A DNA stretch of 64,000 nt, from the NCBI RefSeq assembly GCF_000021645.1, contig NC_011661.1:962723-1026722 (forward strand), in the 5' to 3' direction. Shown piece by piece: positions 1-64,000 of this stretch. Position numbers and translations under genes: made by a program. The notes under the pieces were generated by a model. It saw only the letters and a program-made list of their open reading frames with translations. It did no database searches and was not told the DNA's origin. Each line of letters opens with the position of its first letter. Within the stretch, counting starts at the first letter, position 1. The stretch comes from Dictyoglomus turgidum DSM 6724. GTDB taxonomy: Bacteria > Dictyoglomota > Dictyoglomia > Dictyoglomales > Dictyoglomaceae.

Positions 1-2
1 CT

Positions 3-959
3 AATGCAAGAGGTGGAGTATTAGGAAGCAAAATAGAGCTTATTATTGAAGATGATCAATATAAGCTTGAAGAGGCTGCAAACGCAGCTAAGAAGTTAAT
101 AGAGAGAGACAAAGTTGTGGCTATTGTTGGTGGTGTTACAAGTTCCGAAGCTCTTACCATTGGACCCATAGCTCAAAGTGCAAAAGTGGTGCTTGTTACA
201 GGTACCGCTACAAATCCGAAGGTTACCCAAGTGGGAGACTTTATTTTCAGGGTATGCTTCTTAGATGATTTCCAAGGTGAAGTAATGGCTAATTTTGCAT
301 ATAAAAACTTAAAAGCCAAAACAGCTGCAGTACTTACTGCTGTAACCAGCGATTATAGTAAAGGTCTTGCCGATTCTTTCAAGAAAAAATATGTTGCTCT
401 TGGAGGAAAAATTGTAGCAGACGAATCCTATTCTGAAGGAGACACTGATTTTAGGGCACAGCTTACTAAAATTAAAGCTTCAAAGCCTGATTTTGTCTTT
501 GTTCCAGGATACTATTCTGATGTAGCTCCTATTTTAAACCAGGCAAGAGAGCTTGGTATTACAGTACCTTTTGGTGGTGGTGATGGTTGGGATTCTCCAG
601 AACTTTTGAAACAAGCAGCAAAAGCAGCCGAAGGGTGTTTCTATACAAACCACTTCACTCCAGACGCAAAAGATCTTTTGGTTCAAACTTTTGTGAAGAA
701 CTATACAAAGAAATATGGAATGGCTCCTGATGCTCTTGCAGCTCTTAAATATGATGCTATGAAGTTCTTATTAGAGGGTATTAAGAAAGCAGGAACAACT
801 GATCCTGTAAAGATAAAAGAAGCTTTGGCTTCTATGAAGACCTTTAGAGGGGTAACTGGAAGTATGACCTTTGATGCTAACAGAAATGCTATAAAGAGCG
901 CATTTATACTTCAAATTAAGGGTGGAAAGGTAGTATACTATACCACTGTAAAACCTTAA
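3..959 (+). CDS. ABC transporter substrate-binding protein, branched-chain amino acid type (5' truncated)
   Basis: The reading frame is open from the window edge, so the signal peptide and N-terminus lie upstream; 318 residues are visible. The fold is that of LivK-type periplasmic binding proteins (Peripla_BP_6): an I-V-G-G-V-T-S-S-E segment, then T-A-T-N-P and a Rossmann-like second lobe with the phrase FVPGYYSDVAPIL. Such proteins capture a small ligand outside the membrane and deliver it to the LivH/LivM permease encoded next. Ligand specificity in this family (Leu/Ile/Val, other amino acids, amides, urea) cannot be read from sequence. The GTG at 117 is an internal Val codon, not a start. 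A strong hairpin follows the gene, as expected when the binding protein is needed in excess over the membrane subunits. Confidence 0.9.
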   Translation, partial: NARGGVLGSKIELIIEDDQYKLEEAANAAKKLIERDKVVAIVGGVTSSEALTIGPIAQSAKVVLVTGTATNPKVTQVGDFIFRVCFLDDFQGEVMANFAYKNLKAKTAAVLTAVTSDYSKGLADSFKKKYVALGGKIVADESYSEGDTDFRAQLTKIKASKPDFVFVPGYYSDVAPILNQARELGITVPFGGGDGWDSPELLKQAAKAAEGCFYTNHFTPDAKDLLVQTFVKNYTKKYGMAPDALAALKYDAMKFLLEGIKKAGTTDPVKIKEALASMKTFRGVTGSMTFDANRNAIKSAFILQIKGGKVVYYTTVKP

Positions 960-967
960 TAAGGTAT

Positions 968-995
968 GGGGGGATAGAAAACATCCCCCCTTTTA
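968..995 (+). terminator. Intrinsic terminator or attenuator after the binding-protein gene
   Basis: GGGGGGAT (968-975) pairs perfectly with ATCCCCCC (983-990) around a 7-nt loop, followed by TTTTAT. It lies between the binding-protein gene and the permease genes, with no clear new promoter after it. Partial read-through is therefore the likely way the downstream genes are expressed. Confidence 0.85.
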
Positions 996-1036
996 TGTAT
1001 AATTTAATCTTGATTAGAAAGGCTAAATAGGAAAAT

Positions 1037-1918
1037 ATGCTTGAAAATATATTACAGCAGATTATAAATGGAATATCTTTGGGTAGTATATATGCCCTAA
1101 TAGCTTTGGGTTACACTATGGTATATGGGATACTAAGGCTGATAAATTTTGCCCATGGGGATATATACATGCTTGGAGCTTTTATTGGATTTTTTGCTCT
1201 TGGAAGCTGGAATATGCCTTTTGCGTTCGGCTTAATAGTGGCCATGTTGCTTACTGCAGTTATTGGTATCTTAGTTGAGAAATTAGCTTACAAGCCTTTA
1301 AGAAATGCTCCAAGAATTTCTCTTTTGATAACTGCAATAGGAGTATCTTTTTTTCTTGAAAATATAATGGTTCTTTTGGTTGGAGCAACTCCTCGAGCTT
1401 TTCCTCAAAAAATTCCTACCGAAATTTATTTTATAGGTGAACTTATAATTACTAACAAGCAAATAATTATTCTTTCTGTTTCGATCTTACTCATGCTGTT
1501 TTTACAATTTATTGTGAATAAGACAAAAATTGGTAGAGCCATGAGGGCAGTTTCTCAAGATAAAGAAATGGCACAGATGCTTGGTGTAAATATAGATAAT
1601 GTTATAAGTTTCACTTTTGCTTTGGGCTCTGCTCTTGCTGCAGCAGGTGGTGTTCTAGTAGGGATGTACTTTAATAAGATTGAGCCTTATATGGGAGTTA
1701 TGCCTGGTTTAAAAGCTTTTGTAGCTGCTGTTTTAGGTGGTATTGGAATTATTCCAGGAGCTATGTTGGGAGGATTTATAATGGGAATTGCTGAAGTTTT
1801 GGTATCGGGTTTTATATCCTCCACTATAAGGGATGCAGTTGCCTTTGTAATACTGATAATCATTCTTTTAATTAAGCCTACGGGAATATTAGGAAAATAT
1901 ATGAGGGAAAAGGTATAA
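1037..1918 (+). CDS. Branched-chain amino acid ABC transporter permease, LivH type
   Basis: Inner-membrane subunit of the importer, 293 residues with about eight hydrophobic segments. The LivH signature INFAHGD is at residues 36-42, and a G-G-I-G-x-I-P-G-A cytoplasmic coupling loop near residue 233 contacts the ATPases. It would pair with the LivM-type permease that follows; the stop codon overlaps the next ATG by one base (TAATG), indicating translational coupling. Family assignment is secure, the transported substrate is not. Confidence 0.93.
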   Translation: MLENILQQIINGISLGSIYALIALGYTMVYGILRLINFAHGDIYMLGAFIGFFALGSWNMPFAFGLIVAMLLTAVIGILVEKLAYKPLRNAPRISLLITAIGVSFFLENIMVLLVGATPRAFPQKIPTEIYFIGELIITNKQIIILSVSILLMLFLQFIVNKTKIGRAMRAVSQDKEMAQMLGVNIDNVISFTFALGSALAAAGGVLVGMYFNKIEPYMGVMPGLKAFVAAVLGGIGIIPGAMLGGFIMGIAEVLVSGFISSTIRDAVAFVILIIILLIKPTGILGKYMREKV

Positions 1919-2901
1919 TGAAAAGGAATATTCTTACTTTAATTGCTCTTATAATTTTATTAGTCCTTGCAAGGCTTAGCCAAGGGCTTAATCCTTATTT
2001 TTATCAAATTCTCATTTTTTGGGGAATTAACTCTATCCTTGCTATGAGTTTGAACCTTATTAATGGTTTTACGGGGCAATTTTCTATAGGACATGCAGGT
2101 TTTATGGCTGCAGGTGGATATTTATCAGCTGCTTTGACCATTTATCATGGAGACAAGATTATAAAACTTTTAAGTTTTATGCCTGAAAGTATTAGTAAAA
2201 ATATAGCCTTTTTTATTTTTCTTATTGCAGGAGGACTTTTCTCAGCATTATTAGGAATTATAATTGGTATTCCTACTTTGAGGTTAAAAGGAGATTATCT
2301 TGCCATTGCAACCTTAGGATTTGGAGAAATAATAAGGGTAATAATTTACAATATGGATGTAGTGGGAGGTGCTAGAGGTTTTCCTGGCATTCCTCAGCTC
2401 ACTAATAGCGTTTGGGTGATGTTCTGGGCTTTTATTTGTTTTATTGTTTTATACAGGATGATAAATTCATCTCATGGTCGTGCCATAATATCTATTAGGG
2501 AAGATGAAACCGCATCCGAGGCTATGGGAGTAAATACAACTTATTATAAGGTTCTTGCCTTTTCCATTGGAGCATTTTTTGCTGGTGTAGCAGGGGGTCT
2601 TTTTGGACATTATTTAATGCTTCTTCATCCTGCAAGTTTCACCTTTATGAGATCAGTTGAAATTTTGCTTATGATAGTTCTTGGGGGACTTGGAAGTTTA
2701 ACAGGCTCTATTATAGGAGCTTTTGTTTTAACAGTACTTCCTGAAGCTTTAAGAGGATTTTCAAGCTTAAGGTTAATTATTTATTCTTTGACTTTGATTG
2801 TTTTAATGCTTATTAGACCCACAGGTCTAATGGGGAATAAGGAAATATCATTGGGTAGTATTGTGAGAAAATTAAATAAAAGGATAGGGAATGTAAGATG
2901 A
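1918..2901 (+). CDS. Branched-chain amino acid ABC transporter permease, LivM type
   Basis: Second membrane subunit, 327 residues with multiple transmembrane segments. The LivM motif [13 protein letters not shown] is at residues 50-62, and a G-G-L-G-S-L-T-G-S coupling loop lies near residue 260. It forms a heterodimeric channel with the LivH-type protein encoded just upstream. The end overlaps the ATPase gene by four bases (ATGA), so all subunits are probably made from one transcript. Confidence 0.93.
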
Positions 2902-3677
2902 AAATCCTTGAAGTAAAAAATCTTTCTTGTGCTTTTGGAGGATTAATGGCAGTTTCAGACTTATCTTTTGAACTCCATAAGAATGAGATCTTAGGAATAA
3001 TAGGTCCTAATGGGGCAGGGAAAACTACGGTTTTTAATTTAATCACTGGCTTTTATCTTCCTTTAAAAGGGGAGATAATATTTAATGGAAAAAATATAGT
3101 GGGACTTAAACCTTATCAAATTACTAGGTTAGGTATAGCAAGAACCTTCCAAAATCCGAGATTGTTTAAGAAACTTTCGGTTATGGAAAATGTCATGATA
3201 GCTATGCATAAAGTATACAATGCTCATATGCTGGATGCTATTTTACAAAACAAAAGATATAGCGTAGAAGAAAGTCTTCAAAAAGAAAGGGCAGAAGAAA
3301 TCCTGGAGTTTTTTGGATTGTATAGGAGAAAGAATGATACTGCAGAAAATTTACCCTATGGTGAGCAAAGAAAACTTGAGATTGCAAGAGCATTGGCTAC
3401 AAATCCTACTCTTCTTCTCTTAGACGAGCCTGCAGCAGGAATGAACCTAAACGAATCTTTAGAGCTTGTGGATTTGATAGCAACTATTAGAGACAAATTT
3501 GATTTAACAGTCTTATTAATAGAGCACCATATGGAAGTAGTCATGAATATCTGTAAAAGGATTATTGTACTTGATTTTGGAATGAAAATAGCAGAGGGAA
3601 ATCCAGAAAAAGTAAGAAATGATCCTCGAGTGATTGAAGCTTATTTAGGTAAGGAGGTAAAAGGTGTTATCCATTAG
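2898..3677 (+). CDS. Branched-chain amino acid ABC transporter ATP-binding protein, LivG type
   Basis: Cytoplasmic ATPase of the importer, 259 residues. Walker A GPNGAGKT is at 36-43, the signature is the LivG-style LPYGEQ at 152-157 in place of LSGGQ, Walker B LLLLDEP is at 172-178 and the switch histidine is H210. Divergent signatures of this kind are normal for LivG. It overlaps livM upstream by 4 nt and the LivF-type gene downstream by 14 nt. It would work as a heterodimer with that protein. Confidence 0.95.
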
Positions 3678-4368
3678 AGATCTTCATGTTTATTATGGTG
3701 GAATAAAGGCTCTTCAAGGTATAAATATTGATGTAAACGAAGGAGAAGTGGTAGCTCTTGTAGGAGCAAATGGAGCGGGAAAGACCACTACTTTAAGGTC
3801 CATATTCCGCCTTACGCCTATTGTTAAAGGAGATATTTTCTTTTATGAAATAAATCTAACTAAGGTTCCTACTCATAGAGTAGCTTCTCTTGGAATAGCT
3901 CATGTTCCTGAGGGAAGAAGAGTTTTTCCTAATATGACTGTTAGGGAAAATTTGGAGATGGGAGCGTTTCTAATAAAGGACAAGAATATAATCAAAAATA
4001 ATCTTGATTTTGTTTATTCTTTATTCCCAAGACTTAAGGAAAGGGAAAAACAGCTTGCCGGAACACTAAGTGGTGGAGAACAACAAATGCTTGCAATAGG
4101 GAGGGCGTTAATGTCCAATGCAAGACTTCTTCTTCTTGATGAACCTTCCATGGGACTTGCTCCTCTCCTTGTTCAGGAAATCTTTTCTGTTTTAAAGAAG
4201 ATAAATGAAGAAAAAAGAACTTTGCTTTTGGTTGAACAAAACGCTAATATGGCCTTTTCCATAGCCCATAGGGTTTATGTAATGGAGACCGGAAAAATAG
4301 TGCTTTCTGGGACTACTCAGGAAGTTGCCAATAATGAGGCTGTTAAGAAGGCCTATTTAGGAGGTTGA
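3664..4368 (+). CDS. Branched-chain amino acid ABC transporter ATP-binding protein, LivF type
   Basis: Second ATPase, 234 residues, starting at GTG 3664. The start is fixed by AAGGAGGT at 3651-3658, inside the end of the livG-like gene and 5 nt from the GTG. Walker A GANGAGKT is near 34-41, the canonical LSGGEQQ signature at 135-141 and Walker B LLLLDEP at 155-161. HVPEGRRVFPNMTV is a typical LivF stretch. Together with the preceding four genes it completes an importer with five subunit genes. Confidence 0.95.
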   Translation: MLSIRDLHVYYGGIKALQGINIDVNEGEVVALVGANGAGKTTTLRSIFRLTPIVKGDIFFYEINLTKVPTHRVASLGIAHVPEGRRVFPNMTVRENLEMGAFLIKDKNIIKNNLDFVYSLFPRLKEREKQLAGTLSGGEQQMLAIGRALMSNARLLLLDEPSMGLAPLLVQEIFSVLKKINEEKRTLLLVEQNANMAFSIAHRVYVMETGKIVLSGTTQEVANNEAVKKAYLGG

Positions 4369-4374
4369 TTTAAA

Positions 4375-5019
4375 ATGCTTGTTAGAATGAGAATGACAAA
4401 AAATCCTATAAGTGTTTCTCCAGAGACATCTATTTTGGAAGCATGGAAGATTATGCAGGATTCTCAAGTGAGAAGACTGCTTGTGATGGAGAAGGGGAAG
4501 CTTGTGGGAATTGTTACCGAGAGGGATTTAAGATCAGTCTCTCCCTCTCAGGCTACTTCTTTAAGTATTTTTGAAATAAATTATTTATTAGAGAAGTTGA
4601 AAGTAAAAGATGCCATGACCCCTAATCCTATTACTGTTGATGCTGATGCTCCTATCGAGGAAGCAGCTTTAATTATGAGAAATAACAAGATAAGTGCTTT
4701 GCCGGTTATTGAAAATGATGAGGTGGTAGGTATAATAACTGAAAGTGATATTTTTAGAGCGTTCATTGAGATGCTTGGTAATGGGAAGAAGGGGTTAAGA
4801 TATACTTTAAGAATAAAAAATACTCCTGGCGAGATAGCTCATATTGTAAGCCTTATAGCTAAGGAGAATATAAACATAATGAGTATGGCTACTTTTCCAG
4901 CGGAAGACACGGAAGATTATGGTTATTTAGTTCTTAGATTAGAGACCGAGGATCTTACTTTTGTAAACGAGATATTTAGAAAAAACAATATACCGGTAGT
5001 GCATATACGTAAAATTTAA
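4375..5019 (+). CDS. CBS-CBS-ACT domain protein (AcuB-like)
   Basis: 214 residues: CBS domain 1 at about 7-60, CBS domain 2 at about 77-132, and an ACT-type domain at about 142-212. CBS pairs usually bind adenine nucleotides and ACT domains usually bind amino acids, so the protein looks like a soluble sensor of energy state and an amino acid. It sits 6 nt after the LivF-type gene, with a Shine-Dalgarno site (GGAGGT) at the end of that gene, so it is probably co-transcribed with the importer. AcuB of Bacillus has the same architecture and lies in the acetoin operon; an acetate kinase gene follows here. Its exact target is unknown. Confidence 0.8.
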   Translation: MLVRMRMTKNPISVSPETSILEAWKIMQDSQVRRLLVMEKGKLVGIVTERDLRSVSPSQATSLSIFEINYLLEKLKVKDAMTPNPITVDADAPIEEAALIMRNNKISALPVIENDEVVGIITESDIFRAFIEMLGNGKKGLRYTLRIKNTPGEIAHIVSLIAKENINIMSMATFPAEDTEDYGYLVLRLETEDLTFVNEIFRKNNIPVVHIRKI

Positions 5020-5045
5020 TAAATTATTAAAAACTCTTCCAAATG

Positions 5046-5074
5046 TTGTTAAAAAAATATCACCATAGTATAAT
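5046..5074 (+). promoter_or_regulatory. Sigma-70 type promoter for ackA
   Basis: TTGTTA (5046-5051) and a perfect TATAAT (5069-5074) are 17 nt apart in the gap before ackA. Transcription would begin near 5081. This supports the ackA start at 5111 and argues against the upstream in-frame GTG at 5078, which precedes the predicted transcript start. Confidence 0.6.
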
Positions 5075-5110
5075 TACGTGGAGAATTTCAAGGTAGAAAA
5101 GGAGGTAGCT

Positions 5111-6328
5111 ATGAAGGTACTTGTTTTGAACTGTGGAAGTTCATCAGTTAAATATCAGGTTTTTGACATGAAGAATGAGAGTGTGTTAGCGAAGGGGCTT
5201 GCAGAAAGGATAGGGCTTGAAGGCTCAAGGATAGTTTATCAAAGGGGTTCAGAGGCGAAAAAAGTTTTCGAAATTCCTTTACCTACTCATAAAAAAGCTA
5301 TTGAAGAAATTTTCAAATTATTAGTAGACAAGAACAATGGGGTTTTACAATCTTTAAATGAGATTGATGCGGTAGGGCATAGAGTAGTACATGGAGGGGA
5401 TAAATTTGTAGAGTCTGTTCTTGTGAATGATGAAGTATATAGTATCTTTAAAGGGATACTTGATTTGGCACCTTTGCATAATCCTTATAATCTTCAAGGA
5501 GTTGATGCATGTTCAGAATTGATGCCAGGGGTCCCACAGGTTCTTGTATTTGATACATCTTTTCACCAAACCATGCCTGAAGAAGCATATATTTATGCTT
5601 TACCTTATGAGTGGTATGAAAAATATAAGATAAGAAGATATGGTTTTCATGGTACTTCGCATTACTATGTATCAAGAAGAGTAGCAGAACTAATAGGAAG
5701 ACCTGTGGAAGAGCTAAAAATTATCTCTTGTCACTTGGGAAATGGAGCAAGTATAACTGCTATTAAAAATGGTAAATCTATTGATACCAGCATGGGATAT
5801 ACCCCGTTAGAAGGACTTGTAATGGGAACGAGATGTGGAGACATTGATCCTGCTATCCCTATTTTGTTAATGGAAAAAGAAAATTTAACTCCAAAACAGA
5901 TGGATGAAATTTTAAATAAGAAAAGTGGTATTTTAGGAATATCCGGAGTAAGTAGTGATTTTAGGGATGTGGGTGAGGCGGCTGAAAAAGGCAATAAGAG
6001 GGCTGAATTGGCCTTAAAAGTTTTTGCTTATAGGGTAAAGAAGTATATTGGTGCCTATTATGCAATTCTTGGTGGACTTGACGTGCTAGTGTTTACAGCA
6101 GGCGTTGGAGAAAGGGGACCTTTGGAGAGAAGTTTAATATGTAGTGGTTTAGAGCATCTTGGTATAAAGCTTGATCCTGAGAAGAATAAAGTTAAAGGAG
6201 AGGAGTTAAGAATTAGTGCTCCTGATTCTAAGGTGGAAGTTTGGGTTATACCTACCAATGAGGAATTAATGATTGCAAGGGAAACAGTAAGAGTAGTAGG
6301 TGAAAAAATAATTAAGAAGGTGATATAG
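5111..6328 (+). CDS. ackA: Acetate kinase
   Basis: 405 residues from ATG 5111, preceded by AAAAGGAGGT. It interconverts acetyl phosphate + ADP and acetate + ATP, giving ATP by substrate-level phosphorylation in fermentation. The N-terminal phosphate-binding stretch VLNCGSSSVKY is intact. The catalytic residues fall at the numbering used for the Methanosarcina thermophila enzyme: R91, D148, H180 and R241, with a C-terminal NEE in place for the metal-site glutamate. No phosphotransacetylase gene is adjacent, so acetyl phosphate must come from a pta elsewhere. It ends overlapping the next gene's GTG by 1 nt, linking it to the DUF177-rpmF-fab genes. Confidence 0.96.
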   Translation: MKVLVLNCGSSSVKYQVFDMKNESVLAKGLAERIGLEGSRIVYQRGSEAKKVFEIPLPTHKKAIEEIFKLLVDKNNGVLQSLNEIDAVGHRVVHGGDKFVESVLVNDEVYSIFKGILDLAPLHNPYNLQGVDACSELMPGVPQVLVFDTSFHQTMPEEAYIYALPYEWYEKYKIRRYGFHGTSHYYVSRRVAELIGRPVEELKIISCHLGNGASITAIKNGKSIDTSMGYTPLEGLVMGTRCGDIDPAIPILLMEKENLTPKQMDEILNKKSGILGISGVSSDFRDVGEAAEKGNKRAELALKVFAYRVKKYIGAYYAILGGLDVLVFTAGVGERGPLERSLICSGLEHLGIKLDPEKNKVKGEELRISAPDSKVEVWVIPTNEELMIARETVRVVGEKIIKKVI

Positions 6329-6867
6329 TGGAAATTTATCTTGCTGATTTACACTCAGAAGTAGGAAAGGTTTTTCATTTTGAGGAGGATTTTATTCCCC
6401 ATTGTGAAGATATTTCTTTTATAGAACCTGTACATGTAAAGCTAAAATTAGTGAATTTGGGAAAAGAGGTTTTAATAAAAGGGTCTTTAAAAACAAAAAT
6501 TAAACTTGTATGTAGTAGGTGTTTAAGAGAATTTCCTTATGAGCTTGAGGCAAAGATTCAGGAGATATATTTATGGGATATTCCTATACAAAGAAATATT
6601 AGCCCTGGAGAAATTATAGAACTTAAAGATGAGGATTTTAAGTTTGTTCTTGAAAAAGAAAGTTTATTTTTAGATCCCTTGGTGGAAGATATTATAAGAT
6701 TGAATATTCCAGTTAAGCCTCTCTGCCGTCCCGATTGTAAAGGTTTGTGTCCTGGTTGTGGTCAAGATTTAAATTTAGGTGAATGCGAGTGCTCAAAGAA
6801 GATACAAGTTGACCCTAGGTGGGAGCCATTAATGAAGTTTATGGATAAAAAGGAGGGAAATAGGTAA
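6328..6867 (+). CDS. DUF177 (YceD) family protein encoded before L32
   Basis: 179 residues from GTG 6328, overlapping the ackA stop codon. The family is nearly always encoded immediately upstream of rpmF and is known in bacteria and plants as an accessory of 23S rRNA/large-subunit biogenesis, though its biochemistry is poorly known. Visible features are a first Cys pair (C-S-R-C near residue 60) and the typical C-terminal CRPDCKGLCPGCG cluster near 132-144, followed by C-E-C, which look metal-binding. Its stop overlaps the rpmF ATG (TAATG). Confidence 0.88.
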   Translation: MEIYLADLHSEVGKVFHFEEDFIPHCEDISFIEPVHVKLKLVNLGKEVLIKGSLKTKIKLVCSRCLREFPYELEAKIQEIYLWDIPIQRNISPGEIIELKDEDFKFVLEKESLFLDPLVEDIIRLNIPVKPLCRPDCKGLCPGCGQDLNLGECECSKKIQVDPRWEPLMKFMDKKEGNR

Positions 6868-7058
6868 TGGGACTTCCAAAGAAAAAACTTTCAACTACAA
6901 GAAGAGATAGAAGATGGGTAAGGTATAAACTTAGTGGCGTGGCTCTTGTAGAGTGTCCTCACTGTCATAAGAAAATTAGACCTCATAGGGTATGCCCCTT
7001 TTGCGGGTATTATGAGGGAAGGGAAGTTATAGCTGTAAAGTCAGAAAAGGAAGAATAA
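6867..7058 (+). CDS. rpmF: 50S ribosomal protein L32
   Basis: 63 residues with the conserved N-terminus G-L-P-K-K-K-L-S and a zinc ribbon from C30, C33, C43 and C46, so this is the zinc-binding form. It is translationally coupled to the DUF177 gene. In most bacteria plsX follows rpmF; here fabH follows directly. Confidence 0.96.
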   Translation: MGLPKKKLSTTRRDRRWVRYKLSGVALVECPHCHKKIRPHRVCPFCGYYEGREVIAVKSEKEE

Positions 7059-7078
7059 TTTTTTAAGGAGATTTGAAA

Positions 7079-8065
7079 ATGGGTGTAGGGATAATAGGAA
7101 TTGGGACGGCAGTTCCCTCTCGTGTTTTAACTAATTTTGACCTTGAAAAAATGGTAGATACATCTGATGAATGGATCACAACAAGGACGGGAATAAAAGA
7201 AAGGCGAATTGCAGATAATAAGACAACTCCTTCAGATTTAGGAGCAGAAGCAGCGTTAAAAGCTATAGAAATGGCAAAGATATCACCAGAGGAAATAGAT
7301 TTGATTATTGTAACTTCTGCCTCACTTGAAATGGTTTTTCCTTCTATGGCTGCTATAATTCAGAACAAAATAGGAGCAAAAAATGCTGGTGGGTTTGATC
7401 TCTTGAGTGCATGCACAGGGTTTGTATCTTCGGTAATAACTGGTGCTCAATTCATAAGAACGGGAGATGTAAAAACTGTATTAGTGATAGGTACAGAAGT
7501 CCTTTCACGTTTTATTGATTGGGAAGATAGAAACACATGTGTTCTTTTTGGAGATGGTGCGGGAGCAGTAATTTTAAGAGAGGTCGGAGATAATTATGGT
7601 TTACTTTCTTGGAGTCTTCATTTAGATGGGTCTGGAGCAGATCTTTTAGCTATTCCTGGGGGTTGTGCTAAATATCCTTGTTCTGAAGAGGTACTTAAGA
7701 ATAAGCTTCATTATATAAAAATGAATGGAAGAGAAGTATTTAAATTTTCTGTAAGAGTAATAGGTGAGGTTACTGAGGAAGCGCTATCAAAAGCAGGTTT
7801 GAGTTCAAAAGATCTTAATTGGCTTGTTCCTCATCAAGCAAATATAAGAATAATTGAGGCTGGTGCAGAAAGATTAGGTATACCCCTTGATAAGGTGGCT
7901 ATTAATCTACAAAAATATGGAAATACTTCTACCGCTTCTATTCCTCTTGCTTTGGAGGAGCTAATAAAGGAGAAAAAATTAAAAGATGGGGATATTGTAG
8001 CGTTGGTAGGTTTTGGAGCTGGATTATCCTGGGGTTCAGCCGTAATGAGGTGGAAGGAAATTTAA
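7079..8065 (+). CDS. fabH: 3-oxoacyl-ACP synthase III
   Basis: 328 residues. It condenses acetyl-CoA (or a branched acyl-CoA) with malonyl-ACP to start fatty acid synthesis. The catalytic triad is C112 (in SACTGF), H252 (in PHQANIRI) and N282 (in YGNTST). ATG 7079 is chosen over the in-frame TTG at 7073 because AAGGAG at 7065-7070 is 8 nt from the ATG and only 2 nt from the TTG. It opens the fabH-fabD-fabG-acpP-fabF series. Confidence 0.96.
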   Translation: MGVGIIGIGTAVPSRVLTNFDLEKMVDTSDEWITTRTGIKERRIADNKTTPSDLGAEAALKAIEMAKISPEEIDLIIVTSASLEMVFPSMAAIIQNKIGAKNAGGFDLLSACTGFVSSVITGAQFIRTGDVKTVLVIGTEVLSRFIDWEDRNTCVLFGDGAGAVILREVGDNYGLLSWSLHLDGSGADLLAIPGGCAKYPCSEEVLKNKLHYIKMNGREVFKFSVRVIGEVTEEALSKAGLSSKDLNWLVPHQANIRIIEAGAERLGIPLDKVAINLQKYGNTSTASIPLALEELIKEKKLKDGDIVALVGFGAGLSWGSAVMRWKEI

Positions 8066-8085
8066 ATTTTATTGAGGGTGAGGTT

Positions 8086-9003
8086 ATGAGTGTATTTGTT
8101 TTTCCAGGACAAGGTTCTCAATATGTAGGTATGTTCTCAGAATTTTTAGATAAGGAAGAATTTAAAGATTACTTTGAAAGAGTTAAAGAGGTAGTAGGAG
8201 AAGATTTTATTAAAAAAGTACAAGAGGGTCCTGAGGATGTTTTGAGAGATACAAGAATATCTCAGCCAGGGATTTTTATTGTTAGTGTAATTTTATCTGA
8301 TTATCTTATGGAAAATGGTGTAATTCCTAAATATTTAGTTGGCCATAGTTTAGGAGAGTATTCTGCATTTTATGCAGGTAAGGTTTTTAATTTTGAAACT
8401 GGATTAAAGCTTATAAAAAAGAGAGCTGAGGTTATGAACAGTGTGGCTGAGAGAGTAGATGGGGGAATGTGGGCGGTAATAGGAGATTTAAGTGAGATAG
8501 AAGAGAGTCTTATGGAATTGCAAAAAGAAGAGATACCTTTATGGGCTGCGAATTATAATGCACCATCACAGTTGGTATTGTCTGGGAAAAAAGAAGCCTT
8601 TGAGATATGGTATTCGAAGATGAAGAATAAGGTAAAAAAGGTTGTGCCTCTTTCTGTGAGTGGTCCTTTTCATTCACCATTAATGAGAGAGGCTGAAGAA
8701 ATTTTTAAAAGTTATTTAGAAAACATAGAATTTAGTGATCCTAAAACTTATATTGTAAGTAGCACTACTGGTGACGTGGTTAAGAGTAAAGAAGAAGCAA
8801 AAGAAATACTTGTTAAACAATTTACATCTTCAGTAAGATGGATAGATGCCATTAATAAGCTTACTGACTTGGGAGAGAGGATTTTTATAGAGGTTGGTCC
8901 TGGAAAAGTTCTTCAGGGATTGATAAAAAAGATAGATTTCAATGTAAAAGTTTTAGGCGTAGAAAAGGTAGAGGATCTTGAGAAAATAAGGGGGGAGTTA
9001 TAA
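8086..9003 (+). CDS. fabD: Malonyl-CoA:ACP transacylase
   Basis: 305 residues. It loads malonyl groups onto acyl carrier protein for chain elongation. The nucleophile S88 lies in GHSLGEYSA, R113 binds the malonyl carboxylate and H196 (in SGPFHSPL) is the catalytic base. The N-terminal VFPGQGSQ motif follows the chosen ATG 8086, which has a GGGTGAGG ribosome site just upstream. An earlier in-frame start at 8050 lies inside fabH and lacks such a site. Confidence 0.95.
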   Translation: MSVFVFPGQGSQYVGMFSEFLDKEEFKDYFERVKEVVGEDFIKKVQEGPEDVLRDTRISQPGIFIVSVILSDYLMENGVIPKYLVGHSLGEYSAFYAGKVFNFETGLKLIKKRAEVMNSVAERVDGGMWAVIGDLSEIEESLMELQKEEIPLWAANYNAPSQLVLSGKKEAFEIWYSKMKNKVKKVVPLSVSGPFHSPLMREAEEIFKSYLENIEFSDPKTYIVSSTTGDVVKSKEEAKEILVKQFTSSVRWIDAINKLTDLGERIFIEVGPGKVLQGLIKKIDFNVKVLGVEKVEDLEKIRGEL

Positions 9004-9004
9004 T

Positions 9005-9745
9005 ATGTTGAAAGATAGAGTAGCTTTAGTTACAGGAGGTAGTAGAGGAATAGGAAGGGCTATTGTGCTCTCTTTTGCAAAAGAGGGGGCAAAAGTTTTA
9101 ATAAACTATAAGGGTAATGAAAAAGCAGCTATGGAGACTTTAGAGGAAGTAAAGAAGATAGGGGGTGAGGGAGAGGTATTTAAAGCTGACGTTAGTATAG
9201 AAGAAGAAGTTGATAAGATGTTCAATTTTGTACTTGAAAAATGGGGAAGGTTAGATATATTAGTTAACAATGCAGGAATAACAAGAGACAATTTACTAAT
9301 AAGAATGAAGAGTGAAGAGTGGGACCAGGTGATAAATACAAATTTGAAAGGTGTTTTTTACTGTACAAGGTCGGCAGTGAAGATCATGTTGAAACAAAGA
9401 TACGGTAGAATAATAAATATTTCATCAGTAATAGGTTTGAGAGGGAATATAGGTCAAGCAAATTATGCTGCTGCTAAGGCAGGTATAATAGGCTTTACAA
9501 AGGCTGTGGCAAAGGAGGTTGCTTCAAGAGGGATAACAGTAAATGCGGTTGCACCAGGATTTATTTTGACAGATATGACTGAGGTTTTGTCTGAGGAGAT
9601 GAAGAAAAAAGCCCTGGAAGAAATACCTATGGGAAGATTTGGAGATCCTAAAGATGTGGCAAGTGCTGTAAAGTTTCTTGCATCCGATGAGGCAGGGTAT
9701 ATAACTGGAGTAGTTTTAAGTATTGACGGAGGACTTTCTATTTAG
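9005..9745 (+). CDS. fabG: 3-oxoacyl-ACP reductase
   Basis: 246-residue short-chain dehydrogenase that reduces 3-oxoacyl-ACP to 3-hydroxyacyl-ACP, normally with NADPH. The nucleotide-binding GGSRGIG is at 11-17, NNAG at 88-91, and the catalytic S141, Y154 and K158 are present in the order expected for FabG. It starts 1 nt after the fabD stop. The position between fabD and acpP supports FabG rather than another SDR enzyme. Confidence 0.95.
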   Translation: MLKDRVALVTGGSRGIGRAIVLSFAKEGAKVLINYKGNEKAAMETLEEVKKIGGEGEVFKADVSIEEEVDKMFNFVLEKWGRLDILVNNAGITRDNLLIRMKSEEWDQVINTNLKGVFYCTRSAVKIMLKQRYGRIINISSVIGLRGNIGQANYAAAKAGIIGFTKAVAKEVASRGITVNAVAPGFILTDMTEVLSEEMKKKALEEIPMGRFGDPKDVASAVKFLASDEAGYITGVVLSIDGGLSI

Positions 9746-9787
9746 TATTTTCTATAAAGTTAACATAGGAAGGAGGTGAAGGGATAA

Positions 9788-10027
9788 ATGGATGAGAGCA
9801 CCATTTTTGAAAAAGTCAAAAAAATAATTGTGGATCAACTTAGAGTAGATGAGAATCTTGTTACTATGGACTCAAATATTCAAGAAGATTTAGGAGCCGA
9901 CTCTTTGGATGCAGTAGAGCTAATAATGGCATTAGAAGAAGAGTTTGGTATTGATGTGCAAGATGAAGAAGCTGAAAATTTTAAGACTGTGGGTGATGTA
10001 GTAAGGTATATAGAAAAGAGGCTATAA
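9788..10027 (+). CDS. acpP: Acyl carrier protein
   Basis: 79 residues, strongly acidic. The DSL motif places the phosphopantetheine attachment serine at S39. It carries the growing acyl chain for the surrounding Fab enzymes. An AGGAGGT ribosome site lies in the 42-nt gap after fabG. A strong hairpin follows, which would favour high ACP output relative to fabF. Confidence 0.96.
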
Positions 10028-10038
10028 TATTCGTAAAA

Positions 10039-10071
10039 GGGTACTGGTAAAAATCCAGTACCCTTATTTTT
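10039..10071 (+). terminator. Intrinsic terminator or attenuator after acpP
   Basis: GGGTACTGG (10039-10047) pairs perfectly with CCAGTACCC (10055-10063) around a 7-nt loop and is followed by TTATTTTT. No good promoter is visible between it and fabF, so some transcription must pass through it. Confidence 0.85.
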
Positions 10072-10090
10072 AAAGGGGGTATTTCGTTTA

Positions 10091-11332
10091 ATGAGGAGAA
10101 GAGTTGCGATTACAGGTTTAGGTGTTATTTCTCCTGTTGGAATTGGAAAAGATGTTTTTTGGGAGAATATTAAGAAAGGGGAATCAGGAATTTCTTTTAT
10201 CTCAAAATTCCCAACTGATGATTTTCCTACAAAAATTGCAGGTGAAGTAAAAGATTTTAACCCTGAGGAGTTCATAGATAAAAGAGAAGCAAGAAGACTT
10301 GATAGATTTTCCCAATTTGCTATTGCTGCTACAAGGCTTGCTCTTGAAGACTCAGGATGGAATCCTACAGAAGAGGAGAAGGAAAATACTGCTGTTATTG
10401 TTACATCTGGAATAGGTGGTTTTGAGACCTTAGAGAATCAATTTAGATCCTTATTTGAAAAGGGACCAAATAGGATTAGTCCTTTTCTAATACCTATGGT
10501 TATCATAAATATAGCCTCTGGAAATATTTCTATCTTCTTTGGATTTAAGGGGCCTAATTATTCTCCTGTTTCTGCTTGCGCCTCTTCTGCTCATGCTATT
10601 GGTATTGGCTATAGATTAGTCTCTACAGGAGAAGCGGATTTTGCTATTGTTGGAGGAAGCGAAGCTTCCATAACTCCAATGGGAATTGCTGGTTTTTGTG
10701 CTCTTCAAGCTTTATCTACTCGAAACGATGAGCCAGAAAAGGCAAGCAGACCTTTTGATGCAAAGAGAGATGGCTTTGTCATGGGAGAGGGAGCAGGAAT
10801 TCTTATTCTTGAGGAACTTAATCATGCTATAAATAGAGGTGCAAGAATTTATGCAGAAATAGTTGGTTTTGGTGCGTCGGATGATGCATATCATATTACT
10901 GCTCCAGATCCCGAGGGGAATGGTGCAGTTTTGTCTATGAAAAGAGCGATTAAAGATGCAGGTATAAATCCAGAAGATATTAATTATATAAATGCTCATG
11001 GGACTTCTACAAAATTAAATGATAAAATTGAGACTCTTGCTATAAAGAAGGTTTTTGGAGAGTATGCATATAAAATCCCTGTAAGCTCAACCAAATCTAT
11101 GGTTGGACATCTCCTTGGAGCAGCAGCTTCTGTAGAGTCTATAGCTACAGTGTTGTCCATATATGAGGGTATAATTCATCCTACTATAAATTATGAGGAG
11201 AAAGATCCAGAATGTGATTTAGATTATGTACCTAATGTAGCACGTAAATGGGATATAAAATATGCTTTAAAAAACTCCTTTGGTTTTGGAGGACAAAACG
11301 CTACGCTTATATTTAAGAAGTATGAAGGATGA
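10091..11332 (+). CDS. fabF: 3-oxoacyl-ACP synthase II
   Basis: 413 residues. It elongates acyl-ACP by condensation with malonyl-ACP. The Cys-His-His triad is C163 (in SACASSAH), H303 (in NAHGTS) and H340 (in GHLLGAAA), with K335 just before; these match the E. coli FabF numbering. The last bases overlap the rnc start (ATGA), coupling it to the RNA and chromosome genes downstream. Confidence 0.96.
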   Translation: MRRRVAITGLGVISPVGIGKDVFWENIKKGESGISFISKFPTDDFPTKIAGEVKDFNPEEFIDKREARRLDRFSQFAIAATRLALEDSGWNPTEEEKENTAVIVTSGIGGFETLENQFRSLFEKGPNRISPFLIPMVIINIASGNISIFFGFKGPNYSPVSACASSAHAIGIGYRLVSTGEADFAIVGGSEASITPMGIAGFCALQALSTRNDEPEKASRPFDAKRDGFVMGEGAGILILEELNHAINRGARIYAEIVGFGASDDAYHITAPDPEGNGAVLSMKRAIKDAGINPEDINYINAHGTSTKLNDKIETLAIKKVFGEYAYKIPVSSTKSMVGHLLGAAASVESIATVLSIYEGIIHPTINYEEKDPECDLDYVPNVARKWDIKYALKNSFGFGGQNATLIFKKYEG

Positions 11333-12045
11333 GAGACAGGAATATAAGAAATGTAAAAGTAGAAGATATAGTAGAAAGAGTAAAGGAGAAAACTAGGGTT
11401 TCTTTTAATGACAAAGACTTATTAATAGAGGCCTTGACTCACCCTTCTTTTAAGCATGAAAATCCTAATTTCAAACAGGATAATCAAAGGCTTGAGTTTC
11501 TTGGAGACGCAGTTTTAAATATGATAATTACCGAAATTCTATTTCAAAGATATAGAGAGGCATCAGAGGGATTTTTAACTCAAAAGAGAATTTATCTTGT
11601 GAAAGAAGAGACTCTATATAAAAAGGCAAAAAGCCTTGATCTTGGAGAATTGATTTTGTTAGGGGTAGGAGAAGAAAAACAAGGTGGAAGAGATAAAATT
11701 TCGATTCTAAGTGATCTTTTTGAGGCTTTTATTGGAGCTCTCTATTTGGATAAAGGATATGAGTATACCAAAAATTTTGTGGAGGAAATTTTTAAAGAAG
11801 AGATAGAAAGTATAGAGATGGAGGTTGACTGGAAAAATCTTTTACAGACTTATCTTCAAAAAGAGGGTAAAAAGCCTCAATATATCGTGTCTCGAGAAGT
11901 AGGACCTGAACATGACAAGACCTTTTATGTGGAATTATGGATTGATGATGAGAAGATATCAGAAGGAGAAGGAAAAAATAAAAGAGAAGCAGAAATTAAG
12001 GCAGCCCAAAAAGCTTTGGAGAAGATAAAAAATGATCTATCTTAA
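11329..12045 (+). CDS. rnc: Ribonuclease III
   Basis: 238 residues. It cleaves double-stranded RNA, including the rRNA precursor stems. The signature NQRLEFLGDAVL is at 52-63, the second acidic metal site sits in SDLFEAFIGALYLDKG (about 128-143), and a double-stranded RNA-binding domain occupies about 167-235. It overlaps fabF by 4 nt and smc by 14 nt. The fabF-rnc-smc-ftsY order is common in thermophilic and Gram-positive bacteria. Confidence 0.95.
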   Translation: MRDRNIRNVKVEDIVERVKEKTRVSFNDKDLLIEALTHPSFKHENPNFKQDNQRLEFLGDAVLNMIITEILFQRYREASEGFLTQKRIYLVKEETLYKKAKSLDLGELILLGVGEEKQGGRDKISILSDLFEAFIGALYLDKGYEYTKNFVEEIFKEEIESIEMEVDWKNLLQTYLQKEGKKPQYIVSREVGPEHDKTFYVELWIDDEKISEGEGKNKREAEIKAAQKALEKIKNDLS

Positions 12046-15000
12046 GAGTTTAGAACTTACTAATTTTAAATCTTTTATTGGAAATAATAAAATTCCTTTT
12101 TCTCAGAAATTCACTGTTATTACAGGTCCTAATGGGAGTGGTAAGAGTAATATACTGGATGCTATTCGGTGGGTGCTTGGTGAGCAAAGAATAAAGGCGC
12201 TAAGGGCAGAAAAAACTGACGAGATTATATTTGGAGGAAATAGGTTTTATTCTAAGGCTAACTATGCAAAAGTAGAACTCTGTCTAAATATTTTCAACGA
12301 AGATTATTTTATTAGTAGGAAGCTGTATAGGGATGAGGATAGCGAGTATTATCTAAATGGTAAAGAGGTTAGGTTAAAAGATGTACAGTTTTTCCTTAAT
12401 AATTTTGGGCTTGGTAAGTATAGTTTTGTTTTTTTAGGTCAGGGAGAGATCGACGAGTTAATTTTAAAGGAAAATGGAAGAATAAGAGAATTGATAGAAA
12501 ATATTGCAGGTATTTCTGGATATCATGAAAAGGTGAAAGAGTTGTTGCTTAAATTAGAAGTAATCGAAAGCAAATGGCAAGAGCTGGAGGAAAAACGAAA
12601 AGAGCTTTTAGGGGTAATTGAGGAGTTAAGGGCGGAGGTAAGAATTGCTGAAAGATATAATGAATTGAAAAATAAGTTGGAAGATGTGAGAAAAACTTTA
12701 GCTTTTATTAATTTGAGAAAGATAAAGGAAAATATTGAGAAGTACTTAATAGAAAAAGAAAAAGTTGAAAAAAGACTTTTGGAACTGAACGAATTAATCT
12801 CTGAAAATTTAGCTAAAAGAGAAAATCTTAATAAAGGGTATGAAAAATTAGTGGAAAAGGTATCAAGCTTGGAAGAAGTTTTAAAGAGCATAGATCAAAG
12901 AATATACGACCTTAGCCTAAGGGAGAACATCTATGTTGAAAAGAAAAAAATTCTTGTTGAGAATCTAAAGAATATTGAGAAGGAAAAAATTCTTTTAAAA
13001 GATAAAATCTTGGAATTAAAAAAGAGAGAAGAAGAGATTGGAAATCTTTTTCAGGATTTTAATCATGATGAGTTTTCAAAAATTGAGATAGAGCTTAAGA
13101 AGAAGGAAGATTATCTTCAAGATCTTATTGTAAAAAAAGGAAAGATAGAGGATAAAGTAAAATCCTTTGAGGTTTTGAAAGATCAGCCAGATATTGAAGA
13201 ATTAAAGTTCGTAAAGGAGAAATTGGAAAACTTTATTGTTAAATATAGGAAGAAACTTGAGACTTTAGAAAGGTATAGGGAAGAGATAGAAAGTAAACTT
13301 TTAGAGGAAAGTAAGATTTTGAAAAAGAAAGAAGATACTTATGAAAAGAATAGAATAGAGATACTAAAGCTCAACAATATTCTTGCCGAGTTAAAAGAAG
13401 CCACTCTTGAGAATCTTCCCCGTGGAGTTAGAGAACTGTTAGTATATAAAAAGAACAAAATTCATGATATCTTAAAAAATCTCATAAATATACCTAAGGA
13501 ATACATGGTGGCTCTATATAACTTTTTGGGGAATACTATATACGACATTGTTGTTGACGATGAAAATACTGCAAGAGAATTGATAGGCTATTTAAAAGAG
13601 AGAAAACTTGGCTGGGCCACTTTTAGACCTCTTACCTTATGTAGAGATGAAAGAATAAGAGAAATCCCTCAAGAAATTTCTAATGTTTTAAGAGCCATAG
13701 ATGTGATTGAATATGATCCCAAATATGATAGATTAATCAAAAATGTATTAGGGAATGTATTAATCTTTACAGATTTTCAGACAGCCTCAAATTATAAGAA
13801 TCTTCTTTGGGAAGGCTGGAGGATTGTTACTGTTCAAGGGGAGGTATTTCATCCTTCAGGGACTATAAGTGGAGGAGTTAGGTTTGGAGTTGAAGTGGCT
13901 CTTAATACGGAGAGAGCGATCCTTGATGCTGAGGAGAAAATAAGAGATTATACTGAGGCAAATAACTTTTTAAAGAGGGATATAGAAGAATTAGGAATTA
14001 GCATTGAGAAAAATAGGAAGCTAAAGCAAAAGTTAGAAAGTTTAATGTTAAGAATAGAAAATAAAATAAATGAAAAAGAGAAGGCTCTTGTGGAACTTGA
14101 AAAGAAAATTAATTTATACGAGGATTATCTTAAAGAGGGAAGGATTGTCTTAAGAGAATTTGATTCCCTACTCAAGGAAATTGAGAAAGAAAAGTTGGAA
14201 GTTGAAAATCTCAGGAAAAGTTATGACGAAAAGAGAATTAGAAAAATTGAGGTTGAAAAAGATTTAACATTAGTTAAGGAAAATCTTAATGGCTTAAAAG
14301 AAAGATTAGAAGATTTAGAAGAAGAAGAGAAGAGAGTTAGAGATGAACTAATTTTGTTGGAGAAGGCTTTGGATGAGTGCAAAGATGAATATGAGAAAAT
14401 AAATAGTGAGAAAGAAAATTTTGTAATTGAAAATAAAAAATTTCTTGAAGAAGGGGAAAGAATTAAGAACGAGATAAAAAGGCTTGAGAGAGAATGGCAA
14501 AAATTGAGAGAAGAACTTGTGATTCTTGAGGAGAGAAAAAAAGATTTACAAGAAAGGATCAAAGAATTAGAAATGGAGTATGATAAAAACTATAAAGATG
14601 GATTAGATGTGAAGATAAATCTTTCTGAAGAGGAATTAAAGAAATTGGAATCAGAAATAATTCAAGAGATGGAATCTTTGGGTCCAATAAATTTCCTTGC
14701 TGAGACTAAGTTGAAAGAAGAGGAGTCAAAATATAAATCTCTTCTTTTCCAGATAGAAGATATTGAAGGTTCTATTAATTCATTAAAAAAGATTATAAAA
14801 GATACAAGGGAAGAAGCAGAAAGAAGATTTTTAAACGCTTTTAGTTCATTCAGAGATAGGGCTAAAAACAATTGGAAATTATTCTTTCCAAATGCGGAGT
14901 TTGATTTGTTAATTGAAAATGAGAAGGAGGTCCTTGATTCAGAAGTAAAGTTAAAAATTTCTTCTCAGAAAAAGAATTGGAAAAGTTTGTTGATGCTTTC

Positions 15001-15280
15001 AGGTGGTGAAAAGAGTATAGTAGGGATTGTACTCCTTTTATCGGCTGTAGAACTTGCTCCTGTAAACTTTTGTTTTTGGGACGAGATAGATGCGGCTTTA
15101 GATAATCAGAATGCTCAAATTTTGGGAAAGAAGATAAAGGAGCTTAGTGATAGAAATCAGTTCATTCTTATTAGTCATAATCCTGTCTTGATGCAGCATG
15201 CAGATATAATATATGGAGTAACTTTGAATGAAAAGGGAGCATCTCAAGTTTTATCTTGGAAGGTAAAAGAGGAGGTATGA
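12032..15280 (+). CDS. smc: Chromosome segregation protein SMC
   Basis: 1082 residues. SMC dimers entrap and compact DNA with ScpA/ScpB. The N-terminal head has Walker A GPNGSGKS (32-39). Long coiled-coil arms (about 160-480 and 625-930) flank a hinge domain (about 490-615) ending in the conserved glycines S-G-T-I-S-G-G. The C-terminal head carries LSGGEKS near 989 and Walker B FCFWDEIDAALD near 1010-1020. The protein is about 100 residues shorter than typical SMCs, mostly in the arms. A Trp stands where most SMCs have Leu before the Walker B D-E. Confidence 0.95.
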   Translation: MIYLKSLELTNFKSFIGNNKIPFSQKFTVITGPNGSGKSNILDAIRWVLGEQRIKALRAEKTDEIIFGGNRFYSKANYAKVELCLNIFNEDYFISRKLYRDEDSEYYLNGKEVRLKDVQFFLNNFGLGKYSFVFLGQGEIDELILKENGRIRELIENIAGISGYHEKVKELLLKLEVIESKWQELEEKRKELLGVIEELRAEVRIAERYNELKNKLEDVRKTLAFINLRKIKENIEKYLIEKEKVEKRLLELNELISENLAKRENLNKGYEKLVEKVSSLEEVLKSIDQRIYDLSLRENIYVEKKKILVENLKNIEKEKILLKDKILELKKREEEIGNLFQDFNHDEFSKIEIELKKKEDYLQDLIVKKGKIEDKVKSFEVLKDQPDIEELKFVKEKLENFIVKYRKKLETLERYREEIESKLLEESKILKKKEDTYEKNRIEILKLNNILAELKEATLENLPRGVRELLVYKKNKIHDILKNLINIPKEYMVALYNFLGNTIYDIVVDDENTARELIGYLKERKLGWATFRPLTLCRDERIREIPQEISNVLRAIDVIEYDPKYDRLIKNVLGNVLIFTDFQTASNYKNLLWEGWRIVTVQGEVFHPSGTISGGVRFGVEVALNTERAILDAEEKIRDYTEANNFLKRDIEELGISIEKNRKLKQKLESLMLRIENKINEKEKALVELEKKINLYEDYLKEGRIVLREFDSLLKEIEKEKLEVENLRKSYDEKRIRKIEVEKDLTLVKENLNGLKERLEDLEEEEKRVRDELILLEKALDECKDEYEKINSEKENFVIENKKFLEEGERIKNEIKRLEREWQKLREELVILEERKKDLQERIKELEMEYDKNYKDGLDVKINLSEEELKKLESEIIQEMESLGPINFLAETKLKEEESKYKSLLFQIEDIEGSINSLKKIIKDTREEAERRFLNAFSSFRDRAKNNWKLFFPNAEFDLLIENEKEVLDSEVKLKISSQKKNWKSLLMLSGGEKSIVGIVLLLSAVELAPVNFCFWDEIDAALDNQNAQILGKKIKELSDRNQFILISHNPVLMQHADIIYGVTLNEKGASQVLSWKVKEEV

Positions 15281-15282
15281 AA

Positions 15283-16176
15283 TTGAGTTTCTGGGATAGA
15301 TTGCCAAAAATAAAAGGATTTGCAGAAAGACTGCAAAATATTTTTAAATTTTCAAGAGTTGATACGGAACTTTTAGATGAACTTGAAATGGAACTTATTC
15401 AGAGCGATTTAGGGATAGAACTTACTAATGAGATAATAGGCGAAATAAAGAAAAGAAAGATATCAGATATGCAAGAGCTTAGAGATTTTCTATTTGATTT
15501 CTTCAAAAGTATATTGGATGGGTTAGACTATAAGCTAAGGCTTTATGATAATAGGTTGAATGTAGTGATTTTCATAGGAGTAAATGGTACAGGAAAGACA
15601 AGTACTGTGGGTAAATTTGCATATTATCTTAAGAACTTGGGCTATTTTCCTATTATAGCTGCTGCTGACACCTTTAGAGCTGCTGCTATTGATCAAATAA
15701 AAAGATGGGGTGAGAGAGTAGGAGTAGATGTTGTAGCTCAAAAAGAGGGTGCTGATCCTGGAGCAGTGGTTTTTAATGCTATTGAAGCTGCAAAGGCAAG
15801 AAATAAAGATGTTCTTCTTGTGGATACTGCTGGTAGAATGCATACCAAAAGTAATCTGGTTGAGGAACTTAAAAAGATAGAGAAAATAGTGGAAAAAACC
15901 TTAGGATATCCCCCCTCAGAGAATCTTGTAGTGATAGATGCTACCTTAGGACAAAATGTGGTAAGACAGGTAGAGATTTTTCATAATGCAGTAAATTTAA
16001 CAGGAGCTGTACTCACTAAGTTAGATGGAACTGCTAAAGGAGGAGTGATATTTAACGTGATAAAAAGATTTAATATACCTGTAAAGCTGGTTACCATTGG
16101 TGAGGAGTTGGATGATTTGAAGCCTTTTGATCCCAATGAATTTGTTGAGTCCTTTATACCGGAGGTAAAGATATGA
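15283..16176 (+). CDS. ftsY: Signal recognition particle receptor FtsY
   Basis: About 297 residues. This SRP-type GTPase docks ribosome-SRP complexes at the membrane. It has the NG domain only: P-loop GVNGTGKT near 99-106, DTFRAAA, DTAGRM near 181-186 and TKLDGTAKGG near 245-254. There is no long acidic N-terminal domain. Start choice: GGAGGT at 15271-15276 directly abuts ATG 15277 but is 6 nt from TTG 15283, so TTG is preferred; the two differ by two residues. It overlaps or abuts the smc stop codon at 15278-15280. Confidence 0.94.
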   Translation: MSFWDRLPKIKGFAERLQNIFKFSRVDTELLDELEMELIQSDLGIELTNEIIGEIKKRKISDMQELRDFLFDFFKSILDGLDYKLRLYDNRLNVVIFIGVNGTGKTSTVGKFAYYLKNLGYFPIIAAADTFRAAAIDQIKRWGERVGVDVVAQKEGADPGAVVFNAIEAAKARNKDVLLVDTAGRMHTKSNLVEELKKIEKIVEKTLGYPPSENLVVIDATLGQNVVRQVEIFHNAVNLTGAVLTKLDGTAKGGVIFNVIKRFNIPVKLVTIGEELDDLKPFDPNEFVESFIPEVKI

Positions 16177-16622
16177 TAAGAAAAGCAAAGATAGAAGACA
16201 TACCCGAGATTCATAAAATAATCAACGAATTCGCAGAAAAAGGTCTGCTTCTTCCCAGATCCTTAAGTGATCTTTATGAAAATATTAGGGATTTTTACAT
16301 TCTTGTTATTGATGGAAAGGTAGTTGGAACATCCGCTCTGCATATTATATGGGAAGATTTGGGTGAAGTAAGGTCGGTCATTGTAAAAGATGAGTATAGA
16401 GGTAGGGGATATGGGAAGAAGCTTGTAGATACATGTTTGAGAGAAGCTAAATTTTTAGGCCTAAAAAGAGTACTTGCTTTAACCTATATTCCAGAGTATT
16501 TTAAAAAACTTGGTTTTGTTGAAGTAGACAAAAGAACATTACCTTTTAAGGTATGGAGTGACTGTGTTAAATGCCCAAAATTCCCTGACTGTGGGGAAAT
16601 AGCTCTTCTTTACTACTTATGA
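16173..16622 (+). CDS. GNAT N-acetyltransferase, short ArgA-like
   Basis: 149 residues with a single GNAT fold. The acetyl-CoA loop is R-G-R-G-Y-G-K at about residue 71-77, and the C-terminal C-V-K-C-P-K-F-P-D-C stretch is typical of the stand-alone ArgA-like family that can make N-acetylglutamate from glutamate. If that function holds here, it would feed arginine synthesis or a related acetylated intermediate. It overlaps ftsY and lspA by 4 nt each, but neither neighbour has a link with arginine. Another small-molecule or protein N-acetyltransferase remains possible. Confidence 0.75.
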   Translation: MIRKAKIEDIPEIHKIINEFAEKGLLLPRSLSDLYENIRDFYILVIDGKVVGTSALHIIWEDLGEVRSVIVKDEYRGRGYGKKLVDTCLREAKFLGLKRVLALTYIPEYFKKLGFVEVDKRTLPFKVWSDCVKCPKFPDCGEIALLYYL

Positions 16623-17011
16623 AATACTTGTTAGTTCTTTTGATTTTTCTCTTAGACAGGATCACTAAAGAGCTCGCAGAAAGAGGCTACTTTAGCAGAT
16701 TAAATATTGATTTTTTCTTGAATTTTTACCTTACTCATAACTATGGTGTTGCTTTTGGAATTGATATTGCACGAAAAATCATTTTAATCTTTAATTTTTT
16801 AGCTCTAATTGTCCTTGTTCTTTTGTATAGAAAATTTGGATTTATAGGACTTGCTTTTATTTTAGGTGGACTTCTTGGGAATTTATATGATAGAGTTTTT
16901 TATGGATATGTGATAGACTTTATTCATCTGAGGAACTTTTTTGTTTTTAATTTGGCAGACCTTTTTATTAGCTTAGGAGGGGTATTAGTATTTTTTAAAC
17001 TAATAAAGTGA
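16619..17011 (+). CDS. lspA: Lipoprotein signal peptidase (signal peptidase II)
   Basis: 130 residues, short for the family (usually about 150-170) but complete in motifs: D13 in the first helix, NYGVAF at 41-46, GNLYDR at 87-92 and the catalytic aspartates D100 (in VIDFIH) and D114 (in FNLAD). Four hydrophobic segments are visible. The aspartic protease cuts the signal peptide of diacylglyceryl prolipoproteins in the membrane, the step after Lgt, encoded next. Confidence 0.94.
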   Translation: MKYLLVLLIFLLDRITKELAERGYFSRLNIDFFLNFYLTHNYGVAFGIDIARKIILIFNFLALIVLVLLYRKFGFIGLAFILGGLLGNLYDRVFYGYVIDFIHLRNFFVFNLADLFISLGGVLVFFKLIK

Positions 17012-17031
17012 GAAGGAGGTAGAGAGAAGAG

Positions 17032-17862
17032 ATGTATCCAAAATTACTTACAATTCCACAATTCCAGTTTTTGAAGTACAAAATAGGACCAATTGTTATT
17101 TACTCATGGGGAACATTTGTGGCTCTTGGTTTTCTCATCGGTATACTCCTTGCTATGAGATGGGCTAAAAGGGAGAATATTGATCCAGATCATGTGCTCA
17201 ATGTGGCGGTATGGAGCATAATCTCCTCCATAATAGGAGCAAGAGCGGTCTATGTAATTAAGTACTGGAATGCTTATAAAACTAATCCTATCACTATCTT
17301 GCATCTATGGGATGGCGGATTAATATTTTTTGGAGGGTTCCTTGTAGCATTAGTTGTAGTTTTGCTTTATTTGAAAAGGTATAAGATTGATTATTGGAAG
17401 TTTTTAGACATATTAGCCCCTGCTGTTGCTATAGGAAGTGCTATAGGTAGAATTGGATGTTTTCTTAATGGTTGTTGTTATGGGTATGAGACTCCTCTCC
17501 TTTGGGGAGTAAAGTTTCCAAATGTTTATGGATATAGACATGCAACAGAACTTTACTATACAATAGCTTTTCTTATTGTGTTTATATATCTTTTGAGAGT
17601 TAAAAGTAGAAAGACCTTTGACGGAGAAGTAGCAACTAATTTCTTTATTTACTATTCTTTTGCTTTTTTCCTTGTAGAAATCTTTAGAGATAATCCCCGT
17701 AATTTCCTTTATTTAACAGGTTCTCAGACTGTTTCTTTACTTTTAATTGCTTTTGGTATCTACGCTTATAGGAGAAGAAGAGCAGGGCGTCCTATTATTC
17801 CAGAGCAATGCTTATTCTGGAAGATTATGACTACAAAGCCTAAGGTCAGTAAAAAAAGATAA
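17032..17862 (+). CDS. lgt: Prolipoprotein diacylglyceryl transferase
   Basis: 276 residues, polytopic. It moves diacylglycerol from phosphatidylglycerol onto the lipobox cysteine. The Lgt signature G-R-I-G-C-F-L-N-G-C-C-Y-G is at 139-151. The position of E. coli H103 (GGMSFHGG) reads GGLIFFGG here, a replacement also seen as Tyr or His in other families. Tail residues are basic (K-P-K-V-S-K-K-R). An AGAAGGAGGT site precedes ATG 17032. With lspA it forms a lipoprotein maturation pair. Confidence 0.95.
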   Translation: MYPKLLTIPQFQFLKYKIGPIVIYSWGTFVALGFLIGILLAMRWAKRENIDPDHVLNVAVWSIISSIIGARAVYVIKYWNAYKTNPITILHLWDGGLIFFGGFLVALVVVLLYLKRYKIDYWKFLDILAPAVAIGSAIGRIGCFLNGCCYGYETPLLWGVKFPNVYGYRHATELYYTIAFLIVFIYLLRVKSRKTFDGEVATNFFIYYSFAFFLVEIFRDNPRNFLYLTGSQTVSLLLIAFGIYAYRRRRAGRPIIPEQCLFWKIMTTKPKVSKKR

Positions 17863-17867
17863 TTCAT

Positions 17868-18803
17868 TTATATGACTTTAAGGGTTGCTTTTATGAAATT
17901 ATCTATAAGGTCAGGAAATTCTATACCAAAAGCTTTTGCAGCTTCTGGGTATAGGCTTGTTTCTGTCATTCCAGGAATGGTGTTTACTTCTAAGACGTAG
18001 ATATTGTTTGTGTTTTCTTCTACGATCATATCTACTCTTGAGAGGTGTCTACATCCGAGGGCTTGGTGAGCTAATATGCCAAGCCCTTGGGCTTTTTCAT
18101 AGACTTCCTTAGGTAGCCTTGCGGGAATTATATGATCTGAAAGTCCTGGGGTATATTTGGTTTTATAATCGTAAAATCCTGTTTTAGGTATGATCTCTAT
18201 GAGGGGTAAACATATGGGCTTGTTTACATCATAAATTCCTGCAGTAATTTCTATTCCTTTTATGTATTCTTCCACAATAATATTTTCATCGTATTGAAAA
18301 GCAAGTTCTATACCTTTTAATAATTCTTCCTCTTGGTTAACTAATGAAAGACCAATAGTGGATCCCTGGGTTGCAGGTTTTATAATCCACGGTTTTTTAA
18401 GGTAGGATAAGTCTTTTAAAATTTCATTTAAATCTCTTGTTTCAATTTCTTTCTTAGATAGCTCTTTCCATTTAGGAGTTGGGATTTGATGGAAGGTGAA
18501 TATCTTTTTTGCCATCATTTTATCAAGAGCAAGAGCACTTGCAAGGACGCCGGATCCCACGTAAGGAATACCTAAAAGTTCAAGTAATCCTTGAATAGTT
18601 CCATCTTCTCCATATTTACCATGAGCAGATATAATAGCCACATCAATTTTTGATTTTTTAATATTTTCAACCACATTTTCATCGATAGGGATTTCAATAT
18701 AATCATATCCCTTTAACTTTAGGGCATTTATAATATTGCGAGCTGTTTTTAAAGCAATTTCTTTTTCACTTGACTTTACGCCAATAAGAACCCCAACTCT
18801 CAT
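17868..18803 (-). CDS. ddl: D-alanine--D-alanine ligase
   Basis: 311 residues. It makes D-Ala-D-Ala for peptidoglycan precursors. ATP-grasp fold: HGKYGEDGTIQG at 61-72, the K-P-A-T-Q-G-S-T-I-G-L ATP loop near 175, E-E-Y-I-K-G-I-E near 198 and the C-terminal N-T-I-P-G-M-T-E-T-S-L-Y-P. The start at 18803 is preferred because MRVGVLIG matches the usual N-terminus and AAAGGAG lies about 10 nt upstream. The upstream in-frame GTG at 18857 would add a basic, non-conserved leader. It converges on lgt, the two stops lying 5 nt apart with no visible terminator. Confidence 0.93.
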   Translation of the reverse strand: MRVGVLIGVKSSEKEIALKTARNIINALKLKGYDYIEIPIDENVVENIKKSKIDVAIISAHGKYGEDGTIQGLLELLGIPYVGSGVLASALALDKMMAKKIFTFHQIPTPKWKELSKKEIETRDLNEILKDLSYLKKPWIIKPATQGSTIGLSLVNQEEELLKGIELAFQYDENIIVEEYIKGIEITAGIYDVNKPICLPLIEIIPKTGFYDYKTKYTPGLSDHIIPARLPKEVYEKAQGLGILAHQALGCRHLSRVDMIVEENTNNIYVLEVNTIPGMTETSLYPEAAKAFGIEFPDLIDNFIKATLKVI

Positions 18804-18844
18804 ACTGTAAGAGTCTCCTTTCTTTTTCTTTGTTTTATTTAAAG

Positions 18845-18873
18845 ATTTTACACGCAATTTTGGGTTTTATAAA
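18845..18873 (-). promoter_or_regulatory. Possible promoter for ddl
   Basis: On the minus strand TTTATA (18873-18868) and TAAAAT (18850-18845) are 17 nt apart, 40-odd bases from the ddl start. The match is moderate. It overlaps the promoter proposed for the divergent ylmH-like gene. Confidence 0.4.
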
Positions 18874-18889
18874 GAGAATCTTGTATAAT
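18860..18889 (+). promoter_or_regulatory. Promoter for the ylmH-prmA genes
   Basis: A perfect TATAAT at 18884-18889 has a weak -35 box, TTGGGT (18860-18865), 18 nt upstream. The first gene starts at 18913 after AAAGGAGG, giving a leader of about 15-20 nt. Confidence 0.55.
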
Positions 18890-18912
18890 AAAACCAAAAA
18901 AAGGAGGACTCT

Positions 18913-19692
18913 ATGGGACAAAAGATTGATGAACTTTTTTTAGAAATAAAGGATAAAAAGATTAAAGAGAAAGTAAGAGAGTTATATGATGTATTTCAAA
19001 AAGTAGCACAGAAGGGTGGATTATATGTCACTGGGTTTTTAAGTTTGACAGAACAATATTATTTCCAAAGAATAAGTGGTTACTTTACTAATGAATTATA
19101 CACATCTCTTTATGGTGGTGTAGATGGAGCAGAGAGAAAAAGAGGATTTATTTCAGATAAAATAGAACTGATTGAATACATTGATTACAATAAATATTTA
19201 GTAGGTATAAGTATAAATCCTGAAGAAAAGATATCCATCTCCTTTTTAAAAGAGATTTTTGAGAAAAATGTTCTATTGGATAAGGTAGGTGACATATGGT
19301 ATTCTGATGGAATAAAAATGGTTCTGGCAAGCGAGACTTTGTTCGAGGTTCAAAAGATTTTGGGGGAGAATAATATAAATTTTGAATTATTGACCTTAGA
19401 TCAACTAAAAACCTATTCAAAAGCTACTAGAATCATACGCACTACTGAAAGCTCTAAAAGGTTAGACTCTATTGGTGGTGCTGCTCTTGGAATTTCAAGA
19501 AGTAAGATGCAAACTTATATAAAGGCAGGCGTTGTTACGGTAAATGGAAAAAAAGTAGCTGATACTCACTATGAGCTTGAAGAGGGAGATGTGGTAATAG
19601 TCCAAGAACTCGGAAATTTTAAGATAAATAAAATTAATGTAACTCCAAAAGGTAAATTCTATATGGAAATTGAGAGGAGTTTAAGAAGATAA
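18913..19692 (+). CDS. S4-domain RNA-binding protein, YlmH type
   Basis: 259 residues. The N-terminal two thirds match the YlmH fold, including the phrase GGVDGAERKR (about 68-77). The C-terminal part (about 184-240) is an S4 RNA-binding domain with LGISRSKMQTYIKAGVVTVNG. YlmH is usually encoded near cell-division genes (sepF, divIVA). In Bacillus it has been linked to recycling of peptidyl-tRNA from stalled large subunits, like other S4 proteins. Here it is paired instead with prmA, which starts 1 nt after its stop. Confidence 0.85.
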   Translation: MGQKIDELFLEIKDKKIKEKVRELYDVFQKVAQKGGLYVTGFLSLTEQYYFQRISGYFTNELYTSLYGGVDGAERKRGFISDKIELIEYIDYNKYLVGISINPEEKISISFLKEIFEKNVLLDKVGDIWYSDGIKMVLASETLFEVQKILGENNINFELLTLDQLKTYSKATRIIRTTESSKRLDSIGGAALGISRSKMQTYIKAGVVTVNGKKVADTHYELEEGDVVIVQELGNFKINKINVTPKGKFYMEIERSLRR

Positions 19693-19693
19693 A

Positions 19694-20593
19694 GTGGAAT
19701 ACTTTGAGTTGATGTTTAAAACAGCAAAAGAATTAGAAGAGTCTATAGTGGCTATTTTGGAGGATGTAGATTCCATAGGTATAGCTATAGAAGATAACTT
19801 TTTTGATGAATCTATTCTTTGGGATTATATAGATAAAAGTTTTTCAGAGAGAAATTATATTCTTATAAAAGCTTATTTTGATCGGAATGTAGATATAGAT
19901 AGAATAATTGATAAAATAAGAACAAAAATTAAGGAGATATTTGGAGAAGCAAAGGTGGAGATAGAGTATAGGATTATTAGAGAAGAAGACTGGACTAATA
20001 AGTGGAAGAAATATGCAAAGCCAATATATTTAGATAGAATTGTAGTTCTACCCTCTTGGGAGGAAATAGGAAACGTTGAAGATAGAATCCTCATTAGAAT
20101 AGATCCTGGAATGGCTTTTGGAACAGGAAATCATCCCACTACTATTATGTGTATTGAGATGCTTCAAAAATATCTAAAAGAGGGAATGGATGTTTTAGAT
20201 GTAGGAACTGGATCAGGAATTCTCTCTATTGTTGCTAAAAAGCTTGGAGGAGATAAGGTTAAAGGGGTTGATATTGATGAAAAGGCTATAGAGGTTGCAA
20301 AGAAAAATGCAGAAGGGAATCATGTAGAAGTGGAGTTTCAGAAAAATGATCTAATAGATGGAATAAATGAAAAATACGATATAGTTGTAGCAAATTTAAT
20401 TGCCGAGATTATTTTAAAACTAAATGCTAATGTAAAAAGGGTTTTGAAGACAGATGGAATATATATTGTTTCGGGAATTGTACAAGAAAAGTTAGACATG
20501 ATTTTAAACTCTTTAAGAGAAAGTGGTTTTAAATTGTTAGAAGTAAAAGAAAAAGAAGATTGGTACACGGTTGTGGCTCAAAATGAAGATTAG
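19694..20593 (+). CDS. prmA: Ribosomal protein L11 methyltransferase
   Basis: 299 residues from GTG 19694. It is a SAM-dependent class I methyltransferase that trimethylates L11. The N-terminal substrate domain spans about 1-90, the PrmA hallmark GMAFGTGNHPTT is at 139-150, SAM motif I VLDVGTGSGILS at 167-178 and VVANLIAEIIL near 228. The target L11 gene is not in this window. Its last 11 nt overlap the disrupted DUF1284 gene. Confidence 0.93.
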   Translation: MEYFELMFKTAKELEESIVAILEDVDSIGIAIEDNFFDESILWDYIDKSFSERNYILIKAYFDRNVDIDRIIDKIRTKIKEIFGEAKVEIEYRIIREEDWTNKWKKYAKPIYLDRIVVLPSWEEIGNVEDRILIRIDPGMAFGTGNHPTTIMCIEMLQKYLKEGMDVLDVGTGSGILSIVAKKLGGDKVKGVDIDEKAIEVAKKNAEGNHVEVEFQKNDLIDGINEKYDIVVANLIAEIILKLNANVKRVLKTDGIYIVSGIVQEKLDMILNSLRESGFKLLEVKEKEDWYTVVAQNED

Positions 20594-20817
20594 GGGACAT
20601 CATTTACTTTGTCTTTTACATTTTGAAGGAAAGGGATATTCAAGAGATTTTATAGAGAATATGTATAAAATAAAGGAAGCTCTGGAGAAGGGAAAAGTTT
20701 TCTTCGTGCTAAACAGTTGTGATGATATATGTAGGAAATGTCCTTATATGGAAGGTGGTCTTATGTGGCGATTGTTCTTGGTTCTTTATATGTAAAGAGA
20801 AGAACTTGTTCAAGTAG
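20583..20817 (+). pseudogene. DUF1284 gene interrupted by a +1 frameshift and shortened
   Basis: The first part, from ATG 20583, reads KIRGHHLLCLLHFEGKGYS and later DDICRKCP, which match the start and Cys cluster of DUF1284 proteins. The frame then ends early at 20793-20795. In the +1 frame from about 20752 the sequence continues as LCGDCSWFFICKEKNLFK to the TAG at 20815-20817, which resembles the C-terminal C-x-x-C-W-x-x-x-x-C end of the same family. The middle of the domain (roughly 50 residues by comparison with typical members) is missing. A decayed gene is most likely; a sequencing slip or a programmed shift is possible. The family function is unknown, with conserved His/Cys suggesting metal binding. 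Confidence 0.55.
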
Positions 20818-20831
20818 GAGGGCAGGAAATT

Positions 20832-21539
20832 ATGTATAATAAAGAAAATTTTCCTGCCTATTTTTTATGTTTTGATGATACCTATTTTAATCAGAGAAAT
20901 CTTATAAAATTTGGAAAGATCATAGATTTAAGAGCTTTTACTCAAGTAAAGTATCTTTGCTCATATGATAAGTTAGAAGAAATTGGAAAGTTTGTTGGTT
21001 CTGAAAAGGGAATTAAATTTTTAGGAAAAAGCGATTTTCATTATCTTACCTATCTATTTGTGAGGAATATTAAGGTTAAGTTTAACTTTATTGTAATAGA
21101 TCATCATCTAGATTTTAAAAACACTTTTGATGGATATATTAGCTGTGGCTCCTGGTTAAGAGATGTTCTAAAACTTCCTTTAGTTGAAAAAATTTTTTTA
21201 ATTACTTCCGATAATAATACCATGAAGGTACCTAATAAACTAATAATAGTGAATAAGTTTAGCATTTTGGAAGACGTATTAAGAAGGTTGCCTATTTATA
21301 TAAGTATAGATAAAGATATTTTGGACAAGAAATATTTAAGTACTAACTGGGAGCAAGGCAACATGAATCTTGATGAGTTTTTGAATTTATTAAATTTTCT
21401 TTCTCATTTTAATGTTATTGGTGTGGATGTTTGCGGAGAACCTGATTTTAATTTAGCTGAGTATAAAAAGAGTGAACAATTAAACTTGATGATTTATAGT
21501 ATTTTTGCTAAAAATATCTCTCTTAAAATTTCTGCTTAA
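20832..21539 (+). CDS. Arginase/agmatinase-fold protein of unknown substrate
   Basis: 235 residues, shorter than usual ureohydrolases (about 300). All six manganese ligands of the arginase family can be matched: H70 in KSDFHYLT, D90-H92-D94 in DHHLD, and D160 and D162 in SIDKD. GVDVCGEPD near 197-205 matches a conserved late strand. The motif around the first ligand lacks the canonical GGDHS. An ISCGSW segment (103-108) marks a distinct subfamily seen in anaerobes. Catalysis on arginine, agmatine or another guanidino or amide compound is inference. AGGAGG at 20816-20821 precedes ATG 20832. It directly follows the broken DUF1284 gene. Confidence 0.7.
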   Translation: MYNKENFPAYFLCFDDTYFNQRNLIKFGKIIDLRAFTQVKYLCSYDKLEEIGKFVGSEKGIKFLGKSDFHYLTYLFVRNIKVKFNFIVIDHHLDFKNTFDGYISCGSWLRDVLKLPLVEKIFLITSDNNTMKVPNKLIIVNKFSILEDVLRRLPIYISIDKDILDKKYLSTNWEQGNMNLDEFLNLLNFLSHFNVIGVDVCGEPDFNLAEYKKSEQLNLMIYSIFAKNISLKISA

Positions 21540-21564
21540 GGTTTTTTTACAGCTTCTCTTAACC

Positions 21565-21593
21565 TTGACAAATACAATTTTATCTAATAATAT
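21565..21593 (+). promoter_or_regulatory. Promoter for the tRNA-Gln/tRNA-Glu pair
   Basis: A consensus TTGACA at 21565-21570 is 17 nt from TAATAT at 21588-21593. Transcription would begin about 20 nt before the tRNA-Gln gene. Confidence 0.7.
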
Positions 21594-21619
21594 AAACTTA
21601 GCTAATTTGATTAAAAGGT

Positions 21620-21694
21620 TGGGGAGTCGTCTAGCTGGTAGGACGCCTGACTCTGGATCAGGTAGGGATGGTTCGAATCCATCCTCCCCAGCCA
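21620..21694 (+). tRNA. tRNA-Gln (anticodon CTG)
   Basis: A complete cloverleaf of 75 nt. Acceptor TGGGGAG pairs with CTCCCCA, including the U1-A72 pair typical of tRNA-Gln. Anticodon stem CCTGA/TCAGG holds loop CTCTGGA, so the anticodon is CTG. T arm is GATGG-TTCGAAT-CCATC, the discriminator is G, and CCA is encoded at 21692-21694. It reads CAG only; a UUG isoacceptor must exist elsewhere for CAA. Confidence 0.96.
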
Positions 21695-21703
21695 AAAATA
21701 AGT

Positions 21704-21779
21704 GGCCCTATCGTCTAGTGGACTAGGACGTTGGGTTCTCAACCCAAAAACCGGGGTTCGAATCCCCGTAGGGCCACCA
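21704..21779 (+). tRNA. tRNA-Glu (anticodon CTC)
   Basis: 76 nt. Acceptor GGCCCTA pairs with TAGGGCC, anticodon stem TTGGG/CCCAA holds loop TTCTCAA with anticodon CTC, and T arm is CGGGG-TTCGAAT-CCCCG. The discriminator is A and CCA is encoded at 21777-21779. It lies 9 nt after tRNA-Gln on the same likely transcript. It reads GAG; a UUC isoacceptor is expected elsewhere. Confidence 0.96.
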
Positions 21780-21787
21780 AATAAAAA

Positions 21788-21823
21788 ATAAAAGCCCCAA
21801 GGTTTTTACCTTGGGGCTTTTTG
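21788..21823. terminator. Bidirectional intrinsic terminator between the tRNAs and groL
   Basis: AAAGCCCCAAGG (21791-21802) pairs perfectly with CCTTGGGGCTTT (21809-21820) around a 6-nt loop, with T runs on the right and A runs on the left. It can therefore end the tRNA transcript on the plus strand and the groS-groL transcript on the minus strand. Confidence 0.92.
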
Positions 21824-21844
21824 TTTTCTAGTTCTTTAGATATT

Positions 21845-23461
<1,617 letters not shown>

Positions 23462-23489
23462 ACTTTATCCCTCCTTTTCCTAAGATTTT

Positions 23490-23780
23490 TTATTCTTCAA
23501 TAACAGCTAAGATATCTCTTTCACTGAGGATAAGATATTCTTCACCTTCAATCTTTACTTCTGTACCTGCATACTTAGCAAATATTACTCTGTCTCCCTC
23601 TTTGATCTCCAATGGTACTTTTTGTCCGTTATCGAGGATTCTACCAGTCCCTACGGCAATTACTCTTCCTTGTTGGGGTTTTTCTTTTGCAGTGTCGGGT
23701 AATACAATACCTCCCTTTGTTTTTTCCTCTTGCTCAATCACTTTAACCACCACACGATCACCAATAGGACGCAATTTCAC
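23490..23780 (-). CDS. groS: Co-chaperonin GroES (10 kDa)
   Basis: 96 residues from GTG 23780, giving the standard N-terminus [13 protein letters not shown]. The mobile loop is [10 protein letters not shown]. The GTG is chosen because AAAGGAGGT lies 8 nt upstream. A longer in-frame reading to 23819 would start inside the CIRCE element and has no family support. Heptameric lid of GroEL. Confidence 0.96.
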
Positions 23781-23812
23781 TTTTCCCAACCTCCTTTCGC
23801 AAATTTTTTTTG

Positions 23813-23839
23813 TTAGCAATCTAACCAGGTGAGTGCTAA
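23813..23839 (-). promoter_or_regulatory. CIRCE element (HrcA operator)
   Basis: Inverted repeat TTAGCAATC (23813-23821), 9-nt spacer, GAGTGCTAA (23831-23839). This matches the consensus TTAGCACTC-N9-GAGTGCTAA with one mismatch in the groS-proximal arm. It lies just downstream of the predicted groS transcription start and about 30 nt before the GTG, the usual place for HrcA repression of groESL. An hrcA gene is not in this window. Confidence 0.9.
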
Positions 23840-23850
23840 AACCAAAAAAT

Positions 23851-23880
23851 AATATATATTAATTTTTAATTTGGGTTCAA
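23851..23880 (-). promoter_or_regulatory. Promoter for groS-groL
   Basis: On the minus strand TTGAAC (23880-23875) and TATATT (23856-23851) are 18 nt apart. The start would fall near 23844, so a repressor bound at the CIRCE would block early transcription. Confidence 0.6.
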
Positions 23881-23903
23881 TGAATGAAAATAAGCAAAAA
23901 ATG

Positions 23904-23933
23904 GAGAATATCCAAAAAAAATTGACAATATCC
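23904..23933. repeat. Short direct repeat upstream of the groS promoter
   Basis: GAGAATATCC (23904-23913) and GACAATATCC (23924-23933) are imperfect copies 20 bp apart, about two helical turns, lying 25-55 bp upstream of the groS -35 box. They could be a binding site, but in AT-rich DNA such repeats arise by chance. No terminator for the glycosyltransferase operon is seen in this gap. Confidence 0.3.
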
Positions 23934-23940
23934 TAAAATA

Positions 23941-25107
23941 TCATTGTTTTTCTTTAATTTTTGCCAATTCTTTGTAAAATTCTACTAATTTCATAGCACT
24001 TTTATCTATGGAGAATTCTCTTGCTTTGATTTTTGCATTGTTTTGCATTGTAGCTAAAAGATTTCGATTATTTAATAAGAGTTCTACTTTATTTGCAAAC
24101 TCTTCTGGATCCTCTTTTACAAGAAATCCCTCCTTTCCATCTTCTATTAGACTCATAGAACCTGGGGCTTTTATTGCTACTATTGCACAACCTCCAGCCA
24201 TAGCTTCTAATGTAACAAGTCCCTGGGTCTCTGTGGTGGATGCAAAGACAAAAATTTCAGCTATTTTATAGAAGTTTACTAATTCTTCTCTGGGATGCCA
24301 TCCCATAAATACTATTTTATCTTCTAAATTCAGCCTCTTGACTAAATTTTCTAAGTTTTTTCTTTCATCACCATCTCCTACTACAAGAAGAATTATGTCC
24401 TCTCTTTTCTTAAGTAGCTTTTCTAAGGAAGTAAATATAAATTCTATGTTTTTTTCCTTTGCAAGTCTTCCTGCATAGAGTAGAATTCTTTTTTCCTTCC
24501 ATGGAAAATTTCTAAGAAACTCTTCTTGAATAGGTTCCTCCCACATGGAAAGATCAATTCCTGTAGGCAATATTTCAATTCTTGTCTTTACTCCAAAATT
24601 TATTATCATGTCTTTTATTTCCTTTGTGGGAGCTATGACTAAATCTACTTGATTTGCATATTTGACACTTTCTTTAATGGCAATTTTTGCTGAGATTTTT
24701 TCTGGAACTAATGGTATATAGTGGACATATTTGTGATATTGAGTATGATGGGTAAAAACTATAGGTATATGATATTTCTTTGCAAGTTTGAGGGCTGTTT
24801 TTCCTATTACAAAGGGATGGTGAGAATGTACAATATCAAATTTTTGTTTCTTAAAAAAATCTTCCACTAAAAAAGCAAAATATATAGGAATAGGTTGAGG
24901 GGTAATAAACTTTATGGCAAAAGATGGAAATCTCCAAATTCTTTCGCTGACATTGTCTTTATATTTAGGGAACCAAGGAGGATACTTAGGAGCGAAAATG
25001 TATACTTCATGGCCCAGTTTTTCGAGAGCATCTCTATAACTTTCTACTGCTATTGCCGCTCCTCCTGTGTTGGGAAGATAATTATTAGTAAAAAAGGCTA
25101 TTTTCAT
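23941..25107 (-). CDS. Glycosyltransferase family 4 (GT-B fold)
   Basis: 388 residues. The N-terminal lobe begins MKIAFFTNNYLPNTGGAA, with the glycine-rich acceptor loop of GT4 enzymes. The C-terminal lobe has YAGRLAKEKNIE (nucleotide-sugar phosphate binding) and the E-x7-E element in TETQGLVTLEAMAGG. It resembles diacylglycerol glucosyltransferases and mannosyltransferases of the PimA/DgdD-like group, so a glycolipid product is plausible but unproved. It overlaps the preceding glycosyltransferase gene by 4 nt and ends the long minus-strand operon. Confidence 0.85.
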   Translation of the reverse strand: MKIAFFTNNYLPNTGGAAIAVESYRDALEKLGHEVYIFAPKYPPWFPKYKDNVSERIWRFPSFAIKFITPQPIPIYFAFLVEDFFKKQKFDIVHSHHPFVIGKTALKLAKKYHIPIVFTHHTQYHKYVHYIPLVPEKISAKIAIKESVKYANQVDLVIAPTKEIKDMIINFGVKTRIEILPTGIDLSMWEEPIQEEFLRNFPWKEKRILLYAGRLAKEKNIEFIFTSLEKLLKKREDIILLVVGDGDERKNLENLVKRLNLEDKIVFMGWHPREELVNFYKIAEIFVFASTTETQGLVTLEAMAGGCAIVAIKAPGSMSLIEDGKEGFLVKEDPEEFANKVELLLNNRNLLATMQNNAKIKAREFSIDKSAMKLVEFYKELAKIKEKQ

Positions 25108-26141
25108 GACACCCCTAAAAGTTTTTTATACAAATTTACTGTAGCTTCTGTAGTTTTTTCTATATTATAGGTTTCTGCTATAACCACTGCTCTTTTTGAA
25201 TATTCTTCTCTTAAATCTTTATTTTCTGCAAGCTGAACTATTTTTTTGATCACATCATTTTCGTTCCAAGGGATATAATTCGGAGCTAAAGGTGCTTTGT
25301 ATTCCTCAAGGTCTCTTAGAAGTAAAGGAAGACCAACCGCAGAAGCCTCTAAGACAGCTATACTGAAGTTTTCTTGTCTCGAGGGAAAGAAAAAGATATC
25401 CGCCATGTTATAAAATTTGTTTAGTTCTTCGTGGGGGGATGGACCAGGGAGGATTAAATTTGATGGAGGATTTTTTAAAATCTTTTTTATCTCTGCGTAT
25501 CCACCACTAAGGAAAGAAAATGGAACACCTCCAACCCATAGGAATTTATATTGGGGAAGAGACTCCGCTGCTTTAACAAAGGTATCAAAACCCTTCCTCT
25601 TTATAATGTGTCCTACACTTAACAAAACTATATCCTCGTCAGATAAATTAAATTTTTTCCTCATTTCTCTTCTTAGATCTTCATCTTTTTTAAACATGCT
25701 TAAGTCTATGCCATTAGGGATAAATACGATTTCGGTTTTAACTCCCATCTCTTTTAGTTTTTCTACCTCCAAAGGGGAAACAGCGATAACAACGTCTGCT
25801 TGATTGTAAAATAGAAGAAGATATTGAGCAAAGATAGATTTCCATTTTTCAGCAAGGATGGCACTACCAAGCATCGTATCAGCTATTACATGGGCTGTAA
25901 AAACAATTTTACTCTTGTTACTTTGCTTTACATATCTGAAAAAAATATCTCCTAAGGAGTGAAAATGAAGTATATCATATGGTCCTTCTTTTAACGTTCC
26001 ATTATAATAAACTTCTATGTCATTTCTCCTTTTAAGGGCTTCATATAGCATTTTACAGGCTGTTTGATCTCCACCGCCCTTTTCTCTTGATGAGGGAATT
26101 CCCGGCTTGAAGATTAAATTAACTTTTATTTTCTTTTCCAT
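25104..26141 (-). CDS. Glycosyltransferase family 4 (second enzyme)
   Basis: 345 residues, GT-B fold. KGGGDQTA near residue 21-28 replaces the usual GG loop. DILHFHS appears near 56, VGHIIKRKGFD near 188, and the E-x7-E element in RQENFSIAVLEAS near 275. Its substrate is unknown. Tight coupling to the first glycosyltransferase and the flippase-like gene suggests the three act on one envelope glycoconjugate. Confidence 0.83.
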   Translation of the reverse strand: MEKKIKVNLIFKPGIPSSREKGGGDQTACKMLYEALKRRNDIEVYYNGTLKEGPYDILHFHSLGDIFFRYVKQSNKSKIVFTAHVIADTMLGSAILAEKWKSIFAQYLLLFYNQADVVIAVSPLEVEKLKEMGVKTEIVFIPNGIDLSMFKKDEDLRREMRKKFNLSDEDIVLLSVGHIIKRKGFDTFVKAAESLPQYKFLWVGGVPFSFLSGGYAEIKKILKNPPSNLILPGPSPHEELNKFYNMADIFFFPSRQENFSIAVLEASAVGLPLLLRDLEEYKAPLAPNYIPWNENDVIKKIVQLAENKDLREEYSKRAVVIAETYNIEKTTEATVNLYKKLLGVS

Positions 26142-26153
26142 AATTCACCCCAA

Positions 26154-27176
26154 TTACCAATTTTTGACACCTAAAATATATACTAAAACAATTGCTCCTG
26201 CAAGGAGGGTTAAATAGTGGGTAAGAGTTCTCCAAAGAATTATAAATATACCTAAGATATATTTGGGTACAAACGGAGCAAAGCCAAGAGATATCAAAAT
26301 TTCTATAGCCCCACTTCCCCCAGGAGATGGTACGTAGAACATCATGAAAAAGATTGGAATTTGTACTAAGACTACAGAAAGATAATTAACTTTAAGGTTA
26401 AATGCAGACATAAGTACAGGGGCAATAAGAAAATAGGTAATCCAAGAGAGGAGATTAAAAAAGAAAAATCCTAAGATTGTGAGCTTTTTCTCTTTTAAGA
26501 AGAACCATAAGGTATTATGAAAATCTCTCACAGTCTTGTTTACAACCCTTAATATCTTAAAGGGATGGATTCTTTTTAGGAACGGTATTCTTCTTAGTTT
26601 TATTAATATATAAGAGACCAACCTAATTATGGGTCTTGGTTTGAAAAGTGCAAAAAGAAAACCCCCAACCACTAGTAAGAAAAGGATAGCACTGTACTGG
26701 ACTAATTTTCGAACTATGTTTTGGGGGAAGAGATATGAGTAGAAATAAATTATTAAAGGGGAAGCAATAGCAAAAGTAAGGGTGTTTATTACATATCTGA
26801 ACAAGCTTAGAGCAGTAGCCTGGCCAATTTTTATATTTTTCTTGGAGAGGAGATAAATCTCTAAAGGCTCTCCACCTGCAGAGGTTGGAGTAATACTTGA
26901 TGCAAAATAATAAGACAAATGAATTTGTAAAGCTTCTATGAGATTTAAATTAACCCCTTCTATACCTCTAATTAAGATGCTATATCTAATTCCAGACAAT
27001 ATCCAGCTTAGTGTGTTAAGCAAAATAACATATATTAAGTATTTTCCATTTATAGACTTAAGGGCTTCCCAAGTTCTTGAGTCTGTGGTTATAAAAAGGA
27101 TTACAACAAACACAATAGTAGTTATGATTAGTGATATTTTTAAACCTGATTTTATGGTACTGCTTAAGTCTTTCAT
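26154..27176 (-). CDS. Flippase-like membrane protein (UPF0104 / MprF-type transmembrane domain)
   Basis: 340 residues, about eight transmembrane segments, no soluble catalytic domain. [14 protein letters not shown] near 94-107 and [10 protein letters not shown] near 286-295 are the family signatures. The domain is the lipid-flipping part of MprF (lysyl-phosphatidylglycerol synthase) and also occurs alone beside glycosyltransferases. It overlaps tsaD by 4 nt and is followed by two GT4 genes, which suggests translocation or supply of a lipid-linked sugar. Confidence 0.8.
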
Positions 27177-28177
27177 CTTTCTCCCAATAAGAGATCAGGA
27201 TTTGCTGAAAGATAAAGATCACTTTTATAACCCTTTTGGTAAAGATGGTATCCCGCACAAGCAATCATAGCGCCATTATCGGTGCAAAGATAAGGTGGTG
27301 GGATGTACAATTTTATACCTTCTTTTCGGCTTTCTTCTTTAAATCTTCTTTGAAGATAACTATTAGAAGCTACGCCTCCTGAGACTACTAAGGTTTTAAT
27401 ATTAAATTTATTTAAAGCTAAGAAGGCTCTCTCTAATAGTTCCTCGACGACCCTTTCTTGAAAAGAGGCTGCTATGTCTGCAACAGGTATTTCTTTACCT
27501 TCTTTCTTCAAGTCTCTTACAAGATATAGTACTGCGGTTTTTATTCCGCTAAAACTTATATCTAATTCCCTATCACATTTTATTTTTGGAAAATTAAATA
27601 TGGGTTTTCCCATCTTTGATATTTTATCAATTTCTGGTCCTCCTGGATAATTAAGACCTAATATTCTTGCTACCTTATCGAAAGCTTCTCCTGCTGCATC
27701 ATCAAGGGTTTGTCCAAGGATTTTGTAAACTCCAATATCCTCCACAAGGATATATTCGGTGTGTCCACCAGAAACTATTAAAGCAATAAAAGGAAAAGTA
27801 GGAGGGTCTTCTCCTAAAAAGTTTGCAAAAATGTGTCCTTCAAGATGGTTAACTCCAATTAGAGGCTTATTTAAGGCAAGAGACAAGGTTTTTGCTGCCA
27901 TTATTCCAATCCATAATGCTCCAATAAGACCAGGTCCCTGGGTTACTGCAATCAAGTCTATATCTGTGAATTCTTTTTTTGCCTTTTCTAAAGCAAGTTC
28001 TATAAGTCTATTTAATACTTCTACATGAATCCTTGAAGCAACTTCAGGTACTACTCCTCCAAAAGTTTTATGTATTTCTACTTGAGACGAAACTAAATTA
28101 CTCAGTATTTTGTTCCCATCTTCTAATAAGCTTACACTGGTCTCATCACAAGAAGTTTCAATACCAATAGTAATCAT
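27173..28177 (-). CDS. tsaD: tRNA N6-adenosine threonylcarbamoyltransferase TsaD
   Basis: 334 residues. It transfers threonylcarbamoyl to A37 of ANN-decoding tRNAs in a complex with TsaB and TsaE. ASKHA fold with N-terminal [10 protein letters not shown] and metal-binding H111 and H115 in [15 protein letters not shown] and the late aspartate in CTDNGAMIA are conserved. It follows rimI by 9 nt. Confidence 0.96.
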
Positions 28178-28186
28178 TCTTTCACC

Positions 28187-28660
28187 TTATAATGTTAATT
28201 TTTTGACCATAACCAAAGCATCTTCCCCATCTTTATAATACCATTTTCTTACGCCAACTTTTTTAAATCCTTTTTTGTAATATAAATTTTGGGCAATAGT
28301 ATTGGAAACTCTAACTTCTAAAATTATATTTTTGACTAAGTTTTTTTGACAATAATCTATGATAAAATCAAGGAGCTTTTCTCCAACTTTTCTTCCTCTA
28401 TAATTAGGATGTACAGCTATGGTGGTTATTTGAGCTTCTTGAAAGATTATCCAAAGTCCAACAAATCCTATTATTTTGTTTTCATGAATTGCTACAAAAT
28501 AATGAGCAATTCTATTTGAGGAGAGCTCTCTTTCAAAACTTTCCCGACTCCAAGGATTAGAGAAGGAAAGTTTATTGATCTCATCTACTTGATCAATATC
28601 TTCAAATTTCATAGGTCTTATTTCAACTGAGAGTTCATTGCTCTCTTTCTGGTCTTGCAT
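28187..28660 (-). CDS. rimI: Ribosomal-protein-alanine N-acetyltransferase, RimI type
   Basis: 157 residues from ATG 28660, which has GGGAG 7 nt upstream; an earlier in-frame start lies deeper within tsaB. GNAT fold: N-terminal IRPMKFEDIDQV, the FSNPWSRESF substrate loop typical of RimI, acetyl-CoA loop R-G-R-K-V-G-E-K, and N-L-Y-Y-K-K-G-F near the end. RimI acetylates the N-terminus of S18 in E. coli. Its placement between tsaB and tsaD is common in bacteria. It overlaps tsaB by 26 nt. Confidence 0.88.
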   Translation of the reverse strand: MQDQKESNELSVEIRPMKFEDIDQVDEINKLSFSNPWSRESFERELSSNRIAHYFVAIHENKIIGFVGLWIIFQEAQITTIAVHPNYRGRKVGEKLLDFIIDYCQKNLVKNIILEVRVSNTIAQNLYYKKGFKKVGVRKWYYKDGEDALVMVKKLTL

Positions 28661-29333
28661 TTCTCCTCTCCCAATTAATTTCAGCACTGGATTTTTGCCT
28701 ATAATCTGGAAGAAGATTCAAGTAATCTAACGTATCTCCCTTTTTATATTTTTCAAGTGAGAGATAGATGATGGCTTCTCCCCGTGGAGAATTTTGATGT
28801 TCAGAGGAGATTATAATATCTTCAGGGATTAAAAATTTAAGATCGTCTGGTATTTTTCCTATAATTATTACAGGTTCCTTCTTGAGAGTACTGAGTAGAT
28901 TTATAAAGTCTTGATATGAGAAAATTCCTTCATTATAGATTCTTTCATTTTTGGCATTATAAAAGCCTGCATGTATCTCTCCCCTTCTTGCAGGCATTAT
29001 GGGTACCTTCATACCTAAAAAGGGTGTTTGGTAGGCTAAACATTCTAAGTAAGAAATTCCTATTATAGGTTTTTTGAATATTTGAGCAAGAGTTTTTACT
29101 GTAACTATTCCAATTCTAAGTCCAGTGAAGGATCCAGGACCTGTTATTATAGTGTAGAGATCAATATCTTCTAACTTCCATCCTGATAAGTCAAGCAAAG
29201 TTTTTATATTTATTGTTAGAGTCTCCCCATAAGTCTTAGAATCTGTAGAATAGAACAGCTCATATAATTTGTTATCTTTCCATAGTATTATATTACTTTT
29301 TTCAAAGGCAGTGTTTATTCCAAGGATAAACAT
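28635..29333 (-). CDS. tsaB: tRNA threonylcarbamoyladenosine biosynthesis protein TsaB
   Basis: 232 residues. It is the scaffold partner that dimerises with TsaD. ILGINTAF at the N-terminus and GPGSFTGLRIG at 65-75 are conserved, as is the MPARRGEIHAGFY stretch typical of TsaB. It overlaps tsaE by 19 nt. TsaC/Sua5, needed to make the carbamoyl-adenylate, is not in the window. Confidence 0.92.
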   Translation of the reverse strand: MFILGINTAFEKSNIILWKDNKLYELFYSTDSKTYGETLTINIKTLLDLSGWKLEDIDLYTIITGPGSFTGLRIGIVTVKTLAQIFKKPIIGISYLECLAYQTPFLGMKVPIMPARRGEIHAGFYNAKNERIYNEGIFSYQDFINLLSTLKKEPVIIIGKIPDDLKFLIPEDIIISSEHQNSPRGEAIIYLSLEKYKKGDTLDYLNLLPDYRQKSSAEINWERRNARPEREQ

Positions 29334-29785
29334 TTTTTCAATTCCAAAAGTAGATTTTCATATTTTTCTCCGTAAGGCTTAAATTTGATTAGTCTTTCAT
29401 TAAAATCTACGTGTTCAAAAGTAATTTCCATCCGTTCTTTAGGAAGTAGTCCTCTTATTTTGTCAGCCCATTCTATCACTATTATAAAATCACTGTTCAA
29501 GTATTCTTCAAAACCTATGTTTTCTAACTCTCTTTCTGGAATCTTTAATCTATATACATCTATATGTAGCATTCTATGTTTTCCCTTGTATTCTTTTATT
29601 ATTAAAAAAGAAGGACTATTCACAGGTATGGTTATATGAAGGGCCTGAGAAATTCCTTGCACAAAAGTAGTTTTTCCACTTCCCAAATCTCCTATAAGAG
29701 CTAATATATTCCCTGGATTTAAAAGATTTCCTAAGGCTTTACCTAACTCTTTAGTTTCTAAAGGACTTTTGCTTAAAACTTCCAT
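29315..29785 (-). CDS. tsaE: tRNA threonylcarbamoyladenosine biosynthesis ATPase TsaE
   Basis: 156 residues. This small P-loop ATPase drives turnover of the TsaBD complex. Walker A GDLGSGKTT is at 32-40, with the switch region NSPSFLI, HIDVYRL and the IEWADKI element downstream. It starts 1 nt after the purA stop. Confidence 0.93.
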   Translation of the reverse strand: MEVLSKSPLETKELGKALGNLLNPGNILALIGDLGSGKTTFVQGISQALHITIPVNSPSFLIIKEYKGKHRMLHIDVYRLKIPERELENIGFEEYLNSDFIIVIEWADKIRGLLPKERMEITFEHVDFNERLIKFKPYGEKYENLLLELKKCLSLE

Positions 29786-29786
29786 A

Positions 29787-31085
29787 TTATTCCCAAGGAT
29801 CTTTTAGCAATATTATTTCGTCCCTTGCAGGTCCTGTACCTATTATGGTAATTTTTGTTTCAAGTTCTTTTTCAATTCTTTCTTTATATTTTATTACATT
29901 TTCAGGAAGATCATTATAATTTTTTATGTTTTTCAAAGACTGTTTCCAACCAGAAATTTCTTCAGTTATGGGTTCACATTTTTCAAGAATATTTAGAGAT
30001 GATGGAAATTCATCAATAATTCTTCCTTTGTATTTATAAGCTACCACAAATTTCAATTTTTCCAATCCACTCAGAACGTCAAGCTTAGTTATTGCAAGCT
30101 CTGTAAAACCGTTAATTCTTTTTGCATATCTTAATGCTACAAAATCAAGCCATCCTACTCTTCTTGGTCTTCTTGTTACTGTGCCATATTCTTGTCCTTT
30201 TTCTCTTATAATTTCAGCAAGCTCATCTTTTATTTCGCTGGGAAATGGACCCTCGCCAACCCTTGATGTATATGCCTTTATAACGCCTATAACTTTGTTT
30301 ATGCTTTGAGGTGGTATCCCAGCCCCAACACAAACTCCACCGGAGATAGTAAAGGATGAGGTTACGAAAGGATAAGTTCCAAAGTTTATATCTAATAAGG
30401 TTCCTTGTGCACCTTCAAAAAGTATTTTTTTACCTGCTTTTATGTGATCATAAATTAATTTTGATGTATCCGTAATAGTAACTCCCTTTTCCATGAGTTT
30501 TTCGAAAGTGTTTAATTGAGAGTTGTAAACTTCCTCAAAGGGGGGCAGTTGAAAATCAGAAGAGAGAGTAGCTTTTTTTAAAGAATAAATATAATTTAAT
30601 TTTTCTTTGAAGACTTCTTTATCAAAAAGATCTCCTACATGTAAAGTATCTCTTGAGAAGTGATCCGTATAGGCAGGGCCAATTCCTCTTGCTGTGGTTC
30701 CTATCTTTTTGTTTCCTCTTTTTTCCTCGTAAAACTTATCTAAGAGTATATGATAAGGAAGAACTAAAGGAGATCTATCACTTATATATAAATTTTTTAT
30801 CAATAATCCATTTTTTTCTGCTTCTTCAATTTCTTCCAAAAGCCCATTAAGGTTTATAATCACTCCTGTAGCTATCACATTCAAAGTTTTTGGAGATATG
30901 ATACCTGAGGGAAGAAGACGAAATCTATAAGTTTTGCCATCTACGATTACAGTATGTCCTGCGTTATTTCCTCCATTAAATCTTACCACTACTTCAGCAT
31001 TCTGAGATAGGAGATCTATAATTTTTCCTTTTCCTTCATCTCCCCATTGAGCACCTATTACCACAAGGGTTTTTTCATTGGTCAT
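29787..31085 (-). CDS. purA: Adenylosuccinate synthetase
   Basis: 432 residues. It converts IMP, aspartate and GTP to adenylosuccinate, the first committed step to AMP. N-terminal GAQWGDEGKGK (11-21) holds the catalytic Asp, H44 in NNAGHT is the acid, and GTTARGIGPAY, the IMP/GTP contacts and TRRPRRVGWLD are present. It is 1 nt downstream of the malic enzyme gene and 1 nt upstream of tsaE. Confidence 0.96.
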   Translation of the reverse strand: MTNEKTLVVIGAQWGDEGKGKIIDLLSQNAEVVVRFNGGNNAGHTVIVDGKTYRFRLLPSGIISPKTLNVIATGVIINLNGLLEEIEEAEKNGLLIKNLYISDRSPLVLPYHILLDKFYEEKRGNKKIGTTARGIGPAYTDHFSRDTLHVGDLFDKEVFKEKLNYIYSLKKATLSSDFQLPPFEEVYNSQLNTFEKLMEKGVTITDTSKLIYDHIKAGKKILFEGAQGTLLDINFGTYPFVTSSFTISGGVCVGAGIPPQSINKVIGVIKAYTSRVGEGPFPSEIKDELAEIIREKGQEYGTVTRRPRRVGWLDFVALRYAKRINGFTELAITKLDVLSGLEKLKFVVAYKYKGRIIDEFPSSLNILEKCEPITEEISGWKQSLKNIKNYNDLPENVIKYKERIEKELETKITIIGTGPARDEIILLKDPWE

Positions 31086-31086
31086 T

Positions 31087-32310
31087 CTATTCGCCTCCTA
31101 AAGCTTGTTTTATATCCTCTATTATTTTATTATCATCCTTAAAAATTTTTGCTACTTTTGTTTCTATAGCTGCCTTAGCTACAGAAAAAGAAACTGCAGG
31201 AACCACTCTTTCATCAAGAGGGGAAGGTATAAGATAATCCTCTTGTGGTTCTTCTACTAAAGAAGCAATAGCTTTTGCAGCAGCAACTTTCATTTCATCG
31301 TTTATTTCTTTAGCTCTAACGGTAAAAGCTCCTCTAAAGACTCCTGGAAAAGCAAGTAAGTTATTTATTTGATTGGGATAATCAGATCTTCCAGTACCTA
31401 TTATTTTTACTCCCTCTTTTTTTGCCTCTTCAGGCATAATTTCAGGAATAGGATTTGCCATCGCGAAAATTATAGGATCTTTGTTCATCAATCTTATGTA
31501 TTCGGGGGGAAAGAGATTTGCCTGAGAAACTCCTATAAATACATCGGCTCCTTTTAAAGCGTCTTTTAGTTCACCTTTTTCTCCTTCGGGATTAATTGTA
31601 CGAGCTATCTCCTCTTTTATTTCATTCATATTTTCTTTTCTTCCAGGGTAAATGATTCCATTTCTATCAAGGATCCTAATATTTTTAGCACCTTCTCTCA
31701 GGAGAAGCTTAGTTATAGCGATACCAGCGGCTCCTGCTCCTAGTATTACTATTTTTACCTCATGAATTTTTTTGTTTACAAGTTTTAAAGCATTTATTAA
31801 TGCAGCATAGACTACGATTGCAGTACCATGTTGATCATCATGAAACACAGGGATATCTAAGATTTTTTTTAATCTCTCTTCTATTATAAAACATTTAGGG
31901 GCAGCAATATCCTCTAAATTAATTCCCCCAAATATTGGGGCTATCATATAGGTTATCTCAATAATCTTCTCTGGATCTTGGGTATTCAAGCATATAGGGA
32001 AAGCATCTATATTAGCAAATCTTTTAAAAAGTAAAGCTTTTCCTTCCATAACTGGTATGGCGCTTAAGGGCCCTATATTTCCTAATCCTAATACTGCAGA
32101 TCCATCACTAATTACTGCAACAGTGTTTGCTTTAATGGTTAGATTGTAGACTTCATCGTTGTTTTTGTATATCTCTTCGGAAACCCCTGCAACTCCAGGA
32201 GTATATGCTAAGGAAAGATCATACTTATTCTTTAAGGCGATTTTTGAATCTATTTTTATTTTCCCTTTATGTTTTCTATGAAGCTCAATAGATTCCTGAT
32301 AAATATTCAT
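31087..32310 (-). CDS. Malic enzyme, short bacterial form, NAD(P)-dependent
   Basis: 407 residues. Oxidative decarboxylation of malate to pyruvate. Y36 (in SLAYTPGV) and K91 are the acid/base residues, E133/D134 and D158/D159 bind the divalent metal, and a Rossmann loop ILGAGAAGIA begins the cofactor domain near 187. It lacks the phosphotransacetylase-like C-terminal domain of MaeB. Cofactor preference cannot be judged by eye. It abuts aspS and purA with 0 and 1 nt gaps; aspartate, malate and adenylosuccinate chemistry are metabolically near but no joint control is shown. Confidence 0.92.
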   Translation of the reverse strand: MNIYQESIELHRKHKGKIKIDSKIALKNKYDLSLAYTPGVAGVSEEIYKNNDEVYNLTIKANTVAVISDGSAVLGLGNIGPLSAIPVMEGKALLFKRFANIDAFPICLNTQDPEKIIEITYMIAPIFGGINLEDIAAPKCFIIEERLKKILDIPVFHDDQHGTAIVVYAALINALKLVNKKIHEVKIVILGAGAAGIAITKLLLREGAKNIRILDRNGIIYPGRKENMNEIKEEIARTINPEGEKGELKDALKGADVFIGVSQANLFPPEYIRLMNKDPIIFAMANPIPEIMPEEAKKEGVKIIGTGRSDYPNQINNLLAFPGVFRGAFTVRAKEINDEMKVAAAKAIASLVEEPQEDYLIPSPLDERVVPAVSFSVAKAAIETKVAKIFKDDNKIIEDIKQALGGE

Positions 32311-34089
32311 CTAATCCTCCTCTTTCTTCTCCTCAGGGTAAACTACCTTTATATGGACTTCTTCTAATTGCTTAGGATCAACCTCTGATGGGGCACCAGT
32401 AAGTAAACAAGTTCCACTTTGAGTCTTAGGGAAGGCTATAACCTCTCTTAGAGAATTAGAGTTGGTCAGTATAGCTATGATTCTATCAATACCCAATGCA
32501 ATTCCTCCATGGGGTGGTGCTCCATACTCAAAAGCTTCAAGTAAAAATCCGAACTTCTTTTTAGCATCCTCCGGGGTTATGCCTAAAATATTAAATACTT
32601 TTTCCTGTATTTCTTTTTTATGTATTCTTATACTCCCACTTCCAAGTTCTGTTCCATTTAGTACTAAATCATAACATTTAGCTTTTACCTTTAATGGATT
32701 AGTATCTAATAGGGGTATATCTTCATCTTTTGGAGATGTAAAGGGATGGTGTTCTGCAACAATTCTTCTTTCTTCCTCATCATATTCAAATAGTGGGAAA
32801 TCAGTAATCCATAGAAAGAAAAGTCCCTCTTTCTTTTCCATATTAAAAAGTTCTGCTACTTCCAGTCTCAAGATTCCAAGAATTTTGACCACATCTTTCC
32901 AAGTGCCTGCTATGCAGAAGAAAGAATCTCCTGATTTAAGATTGAGATTCTTAATTAATTTATCCTTGATGTTTTCATCTAAATATTTACTTATGGAAGA
33001 TTTCAGTTCTCCATCGGCATATGTAAACCACATAATACCTTTTCCTTTTAATTCTCTAACTTTATTTTCAATAATAGACCACTCTCTTCTTGAAGGCACT
33101 ATATTTTTAAGTACGATTCCTTTTATTACACCATCTTTTTCAATGGTAGATCGGATAAATTCCAAAGGAAGATCTTTTAAAATATTGGTAACATCCACTA
33201 TCTTTAAATCATATCTTAAGTCTGGTTTATCACTTCCGTAAGTGTTCATTGCATCTTCGTAAGAAAGTCTTGGAAATGGAGTATTTATCTCTATATTCAT
33301 TACTTCCTTTAGTACGGTTTTAAAAAGCTCTTCTATTATAGTAAATACATCTTCCACTTCTATAAAAGACATCTCCATGTCAAGTTGAGTAAACTCTGGT
33401 TGTCTATCAGCTCTTAGATCTTCATCTCTAAAGCATCGAGCAATTTGGAAATATCTATCAAACCCTGCAACCATAAGAATTTGTTTAAATAGTTGAGGGG
33501 ATTGGGGAAGGGCATAAAATTTTCCTGGTTGAAGTCTGCTTGGAATTATGAAATCTCTTGCTCCTTCTGGAGTACTCACTATAAGGTAAGGTGTTTCAAT
33601 TTCTATAAATCCATTTTTAGCTAAGAAGTTTCTAATGGATAGGATAAAATTGTGTCTAAATATTATGTTTGATTGCATTTTATCTCTTCTAAGATCTAAG
33701 TACCTATATTTAAGTCTTACTATTTCATCTATTTCCTTGTTTGTCCACAAATTAAATGGTAAAGGCTTTGCAGTGTTTTCTATTTTTATTTTTTCTACCT
33801 CAATTTCGATCTCTCCTGTTGGTATTTTTGGGTTTTCCATTCCTTCTGGTCTCTTTCTTACCTTTCCTTCCACTGATATGACCCATTCATTACCTACTGT
33901 ATCTGCTATATCATAACTTTCTTTGGATATAGAAGGATCAAAAACTAACTGAACGATTCCACTGCGATCTCTTAGGTCAATAAAAATTAGTCCCCCATGA
34001 TGTCTTATTCTGTGCACCCAACCACTTAAATATACTTTTTCTCCTATATTTTTAGCATTAAGCTCTCCGCAATAATGAGTCCTCCTCAA
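32311..34089 (-). CDS. aspS: Aspartyl-tRNA synthetase, bacterial type
   Basis: 592 residues from TTG 34089 (AGGTGG lies 7 nt upstream), giving the usual R-R-T-H-Y-C-G-E-L. Domains: OB-fold anticodon binding (about 1-105), class II catalytic core with QSPQLFKQ, motif 2 F-R-D-E-D-L-R-A-D-R and motif 3 GIALGIDRI, interrupted by the bacterial GAD insertion (about 280-410). Whether it is discriminating or also charges tRNA-Asn is unknown; no gatCAB gene is nearby. A possible -10 TATAAT lies in the 51-nt gap after hisS. Confidence 0.95.
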   Translation of the reverse strand: MRRTHYCGELNAKNIGEKVYLSGWVHRIRHHGGLIFIDLRDRSGIVQLVFDPSISKESYDIADTVGNEWVISVEGKVRKRPEGMENPKIPTGEIEIEVEKIKIENTAKPLPFNLWTNKEIDEIVRLKYRYLDLRRDKMQSNIIFRHNFILSIRNFLAKNGFIEIETPYLIVSTPEGARDFIIPSRLQPGKFYALPQSPQLFKQILMVAGFDRYFQIARCFRDEDLRADRQPEFTQLDMEMSFIEVEDVFTIIEELFKTVLKEVMNIEINTPFPRLSYEDAMNTYGSDKPDLRYDLKIVDVTNILKDLPLEFIRSTIEKDGVIKGIVLKNIVPSRREWSIIENKVRELKGKGIMWFTYADGELKSSISKYLDENIKDKLIKNLNLKSGDSFFCIAGTWKDVVKILGILRLEVAELFNMEKKEGLFFLWITDFPLFEYDEEERRIVAEHHPFTSPKDEDIPLLDTNPLKVKAKCYDLVLNGTELGSGSIRIHKKEIQEKVFNILGITPEDAKKKFGFLLEAFEYGAPPHGGIALGIDRIIAILTNSNSLREVIAFPKTQSGTCLLTGAPSEVDPKQLEEVHIKVVYPEEKKEED

Positions 34090-34140
34090 AGTAAGCCCAC
34101 CTTTCTTTTTGGAAATTCTTCGTAATTATAACACGAGAGT

Positions 34141-35376
34141 TTATAATTCTTTAAGATTCTCTATTCTAATTTCTTTTTCTTCTCCTGTTTTAAAATTTTT
34201 AATTCTTAAGATATCTTTTTCTATCATTTGGTTTATAAAAATGACATAGTCAGAATTCAGTTTATCTGCCCACTTAAGTTGAGTTCTTAAAGGTTCATTA
34301 GGAGAGCCTATCTCAACTCTGTGATTTATGCGAAGAATTTTTGAAATTTCCACAGCTTTTTTAATATATTTTTCATTCTCAATTGCTAAGAAGAAAAGAG
34401 AGGGTTTTTCTATCTTGATTTTGTCTTGTTGCTTTATAAGAAGAATTAGTCTCTCCATACCTAAAGCAAAACCAAGTCCTGGGGTTGATGGTCCACCATA
34501 AGTTTCCACTAAGTTATCATATCTTCCTCCGCCTACCACAGCATTTTGAGCTCCAAGAGATGTAGTGGTTATCTCAAATACTGTTCGAGTGTAATAATCG
34601 AGACCTCTTACTAATTTTGGACTTATCTTAAAATTTAAGCTTGCTTCTTGGAGGTATCTAAGTACTTTGTCAAAGTGGTCTTTACAATCATTACACAGAA
34701 AATCAAGGGGTTGTGGAGCGTTCTCTTTGAGAGGAATAATTTTTTCATCCTTTGAATCTAAGATTCTTAAAGGATTTCTTTCCAATCTTTCCTGATCTAT
34801 AGGAGATAGAAGATCCTTGTATTGGTAAAAATAGTTTTTAAGAGCTTCCCTATAAGCTGGTCTGCATTTGAGACACCCCAAAGAGTTTATCTCGATTTCT
34901 AAATTTTCAAGTTTTAAGCTCTTTAGAATTTCTACTGCTAAACTTATAACCTCAAAGTCGATGTAAGGGTCTTTTCTTCCTAAGACTTCAACTCCTAACT
35001 GGTGAAATTGTCTGTATCTTCCTGATTGAGGTCTTTCATATCTGAACATAGGTCCTATGTAATAGACTTTCCATATTGGTTTTGTTGTATAAATTTTATT
35101 CATAAGATATGCTCTAATGACCCCAGGTGTTCCTTCAGGTCTCAAGGTTAAAGATCTTCCTTTTTTATCTTGAAAAGTGTACATTTCTTTCATTACTATA
35201 TCTGTAGTTTCACCTGTTCCTTTTACAAAAAGTTCTGTGAATTCAAATATAGGAGTTCTTATTTCTTCATAATTGTATTTTTCAAATAAACTCCTTGCGA
35301 TATTTTCAATAAGATGCCAAAAAGGTATTTCATCGGGAAGTATATCTTGTACGCCTCTTGGAAGTCCTATACTCAT
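34141..35376 (-). CDS. hisS: Histidyl-tRNA synthetase
   Basis: 411 residues. Class II: N-terminal [10 protein letters not shown], motif 2 [15 protein letters not shown], the histidine-specific [14 protein letters not shown], motif 3 [11 protein letters not shown] and a C-terminal anticodon domain. A C-L-K-C and C-N-D-C pair in the insertion domain may bind zinc, as in some other HisRS. The hisS-aspS order is common. It overlaps dtd by 4 nt. Confidence 0.95.
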
Positions 35377-35843
35377 TCTTTTCTCCTCCTCGGTTTTTTA
35401 AGATCTTCAGTGTCAAGGATAATAGTAACAGGTCCATCATTTATTAGCTCTACTTCCATGTATGCTTGGAATATGCCTTCTTCTACTTTTTCACTCTTGT
35501 TTTTTAGATATGCTACAAATTTTTTATAATAGTCAAGAGCTTTCTCTTTATCGGCAGCGTCTGTAAAATCTGGTCTTTTCCCTCTTCTGCAGTCAGCAAA
35601 TAGGGTAAATTGGGATACTACAAGAATGTCTCCATTAACCTCTTTTATACTTAGGTTCATTTTTCCATTCTCATCGGAAAAAATTCTCAAATCAGCTATT
35701 TTATCTGCAAGAATTTTTATATCCTCTTCCTTATCTTTCTTACTTATTCCAAGAAAGATAAGTAAACCTTGTGAGATTTGGCTTATAAGTTCTCCGTTTA
35801 CTTTTACCGATGCCTTTTTTACCCTTTGTATTACTGCTCTCAT
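35373..35843 (-). CDS. dtd: D-aminoacyl-tRNA deacylase
   Basis: 156 residues, slightly longer than the usual 145-150. It removes D-amino acids (and glycine from tRNA-Ala) from tRNA. Both active-site motifs are intact: SQFTL at 77-81 and NDGPVT at 135-140, with the Gly-cisPro that excludes L-amino acids. It lies between rel and hisS, overlapping each by 4 nt; this arrangement is common in Gram-positive bacteria. Confidence 0.95.
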
Positions 35844-38023
35844 CGGAATTCTTGTAATCTTTTTACCGAAATAATATCAGATAATTTCTTAATCTCTTCC
35901 ATAAGATAATAAAAGGCAGGAGGGTTGTCAATCTCCACAATGAGTTTTATTCTTGCTATTCCATCCTTTCCTACTTTAGTTGCTAAATCTAGTATGTTAA
36001 TTCTTGCTTGAGAAACTCTTTCAATAAGATCTTTAAGTAGTCCTACCCTGTCTATGGCCTCTATTTCTATCCCAGTTTTATATTTTCCTCCTTTAATTTT
36101 TTGCCATTCTATAGGGACAATTTTCTCAGGATGAGTCTTTTTTAGGTTTATCAGGTTAGGACAATCGGTTCTATGGATAACAATCCCTCTTCCTTTGGAG
36201 ATATATCCTATTACTTTATCTCCTGGAATTGGATGACAGCATTCAGCAATTCTCATCATTATATTGTCCAGTCCTGAAATCTCTATTCCTTCTACCAATT
36301 GTTCCTTCTTTTCTTCAGGGGATATGGTTACTACAATTTCCTTTTTATATTCTCTTCGAAATCTTTCTATGAATTGCTGAGGAGTAATATCTCCTGTGCC
36401 AATGCTTAGCAAAAAAGATTCCGTCTCTTTAAATCCACTCTCAGCTAAAAAGCTTTTTCCTAAGGAGTGTTCAATTAAATCATTTAGGCTTATCTCTGTC
36501 TTTTGGAGAAACTCCTTTAACCAGTCTTCGTTTCTTTTTATTTCATTTTCCAAAAGTTCTTTAGCCTTTTCTATAGTTTCTTCTCTAGCAATCTTTTTAA
36601 AATATTGTTTGATTTTATTTTTAGCTTGAGTTGTTTTTACAATATTAAGCCAATCTCTACTTGGTTTACCCTCTTCTTTGCTTGTAATTATCTCTACAAT
36701 ATCCCCATTTTGAAGAATATAGTTCAAAGGAACTATTCTTCCGTTTACTTTTGCACCTCGGCATCGATGACCAACTTCAGTATGTATGGCATATGCAAAG
36801 TCAATAGGTGTAGAACCTTGAGGAAGAGCAATTACATCTCCTTTAGGAGTAAAAACATAAATCTCCCTCTCAAAGAGATCACTTTTTATGGACTCTAAAA
36901 ACTCTTGATCATCGGTTAATTCTTTTTGCCATTCAAGGAGTTGTCTTAACCATGATAATTTTTCTTCAAAAGAATCAGGCTTTTTAATTTCTTCTTTATA
37001 GAGCCAATGAGCTGCTATACCATATTCTGCTATTCGGTGCATTTCCCACGTCCTTATTTGTACTTCTAATGGTTTTCCGTCCATGGCGATCACTGTTGTA
37101 TGTAAAGATTGGTAATTGTTTGATTTTTTATTAGCAATGTAATCTTTAAATCTTCCAGGAACAGGCTTCCAAAGGTTATGAATTATACCTAATACTTCAT
37201 AGCATTCCTTTTCCGAGTTAACAATTACCCTTACTCCTAAGAGATCATACATCTCTTCTATTTCAATTCCTCTTCTTAGCATTTTTTGATAAATACTATA
37301 TAGATGTTTAGCTCTGCCTGTTACTTCTGCATTAATACCTGCTTTTTTCAATTCTTCTTTTATTATCTCAATGGCTTTCTCGATGAATTTTTCCCTTTCT
37401 TTTCTGGTCTCTGCTACTTTTTTAGCTACGTAATGATATTTTTCAGGTTCTAAGTATCTAAAAGCCAGATCTTCCAATCGCCATTTTATATCCCAAACTC
37501 CAAGCCTATGAGCGAGGGGAGCATATATTTCCAAGGTTTCTTTTGCAATTCTTTTTTGTTTTTCCTCTTCATGATATTGGAGAGTTTGCATATTGTGAAG
37601 TCTGTCAGCAAGTTTTATTATTATTACTCTTATATCTTTTGCCATTGCTATGAACATTTTTCTCAAATTTTGTGCTCTATAGGCTTCTGTAGGATAGAAA
37701 CTTAGCTTTTCTAACTTAGTTATGGCTTCAACCAAAGAGAGTACATCTTTTCCAAATTCTTTTTCAATCTCTTCTTTTGTTACATTAGTATCTTCAAGAA
37801 CGTCATGAAGAAGTCCAGCAATAACCACAGTTTCTTCCATGCCTAAATTCATTAAGATCTTAGCCACCTCAACAGGATGAGTAATATAAGGTTCACCAGA
37901 TTTCCTTACTTGTCCTTTGTGGGCATTTTCAGCAAAAATAAAGGCTCTCTTCAGATTTTCAGAAGAATACTTTTCTTTACCTTGCTCTAATAACTCTTGT
38001 AATAGAATGGTTGCATCTTTCAT
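35840..38023 (-). CDS. rel: Bifunctional (p)ppGpp synthetase/hydrolase Rel
   Basis: 727 residues in the full Rel order: HD hydrolase (HDVLED at 73-78 with H49 upstream), synthetase domain ([10 protein letters not shown] near 236), TGS (about 395-460), a zinc-finger/helical region containing CCHPIPGD, and a C-terminal ACT domain (about 650-727). The RFKD sequence at 291-294 is the basic RxKD form found in bifunctional enzymes, unlike the acidic ExDD of RelA. It sets the alarmone level in response to uncharged tRNA, which fits its place upstream of hisS and aspS. Confidence 0.95.
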
Positions 38024-38050
38024 AATTTTATTAATTATACAACAATCTTT

Positions 38051-39217
38051 TTATAGTATAAACATCAATCCTATAGCTGCTCCTATTCCCATTATTCCTC
38101 CAAATATAAAAGGTGCTTGGGGCCCTAATATGCTCCATAGCAATCCTGCTATGAAAGATGCTGGGAAAAGCCCTATTCCTACTAAAGTAGCATGAAGACC
38201 TATTACTGTTGCCCTTAAATGTGCTGGTGAAAGATCTGAAATTAATGCTTTTTCGACGCCTTCTGTGAAGGCAGTGTAAAGTCCGTAAAGAGTAAAAAGC
38301 AACCATAATTGACTGAATTTTGAGGCTATTCCAAACCCAAAATATACTAAACCATAGAAAATATAGCCTAAAATAATAATTCTTTTTCTACCTATTTTGT
38401 CGGAAAGAAATCCTGCAGGATAGGAAAAGATGGTATAAACTAAGTTATATAATAGGTAAAGAAAAAGTACATCTAATAAAGATGCTCCAAGATTTTGAGA
38501 CCTCAAAAATAGGAATTGGTTTGATGAGTTTCCTAAAGTAAATATAAGAGAAATAATTAGAAAACCCTTTAGTTTACGATCTAAAGCTTTCCATTGAAAT
38601 TTTATTCTTTTCTTTTCATTTAGAGCTCTGCTAGGAGTAGTCTCTTTAACAAGAAATAGCACTAATACTCCTAAGATAGCTGGTATTAAGCTTATTAAGA
38701 TTATGGTTTTAAAAGTTGGAATATAGCTTGAGAGATTGCTACTTGCTTCTGGCAAATTTAGGCTTTTTATTATTAAGATAGAGAGTAATACTCCTAAAAA
38801 GGCTCCAAGGGTATCCATAGTTCTATGAAGTCCAAAGGCTCTCCCACGGTTTTCGGGTACCGATTCAGCAATTAATGCATCCCTTGGGGCTGTTCTTATT
38901 CCTTTTCCAAATCTATCAGAAATTCTTCCTATAAAAACTCCAATCCAACTATTGGCAAAATACAAGAATAATTTTCCTATAGCAGAAAGGCTATATCCTA
39001 AAATTGTAATTGGTTTCCTTTTTCTGATTTTATCGGAGACATATCCAGAATATACTTTTAAAAGTGAGGCTATGCTCTCAGCAAGTCCTTCCACTATACC
39101 TAAGATAGCAGGACCAGCTCCTAAGGCTAATAGATAGAAAGAAATTAAAGGATAAAACATTTCCGAACTTACATCAGTTAAAAAACTTGTAATTCCAGTG
39201 ATTATTACATTCCACAT
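38051..39217 (-). CDS. Major facilitator superfamily transporter
   Basis: 388 residues with about 11-12 hydrophobic segments. The loop GRISDRFGKGIRTAPRDAL (about 93-111) and FLSDKIGRKR (about 268-277) are MFS motif A copies. The first belongs to a group of putative drug or metabolite exporters with the D-R-x-G-K-G-I-R-x-x-P-R-D signature. Substrate unknown. AAGGAGG precedes the ATG. It is 27 nt upstream of rel on the same strand and may be co-transcribed. Confidence 0.82.
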   Translation of the reverse strand: MWNVIITGITSFLTDVSSEMFYPLISFYLLALGAGPAILGIVEGLAESIASLLKVYSGYVSDKIRKRKPITILGYSLSAIGKLFLYFANSWIGVFIGRISDRFGKGIRTAPRDALIAESVPENRGRAFGLHRTMDTLGAFLGVLLSILIIKSLNLPEASSNLSSYIPTFKTIILISLIPAILGVLVLFLVKETTPSRALNEKKRIKFQWKALDRKLKGFLIISLIFTLGNSSNQFLFLRSQNLGASLLDVLFLYLLYNLVYTIFSYPAGFLSDKIGRKRIIILGYIFYGLVYFGFGIASKFSQLWLLFTLYGLYTAFTEGVEKALISDLSPAHLRATVIGLHATLVGIGLFPASFIAGLLWSILGPQAPFIFGGIMGIGAAIGLMFIL

Positions 39218-39305
39218 TTTTTTATCCTCCTTGTTGATCTTTGATTTTCTTGATATTATACTACTTTTCTGTTTACATTATATTCTTTGATTGTGAGGTG
39301 ATTTT
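39218..39305. promoter_or_regulatory. Divergent intergenic region with possible promoters
   Basis: On the minus strand a perfect TATAAT (39260-39255) faces the MFS gene, but no good -35 box lies 16-18 nt upstream. On the plus strand TTGATA (39250-39255) lacks a clear -10 partner at the right distance. Both divergent genes presumably start here. Confidence 0.35.
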
Positions 39306-39578
39306 ATGGATAAAATTAAAATCCTGCTCTCAGTTTTTGGAGTTATTTTCTTGGCAGAGCTCGGGGATAAAACTCAACTTGCAGTATTAACTCTGTCTGT
39401 AAAAACAAAGTCCCCTTTTTATGTTTTTTTAGGCGCTTCTTTAGCCCTGGCTCTTGTAAGTTTTATTGGTGCATATCTAGGAGAGGCATTGACAAGATAT
39501 ATTCCAAGAGATACACTTGAAAAAATTGTAGGATTGATTTTTATATTGGTTGGAATTTGGACAATTTTTAAAGATTAA
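39306..39578 (+). CDS. Half-size GDT1/UPF0016 family cation transporter
   Basis: 90 residues with three hydrophobic segments and a single copy of the family signature E-L-G-D-K-T-Q at about 17-23. Full-length members have two such halves and move Mn2+ or Ca2+ against protons. Single-repeat bacterial forms are thought to pair as homo- or heterodimers; no second half is adjacent here. GAGGTG lies 8 nt before the ATG. Confidence 0.8.
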   Translation: MDKIKILLSVFGVIFLAELGDKTQLAVLTLSVKTKSPFYVFLGASLALALVSFIGAYLGEALTRYIPRDTLEKIVGLIFILVGIWTIFKD

Positions 39579-39589
39579 AAAGGTAAAAA

Positions 39590-39624
39590 GGTAGAATTTT
39601 AACAAAAATTCTACCGAAAGCTTT
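39590..39624 (+). terminator. Stem-loop after the GDT1-like gene, possible weak terminator
   Basis: GGTAGAATTTT (39590-39600) pairs perfectly with AAAATTCTACC (39605-39615) around a 4-nt loop. A T run (TTTTTAT) begins only after a 6-nt spacer, so termination may be inefficient. The rest of the gap before rpoB (to 39734) is very AT-rich; TTTCAT (39666-39671) with TATAAA (39688-39693) is a weak promoter candidate. Confidence 0.45.
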
Positions 39625-39734
39625 TTATATTGCTTATTTTTTTCTTTTCTCTTCATTTTTTAATATTTCATTTTTATCTTCCTAGTATATAAAATATAAA
39701 TTTGTCTAATCTCTAAGAAAAAAGGAGATGAGGT

Positions 39735-42700
39735 ATGAAGGGTAGAAATTTCAAAACAGAGATTTTCTGGAGTGATGATAGGCCTGTTTTTCAAAATATT
39801 CCTGATTTATTAAAAATTCAATATGATTCCTTTAACTGGTTTTTGAAACAAGGTCTTAGAGAGGTTCTTGATGAAATAAACCCTATAGAGTCTATACGTC
39901 AAGGTCTTTCTTTGGAATTTGTTACCACTGAAGATGGTATAAAAATCGAGCCTCCTACAAAAACTCCTGACGAGTGTTTAGAAAAAGGACTAACGTATGA
40001 GTCATCTATTTATGTAAAGACAAGATTGTATTTTAAAGATGAGAATAGGAATATTAAGGACATCAAAGAACAAATGGTTTTTCTTGGAAATATTCCTCAA
40101 ATGACTGATAGGGCGACCTTTATTGTAAATGGCACAGAGAAAGTTATAGTGAATCAGATCACCAGATCTCCAGGGGTATTTTTTCAAGAAGAGGGGAATC
40201 GTATTATTGCCACTCTAATACCTACAAGGGGTGGATGGATAGAGTTTGAATTAGATGGCGGAGGCATTATTTATATTCATCCTAATGGAATTAAAAAGTT
40301 TCCTGTGTCTCTTATTCTTAGAGCATTAGGATATGACCTGGATTATTTCAAAGAAATTTTAGGCCCAGAGGAATTAAGTTATTTAGAAATTACCTATGCA
40401 AAGGATAATGTAAGCGATAGAACACAAGCAATTTTCGAGGCTTGTGGAAGATTGAGACCTGGGGATGTTCCAAGTAGAGAAGAGGATGCCTTAAGGGTAA
40501 TAAGGCAGATGTTTTTTGATGTTAGAAGATACAATTTAGGTAAAGTGGGAAGATATAAATTAAATCAAAGATTAGGTTTGAGCATTTCTCTGGATAATTA
40601 TGCTCTTACAGAGGATGATCTCATTGAAATAATAAAGAGATTAACCATGATTAAAACAGGAAAAGATGAGACTGATGATATAGACCATCTTGGCAATAGA
40701 AGAATAAGGTCTGTAGGAGAACTTTTGCAGATGCAATTTAGAGCTGGGCTTGCAAGGGTAGAAAAGTTGATAAGAGAGAAGATGGCTTTAACCGATCCTG
40801 AACAAGCAAGTCCTATTGCTCTTGTAAGTACTAGACCTTTGATGGCAGCAGTCAAAGAATTTTTTAACAGAAATCCTCTTTCTCAATTTATGGATCAAAC
40901 TAATCCTCTTTCAGAGCTTGCTCATAAGAGAAGAATAAGTGCATTAGGTCCTGGAGGGTTGACTCGAGAAAGAGCCACTTTTGAGGTAAGAGATATTCAT
41001 CCCTCTCATTATGGAAGGGTCTGTCCAATAGAGACTCCAGAGGGACCTAATGCAGGATTGATAAACTATTTGTCCACTTTAGCCATAGTAGACGAGTATG
41101 GATTTTTAAGGACTCCATATTATAGAGTAAAAGATGGGAAAATAACCGATGAGATTGTTTATTTATCAGCCACAGAGGAGGACAAATATACTATAGCTTC
41201 TTTCGATGTTCACATTAATGAAAACAGAGAAATAATTGATGAATTGGTTCATGCTAGAAGAAAAGGAAAGTTTATACTTTGTTCTCCTAAGGAAATAGAT
41301 TTTGTAGGAGTATCACCATACCAGACAGTAAGTATATCTACAGCCTTAATTCCTTTCCTTGAGCATGATGATGCAAACAGAGCATTAATGGGAGCAAACA
41401 TGCAGCGTCAAGCAGTACCCTTAATAAACACAGAACCTCCTCTTGTGGGAACAGGAATAGAAGAAACTGTGGCAAGAAATACAGGAGTTATGGTTATATC
41501 TGATGTGGATGGAGTAGTTAAAAAGGTATCATCTTCGGAGATTGTGATTGAAACTGATAATAAAGAGGAGAAGAGATATCAACTTATAAAATATAGAAGG
41601 ACTAATCAAGGTACTTGTTGGAACCAGAAACCCATAGTTGAAGTAGGACAGAGAGTCAAAAAGGGAGATGTTTTGGCTGATGGTCCTGCTACTTCCAATG
41701 GTAAGCTTGCCTTGGGAAGGAACGTACTTGTCGCTTTTATGCCTTGGGGTGGATATAACTATGAGGATGCAATAATAATAAGTGAAAGATTGGTTAAAGA
41801 AGACATATTTACCTCTATTCATATTGAAGAATATGAGATAAAGGCAAGAGATACAAAACTTGGTCCTGAAGAGATAACCAGAGATATTCCTAATATAAGT
41901 GAAGATGCTATAAGGTATTTGGATAAAGATGGAATAATAATGATAGGAGCAGAGGTTGGTCCTAACGACATTTTAGTAGGTAAGGTTACTCCAAAAGGTG
42001 AAACCGAACTTACTCCTGAGGAAAGGCTTTTGAGGGCAATTTTTGGAGAGAAATCTCGAGAGACTAAAGATACATCTCTAAGAATGCCTCATGGTGAATG
42101 GGGTAAGGTTATAGATGTAAAAGTGTTAACCAGAGAGAATGATGATGAGCTCCCACCAGGAGTGAATAAGATTGTAAAAGTTAGGGTTGCTCAAATAAGA
42201 AAAATCTCTGTAGGAGACAAGTTGGCAGGAAGACATGGAAATAAAGGTGTAATTGCTACTATCTTGCCTGAAGAAGATATGCCATTTCTTGAGGATGGGA
42301 CTCCTGTAGATATTATATTGAATCCCTTAGGTGTTCCCTCTCGTATGAATGTGGGACAGATTTTGGAAACCCATTTGGGGTGGGCAGCTAAGGAATTGGG
42401 TATATATGCTATAGTACCTCCTTTTGATGAAGTATTAGGAGAAAATAGATCTGCTAATTTGGTAAAGGAGATGTTGAGAAAAGCTGGACTTCCTGAGGAT
42501 GGTAGAGTGGTTTTATACGATGGAAGAACAGGAGAACCTTTTAATCAAAAGGTTACTGTTGGTTATATGTATATTTTGAAACTGATCCATCTTGCCGATG
42601 ATAAAATCCATGCAAGATCTGTAGGTCCTTATTCATTGGTTACTCAACAGCCTCTTGGTGGAAGAGCTCAGTTTGGCGGTCAGAGATTTGGAGAAATGGA

Positions 42701-42947
42701 AGTATGGGCTTTAGAAGCTTATGGTGCAGCTCATACTCTTGAGGAAATGTTGACATATAAATCCGATGATGTGGCTGGAAGAACTGAGGCTTATTCTGCT
42801 ATCGTTTCTGGTAATTTGATAAAAGAACCTGGTATTCCTGAGTCTTTTAAGGTTCTTGTCAGGGAATTACAAGGTTTAGGCATAAAAGTATCTGCTTATA
42901 TTGGAAATAGATTAGTTAATCTCTCTAAGATTGAAGATGAATCTTAA
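39735..42947 (+). CDS. rpoB: DNA-directed RNA polymerase subunit beta
   Basis: 1070 residues, among the shorter beta subunits because large lineage insertions are lacking. Catalytic-core phrases include the rifampicin-pocket region [18 protein letters not shown] (about 376-393), [37 protein letters not shown] and [34 protein letters not shown] precedes ATG 39735. Unusually it is not preceded by rplK-rplA-rplJ-rplL. rpoC follows after 19 nt. Confidence 0.98.
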
Positions 42948-42966
42948 GGAAGGGGAGGAATAAACC

Positions 42967-45900
42967 TTGAAGATAAAAGATTTTGATAAATTAGTTTTTG
43001 GTTTAGCATCACCAGAAGATATTTTAAGTTGGTCTTACGGTGAAGTTAAGAAACCGGAGACTATTAATTATAGAACCTTCAAACCTGAAAGAGATGGACT
43101 TTTTTGTGAGAAGATCTTTGGACCTGTGAAGGATTATGAGTGTCATTGCGGTAAGTATAAAGGGCAAAGATATGAAGGTATAACTTGTGATAGATGTGGT
43201 GTCACAGTAACTAAGAGCTCAGTGAGAAGAGAGAGAATGGGACATATAAAACTTGCTGTACCTGTAGTACATATTTGGTATTTTAAAAATGTTCCTAACT
43301 ATATAGGGCTACTTCTTAATATAAGCAGTAAACAACTTGAGGAAGTAATTTATTATCATTCATATATTGTGTTAGATCCAGGGGATACTCCTTTACAGAA
43401 AATGCAGGTTTTAACAGAAGACGAATATGAAAAAGCTCTTAATGAGTTTGGTAATAGTTTTAAAGTAGGAATGGGTGCAGAAGCTATTAAAAAGCTTTTG
43501 AGAGATTTAGATTTAGAAGAATTGTCTTACGACTTAAAAAAACAAATCAACGAAATACAAGGTCAGAAAAAGGCGAAACTTATCAAAAGATTAGAGATTG
43601 TAGAAAGTTTTAGGCTTTCTGGTAATAAACCTGAGTGGATGGTACTTGAGGTACTTCCTGTTATTCCTCCTGATTTGAGGCCTATGGTACAACTTGAAGG
43701 TGGCAAATTTGCCACTTCTGATCTTAATGATCTTTATAGGAGAGTTATTAACAGAAATAACCGTCTTGCAAAGCTTTTAGAAATAAATGCCCCAGAGATT
43801 ATTGTTAGAAATGAAAAGAGAATGTTGCAAGAAGCAGTAGATGCTCTTATTGATAATGGAAGAAGGGGTAAGCCTGTGACTAACGCTAGTGGAAGACCCT
43901 TGAGGTCTTTATCAGATATCTTAGAGGGTAAACAAGGAAGATTCAGACAGAATCTTTTAGGAAAAAGAGTTGACTTTTCTGGAAGAGCGGTTATTGTGGT
44001 TGGACCTGAATTAAAATTACATCAATGTGGACTTCCTAAAAAGATGGCTTTAGAATTATTTAAACCTTTTGTAATAAACAAGTTAATAGAACATGGATAT
44101 GCTACTAACGTAAAGAATGCAAGAAAAAAAGTTGAAAGAGAAGCCTCTGAGGTATGGGATGTTTTAGATGAAATTATTAAGGAAAAATTAGTACTTTTAA
44201 ATCGTGCTCCTACTTTGCACAGAGTTAGTATACAGGCATTTGAGCCTAAGTTAATTGATGGTAATGCAATTCAATTACATCCCTTAGTATGTCCACCGTA
44301 TAATGCTGACTTCGATGGGGACCAGATGGCGGTTCATGTGCCACTATCCCTTGAGGCCCAAGCAGAAGCAAGAATTTTGATGTTGTCATCCAATAACCTT
44401 ATATCTCCAGCTCATGGAAAACCTCTTACCTTACCAACTCAGGATGTGGTTCTTGGACTTTATTATTTAACTATAATGGTACCCGGAAGAGAGATTGAGG
44501 ATAAAAGATTTGCGACCCCGGAAGAGGTTTTGTTGGCTTTAGAGGAGAAAAAAGTTGATCTACATTCAAAGATATATGTCCACAAGAGAGGAATAGAAGA
44601 AACATATAATATATCTTTACCTGAGAGCCCTATGTTTATAGAGACTACACCAGGAAGGTTAATTTTGAATGAGATTGTTCCTGAGAAGTTAAGATATTAC
44701 AACGTCACTATGAATAGAAGAGAAATTAGAAAAATTGTCGAAAAATGTTTTGAGATTTATGGTTGGAGCAAGACAGCAGAATTCTTAGACGAACTTAAAA
44801 GACTTGGGTTTGAATATGCTACAAAAGCAGGTGTAAGTTTTTCCATAGTAGATATTGAAATACCTAAGGAGGCAAAAGAGAAGGTTATAAAGAAAGCGGA
44901 AGAGGAGTCTATGCTTCTTCAAAAAGCTGTAGAGAGTGGTTTGTATTCTGAGGAAGAAAGATATCAAAGAGCTATTGAGATATGGACAAAGGCAACTGAA
45001 GAAGTAAAGGATATAATGCTTGCTAATTTTGGTATTTTAAATTCTGTGTATATGATGGCGTTTTCTGGTGCTAGAGGTAATGTGGACCAGGTAAGACAGC
45101 TTGCAGCAATGAGAGGTTTGATGGCTGATCCGTCAGGACAAATTATGGACATACCTATTAAGTCAAGCTTCTACGAAGGTTTAACTGTATCAGAACATTT
45201 TATTTCTTCTTATGGAGCAAGGAAGGGAGTAGTGGACACAGCATTGAGAACTTCTGATTCAGGATACTTAACCAGAAGACTTGTAGATGTAGCTCAAAGT
45301 CTGGTTATTAGAGAGGAAGATTGTGGTACTGAGGATGGGATATATGTAGAGCCTCTGGAGGATGAAGGGAAAATAGTATTAAGCTTGAAGGATAGAATCA
45401 TAGGAAGATTTGCTGCTGAAGATGTTTATAATGATAAAGGAGAATTAATTATTGCTAAGAATGAGTATATAGATGTGGAAAAAGCAAAATTAGTGGAGAG
45501 GTTTGGTATAAAGAGGGTAAAGATCAGATCTCCTATGACTTGTAAGAGTGAGAAAGGGATATGTCAAAAATGTTATGGGGAGGATTTAGCAACTCATAGG
45601 CTTGTTAACATAGGAGAAGCGGTAGGAGTAATAGCTGCCCAATCTATTGGAGAGCCTGGAACTCAGCTTACTATGAGAACCTTCCACACAGGTGGTGTTG
45701 CTTTAACTTCTTTGAATTATCAGAATATTCAATTTAGAGTGACAGGAAGGGTTGATTTTTTGAATTTAAAGTTAAAAGAAAGATTTGAAGTCTTGGGTAA
45801 AAAAGAAAAAATGGTAGTTGGACGTAATGGAAGAGCAGTTGTTAAAGGAGAAGGCGAAGAAGAAATTGTACTTCCACCAGGAACCATTGTGTCTATAGAT

Positions 45901-47250
45901 TCTGGAACCGATGTTACTAAGGGAATGAGTTTAGGATATATAGATCCTAATTTAAGATATATAGCTTCACCATTTACTGGAAAGGTTATAAGAGTTGAAA
46001 AGGTAGGAGAAAGTTACAATAAAAAATTTACTTTTCTCAATGTGAAATACGATAGAGATCTTAATAATTATGAGTTGTCTTATAACGAAGAAGCACATCC
46101 GATTTTCTGTTCTGTAGTGTTGTTGGATGAAACTGGTAATGAGAAAAGAATAGAATTACCGGAAGGTGTGGCATTTCTCTTTAAAATTGGAGACTTTATT
46201 AATGAAGGAGATATAATTGCCGAATATAGTAGAGAGACCATGAAGATTCAGGCTTGCGAAGAAGGAAAAGTGGTAGATATTCTTGAGAGAAATGGAGAAA
46301 TAATAGATCGAATTGTGGCAACAGGTGAAGCTGTAATTATCATAAGAAATAGCGAAGGAAGAGAAGTTGAATATAGAATTCCTCGTGGACTTAAATTACA
46401 TGTAAATGCAGAAGATAATGTAGAATTTGGCACTATTCTTGCTTACTTCCCTGCATACCAACAGAAAACTGCAAAAACAGAAGATATCGTTCAAGGTCTT
46501 CCTCGTGTAGAGGAGTTGTTTGAGGCAAGGAAACCAAAAGGAAAATCTATTATAGCTGGTGTTAGTGGTATTGTGAAAATAACAAGGACTAAATCAGGAG
46601 AAAAGATAGTGATTGAAGGAGAAAATGGAAAAGATGAGCATATCTTGCCACCTAATGCTCAACTTTTGGTTAAAGAAGGCGATTATGTAACAGTGGGACA
46701 AGAGTTGACTAAAGGATATAGAAATCCTGCGGAAATTCTTGCTAATGAAGGTCTTGCTGCTGTACAGAGATATATTGTGGATGAAGTGCAAAAGGTTTAT
46801 CTCAAACAAGGAGCAGAGATTAACGATAAGCACATAGAAGTAATAGTTAGACAGATGACTAATAGAGTAAGGATTGAAGATCCAGGAGATAGCAACTTCT
46901 TGTTTGGTCAACTTGTTAACAAAGTGACCTTTGAAAAGGTGAAACAGCAATTAGAAGAAGAAGGAAAAAGACCTCCTATAGCAAGAGAGGTTGTACTTGG
47001 TATTACAAAAGCAGCCTTAACCACAGAAAGTGTAATATCTGCAGCTTCTTTCCAAGAGACTACGAGGGTTTTAGCTGAAGCAGCAGTTAAAGGAAAAGAA
47101 GACTACCTGGAGGGATTAAAAGAAAATGTGATAATAGGCAGATTAATTCCTGCAGGCACAGGGCTCTTTAGGAAAATTATTCCTCAAAAAGTCTCCGCTA
47201 AGAAAGTAGAGGTTTTGGAAGATGGTGGAGAAATTGAAATTAACTCTTGA
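42967..47250 (+). CDS. rpoC: DNA-directed RNA polymerase subunit beta'
   Basis: 1427 residues from TTG 42967, preceded by GGGGAGGAATAAACC. The N-terminal zinc ribbon has C59, C61, C74 and C77; the active-site NADFDGDQM is near 446-454; the second zinc site is C786, C859, C866 and C869. The trigger loop reads [10 protein letters not shown] at 903-912 and resumes at about [13 protein letters not shown] (1173 on), so about 260 residues are inserted. The insert has repeated beta-rich segments (for example residues around 980-1010 and 1060-1090) that look like sandwich-barrel hybrid motifs. Confidence 0.98.
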
Positions 47251-47268
47251 CAAAAATAATTCTATAAT
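47240..47268 (+). promoter_or_regulatory. Promoter at the start of the str operon
   Basis: A perfect TATAAT (47263-47268) has TTAACT (47240-47245) 17 nt upstream, overlapping the end of rpoC. A consensus TTGACA at 47247-47252 is also present but only 10 nt from that -10; it could pair with GATAAA at 47269-47274 (16 nt). Either gives a transcript covering rpsL onwards. The rest of the gap to 47351 shows no clear terminator. Confidence 0.5.
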
Positions 47269-47351
47269 GATAAACTTGTTTTCGCTTGCCTTTAGGGGCT
47301 TTGTATTATATTTAAATAATTTTCAATAACTAAGATGTAGGAGGTGTAATT

Positions 47352-47738
47352 TTGCCTACTATAAATCAGCTTATAAGAAAAGGGAGAGAACCAAAAGAAA
47401 GGAAAAGTAAATCTCCTGCTCTTATGGGGAATCCTCAAAAGAGGGGAGTATGTATCCGTGTAACTACAATGACTCCTAAAAAGCCTAACTCTGCTTTAAG
47501 GAAGGTTGCTAGGGTTAGGTTAACAAATGGGATTGAAGTATGGGCTTATATACCTGGAATAGGTCATAACTTACAAGAACACTCTGTAGTTCTTGTGAGA
47601 GGAGGCCGTGTTAAGGATCTACCAGGTGTGAGGTATCATATTATTCGTGGTGCTTTGGATGCTGCAGGTGTTGAGGGCAGAAGACAGGGAAGATCCAAAT
47701 ATGGAGCAAAACGTCCAAAAGAGGGAGGTAAGAAATAA
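47352..47738 (+). CDS. rpsL: 30S ribosomal protein S12
   Basis: 128 residues from TTG 47352, which gives the normal [11 protein letters not shown] and lies 7 nt after TAGGAGG. Conserved decoding-centre loops [10 protein letters not shown] and [12 protein letters not shown] are intact. A short basic tail (K-R-P-K-E-G-G-K-K) makes it slightly longer than usual. Its stop overlaps the rpsG ATG. Confidence 0.97.
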
Positions 47739-48208
47739 TGCCACGTAGAGGACCAGTTACTCCAAGAGAAATACCTCCTGATCCTGTATATAATAGCGTT
47801 CTTGTGCAAAAGCTTATTAATAAAGTTATGCTAGATGGTAAAAAAAGCATAGCTGAAAAAATAGTTTATGGTGCGATGGATATAATAAGGGAAAAAACAA
47901 AACAAGATCCATTAACTGTCCTTGAAAAAGCAGTGCAAAATGTAACACCTCTTTTAGAGGTAAGGCCAAGAAGAGTTGGAGGAGCAACCTATCAAGTGCC
48001 AATAGAAGTTCCTCCAAGAAGAGGACTCTCTCTTGCTTTAAGATGGATTGTTAGAGCTGCAAGAGAGAGAAAAGGTATGCCTATGAAGGAAAGGCTTGCT
48101 TTAGAGATTTTAGATGCCTTTAACAATACTGGTGGAGCAATTAAGAAGAGAGATGAAATGCATAGAATGGCAGAAGCTAATAAGGCATTTGCTCATTATC
48201 GTTGGTAA
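47738..48208 (+). CDS. rpsG: 30S ribosomal protein S7
   Basis: 156 residues, normal length. Primary 16S rRNA binder of the small-subunit head. Typical [16 protein letters not shown] start, [16 protein letters not shown] in the rRNA-contacting region and the C-terminal [13 protein letters not shown]. Coupled to rpsL by a 1-nt overlap (TAATG). Confidence 0.97.
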
Positions 48209-48229
48209 TTAAAAAGGAGGAAGATAAAC

Positions 48230-50305
48230 GTGCCGAGATGTCCATTAGATAAATTAAGAAATATAGGAATAGCTGCTCATATAGATGCAGGTAAGACTAC
48301 TCTTACCGAAAGGATACTTTTTTATACTGGTAAAACTCATAAATTAGGTGAAGTCCACGAAGGAACAGCAACCATGGACTGGATGGAACAAGAGAGAGAA
48401 CGTGGTATTACTATAACAGCTGCAACAACTACCTGTCAGTGGAAGGATCACATTATTAATATAATTGATACTCCGGGGCACGTGGATTTTACTGTTGAGG
48501 TAGAAAGATCCTTAAGAGTATTAGATGGTTTAATAGCGGTGTTTTGTGGGGTTGCTGGAGTTCAGCCTCAATCGGAGACAGTATGGAGACAAGCTACAAA
48601 ATATAATGTTCCAAGAATAATTTTTGTTAATAAGATGGATAGAGTTGGTGCAAACTTTTTCAGGGTAGTGGAGATGATAAAAGATCGATTAGGGGTCAAC
48701 GCAATACCTATTCAAATACCAATTGGTAGTGAAGATCAATTTAGAGGTGTCATAGATCTTTTTGAGATGAAGGCAATTGTATATCATGATGATCTTGGGA
48801 TTAAATGGGAAGTTACAGAAATTCCCGATGAGTTAAAGGATCAAGCTAAGGAATATAGGCATAAACTAATAGAGACTATTGTGGAGCTCGATGATGAGCT
48901 CTTAATGAAGTATTTAGAGGGTGAAGAGATTCCTATTCCTGATTTGAAGAGGGTTTTGAGGAGGGCTACTATTGAAGGCAAGTTATATCCAGCACTATGT
49001 GGCTCGGCTTTTAAGAATAAAGGTATACAGCCTTTACTTGATGCTGTTATAGACTATCTTCCCTCGCCGTTAGATTTACCTCCCGTTAAAGGAATAAATC
49101 CTATTAGTGGTGAGGAAGAAATAAGATTAGTAAGTGAGGATGAATCATTTACTGCTTTGGCCTTTAAAGTCATGACTGATCCCTATGTGGGTAAACTCAC
49201 TTATTTTAGGGTTTATTCAGGAAAATTAGAAAAAGGTAGCTATGTGTATAACTCAACTAAAGGAAAAAAGGAAAGAATTGGTAGATTGCTTCAGATGCAT
49301 GCCAATCATAGAGAAGATATAGATGCAGTATATGTGGGAGACATTGCTGCTGCGGTTGGTCTAAAGTTTACTACTACAGGAGACACTCTTTGTGATGAAA
49401 ATAGACCTATAATTCTTGAAGGTATGACATTCCCAGAACCTGTGATTTCTGTTGCTATTGAACCAAAAAGTACTGAGGAGCAGGATAAATTAAGTATTGC
49501 TCTTCAGAGACTTGCTGAGGAGGATCCAACATTCCGAATAACTTATGATGAAGAAACAGGACAAACTTTAATCCATGGAATGGGAGAGCTTCATTTAGAA
49601 ATTATAGTGGATAGATTAAAGAGAGAATTTAAAGTAAATGCTAATGTAGGTAAGCCACAAGTCTCATACAGAGAGACTATTAGAAAACCTGTAAAAGTGG
49701 AAGGAAAGTATATTAGGCAAACAGGTGGAAGGGGTCAGTATGGTCATGTATGGCTTGAATTAGAGCCTCTTCCAAGAGGTAGCGGTCTTGAATTTGTGAA
49801 TAAAATTGTGGGAGGAGTCATTCCTCAACAATTTATTCCAGCTGTGGAAGCTGGTGTTAGAGAGGCTGCAGATCGTGGGGTGCTTGCTGGTTATCCTGTA
49901 ACAGATGTAAGAATTACTCTCTTTGATGGATCATATCACGAAGTAGACTCTTCGGATATGGCTTTTAAGATTGCGGCATCTCAGGCTTTTAAAGATGGAG
50001 TATTAAAAGGTGATCCTGTTTTATTGGAGCCTATAATGAAGCTTGAAATAATTGTCCCTGAAGAATATATGGGAGATGTTATAGGAGACCTTAACAGTAG
50101 AAGGGGCAGAGTAGAAAAGATTGATTTTGTAAATAATACAAGAGTAATAAAAGCTTTAGTTCCTCTTGCAGAAATTTTTGGATATGCTACTACTTTGAGA
50201 TCTTTAACTCAAGGTAGAGGTATATTCTCAATGGAGTTCTCTCATTATGAAGAAATGCCTCTTAATATTCAGGAAAAAATTCTATCTTCAAATCTAAAAA
50301 AATAA
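48230..50305 (+). CDS. fusA: Elongation factor G
   Basis: 691 residues from GTG 48230, with AAAAGGAGG upstream. This translocation GTPase has G1 AHIDAGKTT (16-24), the switch [13 protein letters not shown] and NKMDRVGA, then domain II, domain III, domain IV (tRNA-mimic region containing [12 protein letters not shown]) and domain V. Codon use is AT-rich like the surrounding genes and contrasts with the tuf gene that follows. Confidence 0.97.
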
Positions 50306-50323
50306 AATAGGAGGAGATAAAGG

Positions 50324-51541
50324 ATGGCGAAGGAGAAATTTGTAAGGACGAAGCCACATGTGAATATAGGTACGATAGGGCATGTAGACCATGGGAAGAC
50401 GACATTAACTTCAGCCATAACGATGGCATTAGCTGCGGAAGGGTTAGCGAAGCCATTGAAGTACGAAGACATAGACAAAGCGCCTGAGGAGAGGGCGAGG
50501 GGAGTGACGATAAATTTAGCGCATGTGGAGTATGAGACGCCCAACAGGCATTATGCGCACATAGATGCGCCAGGGCATGCTGACTATATAAAGAACATGA
50601 TAACGGGTGCTGCGCAGATGGATGGAGCCATATTGGTAGTATCAGCTGCGGATGGTCCGATGCCCCAGACGAGGGAGCACATATTACTTGCGAGGCAAGT
50701 TAATGTTCCATACATAGTAGTATTTTTGAACAAGATAGACATGGTAGATGATCCGGAGATAATAGACTTAGTGGAGATGGAGGTAAGGGACTTACTGACG
50801 AAGTATGGATATCCAGGGGATGAGGTACCAGTTGTGAGGGGGTCAGCGTTAAAGGCATTAGAGGTATTATTTCAGAATCCCAACACGAAGAGAGGGGAGA
50901 ACAAGTGGGTAGATGCGATATGGGAATTAATGGATGCGGTAGACAATTACATACCGATACCAGAGAGGGATGTAGACAAGCCATTTTTAATGCCAATAGA
51001 GGACATATTTAGTATAACAGGGAGAGGTACAGTAGTTACAGGTAGAGTAGAGAGAGGAAGGGTGAAGGTAGGGGATGAAGTAGAGATAGTAGGATTAAGT
51101 GATGAGATAAAGAGGAGTGTAGTGACTGGGGTAGAGATGTTCAGGAAGCAATTAGATGAAGCGATAGCAGGGGATAACATAGGGATACTATTAAGAGGGA
51201 TAGACAAAGACGAAGTAGAGAGGGGGCAAGTAGTAGCGGCGCCGGGTACTATAAAGCCCCACACACATTTCAAAGCGCAGGTATATGTATTGAAGAAGGA
51301 AGAAGGAGGGAGGCATACGCCCTTTTTCAGTGGATACAAGCCCCAATTTTACTTTAGGACGACAGATGTAACAGGGGAGATAAAATTGCCAGAGGGTGTA
51401 CAGATGGTGATGCCAGGGGACAACATAGAGATGGAGATAAAATTAATCAAGCCAGTAGCATTAGAGGAAGGTTTAAGGTTTGCTATAAGAGAAGGTGGAA
51501 GAACAGTTGGTGCAGGTGTCATAACTAAAATTATTGAATAA
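50324..51541 (+). CDS. tuf: Elongation factor Tu
   Basis: 405 residues. It carries aminoacyl-tRNA to the ribosome. G1 GHVDHGKT is at 19-26, DAPGHADY at 81-88 with catalytic H85, NKID at 136-139, then domains II and III. From the start codon to about 51467 the gene uses GCG for most Ala, ATA for essentially all Ile, ACG, AGG and C-ending Asp/Asn codons, unlike fusA and the ribosomal genes. The last 25 or so codons return to local usage. The protein itself looks complete and conserved. AGGAGGAGATAAAGG precedes ATG. Confidence 0.97.
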
Positions 51542-51559
51542 TGGGGGCGATTAAGGGAT

Positions 51560-51880
51560 ATGAGTAGTTATCTGGAAAAACAAAAGATAAGAATAAAATT
51601 AAAGGCATTTGATCATAGAGTTCTTGATCTTTCTACTAAAAAGATTATTGATACAGTAAGAGGGACTGGGGCTAAGATCTCTGGTCCCATCCCTCTTCCT
51701 ACTAAAGTAACTAGATATTGGGTACTTCGTTCTCCTCATGTTAATAAGAATTCAGGAGAACATTTTGAGATAAGAATACACAAAAGACTAATAGATATTA
51801 TTGAACCAACAGCAAAGACAGTGGAAGCTTTAATGAATTTAGAGCTTCCAGCTGGTGTTGAAGTTGAAATTAAAACATAG
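51560..51880 (+). CDS. rpsJ: 30S ribosomal protein S10
   Basis: 106 residues. [16 protein letters not shown] and the tRNA-site loop [32 protein letters not shown] are conserved. A few extra N-terminal residues (S-S-Y-L-E-K-Q) precede the core. It starts only 18 nt after tuf, so the long L4-controlled S10 leader known from E. coli is absent. Confidence 0.96.
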
Positions 51881-51894
51881 AGAGGGGAAACGCT

Positions 51895-52542
51895 ATGGCA
51901 GCTCCTACGACAAAGGCAATATTAGGAAGAAAAATTGGAATGACTCAAATATTTACTGAAAATGGTGAGATGGTCCCTGTTACTGTTATTAGAGGGGGAC
52001 CTTGTCTTGTGCTTAATGTGAGAACAAAGGAAAAAGATGGGTATGATGCTATCCAATTAGGTTTTGAACGTTGTAAGGAGTCAAAGCTCAATAAACCTCA
52101 GCTTGGTATATTTAAAAAATTAGGACTTCCACCTTTTAGAATTATAAAAGAAGTAAGAGTAAAGAATCCTCTCGATTATACAAAGGGGCAGGAAATAAGA
52201 GTTGATATCTTTCAAGAAGGTGAGTTTGTAGATATTACTGGCAAAAGTAAAGGTCATGGTTTTACTGGGCACATAAAGAGATGGAATTTCTCGAGAGGAA
52301 GAATGTCACATGGTTCTAAGTTCCATAGAAGAAGAGCTTCAATTGGTGCTGGTGGTGTCCAACATGTGATGAAGGGTCAAAAGATGGCTGGTAGGTGGGG
52401 TAATGAGACCATAACCGTTCAAAATTTAAAAATTGTCAAGGTAGATAAAGAAAAGGATCTCATCTTAGTAAAAGGTGCTGTTCCCGGTCCTACTGGAAAT
52501 TTGTTGATTATTAGAAAAGCTGTTAAGAAATTAAATGCCTAG
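51895..52542 (+). CDS. rplC: 50S ribosomal protein L3
   Basis: 215 residues. [10 protein letters not shown] near the N-terminus, the tip region [15 protein letters not shown] and [16 protein letters not shown] reach the peptidyl transferase centre. Conserved [19 protein letters not shown] follows. Ribosome site GAGAGGGG. Confidence 0.96.
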
Positions 52543-52557
52543 GAAGGGGATAAGGAT

Positions 52558-53187
52558 ATGATACAAGTACCTGTATATAACCAAAAAGCAGAGAAAGTTG
52601 GAGAGATAGAATTAAAGGAAGAACTTTTTGGCGTGGAAAGAAGGCCTGATCTTTTTTATACCTGTGTTGTTATGCATCTTGCTAATGGAAGACAAGGGAC
52701 TCATTCTACTAAAAGAAGAAGTGAAGTAAATAGAAGTGGTAGAAAAGTTTGGCCTCAAAAAGGTACAGGGCATGCAAGACAAGGAGATAGAAAAGCTACT
52801 CATTGGGTTGGTGGTGGAAGACCTTTTGGTCCAAAGCCAAGGGATTATTCTTATAAGATTCCTAAAAAGATGAGAAGACTTGCTATAAGATCTGCCTTAT
52901 CTACTAAACTTAAAGAGAATAATTTAATTATTTTGGATAAAATTGAATTACCTCAACCTAAAACTAAGGAGTTAGTGAATATTTTAAATAATTTTGGTTT
53001 AGCTGATTCAAAGGTACTTATAGGCGTTCCAACTAAGGATGAGAACTTAAAAAAAGCGGCAATGAATCTTGAAAGAGTTAAGACAATGATAGCGTCAGTT
53101 TTAAATGTATATGATTTGCTAAAATATGATTATCTTATACTTACTGTTGATGCGATACCAGTCTTAGAGGAGGCATTTTTGAAATGA
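52558..53187 (+). CDS. rplD: 50S ribosomal protein L4
   Basis: 209 residues. The tunnel-lining extended loop contains RSEVNRSGRKVWPQKGTGHARQ and GGRPFGPKPRDY. The C-terminal globular part is AT-coded and divergent as usual. Its end overlaps rplW by 4 nt (ATGA). Confidence 0.95.
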   Translation: MIQVPVYNQKAEKVGEIELKEELFGVERRPDLFYTCVVMHLANGRQGTHSTKRRSEVNRSGRKVWPQKGTGHARQGDRKATHWVGGGRPFGPKPRDYSYKIPKKMRRLAIRSALSTKLKENNLIILDKIELPQPKTKELVNILNNFGLADSKVLIGVPTKDENLKKAAMNLERVKTMIASVLNVYDLLKYDYLILTVDAIPVLEEAFLK

Positions 53188-53471
53188 GAGATCCTTATAC
53201 TATAATTTTAAAACCTATATTAACAGAAAAGAGCCTTAATCTTGCCAAACAAAACAAATATGTATTTGAGGTTGATAGAAATGCAAATAAAATAGAAATA
53301 GGAAAAGCTGTAGAAGAAATATTTAAAGTAAAGGTAAAAAGTGTAGCAGTTATTAATGAAAAACCTAAAAAGAGAAGATTAGGAATCTCTCAAGGATTCA
53401 CTTCTACTAAAAAGAAAGCTATAGTTACCTTGGAGCCGGGTCATAAAATAGAGCTTATCAGTGGAGTATAG
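53184..53471 (+). CDS. rplW: 50S ribosomal protein L23
   Basis: 95 residues. IILKPILTEKSLNLA and YVFEVDRNANKIEIGKAVEEIFKVKV are the L23 core; the loop KKRRLGISQGFTSTKKKAIVTL follows. It lies at the tunnel exit and docks SRP and trigger factor. Confidence 0.95.
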   Translation: MRDPYTIILKPILTEKSLNLAKQNKYVFEVDRNANKIEIGKAVEEIFKVKVKSVAVINEKPKKRRLGISQGFTSTKKKAIVTLEPGHKIELISGV

Positions 53472-53484
53472 GAGGTAGAAAGAT

Positions 53485-54327
53485 ATGGGTCTTAAAAAGT
53501 TTAAACCAATTACGCCCGGATTAAGACATTTAATATTGCCTGATTTCTCTGAAATAACAAAAGAAGAACCAGAGAAATCGTTATTAAGGCCACTTAAGAA
53601 AAGTGGTGGTAGGAATAATTTTGGACATGTAACCACTAGATTTAGAGGTGGTGGGCATAAAAGACTTTATAGAATTATTGATTTTAGAAGAGATAAAGAT
53701 AATATTCCTGCTAAAGTTGCAAGTATAGAGTATGATCCTAATCGTACTGCAAGAATCGCTTTACTACATTATGCTGATGGCGAGAAGAGATATATTATTG
53801 CTCCAGAGGGGTTAAAGGTTGGAGATATTGTCATGTCTGGAGAAAATGTGGATATTAAAGTTGGGAATAATTTGCCCTTAAAGAATATACCTGATGGTAC
53901 GCTAATCCATAATTTAGAGCTTTATCCTGGAAGGGGTGGGCAATTGGTAAGGGCTGCGGGAACAGCAGCTCAGATTCTCGGTAAGGAAGGCAAGTGGGCT
54001 TATGTGAGGCTTCCTTCGGGTGAAATAAGGTTATTTGACTTAAATTGTAGAGCTACTATTGGTCAAGTGAGTAACGTGGATCACCAAAATGTTTCCTTAG
54101 GAAAAGCAGGAAGGAGTAGATGGTTGGGTAGGAGACCTCATGTTAGAGGTTCTGCAATGAATGCTGTGGATCATCCTCACGGTGGCGGTGAGGGTAAGGC
54201 TCCTATAGGGCATCCAAGTCCTCTAACTCCATGGGGCAAACCTACCCTTGGATATAAGACAAGAAAGAAGAGAAAACCCTCAGACAGATTTATAATTCAA
54301 AGAGCAAATGATAAAAAAGAGAAGTAA
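53485..54327 (+). CDS. rplB: 50S ribosomal protein L2
   Basis: 280 residues. [19 protein letters not shown], the SH3-like barrel and the highly conserved [14 protein letters not shown] with the functional histidine are present. It binds 23S rRNA near the peptidyl transferase centre and helps subunit joining. The tail is basic ([10 protein letters not shown]). Confidence 0.97.
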
Positions 54328-54341
54328 AAGGGGAGGAGCAC

Positions 54342-54626
54342 ATGGGTCGTTCACTTAAGAAAGGTCCTTATGTAGATCCTAAGCTACTTAAAAAGATTAG
54401 AGAGCTAAATGAAAAAGGAGAAAAGAAGATAATTAAAACCTGGTCAAGAAGATCAGTTATAGTACCAGAAATGGTAGGACATACTATTGCTGTATATAAT
54501 GGTAGAAAGCATATACCTGTTTATATTACAGAGAATATGATAGGACATAGGCTCGGTGAATTTGCACCAACCAGGACATTTACAGGACACAGAATACCAA
54601 CAGCTCGTATTACGGCTATTAAATAG
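54342..54626 (+). CDS. rpsS: 30S ribosomal protein S19
   Basis: 94 residues. [47 protein letters not shown] and the [14 protein letters not shown] end are conserved. It forms part of the small-subunit head with S13. GGGGAGGAG precedes ATG. Confidence 0.97.
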
Positions 54627-54641
54627 GGAGGTTAGATTTTT

Positions 54642-54986
54642 ATGATTGAAGTAAAAGCAGAAAGTAAATATTTAAGAGTCTCTCCCTATAAAGCAAGGAG
54701 AGTTATTGATCTTGTAAGAGGGAAAATGGTAGAAGAAGCAGAAGCAATATTAGAAAATCTTCCTCATAAATCTGCTCGTTTAATATTGAAATGTCTTAGA
54801 TCTGCAAAGGCTAATGCAGAACATAATTATGGTTTAAGAGCTGATAGACTCTATATATCTAAAGCCTTTGTAAATGAGGGTCCTAGGTGGAAAAGATTAA
54901 ATCCTAGGGCAAGAGGAAGAGCTGATATTATACAAATTAGAAATAGCCATATAGTCATTTATGTAAAGGAGAAGGAGGAAGAATAA
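54642..54986 (+). CDS. rplV: 50S ribosomal protein L22
   Basis: 114 residues. [18 protein letters not shown] and the tunnel hairpin [19 protein letters not shown] are intact, ending [12 protein letters not shown]. It starts 15 nt after rpsS and ends 1 nt before rpsC. Confidence 0.96.
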
Positions 54987-54987
54987 A

Positions 54988-55725
54988 ATGGGCCAGAAAA
55001 CACATCCTTATGGATTTAGGTTGGGTATAACTAAGGATTGGAAAAGTCACTGGTATGCTGAAAGGTCTGATTATTCCTCCCTACTACATGAGGACTGGGC
55101 TATAAGGAATTACATTAAGAAAAACTACTACCAAGCTGGAATTTCATTGATAGAAATTGAAAGAAAAGCAGCTAATAGAGTGGATATTACTATACATACT
55201 GCAAGACCTGGAATGTTGATCGGACGTGGAGGAAGCGAGATAGAAAATATAAGAAAGAATTTGGTTAAATTAACAAACAAGAGTGTATTTGTTAATGTTC
55301 AAGAGGTCAAGAATCCAGAGTTAGATGCTCAACTTGTTGCGGAAAATATCGCTACTCAAATTGAAAAGAGAATTAATTATAAGAGGGCTATGAAACAGGC
55401 AATAAATAGGGCATTAAGAGCTGGAGCCAAAGGCGTAAAGGTTATGTGCAGCGGTAGATTGAATGGTGCTGAAATTGCACGCTCTGAATGGTTTAGGGAA
55501 GGGAGAATACCTTTACAAACCTTGACTGCGGATATTGATTATGGTTTTGCAGAAGCCTTTACTATATCGGGTGTAATAGGGGTTAAAGTTTGGATATATA
55601 AAGGCGATGTTCCAGAGTTACATAAAGAACCTATTCAAGAGCTTCCTGAAAAGGCTGTACCAAAGAAGATAGAGGATGAAGATCTTTACGAGAAAGATGA
55701 GGTGAACTACGATGTTGATGCCTAA
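54988..55725 (+). CDS. rpsC: 30S ribosomal protein S3
   Basis: 245 residues. [19 protein letters not shown], the KH domain with [14 protein letters not shown], and the C-terminal domain [13 protein letters not shown] are present. A roughly 30-residue acidic tail (rich in E, D, K, Y) follows the core, longer than in E. coli. Its end overlaps rplP by 14 nt. Confidence 0.96.
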
Positions 55726-56131
55726 AAGAGTAAAATATAGAAAGCAACATCGTGGGAGAATGAAAGGAAAAGCCTCACGGGGAAATCGTGTGGTTTTTGG
55801 GGATTATGGTATTCAAGCTTTGGCTCCTGCTTGGATTACCAGTGAACAAATAGAGGCTGTAAGAAGAACTTTAACAAGACATGCAGGGAAAAATGGTAGA
55901 GTTTGGATTAGGATTTTTCCTGATAAATCGGTAACTGCAAGACCAGCTGAAAGTAGAATGGGCGGAGGAAAAGGAGATGTAAAAGGATGGGTAGCAGTGG
56001 TAAAACCAGGAACCATACTATTTGAGATTGGAGGAGTATCTAAAGAGATTGCTATGGAAGCCATTAGAATTGCTGGTAGTAAACTTCCTATTAAAACTAG
56101 GCTTGTAACAAGAGAAATAGGTGGTGAGTGA
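55712..56131 (+). CDS. rplP: 50S ribosomal protein L16
   Basis: 139 residues. [19 protein letters not shown] start at ATG 55712, chosen because GAGGTGA lies 6 nt upstream; a second ATG at 55718 is 12 nt away. [22 protein letters not shown] is conserved, including the arginine and methionine region near the peptidyl transferase centre. Overlaps rpsC. Confidence 0.96.
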
Positions 56132-56132
56132 T

Positions 56133-56336
56133 ATGGCAAGAAGAACTTCTGAGCTAAGAGAAAAAACTGATTCAGAACTTCTGGAAGAACTTAAAAATTT
56201 AAGAGCGGAGCTTTTTAATTTGAGGCTTCAGCAGACAACAGGAGGACTTACTAATCCCCATAGAATAAAAGCAGTTAGAAAGGATATTGCTCGTATCCTT
56301 ACTATTCTTCGTGAGAGAGAGTTAAAAAAATCTTAA
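56133..56336 (+). CDS. rpmC: 50S ribosomal protein L29
   Basis: 67 residues from ATG 56133, one base after the rplP stop, preceded by [36 protein letters not shown] and the second helix [12 protein letters not shown] form the usual helical hairpin. The in-frame GTG at 56121 would lie inside rplP without support. Confidence 0.95.
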
Positions 56337-56354
56337 ATTTAAGGAGAGATGTTC

Positions 56355-56693
56355 ATGAGAAGTAATAGGAAAGAGATGATAGGAAAAGTAGTAAGTGCAA
56401 AAATGCAAAAAACTATTGTGGTTTTGGTAGAGCAAACCTATACTCATCCTTTATATAAAAAGACTGTAACGAGAAGAAAAAAATATAAGGCTCATGATGA
56501 ACATCAAGAAGCTAGAGAAGGAGATATTGTTCTTATCAGAGAGACAAGACCTCTCTCTAAGGAGAAGAGGTGGAGATTAGTCAGAATCATAAAGAGGGGA
56601 GAAATAGCTCCAACTATTTCTGAAGAAGAAAACTTGGAAAATAATGAAACTACAGTTGGGGTAGGTGATATAAATGATAATGCCTCAAACTAG
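56355..56693 (+). CDS. rpsQ: 30S ribosomal protein S17, with C-terminal extension
   Basis: 112 residues from ATG 56355, which is 8 nt from AAGGAG (the ATG at 56349 is too close). [18 protein letters not shown] and [21 protein letters not shown] are conserved and the core ends near residue 83. About 25 further acidic and Asn-rich residues extend the protein beyond the usual 80-90. The tail sequence overlaps rplN by 20 nt. Confidence 0.94.
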
Positions 56694-57036
56694 GTTAGTT
56701 GTTGCAGATAATACTGGTGCAAAAGAAATAATGTGTTTTAGAATACTTGGGAAAAAGAAAGTTGCCCAAGTAGGGGATATTATTGTTGCTAGTGTTAAGG
56801 AAGCAGTTCCACGTTCTAACATAAAAAAAGGTGATGTGGTTTATGCTGTGGTTATAAGAACGAAGAGAACTATTAAGAGGAAGGATGGTTCTTGTGTGAG
56901 ATTTGATGATAATGCTGCAGTGATTATAGATAAAGAAGGAAATCCAAGAGGGACAAGAGTCTTTGGTCCTGTTGCAAGGGAGCTCAGAGACAAGAACTTT
57001 ATGAAGATTATTTCTTTAGCAACAGAAGTTATATAG
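56674..57036 (+). CDS. rplN: 50S ribosomal protein L14
   Basis: 120 residues. [19 protein letters not shown] at ATG 56674 matches the family N-terminus better than the ATG at 56680. [37 protein letters not shown] is typical. It overlaps rpsQ. Confidence 0.96.
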
Positions 57037-57048
57037 AGGTGAAGTAAT

Positions 57049-57366
57049 ATGGATATCAAAAAGGGAGATCTAGTATTAGTTATTTCTGGTAAAGATAAAG
57101 GGAAAAGAGGAAGGGTTATTTCTGTTCTTCCTTCAGAAGAGAAGGTTGTAGTAGAAGGAGTGAACATTGTTAAAAAACATACAAGACCTACAGCAAAAAT
57201 GAGACAAGGTGGAATTATAGAAAAACCAGCTCCTCTATATAGATGTAAAGTAATGTTAATATGTCCACATTGTAATCAACCTACAAGAGTTAAACACACT
57301 TTTCTTGAAGATGGAAGAAAAGTAAGGGTCTGTTCTAAATGTAAGGAAATCATTGATCGGGTCTAA
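57049..57366 (+). CDS. rplX: 50S ribosomal protein L24, zinc-ribbon form
   Basis: 105 residues. KOW motif region [20 protein letters not shown] begins the protein. The C-terminal part has C72, C75, C95 and C98, forming a probable zinc ribbon as in several Gram-positive and thermophilic L24 proteins. Confidence 0.95.
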
Positions 57367-57385
57367 TTGAAGGAGGAAGATTAGT

Positions 57386-57925
57386 ATGGAGGTTTTAAGA
57401 GAGAAATATATTAAAGAAGTAGTCCCTGCAATGATGAGGAAGTTTGGATATAAAAATCCAATGGCTGTACCTAAGATAGAGAAAATTGTAGTTAATATTG
57501 GCGTGAGCGAGGCTGTCCAAAATCCTGGAGCAATAGAGGCTGCGGCAAGAGATTTAGCAATAATTACAGGGCAGAAACCTATTGTAAGAAAAGCACGTAA
57601 ATCTATCGCTAATTTCCATTTAAGAAAGGGAATGCCTATTGGATTAAAAGTTACTTTAAGAGGAGAAAGAATGTACGCCTTTTTATATAAGTTAATAAAT
57701 CTTGCTCTTCCCAGGGTAAGGGATTTCTCTGGAGTTTCTCCTAATTCCTTTGATGGGAGAGGAAACTATTCTTTAGGTTTAAAAGAACAGTTGGTTTTTC
57801 CAGAGATTGAATATGATAAGATTGATAGGATTAGAGGTATGGATATTACTATAGTTACTACTGCTAAAACTGACGAAGAAGCTAAGGAGCTTTTAGCTCT
57901 TTTAGGAATGCCCTTTAAAAAATAA
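57386..57925 (+). CDS. rplE: 50S ribosomal protein L5
   Basis: 179 residues. [52 protein letters not shown] and [29 protein letters not shown] are conserved. It binds 5S rRNA in the central protuberance. Ribosome site AAGGAGGAAG. Confidence 0.97.
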
Positions 57926-57951
57926 AATAATGAAAAGCGAGGGAGGTTATT

Positions 57952-58137
57952 GTGGCAAAGAAATCTCAAATAGTAAAGTGGCTCAAGCCTAAGAAATATA
58001 AAGTAAGAGAGTATAATAGATGTAGAATTTGTGGAAGACCAAGAGGTTATATTAGAAAATTTGGGTTGTGCCGTTTATGTTTTAGGGAGTTGGCTCTAAA
58101 AGGTGAAATACCAGGTGTAAGGAAAGCAAGTTGGTAA
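57952..58137 (+). CDS. rpsZ: 30S ribosomal protein S14, zinc-binding type Z
   Basis: 61 residues from GTG 57952 with GGGAGGTT upstream. Four cysteines C24, C27, C40 and C43 ([10 protein letters not shown]...CRLC) mark the short zinc form. The stop overlaps the region carrying the rpsH ribosome site. Confidence 0.96.
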
Positions 58138-58148
58138 GGAGGGTTGCT

Positions 58149-58544
58149 ATGACTGTAACAGATCCTATTGCTGATATGCTGGTTAGAATAAAGAATGCTA
58201 ATATGCGAAGGCATCCTACTGTAGATGTTCCTTACTCTAAAATGAAGGAAAAGATCATAGAAATTCTTTTAAGAGAAGGGTATATTGCTAAATATGAGGT
58301 TATTGGAGAAATACCTCAAAAATACATAAGAGTTTATCTAAAATATAAAGGTAAAACTCCTGTAATTCAAGATGTTAAAAGAGTAAGTAAACCGGGAAGA
58401 AGATATTATGTGAATAAAGAAGAAATTCCAAGGGTGTTAGGTGGACTTGGAATTGCTATTTTATCTACCTCTAAAGGTATAATGACGGATAAAGAGGCAA
58501 GGCTTTTAGGTATTGGCGGAGAACTTATTTGTATGGTATGGTAG
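58149..58544 (+). CDS. rpsH: 30S ribosomal protein S8
   Basis: 131 residues. ATG 58149 is preceded by AAGGAGGG at 58136-58143 (5 nt spacing); the in-frame TTG at 58131 lies inside rps[20 protein letters not shown] and the C-terminal [27 protein letters not shown]-like stretch are conserved (here LSTSKGIM). Confidence 0.96.
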
Positions 58545-58559
58545 AAGGAGGAATAAATT

Positions 58560-59102
58560 ATGTCTAGGATAGGAAGAAAGCCAGTTCCGATACCACAAAA
58601 TGTACAAGTTGAAATAAAAGACGGAAATTGTGTGTCAGTAAAGGGACCCTTAGGACAGATTGAAAAAACTTTTAGTCCTTTACTGACTATTAAAAAAGTT
58701 GATAACCAAATAGTTGTAGAAAGGCCTAACGATGAGAAATTTGTGAAAGCTTTGCATGGTCTAACAAGAGCATTAATTAATAACATGGTATTAGGTGTGA
58801 CTCAAGGATTTGAAAAAAGATTGGAATTACAAGGAACAGGGTATAGGGCAAGAGTTCAAGGTAATAAACTTGTTTTGGAAGTAGGTTTTTCTCATCCTGT
58901 AGAGTTAGAAATTCCTACAGGGTTAACAGTGTCGGTTCAAGATAATACTAAAATTAGTGTTAAGGGAATTGACAAGGAACTTGTAGGACAGTTTGCGGCT
59001 ATTGTTAGGAGTGTAAGGCCTGCAGAACCTTATAAAGGCAAGGGAATAAGATATGAAGGCGAGAAGATAAGGCAAAAAGCTGGTAAAGCAGGTAAAAAAT
59101 AG
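58560..59102 (+). CDS. rplF: 50S ribosomal protein L6
   Basis: 180 residues. SRIGRKPVPIPQNVQVEI, the repeated L6 beta domains, LELQGTGYRARVQGNKLVLEVGFSHPVE and the C-terminal EPYKGKGIRYEGEKIRQKAGK are present. AGAAGGAGG precedes ATG. Confidence 0.96.
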   Translation: MSRIGRKPVPIPQNVQVEIKDGNCVSVKGPLGQIEKTFSPLLTIKKVDNQIVVERPNDEKFVKALHGLTRALINNMVLGVTQGFEKRLELQGTGYRARVQGNKLVLEVGFSHPVELEIPTGLTVSVQDNTKISVKGIDKELVGQFAAIVRSVRPAEPYKGKGIRYEGEKIRQKAGKAGKK

Positions 59103-59117
59103 GAGGTTTGACAGGGT

Positions 59118-59486
59118 ATGATTATAAAAAGATCTAGGAAAGAGCTTAGAAGAATAAGACATTTAAGAATCAGAAAAAAAATAACAGGTACTCCAGAAAG
59201 GCCCAGGTTAGCAGTTTATAAAAGTTTAAGATATATATATGCTCAGATTATTGATGATACAAAAGGGCATACTTTAGTTGCAGCTTCGTCTTTAGAAAAG
59301 GAATTGAGGAGTCAGTTGAAATCTACTAAAAATATAGAAGCAGCAAAATTGGTAGGTGAGGTTATAGCTAAGAGAGCTTTAGAAAAAGGCATTAAAAGGG
59401 TTGTATTTGATAGAGGTGGATTTTTATATCATGGGAAGGTAAAAGCTCTTGCCGATAGTGCAAGGGCTGCAGGACTTGAATTCTAA
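59118..59486 (+). CDS. rplR: 50S ribosomal protein L18
   Basis: 122 residues. [77 protein letters not shown]. Binds 5S rRNA together with L5. Confidence 0.96.
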
Positions 59487-59502
59487 AAAAGGAGGGAAAA
59501 CC

Positions 59503-60033
59503 TTGAAAGAGTTAGAACCGGTATTAAAAGAAAGGGTTATTGAGATAAGAAGGGTAGCAAAAGTAGTTGCTGGAGGTAAGAACTTAAGATTTAGGGCTCT
59601 AGTAGTGGTAGGAGACGAACAAGGAACAGTTGGGGTTGGAATAGCAAAAGCTGCGGAGGTTCCTGATGCTATTAGAAAAGCTATAAGAAAAGCAAAAAAG
59701 AATGCTGTTAAGGTTTCTATAAGTAAGGGTACTATTCCTCATGAGGTTGTAGGCAAGTTAGGTGCTTCTAAAATACTACTTAAGCCTGCAGCTCCTGGTA
59801 CAGGTGTGATAGCAGGAGGAGCAGCAAGGGCTGTATTAGAACTTGCTGGAATCAAAAATGTTTTAGCAAAGGCTCTCGGTTCTACTACTGCTGTAAATCT
59901 TGCTCAGGCAACTTTTGAGGCTCTTAAAAAGTTGAGATCTCTCCCTGAAGTAGCTGAGATGAGAGATAAGAGAATTAATGAAATAATCGGCTTAAAGACT
60001 GAGAGTAAGGGAAATGAGGAGGGAGAAAATTGA
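59503..60033 (+). CDS. rpsE: 30S ribosomal protein S5
   Basis: 176 residues from TTG 59503, which is 6 nt from AAGGAGGG (59489-59496). An earlier in-frame start at 59449 would lie within rpl[47 protein letters not shown] and the C-terminal [20 protein letters not shown] are conserved. The next gene is rplO, with no rpmD (L30) between. Confidence 0.96.
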
Positions 60034-60476
60034 AACTGTTTGAATTAAAACCTAAATTAGGTTCCAGAAAGAAGCCTAAGAGAGTTGGCTGTGGTTATGC
60101 AGCCTCTGGAAAGTATGCTGGAAGAGGAATGAGTGGACAAAATGCGAGAACAGGAGATGGTGTAAGACCTGGTTTTGAGGGTGGCCAAACTCCTCTTACA
60201 AGACGTCTTCCAAAGATGGAAGGTATCCCAAGAGCTCCCAGAAGAAAATATACTGTAGTGAATTTGTCTACTTTAGAGAAAAAATTTGAGGCAAATGAAG
60301 TAGTTGATCCTAATATTCTTTTAGAAAGAAAAATTATAAAAGAAATAGGATTTGGGGTAAAAATTCTTGGAGATGGTGAATTGACAAAACCTCTTGTTGT
60401 AAAAGCACATGCTTTTTCTGAAAAAGCCCGTGAGAAGATTGAAAGTGTGGGCGGAAAAGCTGAGGTGATTGAATAG
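60030..60476 (+). CDS. rplO: 50S ribosomal protein L15
   Basis: 148 residues from TTG 60030, overlapping the rpsE stop and preceded by [46 protein letters not shown] and [14 protein letters not shown] are typical. It lies directly upstream of secY, with 1 nt overlap. Confidence 0.96.
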
Positions 60477-61735
60477 TGTTTGATACTTTGGTTAGAGCTT
60501 TTAGAATACCTGATTTAAGAAAAAAAATATTATTTACTCTTTTTATTTTTGCCGTTTATCGATTGGGAGCTCATATTCCGGTTCCAGGAGTAGATAGAGT
60601 AGCATTGGCTAACCTCTTTAGGAGCCAAGGAGCTTTGGGCTTTTTGGATCTATTTACAGGGGGAGCTCTTTCTCGTTTTTCAATTTTTTCCATGGGAATT
60701 ATTCCATTTATTAATGCTTCCATTATGATGGAGCTTTTAACTGCGGTGTTTCCCTCCTTAGCTGAATTAAAAAAGGAAGAAGATGGGAGAAAGAAATTAA
60801 CAAGATATGCAAGAAATTTATCAGTTCTTCTTGCTGCTATAGAAGCTTTTGGCTTAACTATATTTATGCATAATTTCAAAGTAATCCCTAGCTTGAGCCC
60901 ACTTTACGTCATAAGTAGCGTAATAACTCTTACTGCTGGAAGTACTTTTATTATGTGGCTTGGAGAGCAAATATCCCAATATGGTATAGGAAATGGAGTT
61001 TCACTTTTAATATTGACATCCATAGTTGCCCGTTTTCCTACAGATCTTGCTAGGACCTTTGCGCTGCTCAGTAGGGGTGAAATTGGAATACTTAACGTAA
61101 TAGCATTCTTTGCTTTATTAATCCTTATAATAATTGGAGTTGTCTGGGAGGAAAGCGCAGAGAGGAGAATTCCAGTTCAGTATTCTCGTAGAATAGTAGG
61201 GAGAAGAGTTTATGGAGGTCAGAGCACTTATCTTCCTTTAAAGCTGAATCAAGCTGGAGTTATACCAATAATCTTTGCAATAACCATCTTAATGGTACCT
61301 CAAACTTTTATCCCTGTAGCTAAGGTTAGTTGGCTGAAAGCAATTCTTGGTATCTTTTCTCCTAATTCTGTTTTATATCCCATAATATATTTTCTGTTAG
61401 TTTTGGGGTTTACTTATTTTTATTCCTCTATAGTTTTTGACCCTGCAGATCTTGCGGAGAATTTTAAAAAGTATGGAGGATTTATTCCTGGAGTTAGGCC
61501 CGGAAAGCCTACTGAAGAATATCTTGCAAAGACTTTAAATCGTTTAAACTTTTTTGGTGGTGTCTTTCTTGGTATTATTGCATTGCTTCCTACTTTTATT
61601 GAAAGGCTAACTGGAGTAACGGAGTTTCAGCTTGGTGGAACAAGTATATTGATTATGGTCGGAGTAATCCTTGAGACTATAAAAACCTTAGAAGCTCAAA
61701 TGATAATGAAAAGTTATGAGGGGTTTTTAAGATGA
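60476..61735 (+). CDS. secY: Protein translocase subunit SecY
   Basis: 419 residues from GTG 60476, with ten hydrophobic segments. VYRLGAHIPVPGVD near 28-41 at the first helix, the plug region following GALGFLDLFTGGAL, and the cytoplasmic loops RRIPVQYSRR and PGVRPGKPTEEYL needed for SecA and ribosome binding are present. It forms the channel with SecE and SecG. It overlaps adk by 4 nt. Confidence 0.97.
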   Translation: MFDTLVRAFRIPDLRKKILFTLFIFAVYRLGAHIPVPGVDRVALANLFRSQGALGFLDLFTGGALSRFSIFSMGIIPFINASIMMELLTAVFPSLAELKKEEDGRKKLTRYARNLSVLLAAIEAFGLTIFMHNFKVIPSLSPLYVISSVITLTAGSTFIMWLGEQISQYGIGNGVSLLILTSIVARFPTDLARTFALLSRGEIGILNVIAFFALLILIIIGVVWEESAERRIPVQYSRRIVGRRVYGGQSTYLPLKLNQAGVIPIIFAITILMVPQTFIPVAKVSWLKAILGIFSPNSVLYPIIYFLLVLGFTYFYSSIVFDPADLAENFKKYGGFIPGVRPGKPTEEYLAKTLNRLNFFGGVFLGIIALLPTFIERLTGVTEFQLGGTSILIMVGVILETIKTLEAQMIMKSYEGFLR

Positions 61736-62379
61736 TGAAAGCAATAATTTTCTTAGGACCTCCAGGTGCGGGTAAAGGTACTCATGCTAAAGAAGTAAGT
61801 CAGATTTTGAACATTCCTCATATCTCTACAGGTGATATTTTTAGAGAACATGTTAAAAATCAAACTGATTTGGGAATTAAAGTAAAAAGCTATTTAGATG
61901 CTGGAAAGTTAGTTCCTGATGAGGTGGTTTGGGAAGTAGTAAAAGATAGAATAGATAAAGAGGATTGTAAAAATGGTTTTATTTTAGATGGATTTCCAAG
62001 AACGATTCTGCAGGCAGAGATGTTAGAAAAGTATTTAAAGGAGAAAAATGCAGACATAAAAGTAATTTATCTTGATGCTCCTGATGAGTTAGTAATTAGA
62101 AGGCTTTCTGCAAGAAGAGTCTGTAAAAATTGTGGAGCAATATATAATTTAATATCCATGCCTCCTAAGAAAGATGGTATTTGTGATATATGTGGGGGAG
62201 AATTATATCAACGAAGCGATGATAAACCCGAAGTTATAAAACAAAGATTAGAAACTTATTATAAAGAAACGCAACCCTTAATTGATTATTACAAGAATAA
62301 GGATATTATGTATACTATTAATGCCGAAAAAGAGAGAGAAGAAGTACTAAAAGAAATTCTAAAGGTGATTAACGAATGA
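61732..62379 (+). CDS. adk: Adenylate kinase, zinc LID form
   Basis: 215 residues. ATP + AMP to 2 ADP. P-loop GPPGAGKGT is at 9-17, AMP site STGDIFR near 32-38 and DGFPRT near 86-91. The LID domain carries C131, C134, C151 and C154, a zinc knuckle found in Gram-positive and thermophile enzymes. Starts with ATG-ATG overlapping the secY stop; overlaps map by 4 nt. Confidence 0.97.
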   Translation: MMKAIIFLGPPGAGKGTHAKEVSQILNIPHISTGDIFREHVKNQTDLGIKVKSYLDAGKLVPDEVVWEVVKDRIDKEDCKNGFILDGFPRTILQAEMLEKYLKEKNADIKVIYLDAPDELVIRRLSARRVCKNCGAIYNLISMPPKKDGICDICGGELYQRSDDKPEVIKQRLETYYKETQPLIDYYKNKDIMYTINAEKEREEVLKEILKVINE

Positions 62380-63128
62380 ATATTTTTCTTAAGAATAAGG
62401 AAGATATTGAAATAATGAAAGCAGGAGGAAAGATATTAGCAAAAATATTAAAAGATATGGAAAAGGAATTAAAAGAAGGAATGACTACATATGACTTAGC
62501 AAGGATTGCAGAAAAACTGATGAAGAATTATGATGTTAAACCTGCCTTTAAAGGATATAGAGGTTATCCTGAAGTTATTTGTGTTTCTATAAATGAAGAG
62601 GTAGTTCATGGCATACCAAGTAAAAATAAATATATAAAATCGGGAGACATTGTTAGCATAGACATAGGTATAGAATATGAGGGGTTTTTTTTAGACGCAG
62701 CTAAGACTTATCCTATAGGCGAAGTATCTCCTTTAGGATTGAGATTGATTCAAGTTACGGAAGAAGCACTATGGAGAGGTATTACAAAGGCACAAGTAGG
62801 TAATAGGCTTTCTGATATTTCCTGGGCAATTCAGGAGTATGTAGAGAAGAACGGGTTTAATGTGATTAGAGATTTTGTTGGACATGGTATAGGTAGAAGT
62901 TTACATGAGCCTCCTAATGTATTAAACTATGGTCCTCCTGGAATGGGGCCTATATTAAAAGAGGGACTTGTTATTGCTATTGAGCCTATGGTAGTGACAG
63001 GAAGTTATGAGGTAAAAATCCTTGAAAACGGATGGACTGCAGTTACTAAAGATGGTGGATTGGCAGCTCATTTTGAGCATACTGTAGCAATAACTCCAAG
63101 TGGACCTCTTGTATTAACAATGGAGTAG
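62376..63128 (+). CDS. map: Methionine aminopeptidase, type I
   Basis: 250 residues. Removes the initiator methionine. The metal-site residues D96, D107, H170, E203 and E234, and substrate histidine H78, can all be matched. No long N-terminal extension. The order secY-adk-map-infA is the usual Gram-positive and thermophile arrangement. Confidence 0.96.
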
Positions 63129-63144
63129 AAGATTGGAGGGCCAT

Positions 63145-63396
63145 ATGGATAAAAAGGATAGAGAGGTAATTGAGGTGACTGGTACGGTAAAAGAGGCCTT
63201 GCCAAATGCAACTTTTAAAGTACAATTAGATAATGGTTTAGAGATTTTGGCTTATATATCTGGTAAGATGAGAATGAATTTTATAAGGGTAATGCCTGGT
63301 GATAGAGTAAAAGTAGAATTATCCATATATGACCTTTCTAAGGGCAGAATCATATACAGATATACTAATAAGGAGGGTAATAAGGATGAAGGTTAG
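63145..63396 (+). CDS. infA: Translation initiation factor IF-1
   Basis: 83 residues from ATG 63145, which has GGAGGG 4 nt upstream. S1/OB fold with [53 protein letters not shown] short charged tail (N-K-E-G-N-K-D-E-G) extends beyond the usual 72 residues. It overlaps rpmJ by 11 nt. Confidence 0.95.
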
Positions 63397-63499
63397 ATCC
63401 TCAGTAAAAAAGATATGTGAAAAATGTAAAATAGTAAGAAGAGGCGGTAGAGTCTTTGTAATATGTGAGAATCCAAGACATAAGCAGAAACAAGGATAG
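63386..63499 (+). CDS. rpmJ: 50S ribosomal protein L36, zinc form
   Basis: 37 residues starting at ATG 63386, preceded by AAGGAGGGTAATAAGG. Sequence begins [15 protein letters not shown] and ends with RHKQKQG. Zinc ligands C11, C14, C27 and H32 are all present. This gene is easily missed because of its size. Confidence 0.96.
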
Positions 63500-63513
63500 G
63501 AGGTGTTTAGTAA

Positions 63514-63888
63514 ATGGCACGTATTGCAGGAGTAGACTTACCAAGTAATAAAAAAGTGGAGATTGCTTTAACATACATATACGGTATTGGACGTACCACA
63601 AGTAAGAAGATTCTTCAAGCTACTGGGGTGGATCCAAACAAGAGAGTTAAGGATCTTACTGAAGAAGAAATAAGTAAATTGAGGGAAGAAATTGAGAATA
63701 ACTATAAAGTGGAAGGGGATCTAAGGCAAGAAGTGGCAGCAAATATTAGAAGGCTTATTGAAATAGGTTGTTATAGAGGTATAAGGCATAAGAGAGGACT
63801 TCCAGTTAGGGGACAGAGAACTCGTTGTAATGCCCGTACTAGGAAGGGCCCAAGGAAGACTGTGGGGGCTAAGAGAAAGGAAAAATAA
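63514..63888 (+). CDS. rpsM: 30S ribosomal protein S13
   Basis: 124 residues. [62 protein letters not shown] and a basic C-terminal tail are typical. AGGAGGTG precedes ATG. First gene of the alpha cluster portion. Confidence 0.97.
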
Positions 63889-63918
63889 AAATTAAGGTTT
63901 AGGAGGGAAATAGGATAA

Positions 63919-64000
63919 ATGGCTAAAAAGAAGAGAACAAGAGGTCCTAAGAAGGAAAAAAGAATAGTTCCTGTTGGAGTTGCACATATCAATTCTACTT
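63919..64000 (+). CDS. rpsK: 30S ribosomal protein S11 (3' truncated by window end)
   Basis: The visible 27 codons from ATG 63919, after AGGAGGGAAATAGG, encode MAKKKRTRGPKKEKR followed by IVPVGVAHINST. The last part is the conserved start of the S11 core (V-A-H-I-N-S/A-T). The rest lies beyond the window. Position after rpsM agrees. Confidence 0.93.
   Translation, partial: MAKKKRTRGPKKEKRIVPVGVAHINST

Follow-up and report, generated by a model that had tools for sequence, protein, structure and literature searches.

The window analyzed here, 64 kb of the complete 1,855,560-base genome of Dictyoglomus turgidum, carries a gene for a small hydrolase that, judged by its residue pattern, is a real and conserved arginase relative from a widespread bacterial family, one in which the residues of the two-metal site have been kept and the parts devoted to arginine-type recognition appear to have been lost. 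Our preferred reading, held with about even confidence, is that the protein hydrolyzes C-N bonds at a predicted binuclear metal site, that guanidines are probably not what it cleaves, and that its substrate is perhaps an N-acyl or N-formyl compound.

The open reading frame starts with ATG and comprises 235 codons (Table 1). A profile search against ureohydrolases, as proposed in an earlier note made from the sequence alone, matched the protein to Pfam PF00491 (Arginase) at 25.9 bits, above the curated cut-off of 22, and PF00491 was also detected in 38 of 48 aligned relatives (E <= 0.01). NCBIfam returned only agmatinase models below their cut-offs (TIGR01230, 25.2 bits against a cut-off of 174.3), and PHROGs matched none of the 48 relatives; no specific family model was found among these, in keeping with the apparently uncharacterized branch of the earlier note. 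Full-length relatives (E <= 3.8e-56) were found in 8 of the 60 genomes searched, the window's own genome counted, and three further weak matches in that search were ordinary agmatinases by sequence. Orthologues were present in 7/7 Dictyoglomaceae genomes, the nearest being 70% identical. Comparison with the nearest species over 234 codons gave dN 0.19 and dS 1.26 for the hydrolase, as against dN 0.20 and dS 1.01 for the neighboring gene prmA; the ratios are rough because dS is near saturation in both. Both genes are clearly constrained, i.e., under purifying selection.

Table 1. Features of the hydrolase gene and its upstream neighbors, numbered from the first base of the window.
Feature	Position	Strand	Basis
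prmA, upstream gene	19694..20593	+	PF06325, E 2.7e-85
Broken DUF1284 gene, N-terminal part, overlapping the prmA end	20583..20795	+	PF06935, 36.1 bits, profile positions 1-42 of 102
DUF1284 C-terminal tail in another frame (DCSWFFICKEKNLFK, then stop)	20770..20817	+	Frame read; same tail in intact relative
AGGAGGG, probable ribosome-binding site	20816..20822	+	Read from sequence
Arginase-fold hydrolase gene, 235 aa	20832..21539	+	ORF and translation, Pfam Arginase, AlphaFold2 model
H70, first metal ligand, within GKSDFHYLT (in place of GGDHS)	21039..21041	+	hhalign column mapping
D90-x-H92-x-D94, metal ligands	21099..21113	+	60/60 branch rows; hhalign mapping
C105-G-S-W108, C105 at the arginase proton-shuttle His position	21144..21155	+	hhalign mapping; 60/60 branch rows
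D160-K-D162, metal ligands	21309..21317	+	60/60 branch rows
TNWEQG (in place of TGTPEPGG)	21342..21359	+	W173 in 59/60 rows, F in 1/60
D199-V-C-G202-E203, G202 at the guanidinium-binding Glu position	21426..21440	+	hhalign mapping; branch counts

An AlphaFold2 model of the hydrolase, built from an 8-row alignment (pLDDT 86.1, pTM 0.88), predicts the three-layer alpha-beta-alpha fold of arginases. When the model was searched with Foldseek, the best PDB matches were agmatinases, guanidinopropionase, guanidinase and formimidoylglutamase (best E 8.9e-10), and VIA-align 2 superposed 216 residues on an arginase domain with Z 19.6 and rmsd 3.2, many arginases being tied. As to histone-deacetylase-like amidohydrolases, which would have a mononuclear Zn site and a His pair, the rows shown by both fold searches were ureohydrolases, and the ligand set is of the arginase type. 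In arginases, the metal ligands are expected at strand ends; in the model, H70, D90-D94 and D160-D162 lie at or just after the ends of strands 61-66, 84-89 and 155-160. A profile-profile alignment (hhalign, 98.7% probability) mapped H70, DxHxD and DxD onto the canonical ligands. The final residue is Ala in 8/8 rows of the alignment of Dictyoglomaceae plus one further genome (A1), within a tail that the model places with low confidence.

A scan of named genomes yielded 43 loci, one of viral contigs yielded a single locus and plasmids yielded further loci. The branch was found in Dictyoglomota, Thermodesulfovibrio, Bacillota, Bacteroidales, alphaproteobacterial and Xanthomonas plasmids and one viral contig, with gut Lachnospiraceae and Bacteroidales among its carriers. 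The 43 named relatives and the viral one were collected with peptide patterns, i.e., Y[IV]SIDKD(I) and an N-terminal pattern; C105, W108, G202 and the ligands H70 and D90-D94 all lay outside these patterns. The relatives were arranged in a core alignment of 48 members (A2) and a wider one of 12 (A6), which hhalign joined with a probability of 100; the core alignment matched 14 canonical proteins at 98.7. This canonical set is small, consisting of weak hits of the same searches and the genome's own agmatinase. One arginase-family match without the shuttle His (L075) was left out of the canonical set, and one member with a masked stretch (L074) was left out of the wide set. The joint alignment and tree comprised 74 rows (60 branch, 14 canonical); L059, L061, L066 and L069, which by eye carry SCGxW and DICGE, and L119-L121 were left out of the tree. 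A branch with SH-aLRT support of 100 separated the canonical proteins from the hydrolase, in agreement with the earlier suggestion of a separate lineage. Two rows, L072 and L073, form a sister lineage that has an extended N terminus, DCGSW, M or L at the K161 position and Ala at that of the guanidinium Glu. A phage family was also considered and rejected, PHROGs having matched 0/48 members; on the viral side there were the one viral contig and three weak unannotated phage records. On that IMG/VR contig, the gene (L058:4815-5639) is a divergent member lying between ribonucleotide reductase-like and RecD-like helicase ORFs, both named by eye.

The six metal ligands that the earlier note had proposed, i.e., H70, D90, H92, D94, D160 and D162, were all located at the residue numbers it gave. 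The first was His in 59/60 branch rows, the remaining row being truncated, and D90, H92, D94, D160 and D162 were each present in 60/60, although the invariance of Y156-I163 in the core alignment arises partly from how its members were selected, because the search patterns covered these residues. The protein is indeed short, at 235 residues compared with roughly 270-320 in canonical agmatinases and arginases, and GGDHS is absent. The hydrolase shares with canonical PF00491 enzymes (e.g., the genome's own L012 and E. coli 7lox) the fold, the six ligands, DxHxD and SxDxD, but lacks the DP that follows SxDxDxx. Where the canonical enzymes have GG(D/E)H with an acid before the ligand, the hydrolase has GKSDFH; the residue before the first ligand was aromatic in 58/60 branch rows and D/E in 12/14 canonical rows.

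Two further replacements had escaped the earlier note. The ISCGSW segment, which it had correctly pointed out in the translation, aligns as the SHGT/SHAT segment with Cys in place of the catalytic His, and Gly stands at the position of the Glu that grips the guanidinium. We take the C105 position to be that of the arginase proton shuttle His141, and the G202 position to be that of the guanidinium-binding Glu277, a numbering that for E277 agrees with PMC10028609. At the former, Cys was present in 60/60 branch rows and His in 12/14 canonical rows; at the latter, 58/60 branch rows had Gly and 2/60 Ala, whereas Glu was found in 14/14 canonical rows. Neither the shuttle His nor the guanidinium Glu thus occurs in the branch, which has a Cys and Trp motif instead: W108 was present in 60/60 rows. 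K161 was conserved in 58/60, and position 203, beside the lost Glu, was E/D in 53/60. A Cys at position 201 was found in 46/48 core members and 4/12 of the wide set; since it is not near-invariant in the latter, we kept it out of the argument. DFH/NYH, SCGxW, TNWxQG and D-x-x-G together form a signature for the branch, on which no paper was found in the open-licence literature searched.

The simplest inference from this pattern is that the nucleophile machinery has been kept and guanidinium recognition lost. We infer that the protein is a small, soluble hydrolase with the arginase (ureohydrolase) fold and would bind two divalent metals, probably Mn2+, through the six ligands, with a metal-bridging hydroxide attacking a carbon-nitrogen bond in an arginase-like manner. 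W108, W173 and Y71 would be likely to reshape the pocket, and C105 may serve as a proton relay or a substrate contact. Because both guanidinium-facing carboxylates are gone, the protein probably does not act on guanidino compounds resembling arginine or agmatine, and its substrate may instead be of an amide type (N-acyl or N-formyl) or some other non-guanidinium C-N compound. Counting toward this reading, the genome already has a canonical agmatinase, 0.44 Mb from the hydrolase gene and beside a SpeD-like ORF (SpeD by eye).

First among the alternatives, and in our view unlikely, is that the protein is still a guanidine hydrolase, acting either on small molecules as an arginase/agmatinase variant or on peptides as a peptide arginase. 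The guanidinium would then be gripped by E203 or a different acid, and C105 would shuttle the proton. The weak agmatinase match to TIGR01230 leans this way, and the frequent acid at position 203 might replace the lost Glu, a point against our preferred reading, although 7/60 rows have no acid there and both known guanidinium-facing acids are missing. A Cys at the shuttle position leaves guanidino chemistry possible, since rat arginase H141C was deposited, according to the title of 1hqg, with ornithine and urea bound. Among structural relatives, the N-omega-hydroxy-L-arginine hydrolase of 6lug and 9ixe, which we take to be DcsB, shares the arginase fold with the hydrolase (Z 18.5) and both have a Cys near the site. 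Cys86 of DcsB presumably replaces a metal ligand, as the titles of 7eul and 9ixe also suggest, whereas the first ligand of our hydrolase is His and its Cys lies at the shuttle position.

Peptide arginases bear on the same alternative. The OspR type (PF12640/UPF0489) keeps the metal ligands and has lost the shuttle His and Glu277, as in the hydrolase; for OspR, it has been proposed that the acid preceding the first ligand takes over (PMC10028609). The hydrolase branch has lost this acid as well, which favors our preferred reading. That OspR works without H141 and E277 counts against that reading. The enteropeptin arginase KgrD is a peptide arginase inside pfam00491, i.e., another divergent member of the hydrolase's own Pfam family (PMC12703449). 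Membership of PF12640 was nevertheless rejected: 0/48 branch members matched it (E <= 0.01), hhalign against five UPF0489 rows gave 25.8%, and the hydrolase lacks the EEH(N/H)EAF and LDIDLDYFSC motifs. PF12640 had no matches in the seven genomes G000-G006 either, and no RiPP-like gene was recognized among the neighbors read in outline.

The preferred reading, a C-N hydrolase of non-guanidinium compounds, can be set beside the genomic context of distant homologues on proteobacterial plasmids, which is not that of the D. turgidum gene itself. At nine such loci, the homologue was accompanied by class III aminotransferase-type and GNAT/FemAB-like genes in 9/9, and by genes of the MtnX-like HAD phosphatase, alpha/beta hydrolase and EamA/permease types in 7/9; exporters, a fatty-acid desaturase or a cyclopropane-fatty-acid synthase-like gene were also present at several loci. 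For the Rhizobium cluster, scans with Pfam and NCBIfam confirmed what had been assigned as HAD, aminotransferase, hydrolase and FemAB-like, and the best match of one of its EamA proteins was ArnE, below cut-off. The cluster recurs on plasmids (L122-L130) of Rhizobiales, Roseomonas, Bartonella and Xanthomonas, with HAD phosphatase, class III aminotransferase, arginase-like, ArnE-like, alpha/beta hydrolase and FemAB-like genes; no paper on it or its product was found in the open-licence literature searched. This content, the sole hint of a pathway, suggests amino-lipid or natural-product assembly, into which a deformylase- or deacylase-like step would fit by analogy with ArnD. It is possible, as a tentative extension, that the branch has turned from guanidine to amide-type chemistry as a putative deacylase or deformylase of an amine metabolite, acting alone in anaerobes and, in Rhizobiales and Xanthomonas, built into aminotransferase/FemAB-like/ArnE-like clusters for lipids or natural products.

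Public annotation labels many members of the branch "arginase family protein" or "arginase", and metabolic models would assign arginase or agmatinase activity to them, against which the residue pattern argues. The branch signature makes this mis-annotation easy to correct. As the branch is widespread (78/113 genomes of one order), its true reaction bears on how anaerobes of the gut and thermophilic ones handle nitrogen or amines, and also on the unrecognized plasmid-borne cluster of plant-associated bacteria.

We consider it distinctly improbable that the protein is non-catalytic, i.e., a metal or ligand sensor or a pseudoenzyme of arginase fold. The replacement of the canonical catalytic and substrate residues would be in keeping with such a role, as would a solitary gene with no conserved partner: among 489 ORFs around 47 core loci, the largest non-target cluster occurred at 6/47, so that the core branch has no conserved operon partner, which also counts against our preferred reading. 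Every ligand, however, has been kept across phyla, and C105, W108, T171 and W173 are new (near-)invariant residues, unlike those of a decaying active site.

In the window, the ORFs at about 16.6-26.1 kb encode lgt, a D-Ala-D-Ala ligase-like protein, an S4-domain protein, prmA, a DUF1284 remnant, tRNA-Gln, tRNA-Glu, groEL/groES and glycosyltransferases; four were scanned with Pfam and the others, the tRNAs excepted, were named by eye. The list is consistent with the earlier observation that no arginine or polyamine gene is nearby. The DUF1284 gene has kept its first part and has its last residues in another frame, from which we conclude that it was broken by an internal out-of-frame deletion. 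It is intact beside the hydrolase gene in three Dictyoglomaceae genomes (G002, G005 and G006), lies on other contigs in G001 and G004, with one internal stop in the latter, and was not found in the 72%-complete G003. Being adjacent and intact in three genomes and broken in the window, it is an operon neighbor in the Dictyoglomaceae lineage. The idea that the hydrolase acts together with DUF1284, a small Cys/His-rich protein with six invariant Cys in 12 aligned rows, and is now orphaned in D. turgidum is very improbable, since outside Dictyoglomaceae DUF1284 occurred in 1/9 family-positive genomes as against 24/370 others (Fisher p 0.46), another order had the hydrolase in 78/113 genomes and DUF1284 in 0/113, and the hydrolase appears constrained despite the broken partner. 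Across 386 genomes, 16 had a clear branch member (E < 1e-20; 13 weaker matches, limit 1e-8, excluded), 31 had DUF1284 and 7 had both, six of these being Dictyoglomaceae. The former partnership proposed in the earlier note thus stands weakly, i.e., for adjacency within the family and the breakage in the window, and fails in the co-occurrence check elsewhere that the note had itself suggested; the counts rule out a strict partnership, and DUF1284 is not an obligate partner of the hydrolase.

DUF1284 itself (20583-20817; L002:1102-1482) has invariant C10, C50, C53, C61, C111 and C114 together with His and Trp in the 12 aligned members, and is likely to be a small metal-binding protein. No paper on it was found in the open-licence literature searched. 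Its confident model (pLDDT 90.7) had no PDB match at E <= 0.001, and the predicted fold is perhaps one unseen so far.

At other loci of the branch, peptide deformylase was found beside the hydrolase gene twice (L030, by motif, and L120), which is too few for use. Neighbors recognized by eye included lgt, at Blautia-like loci, and in Pseudobutyrivibrio TrkA/TrkH. A small Cys-rich protein, YgbA-like by eye, was encoded near the hydrolase gene in a Bacteroidales MAG (L029:6698-6967) and in Terrisporobacter mayombei (L047:7453-7722), the copies being 52-55% identical.
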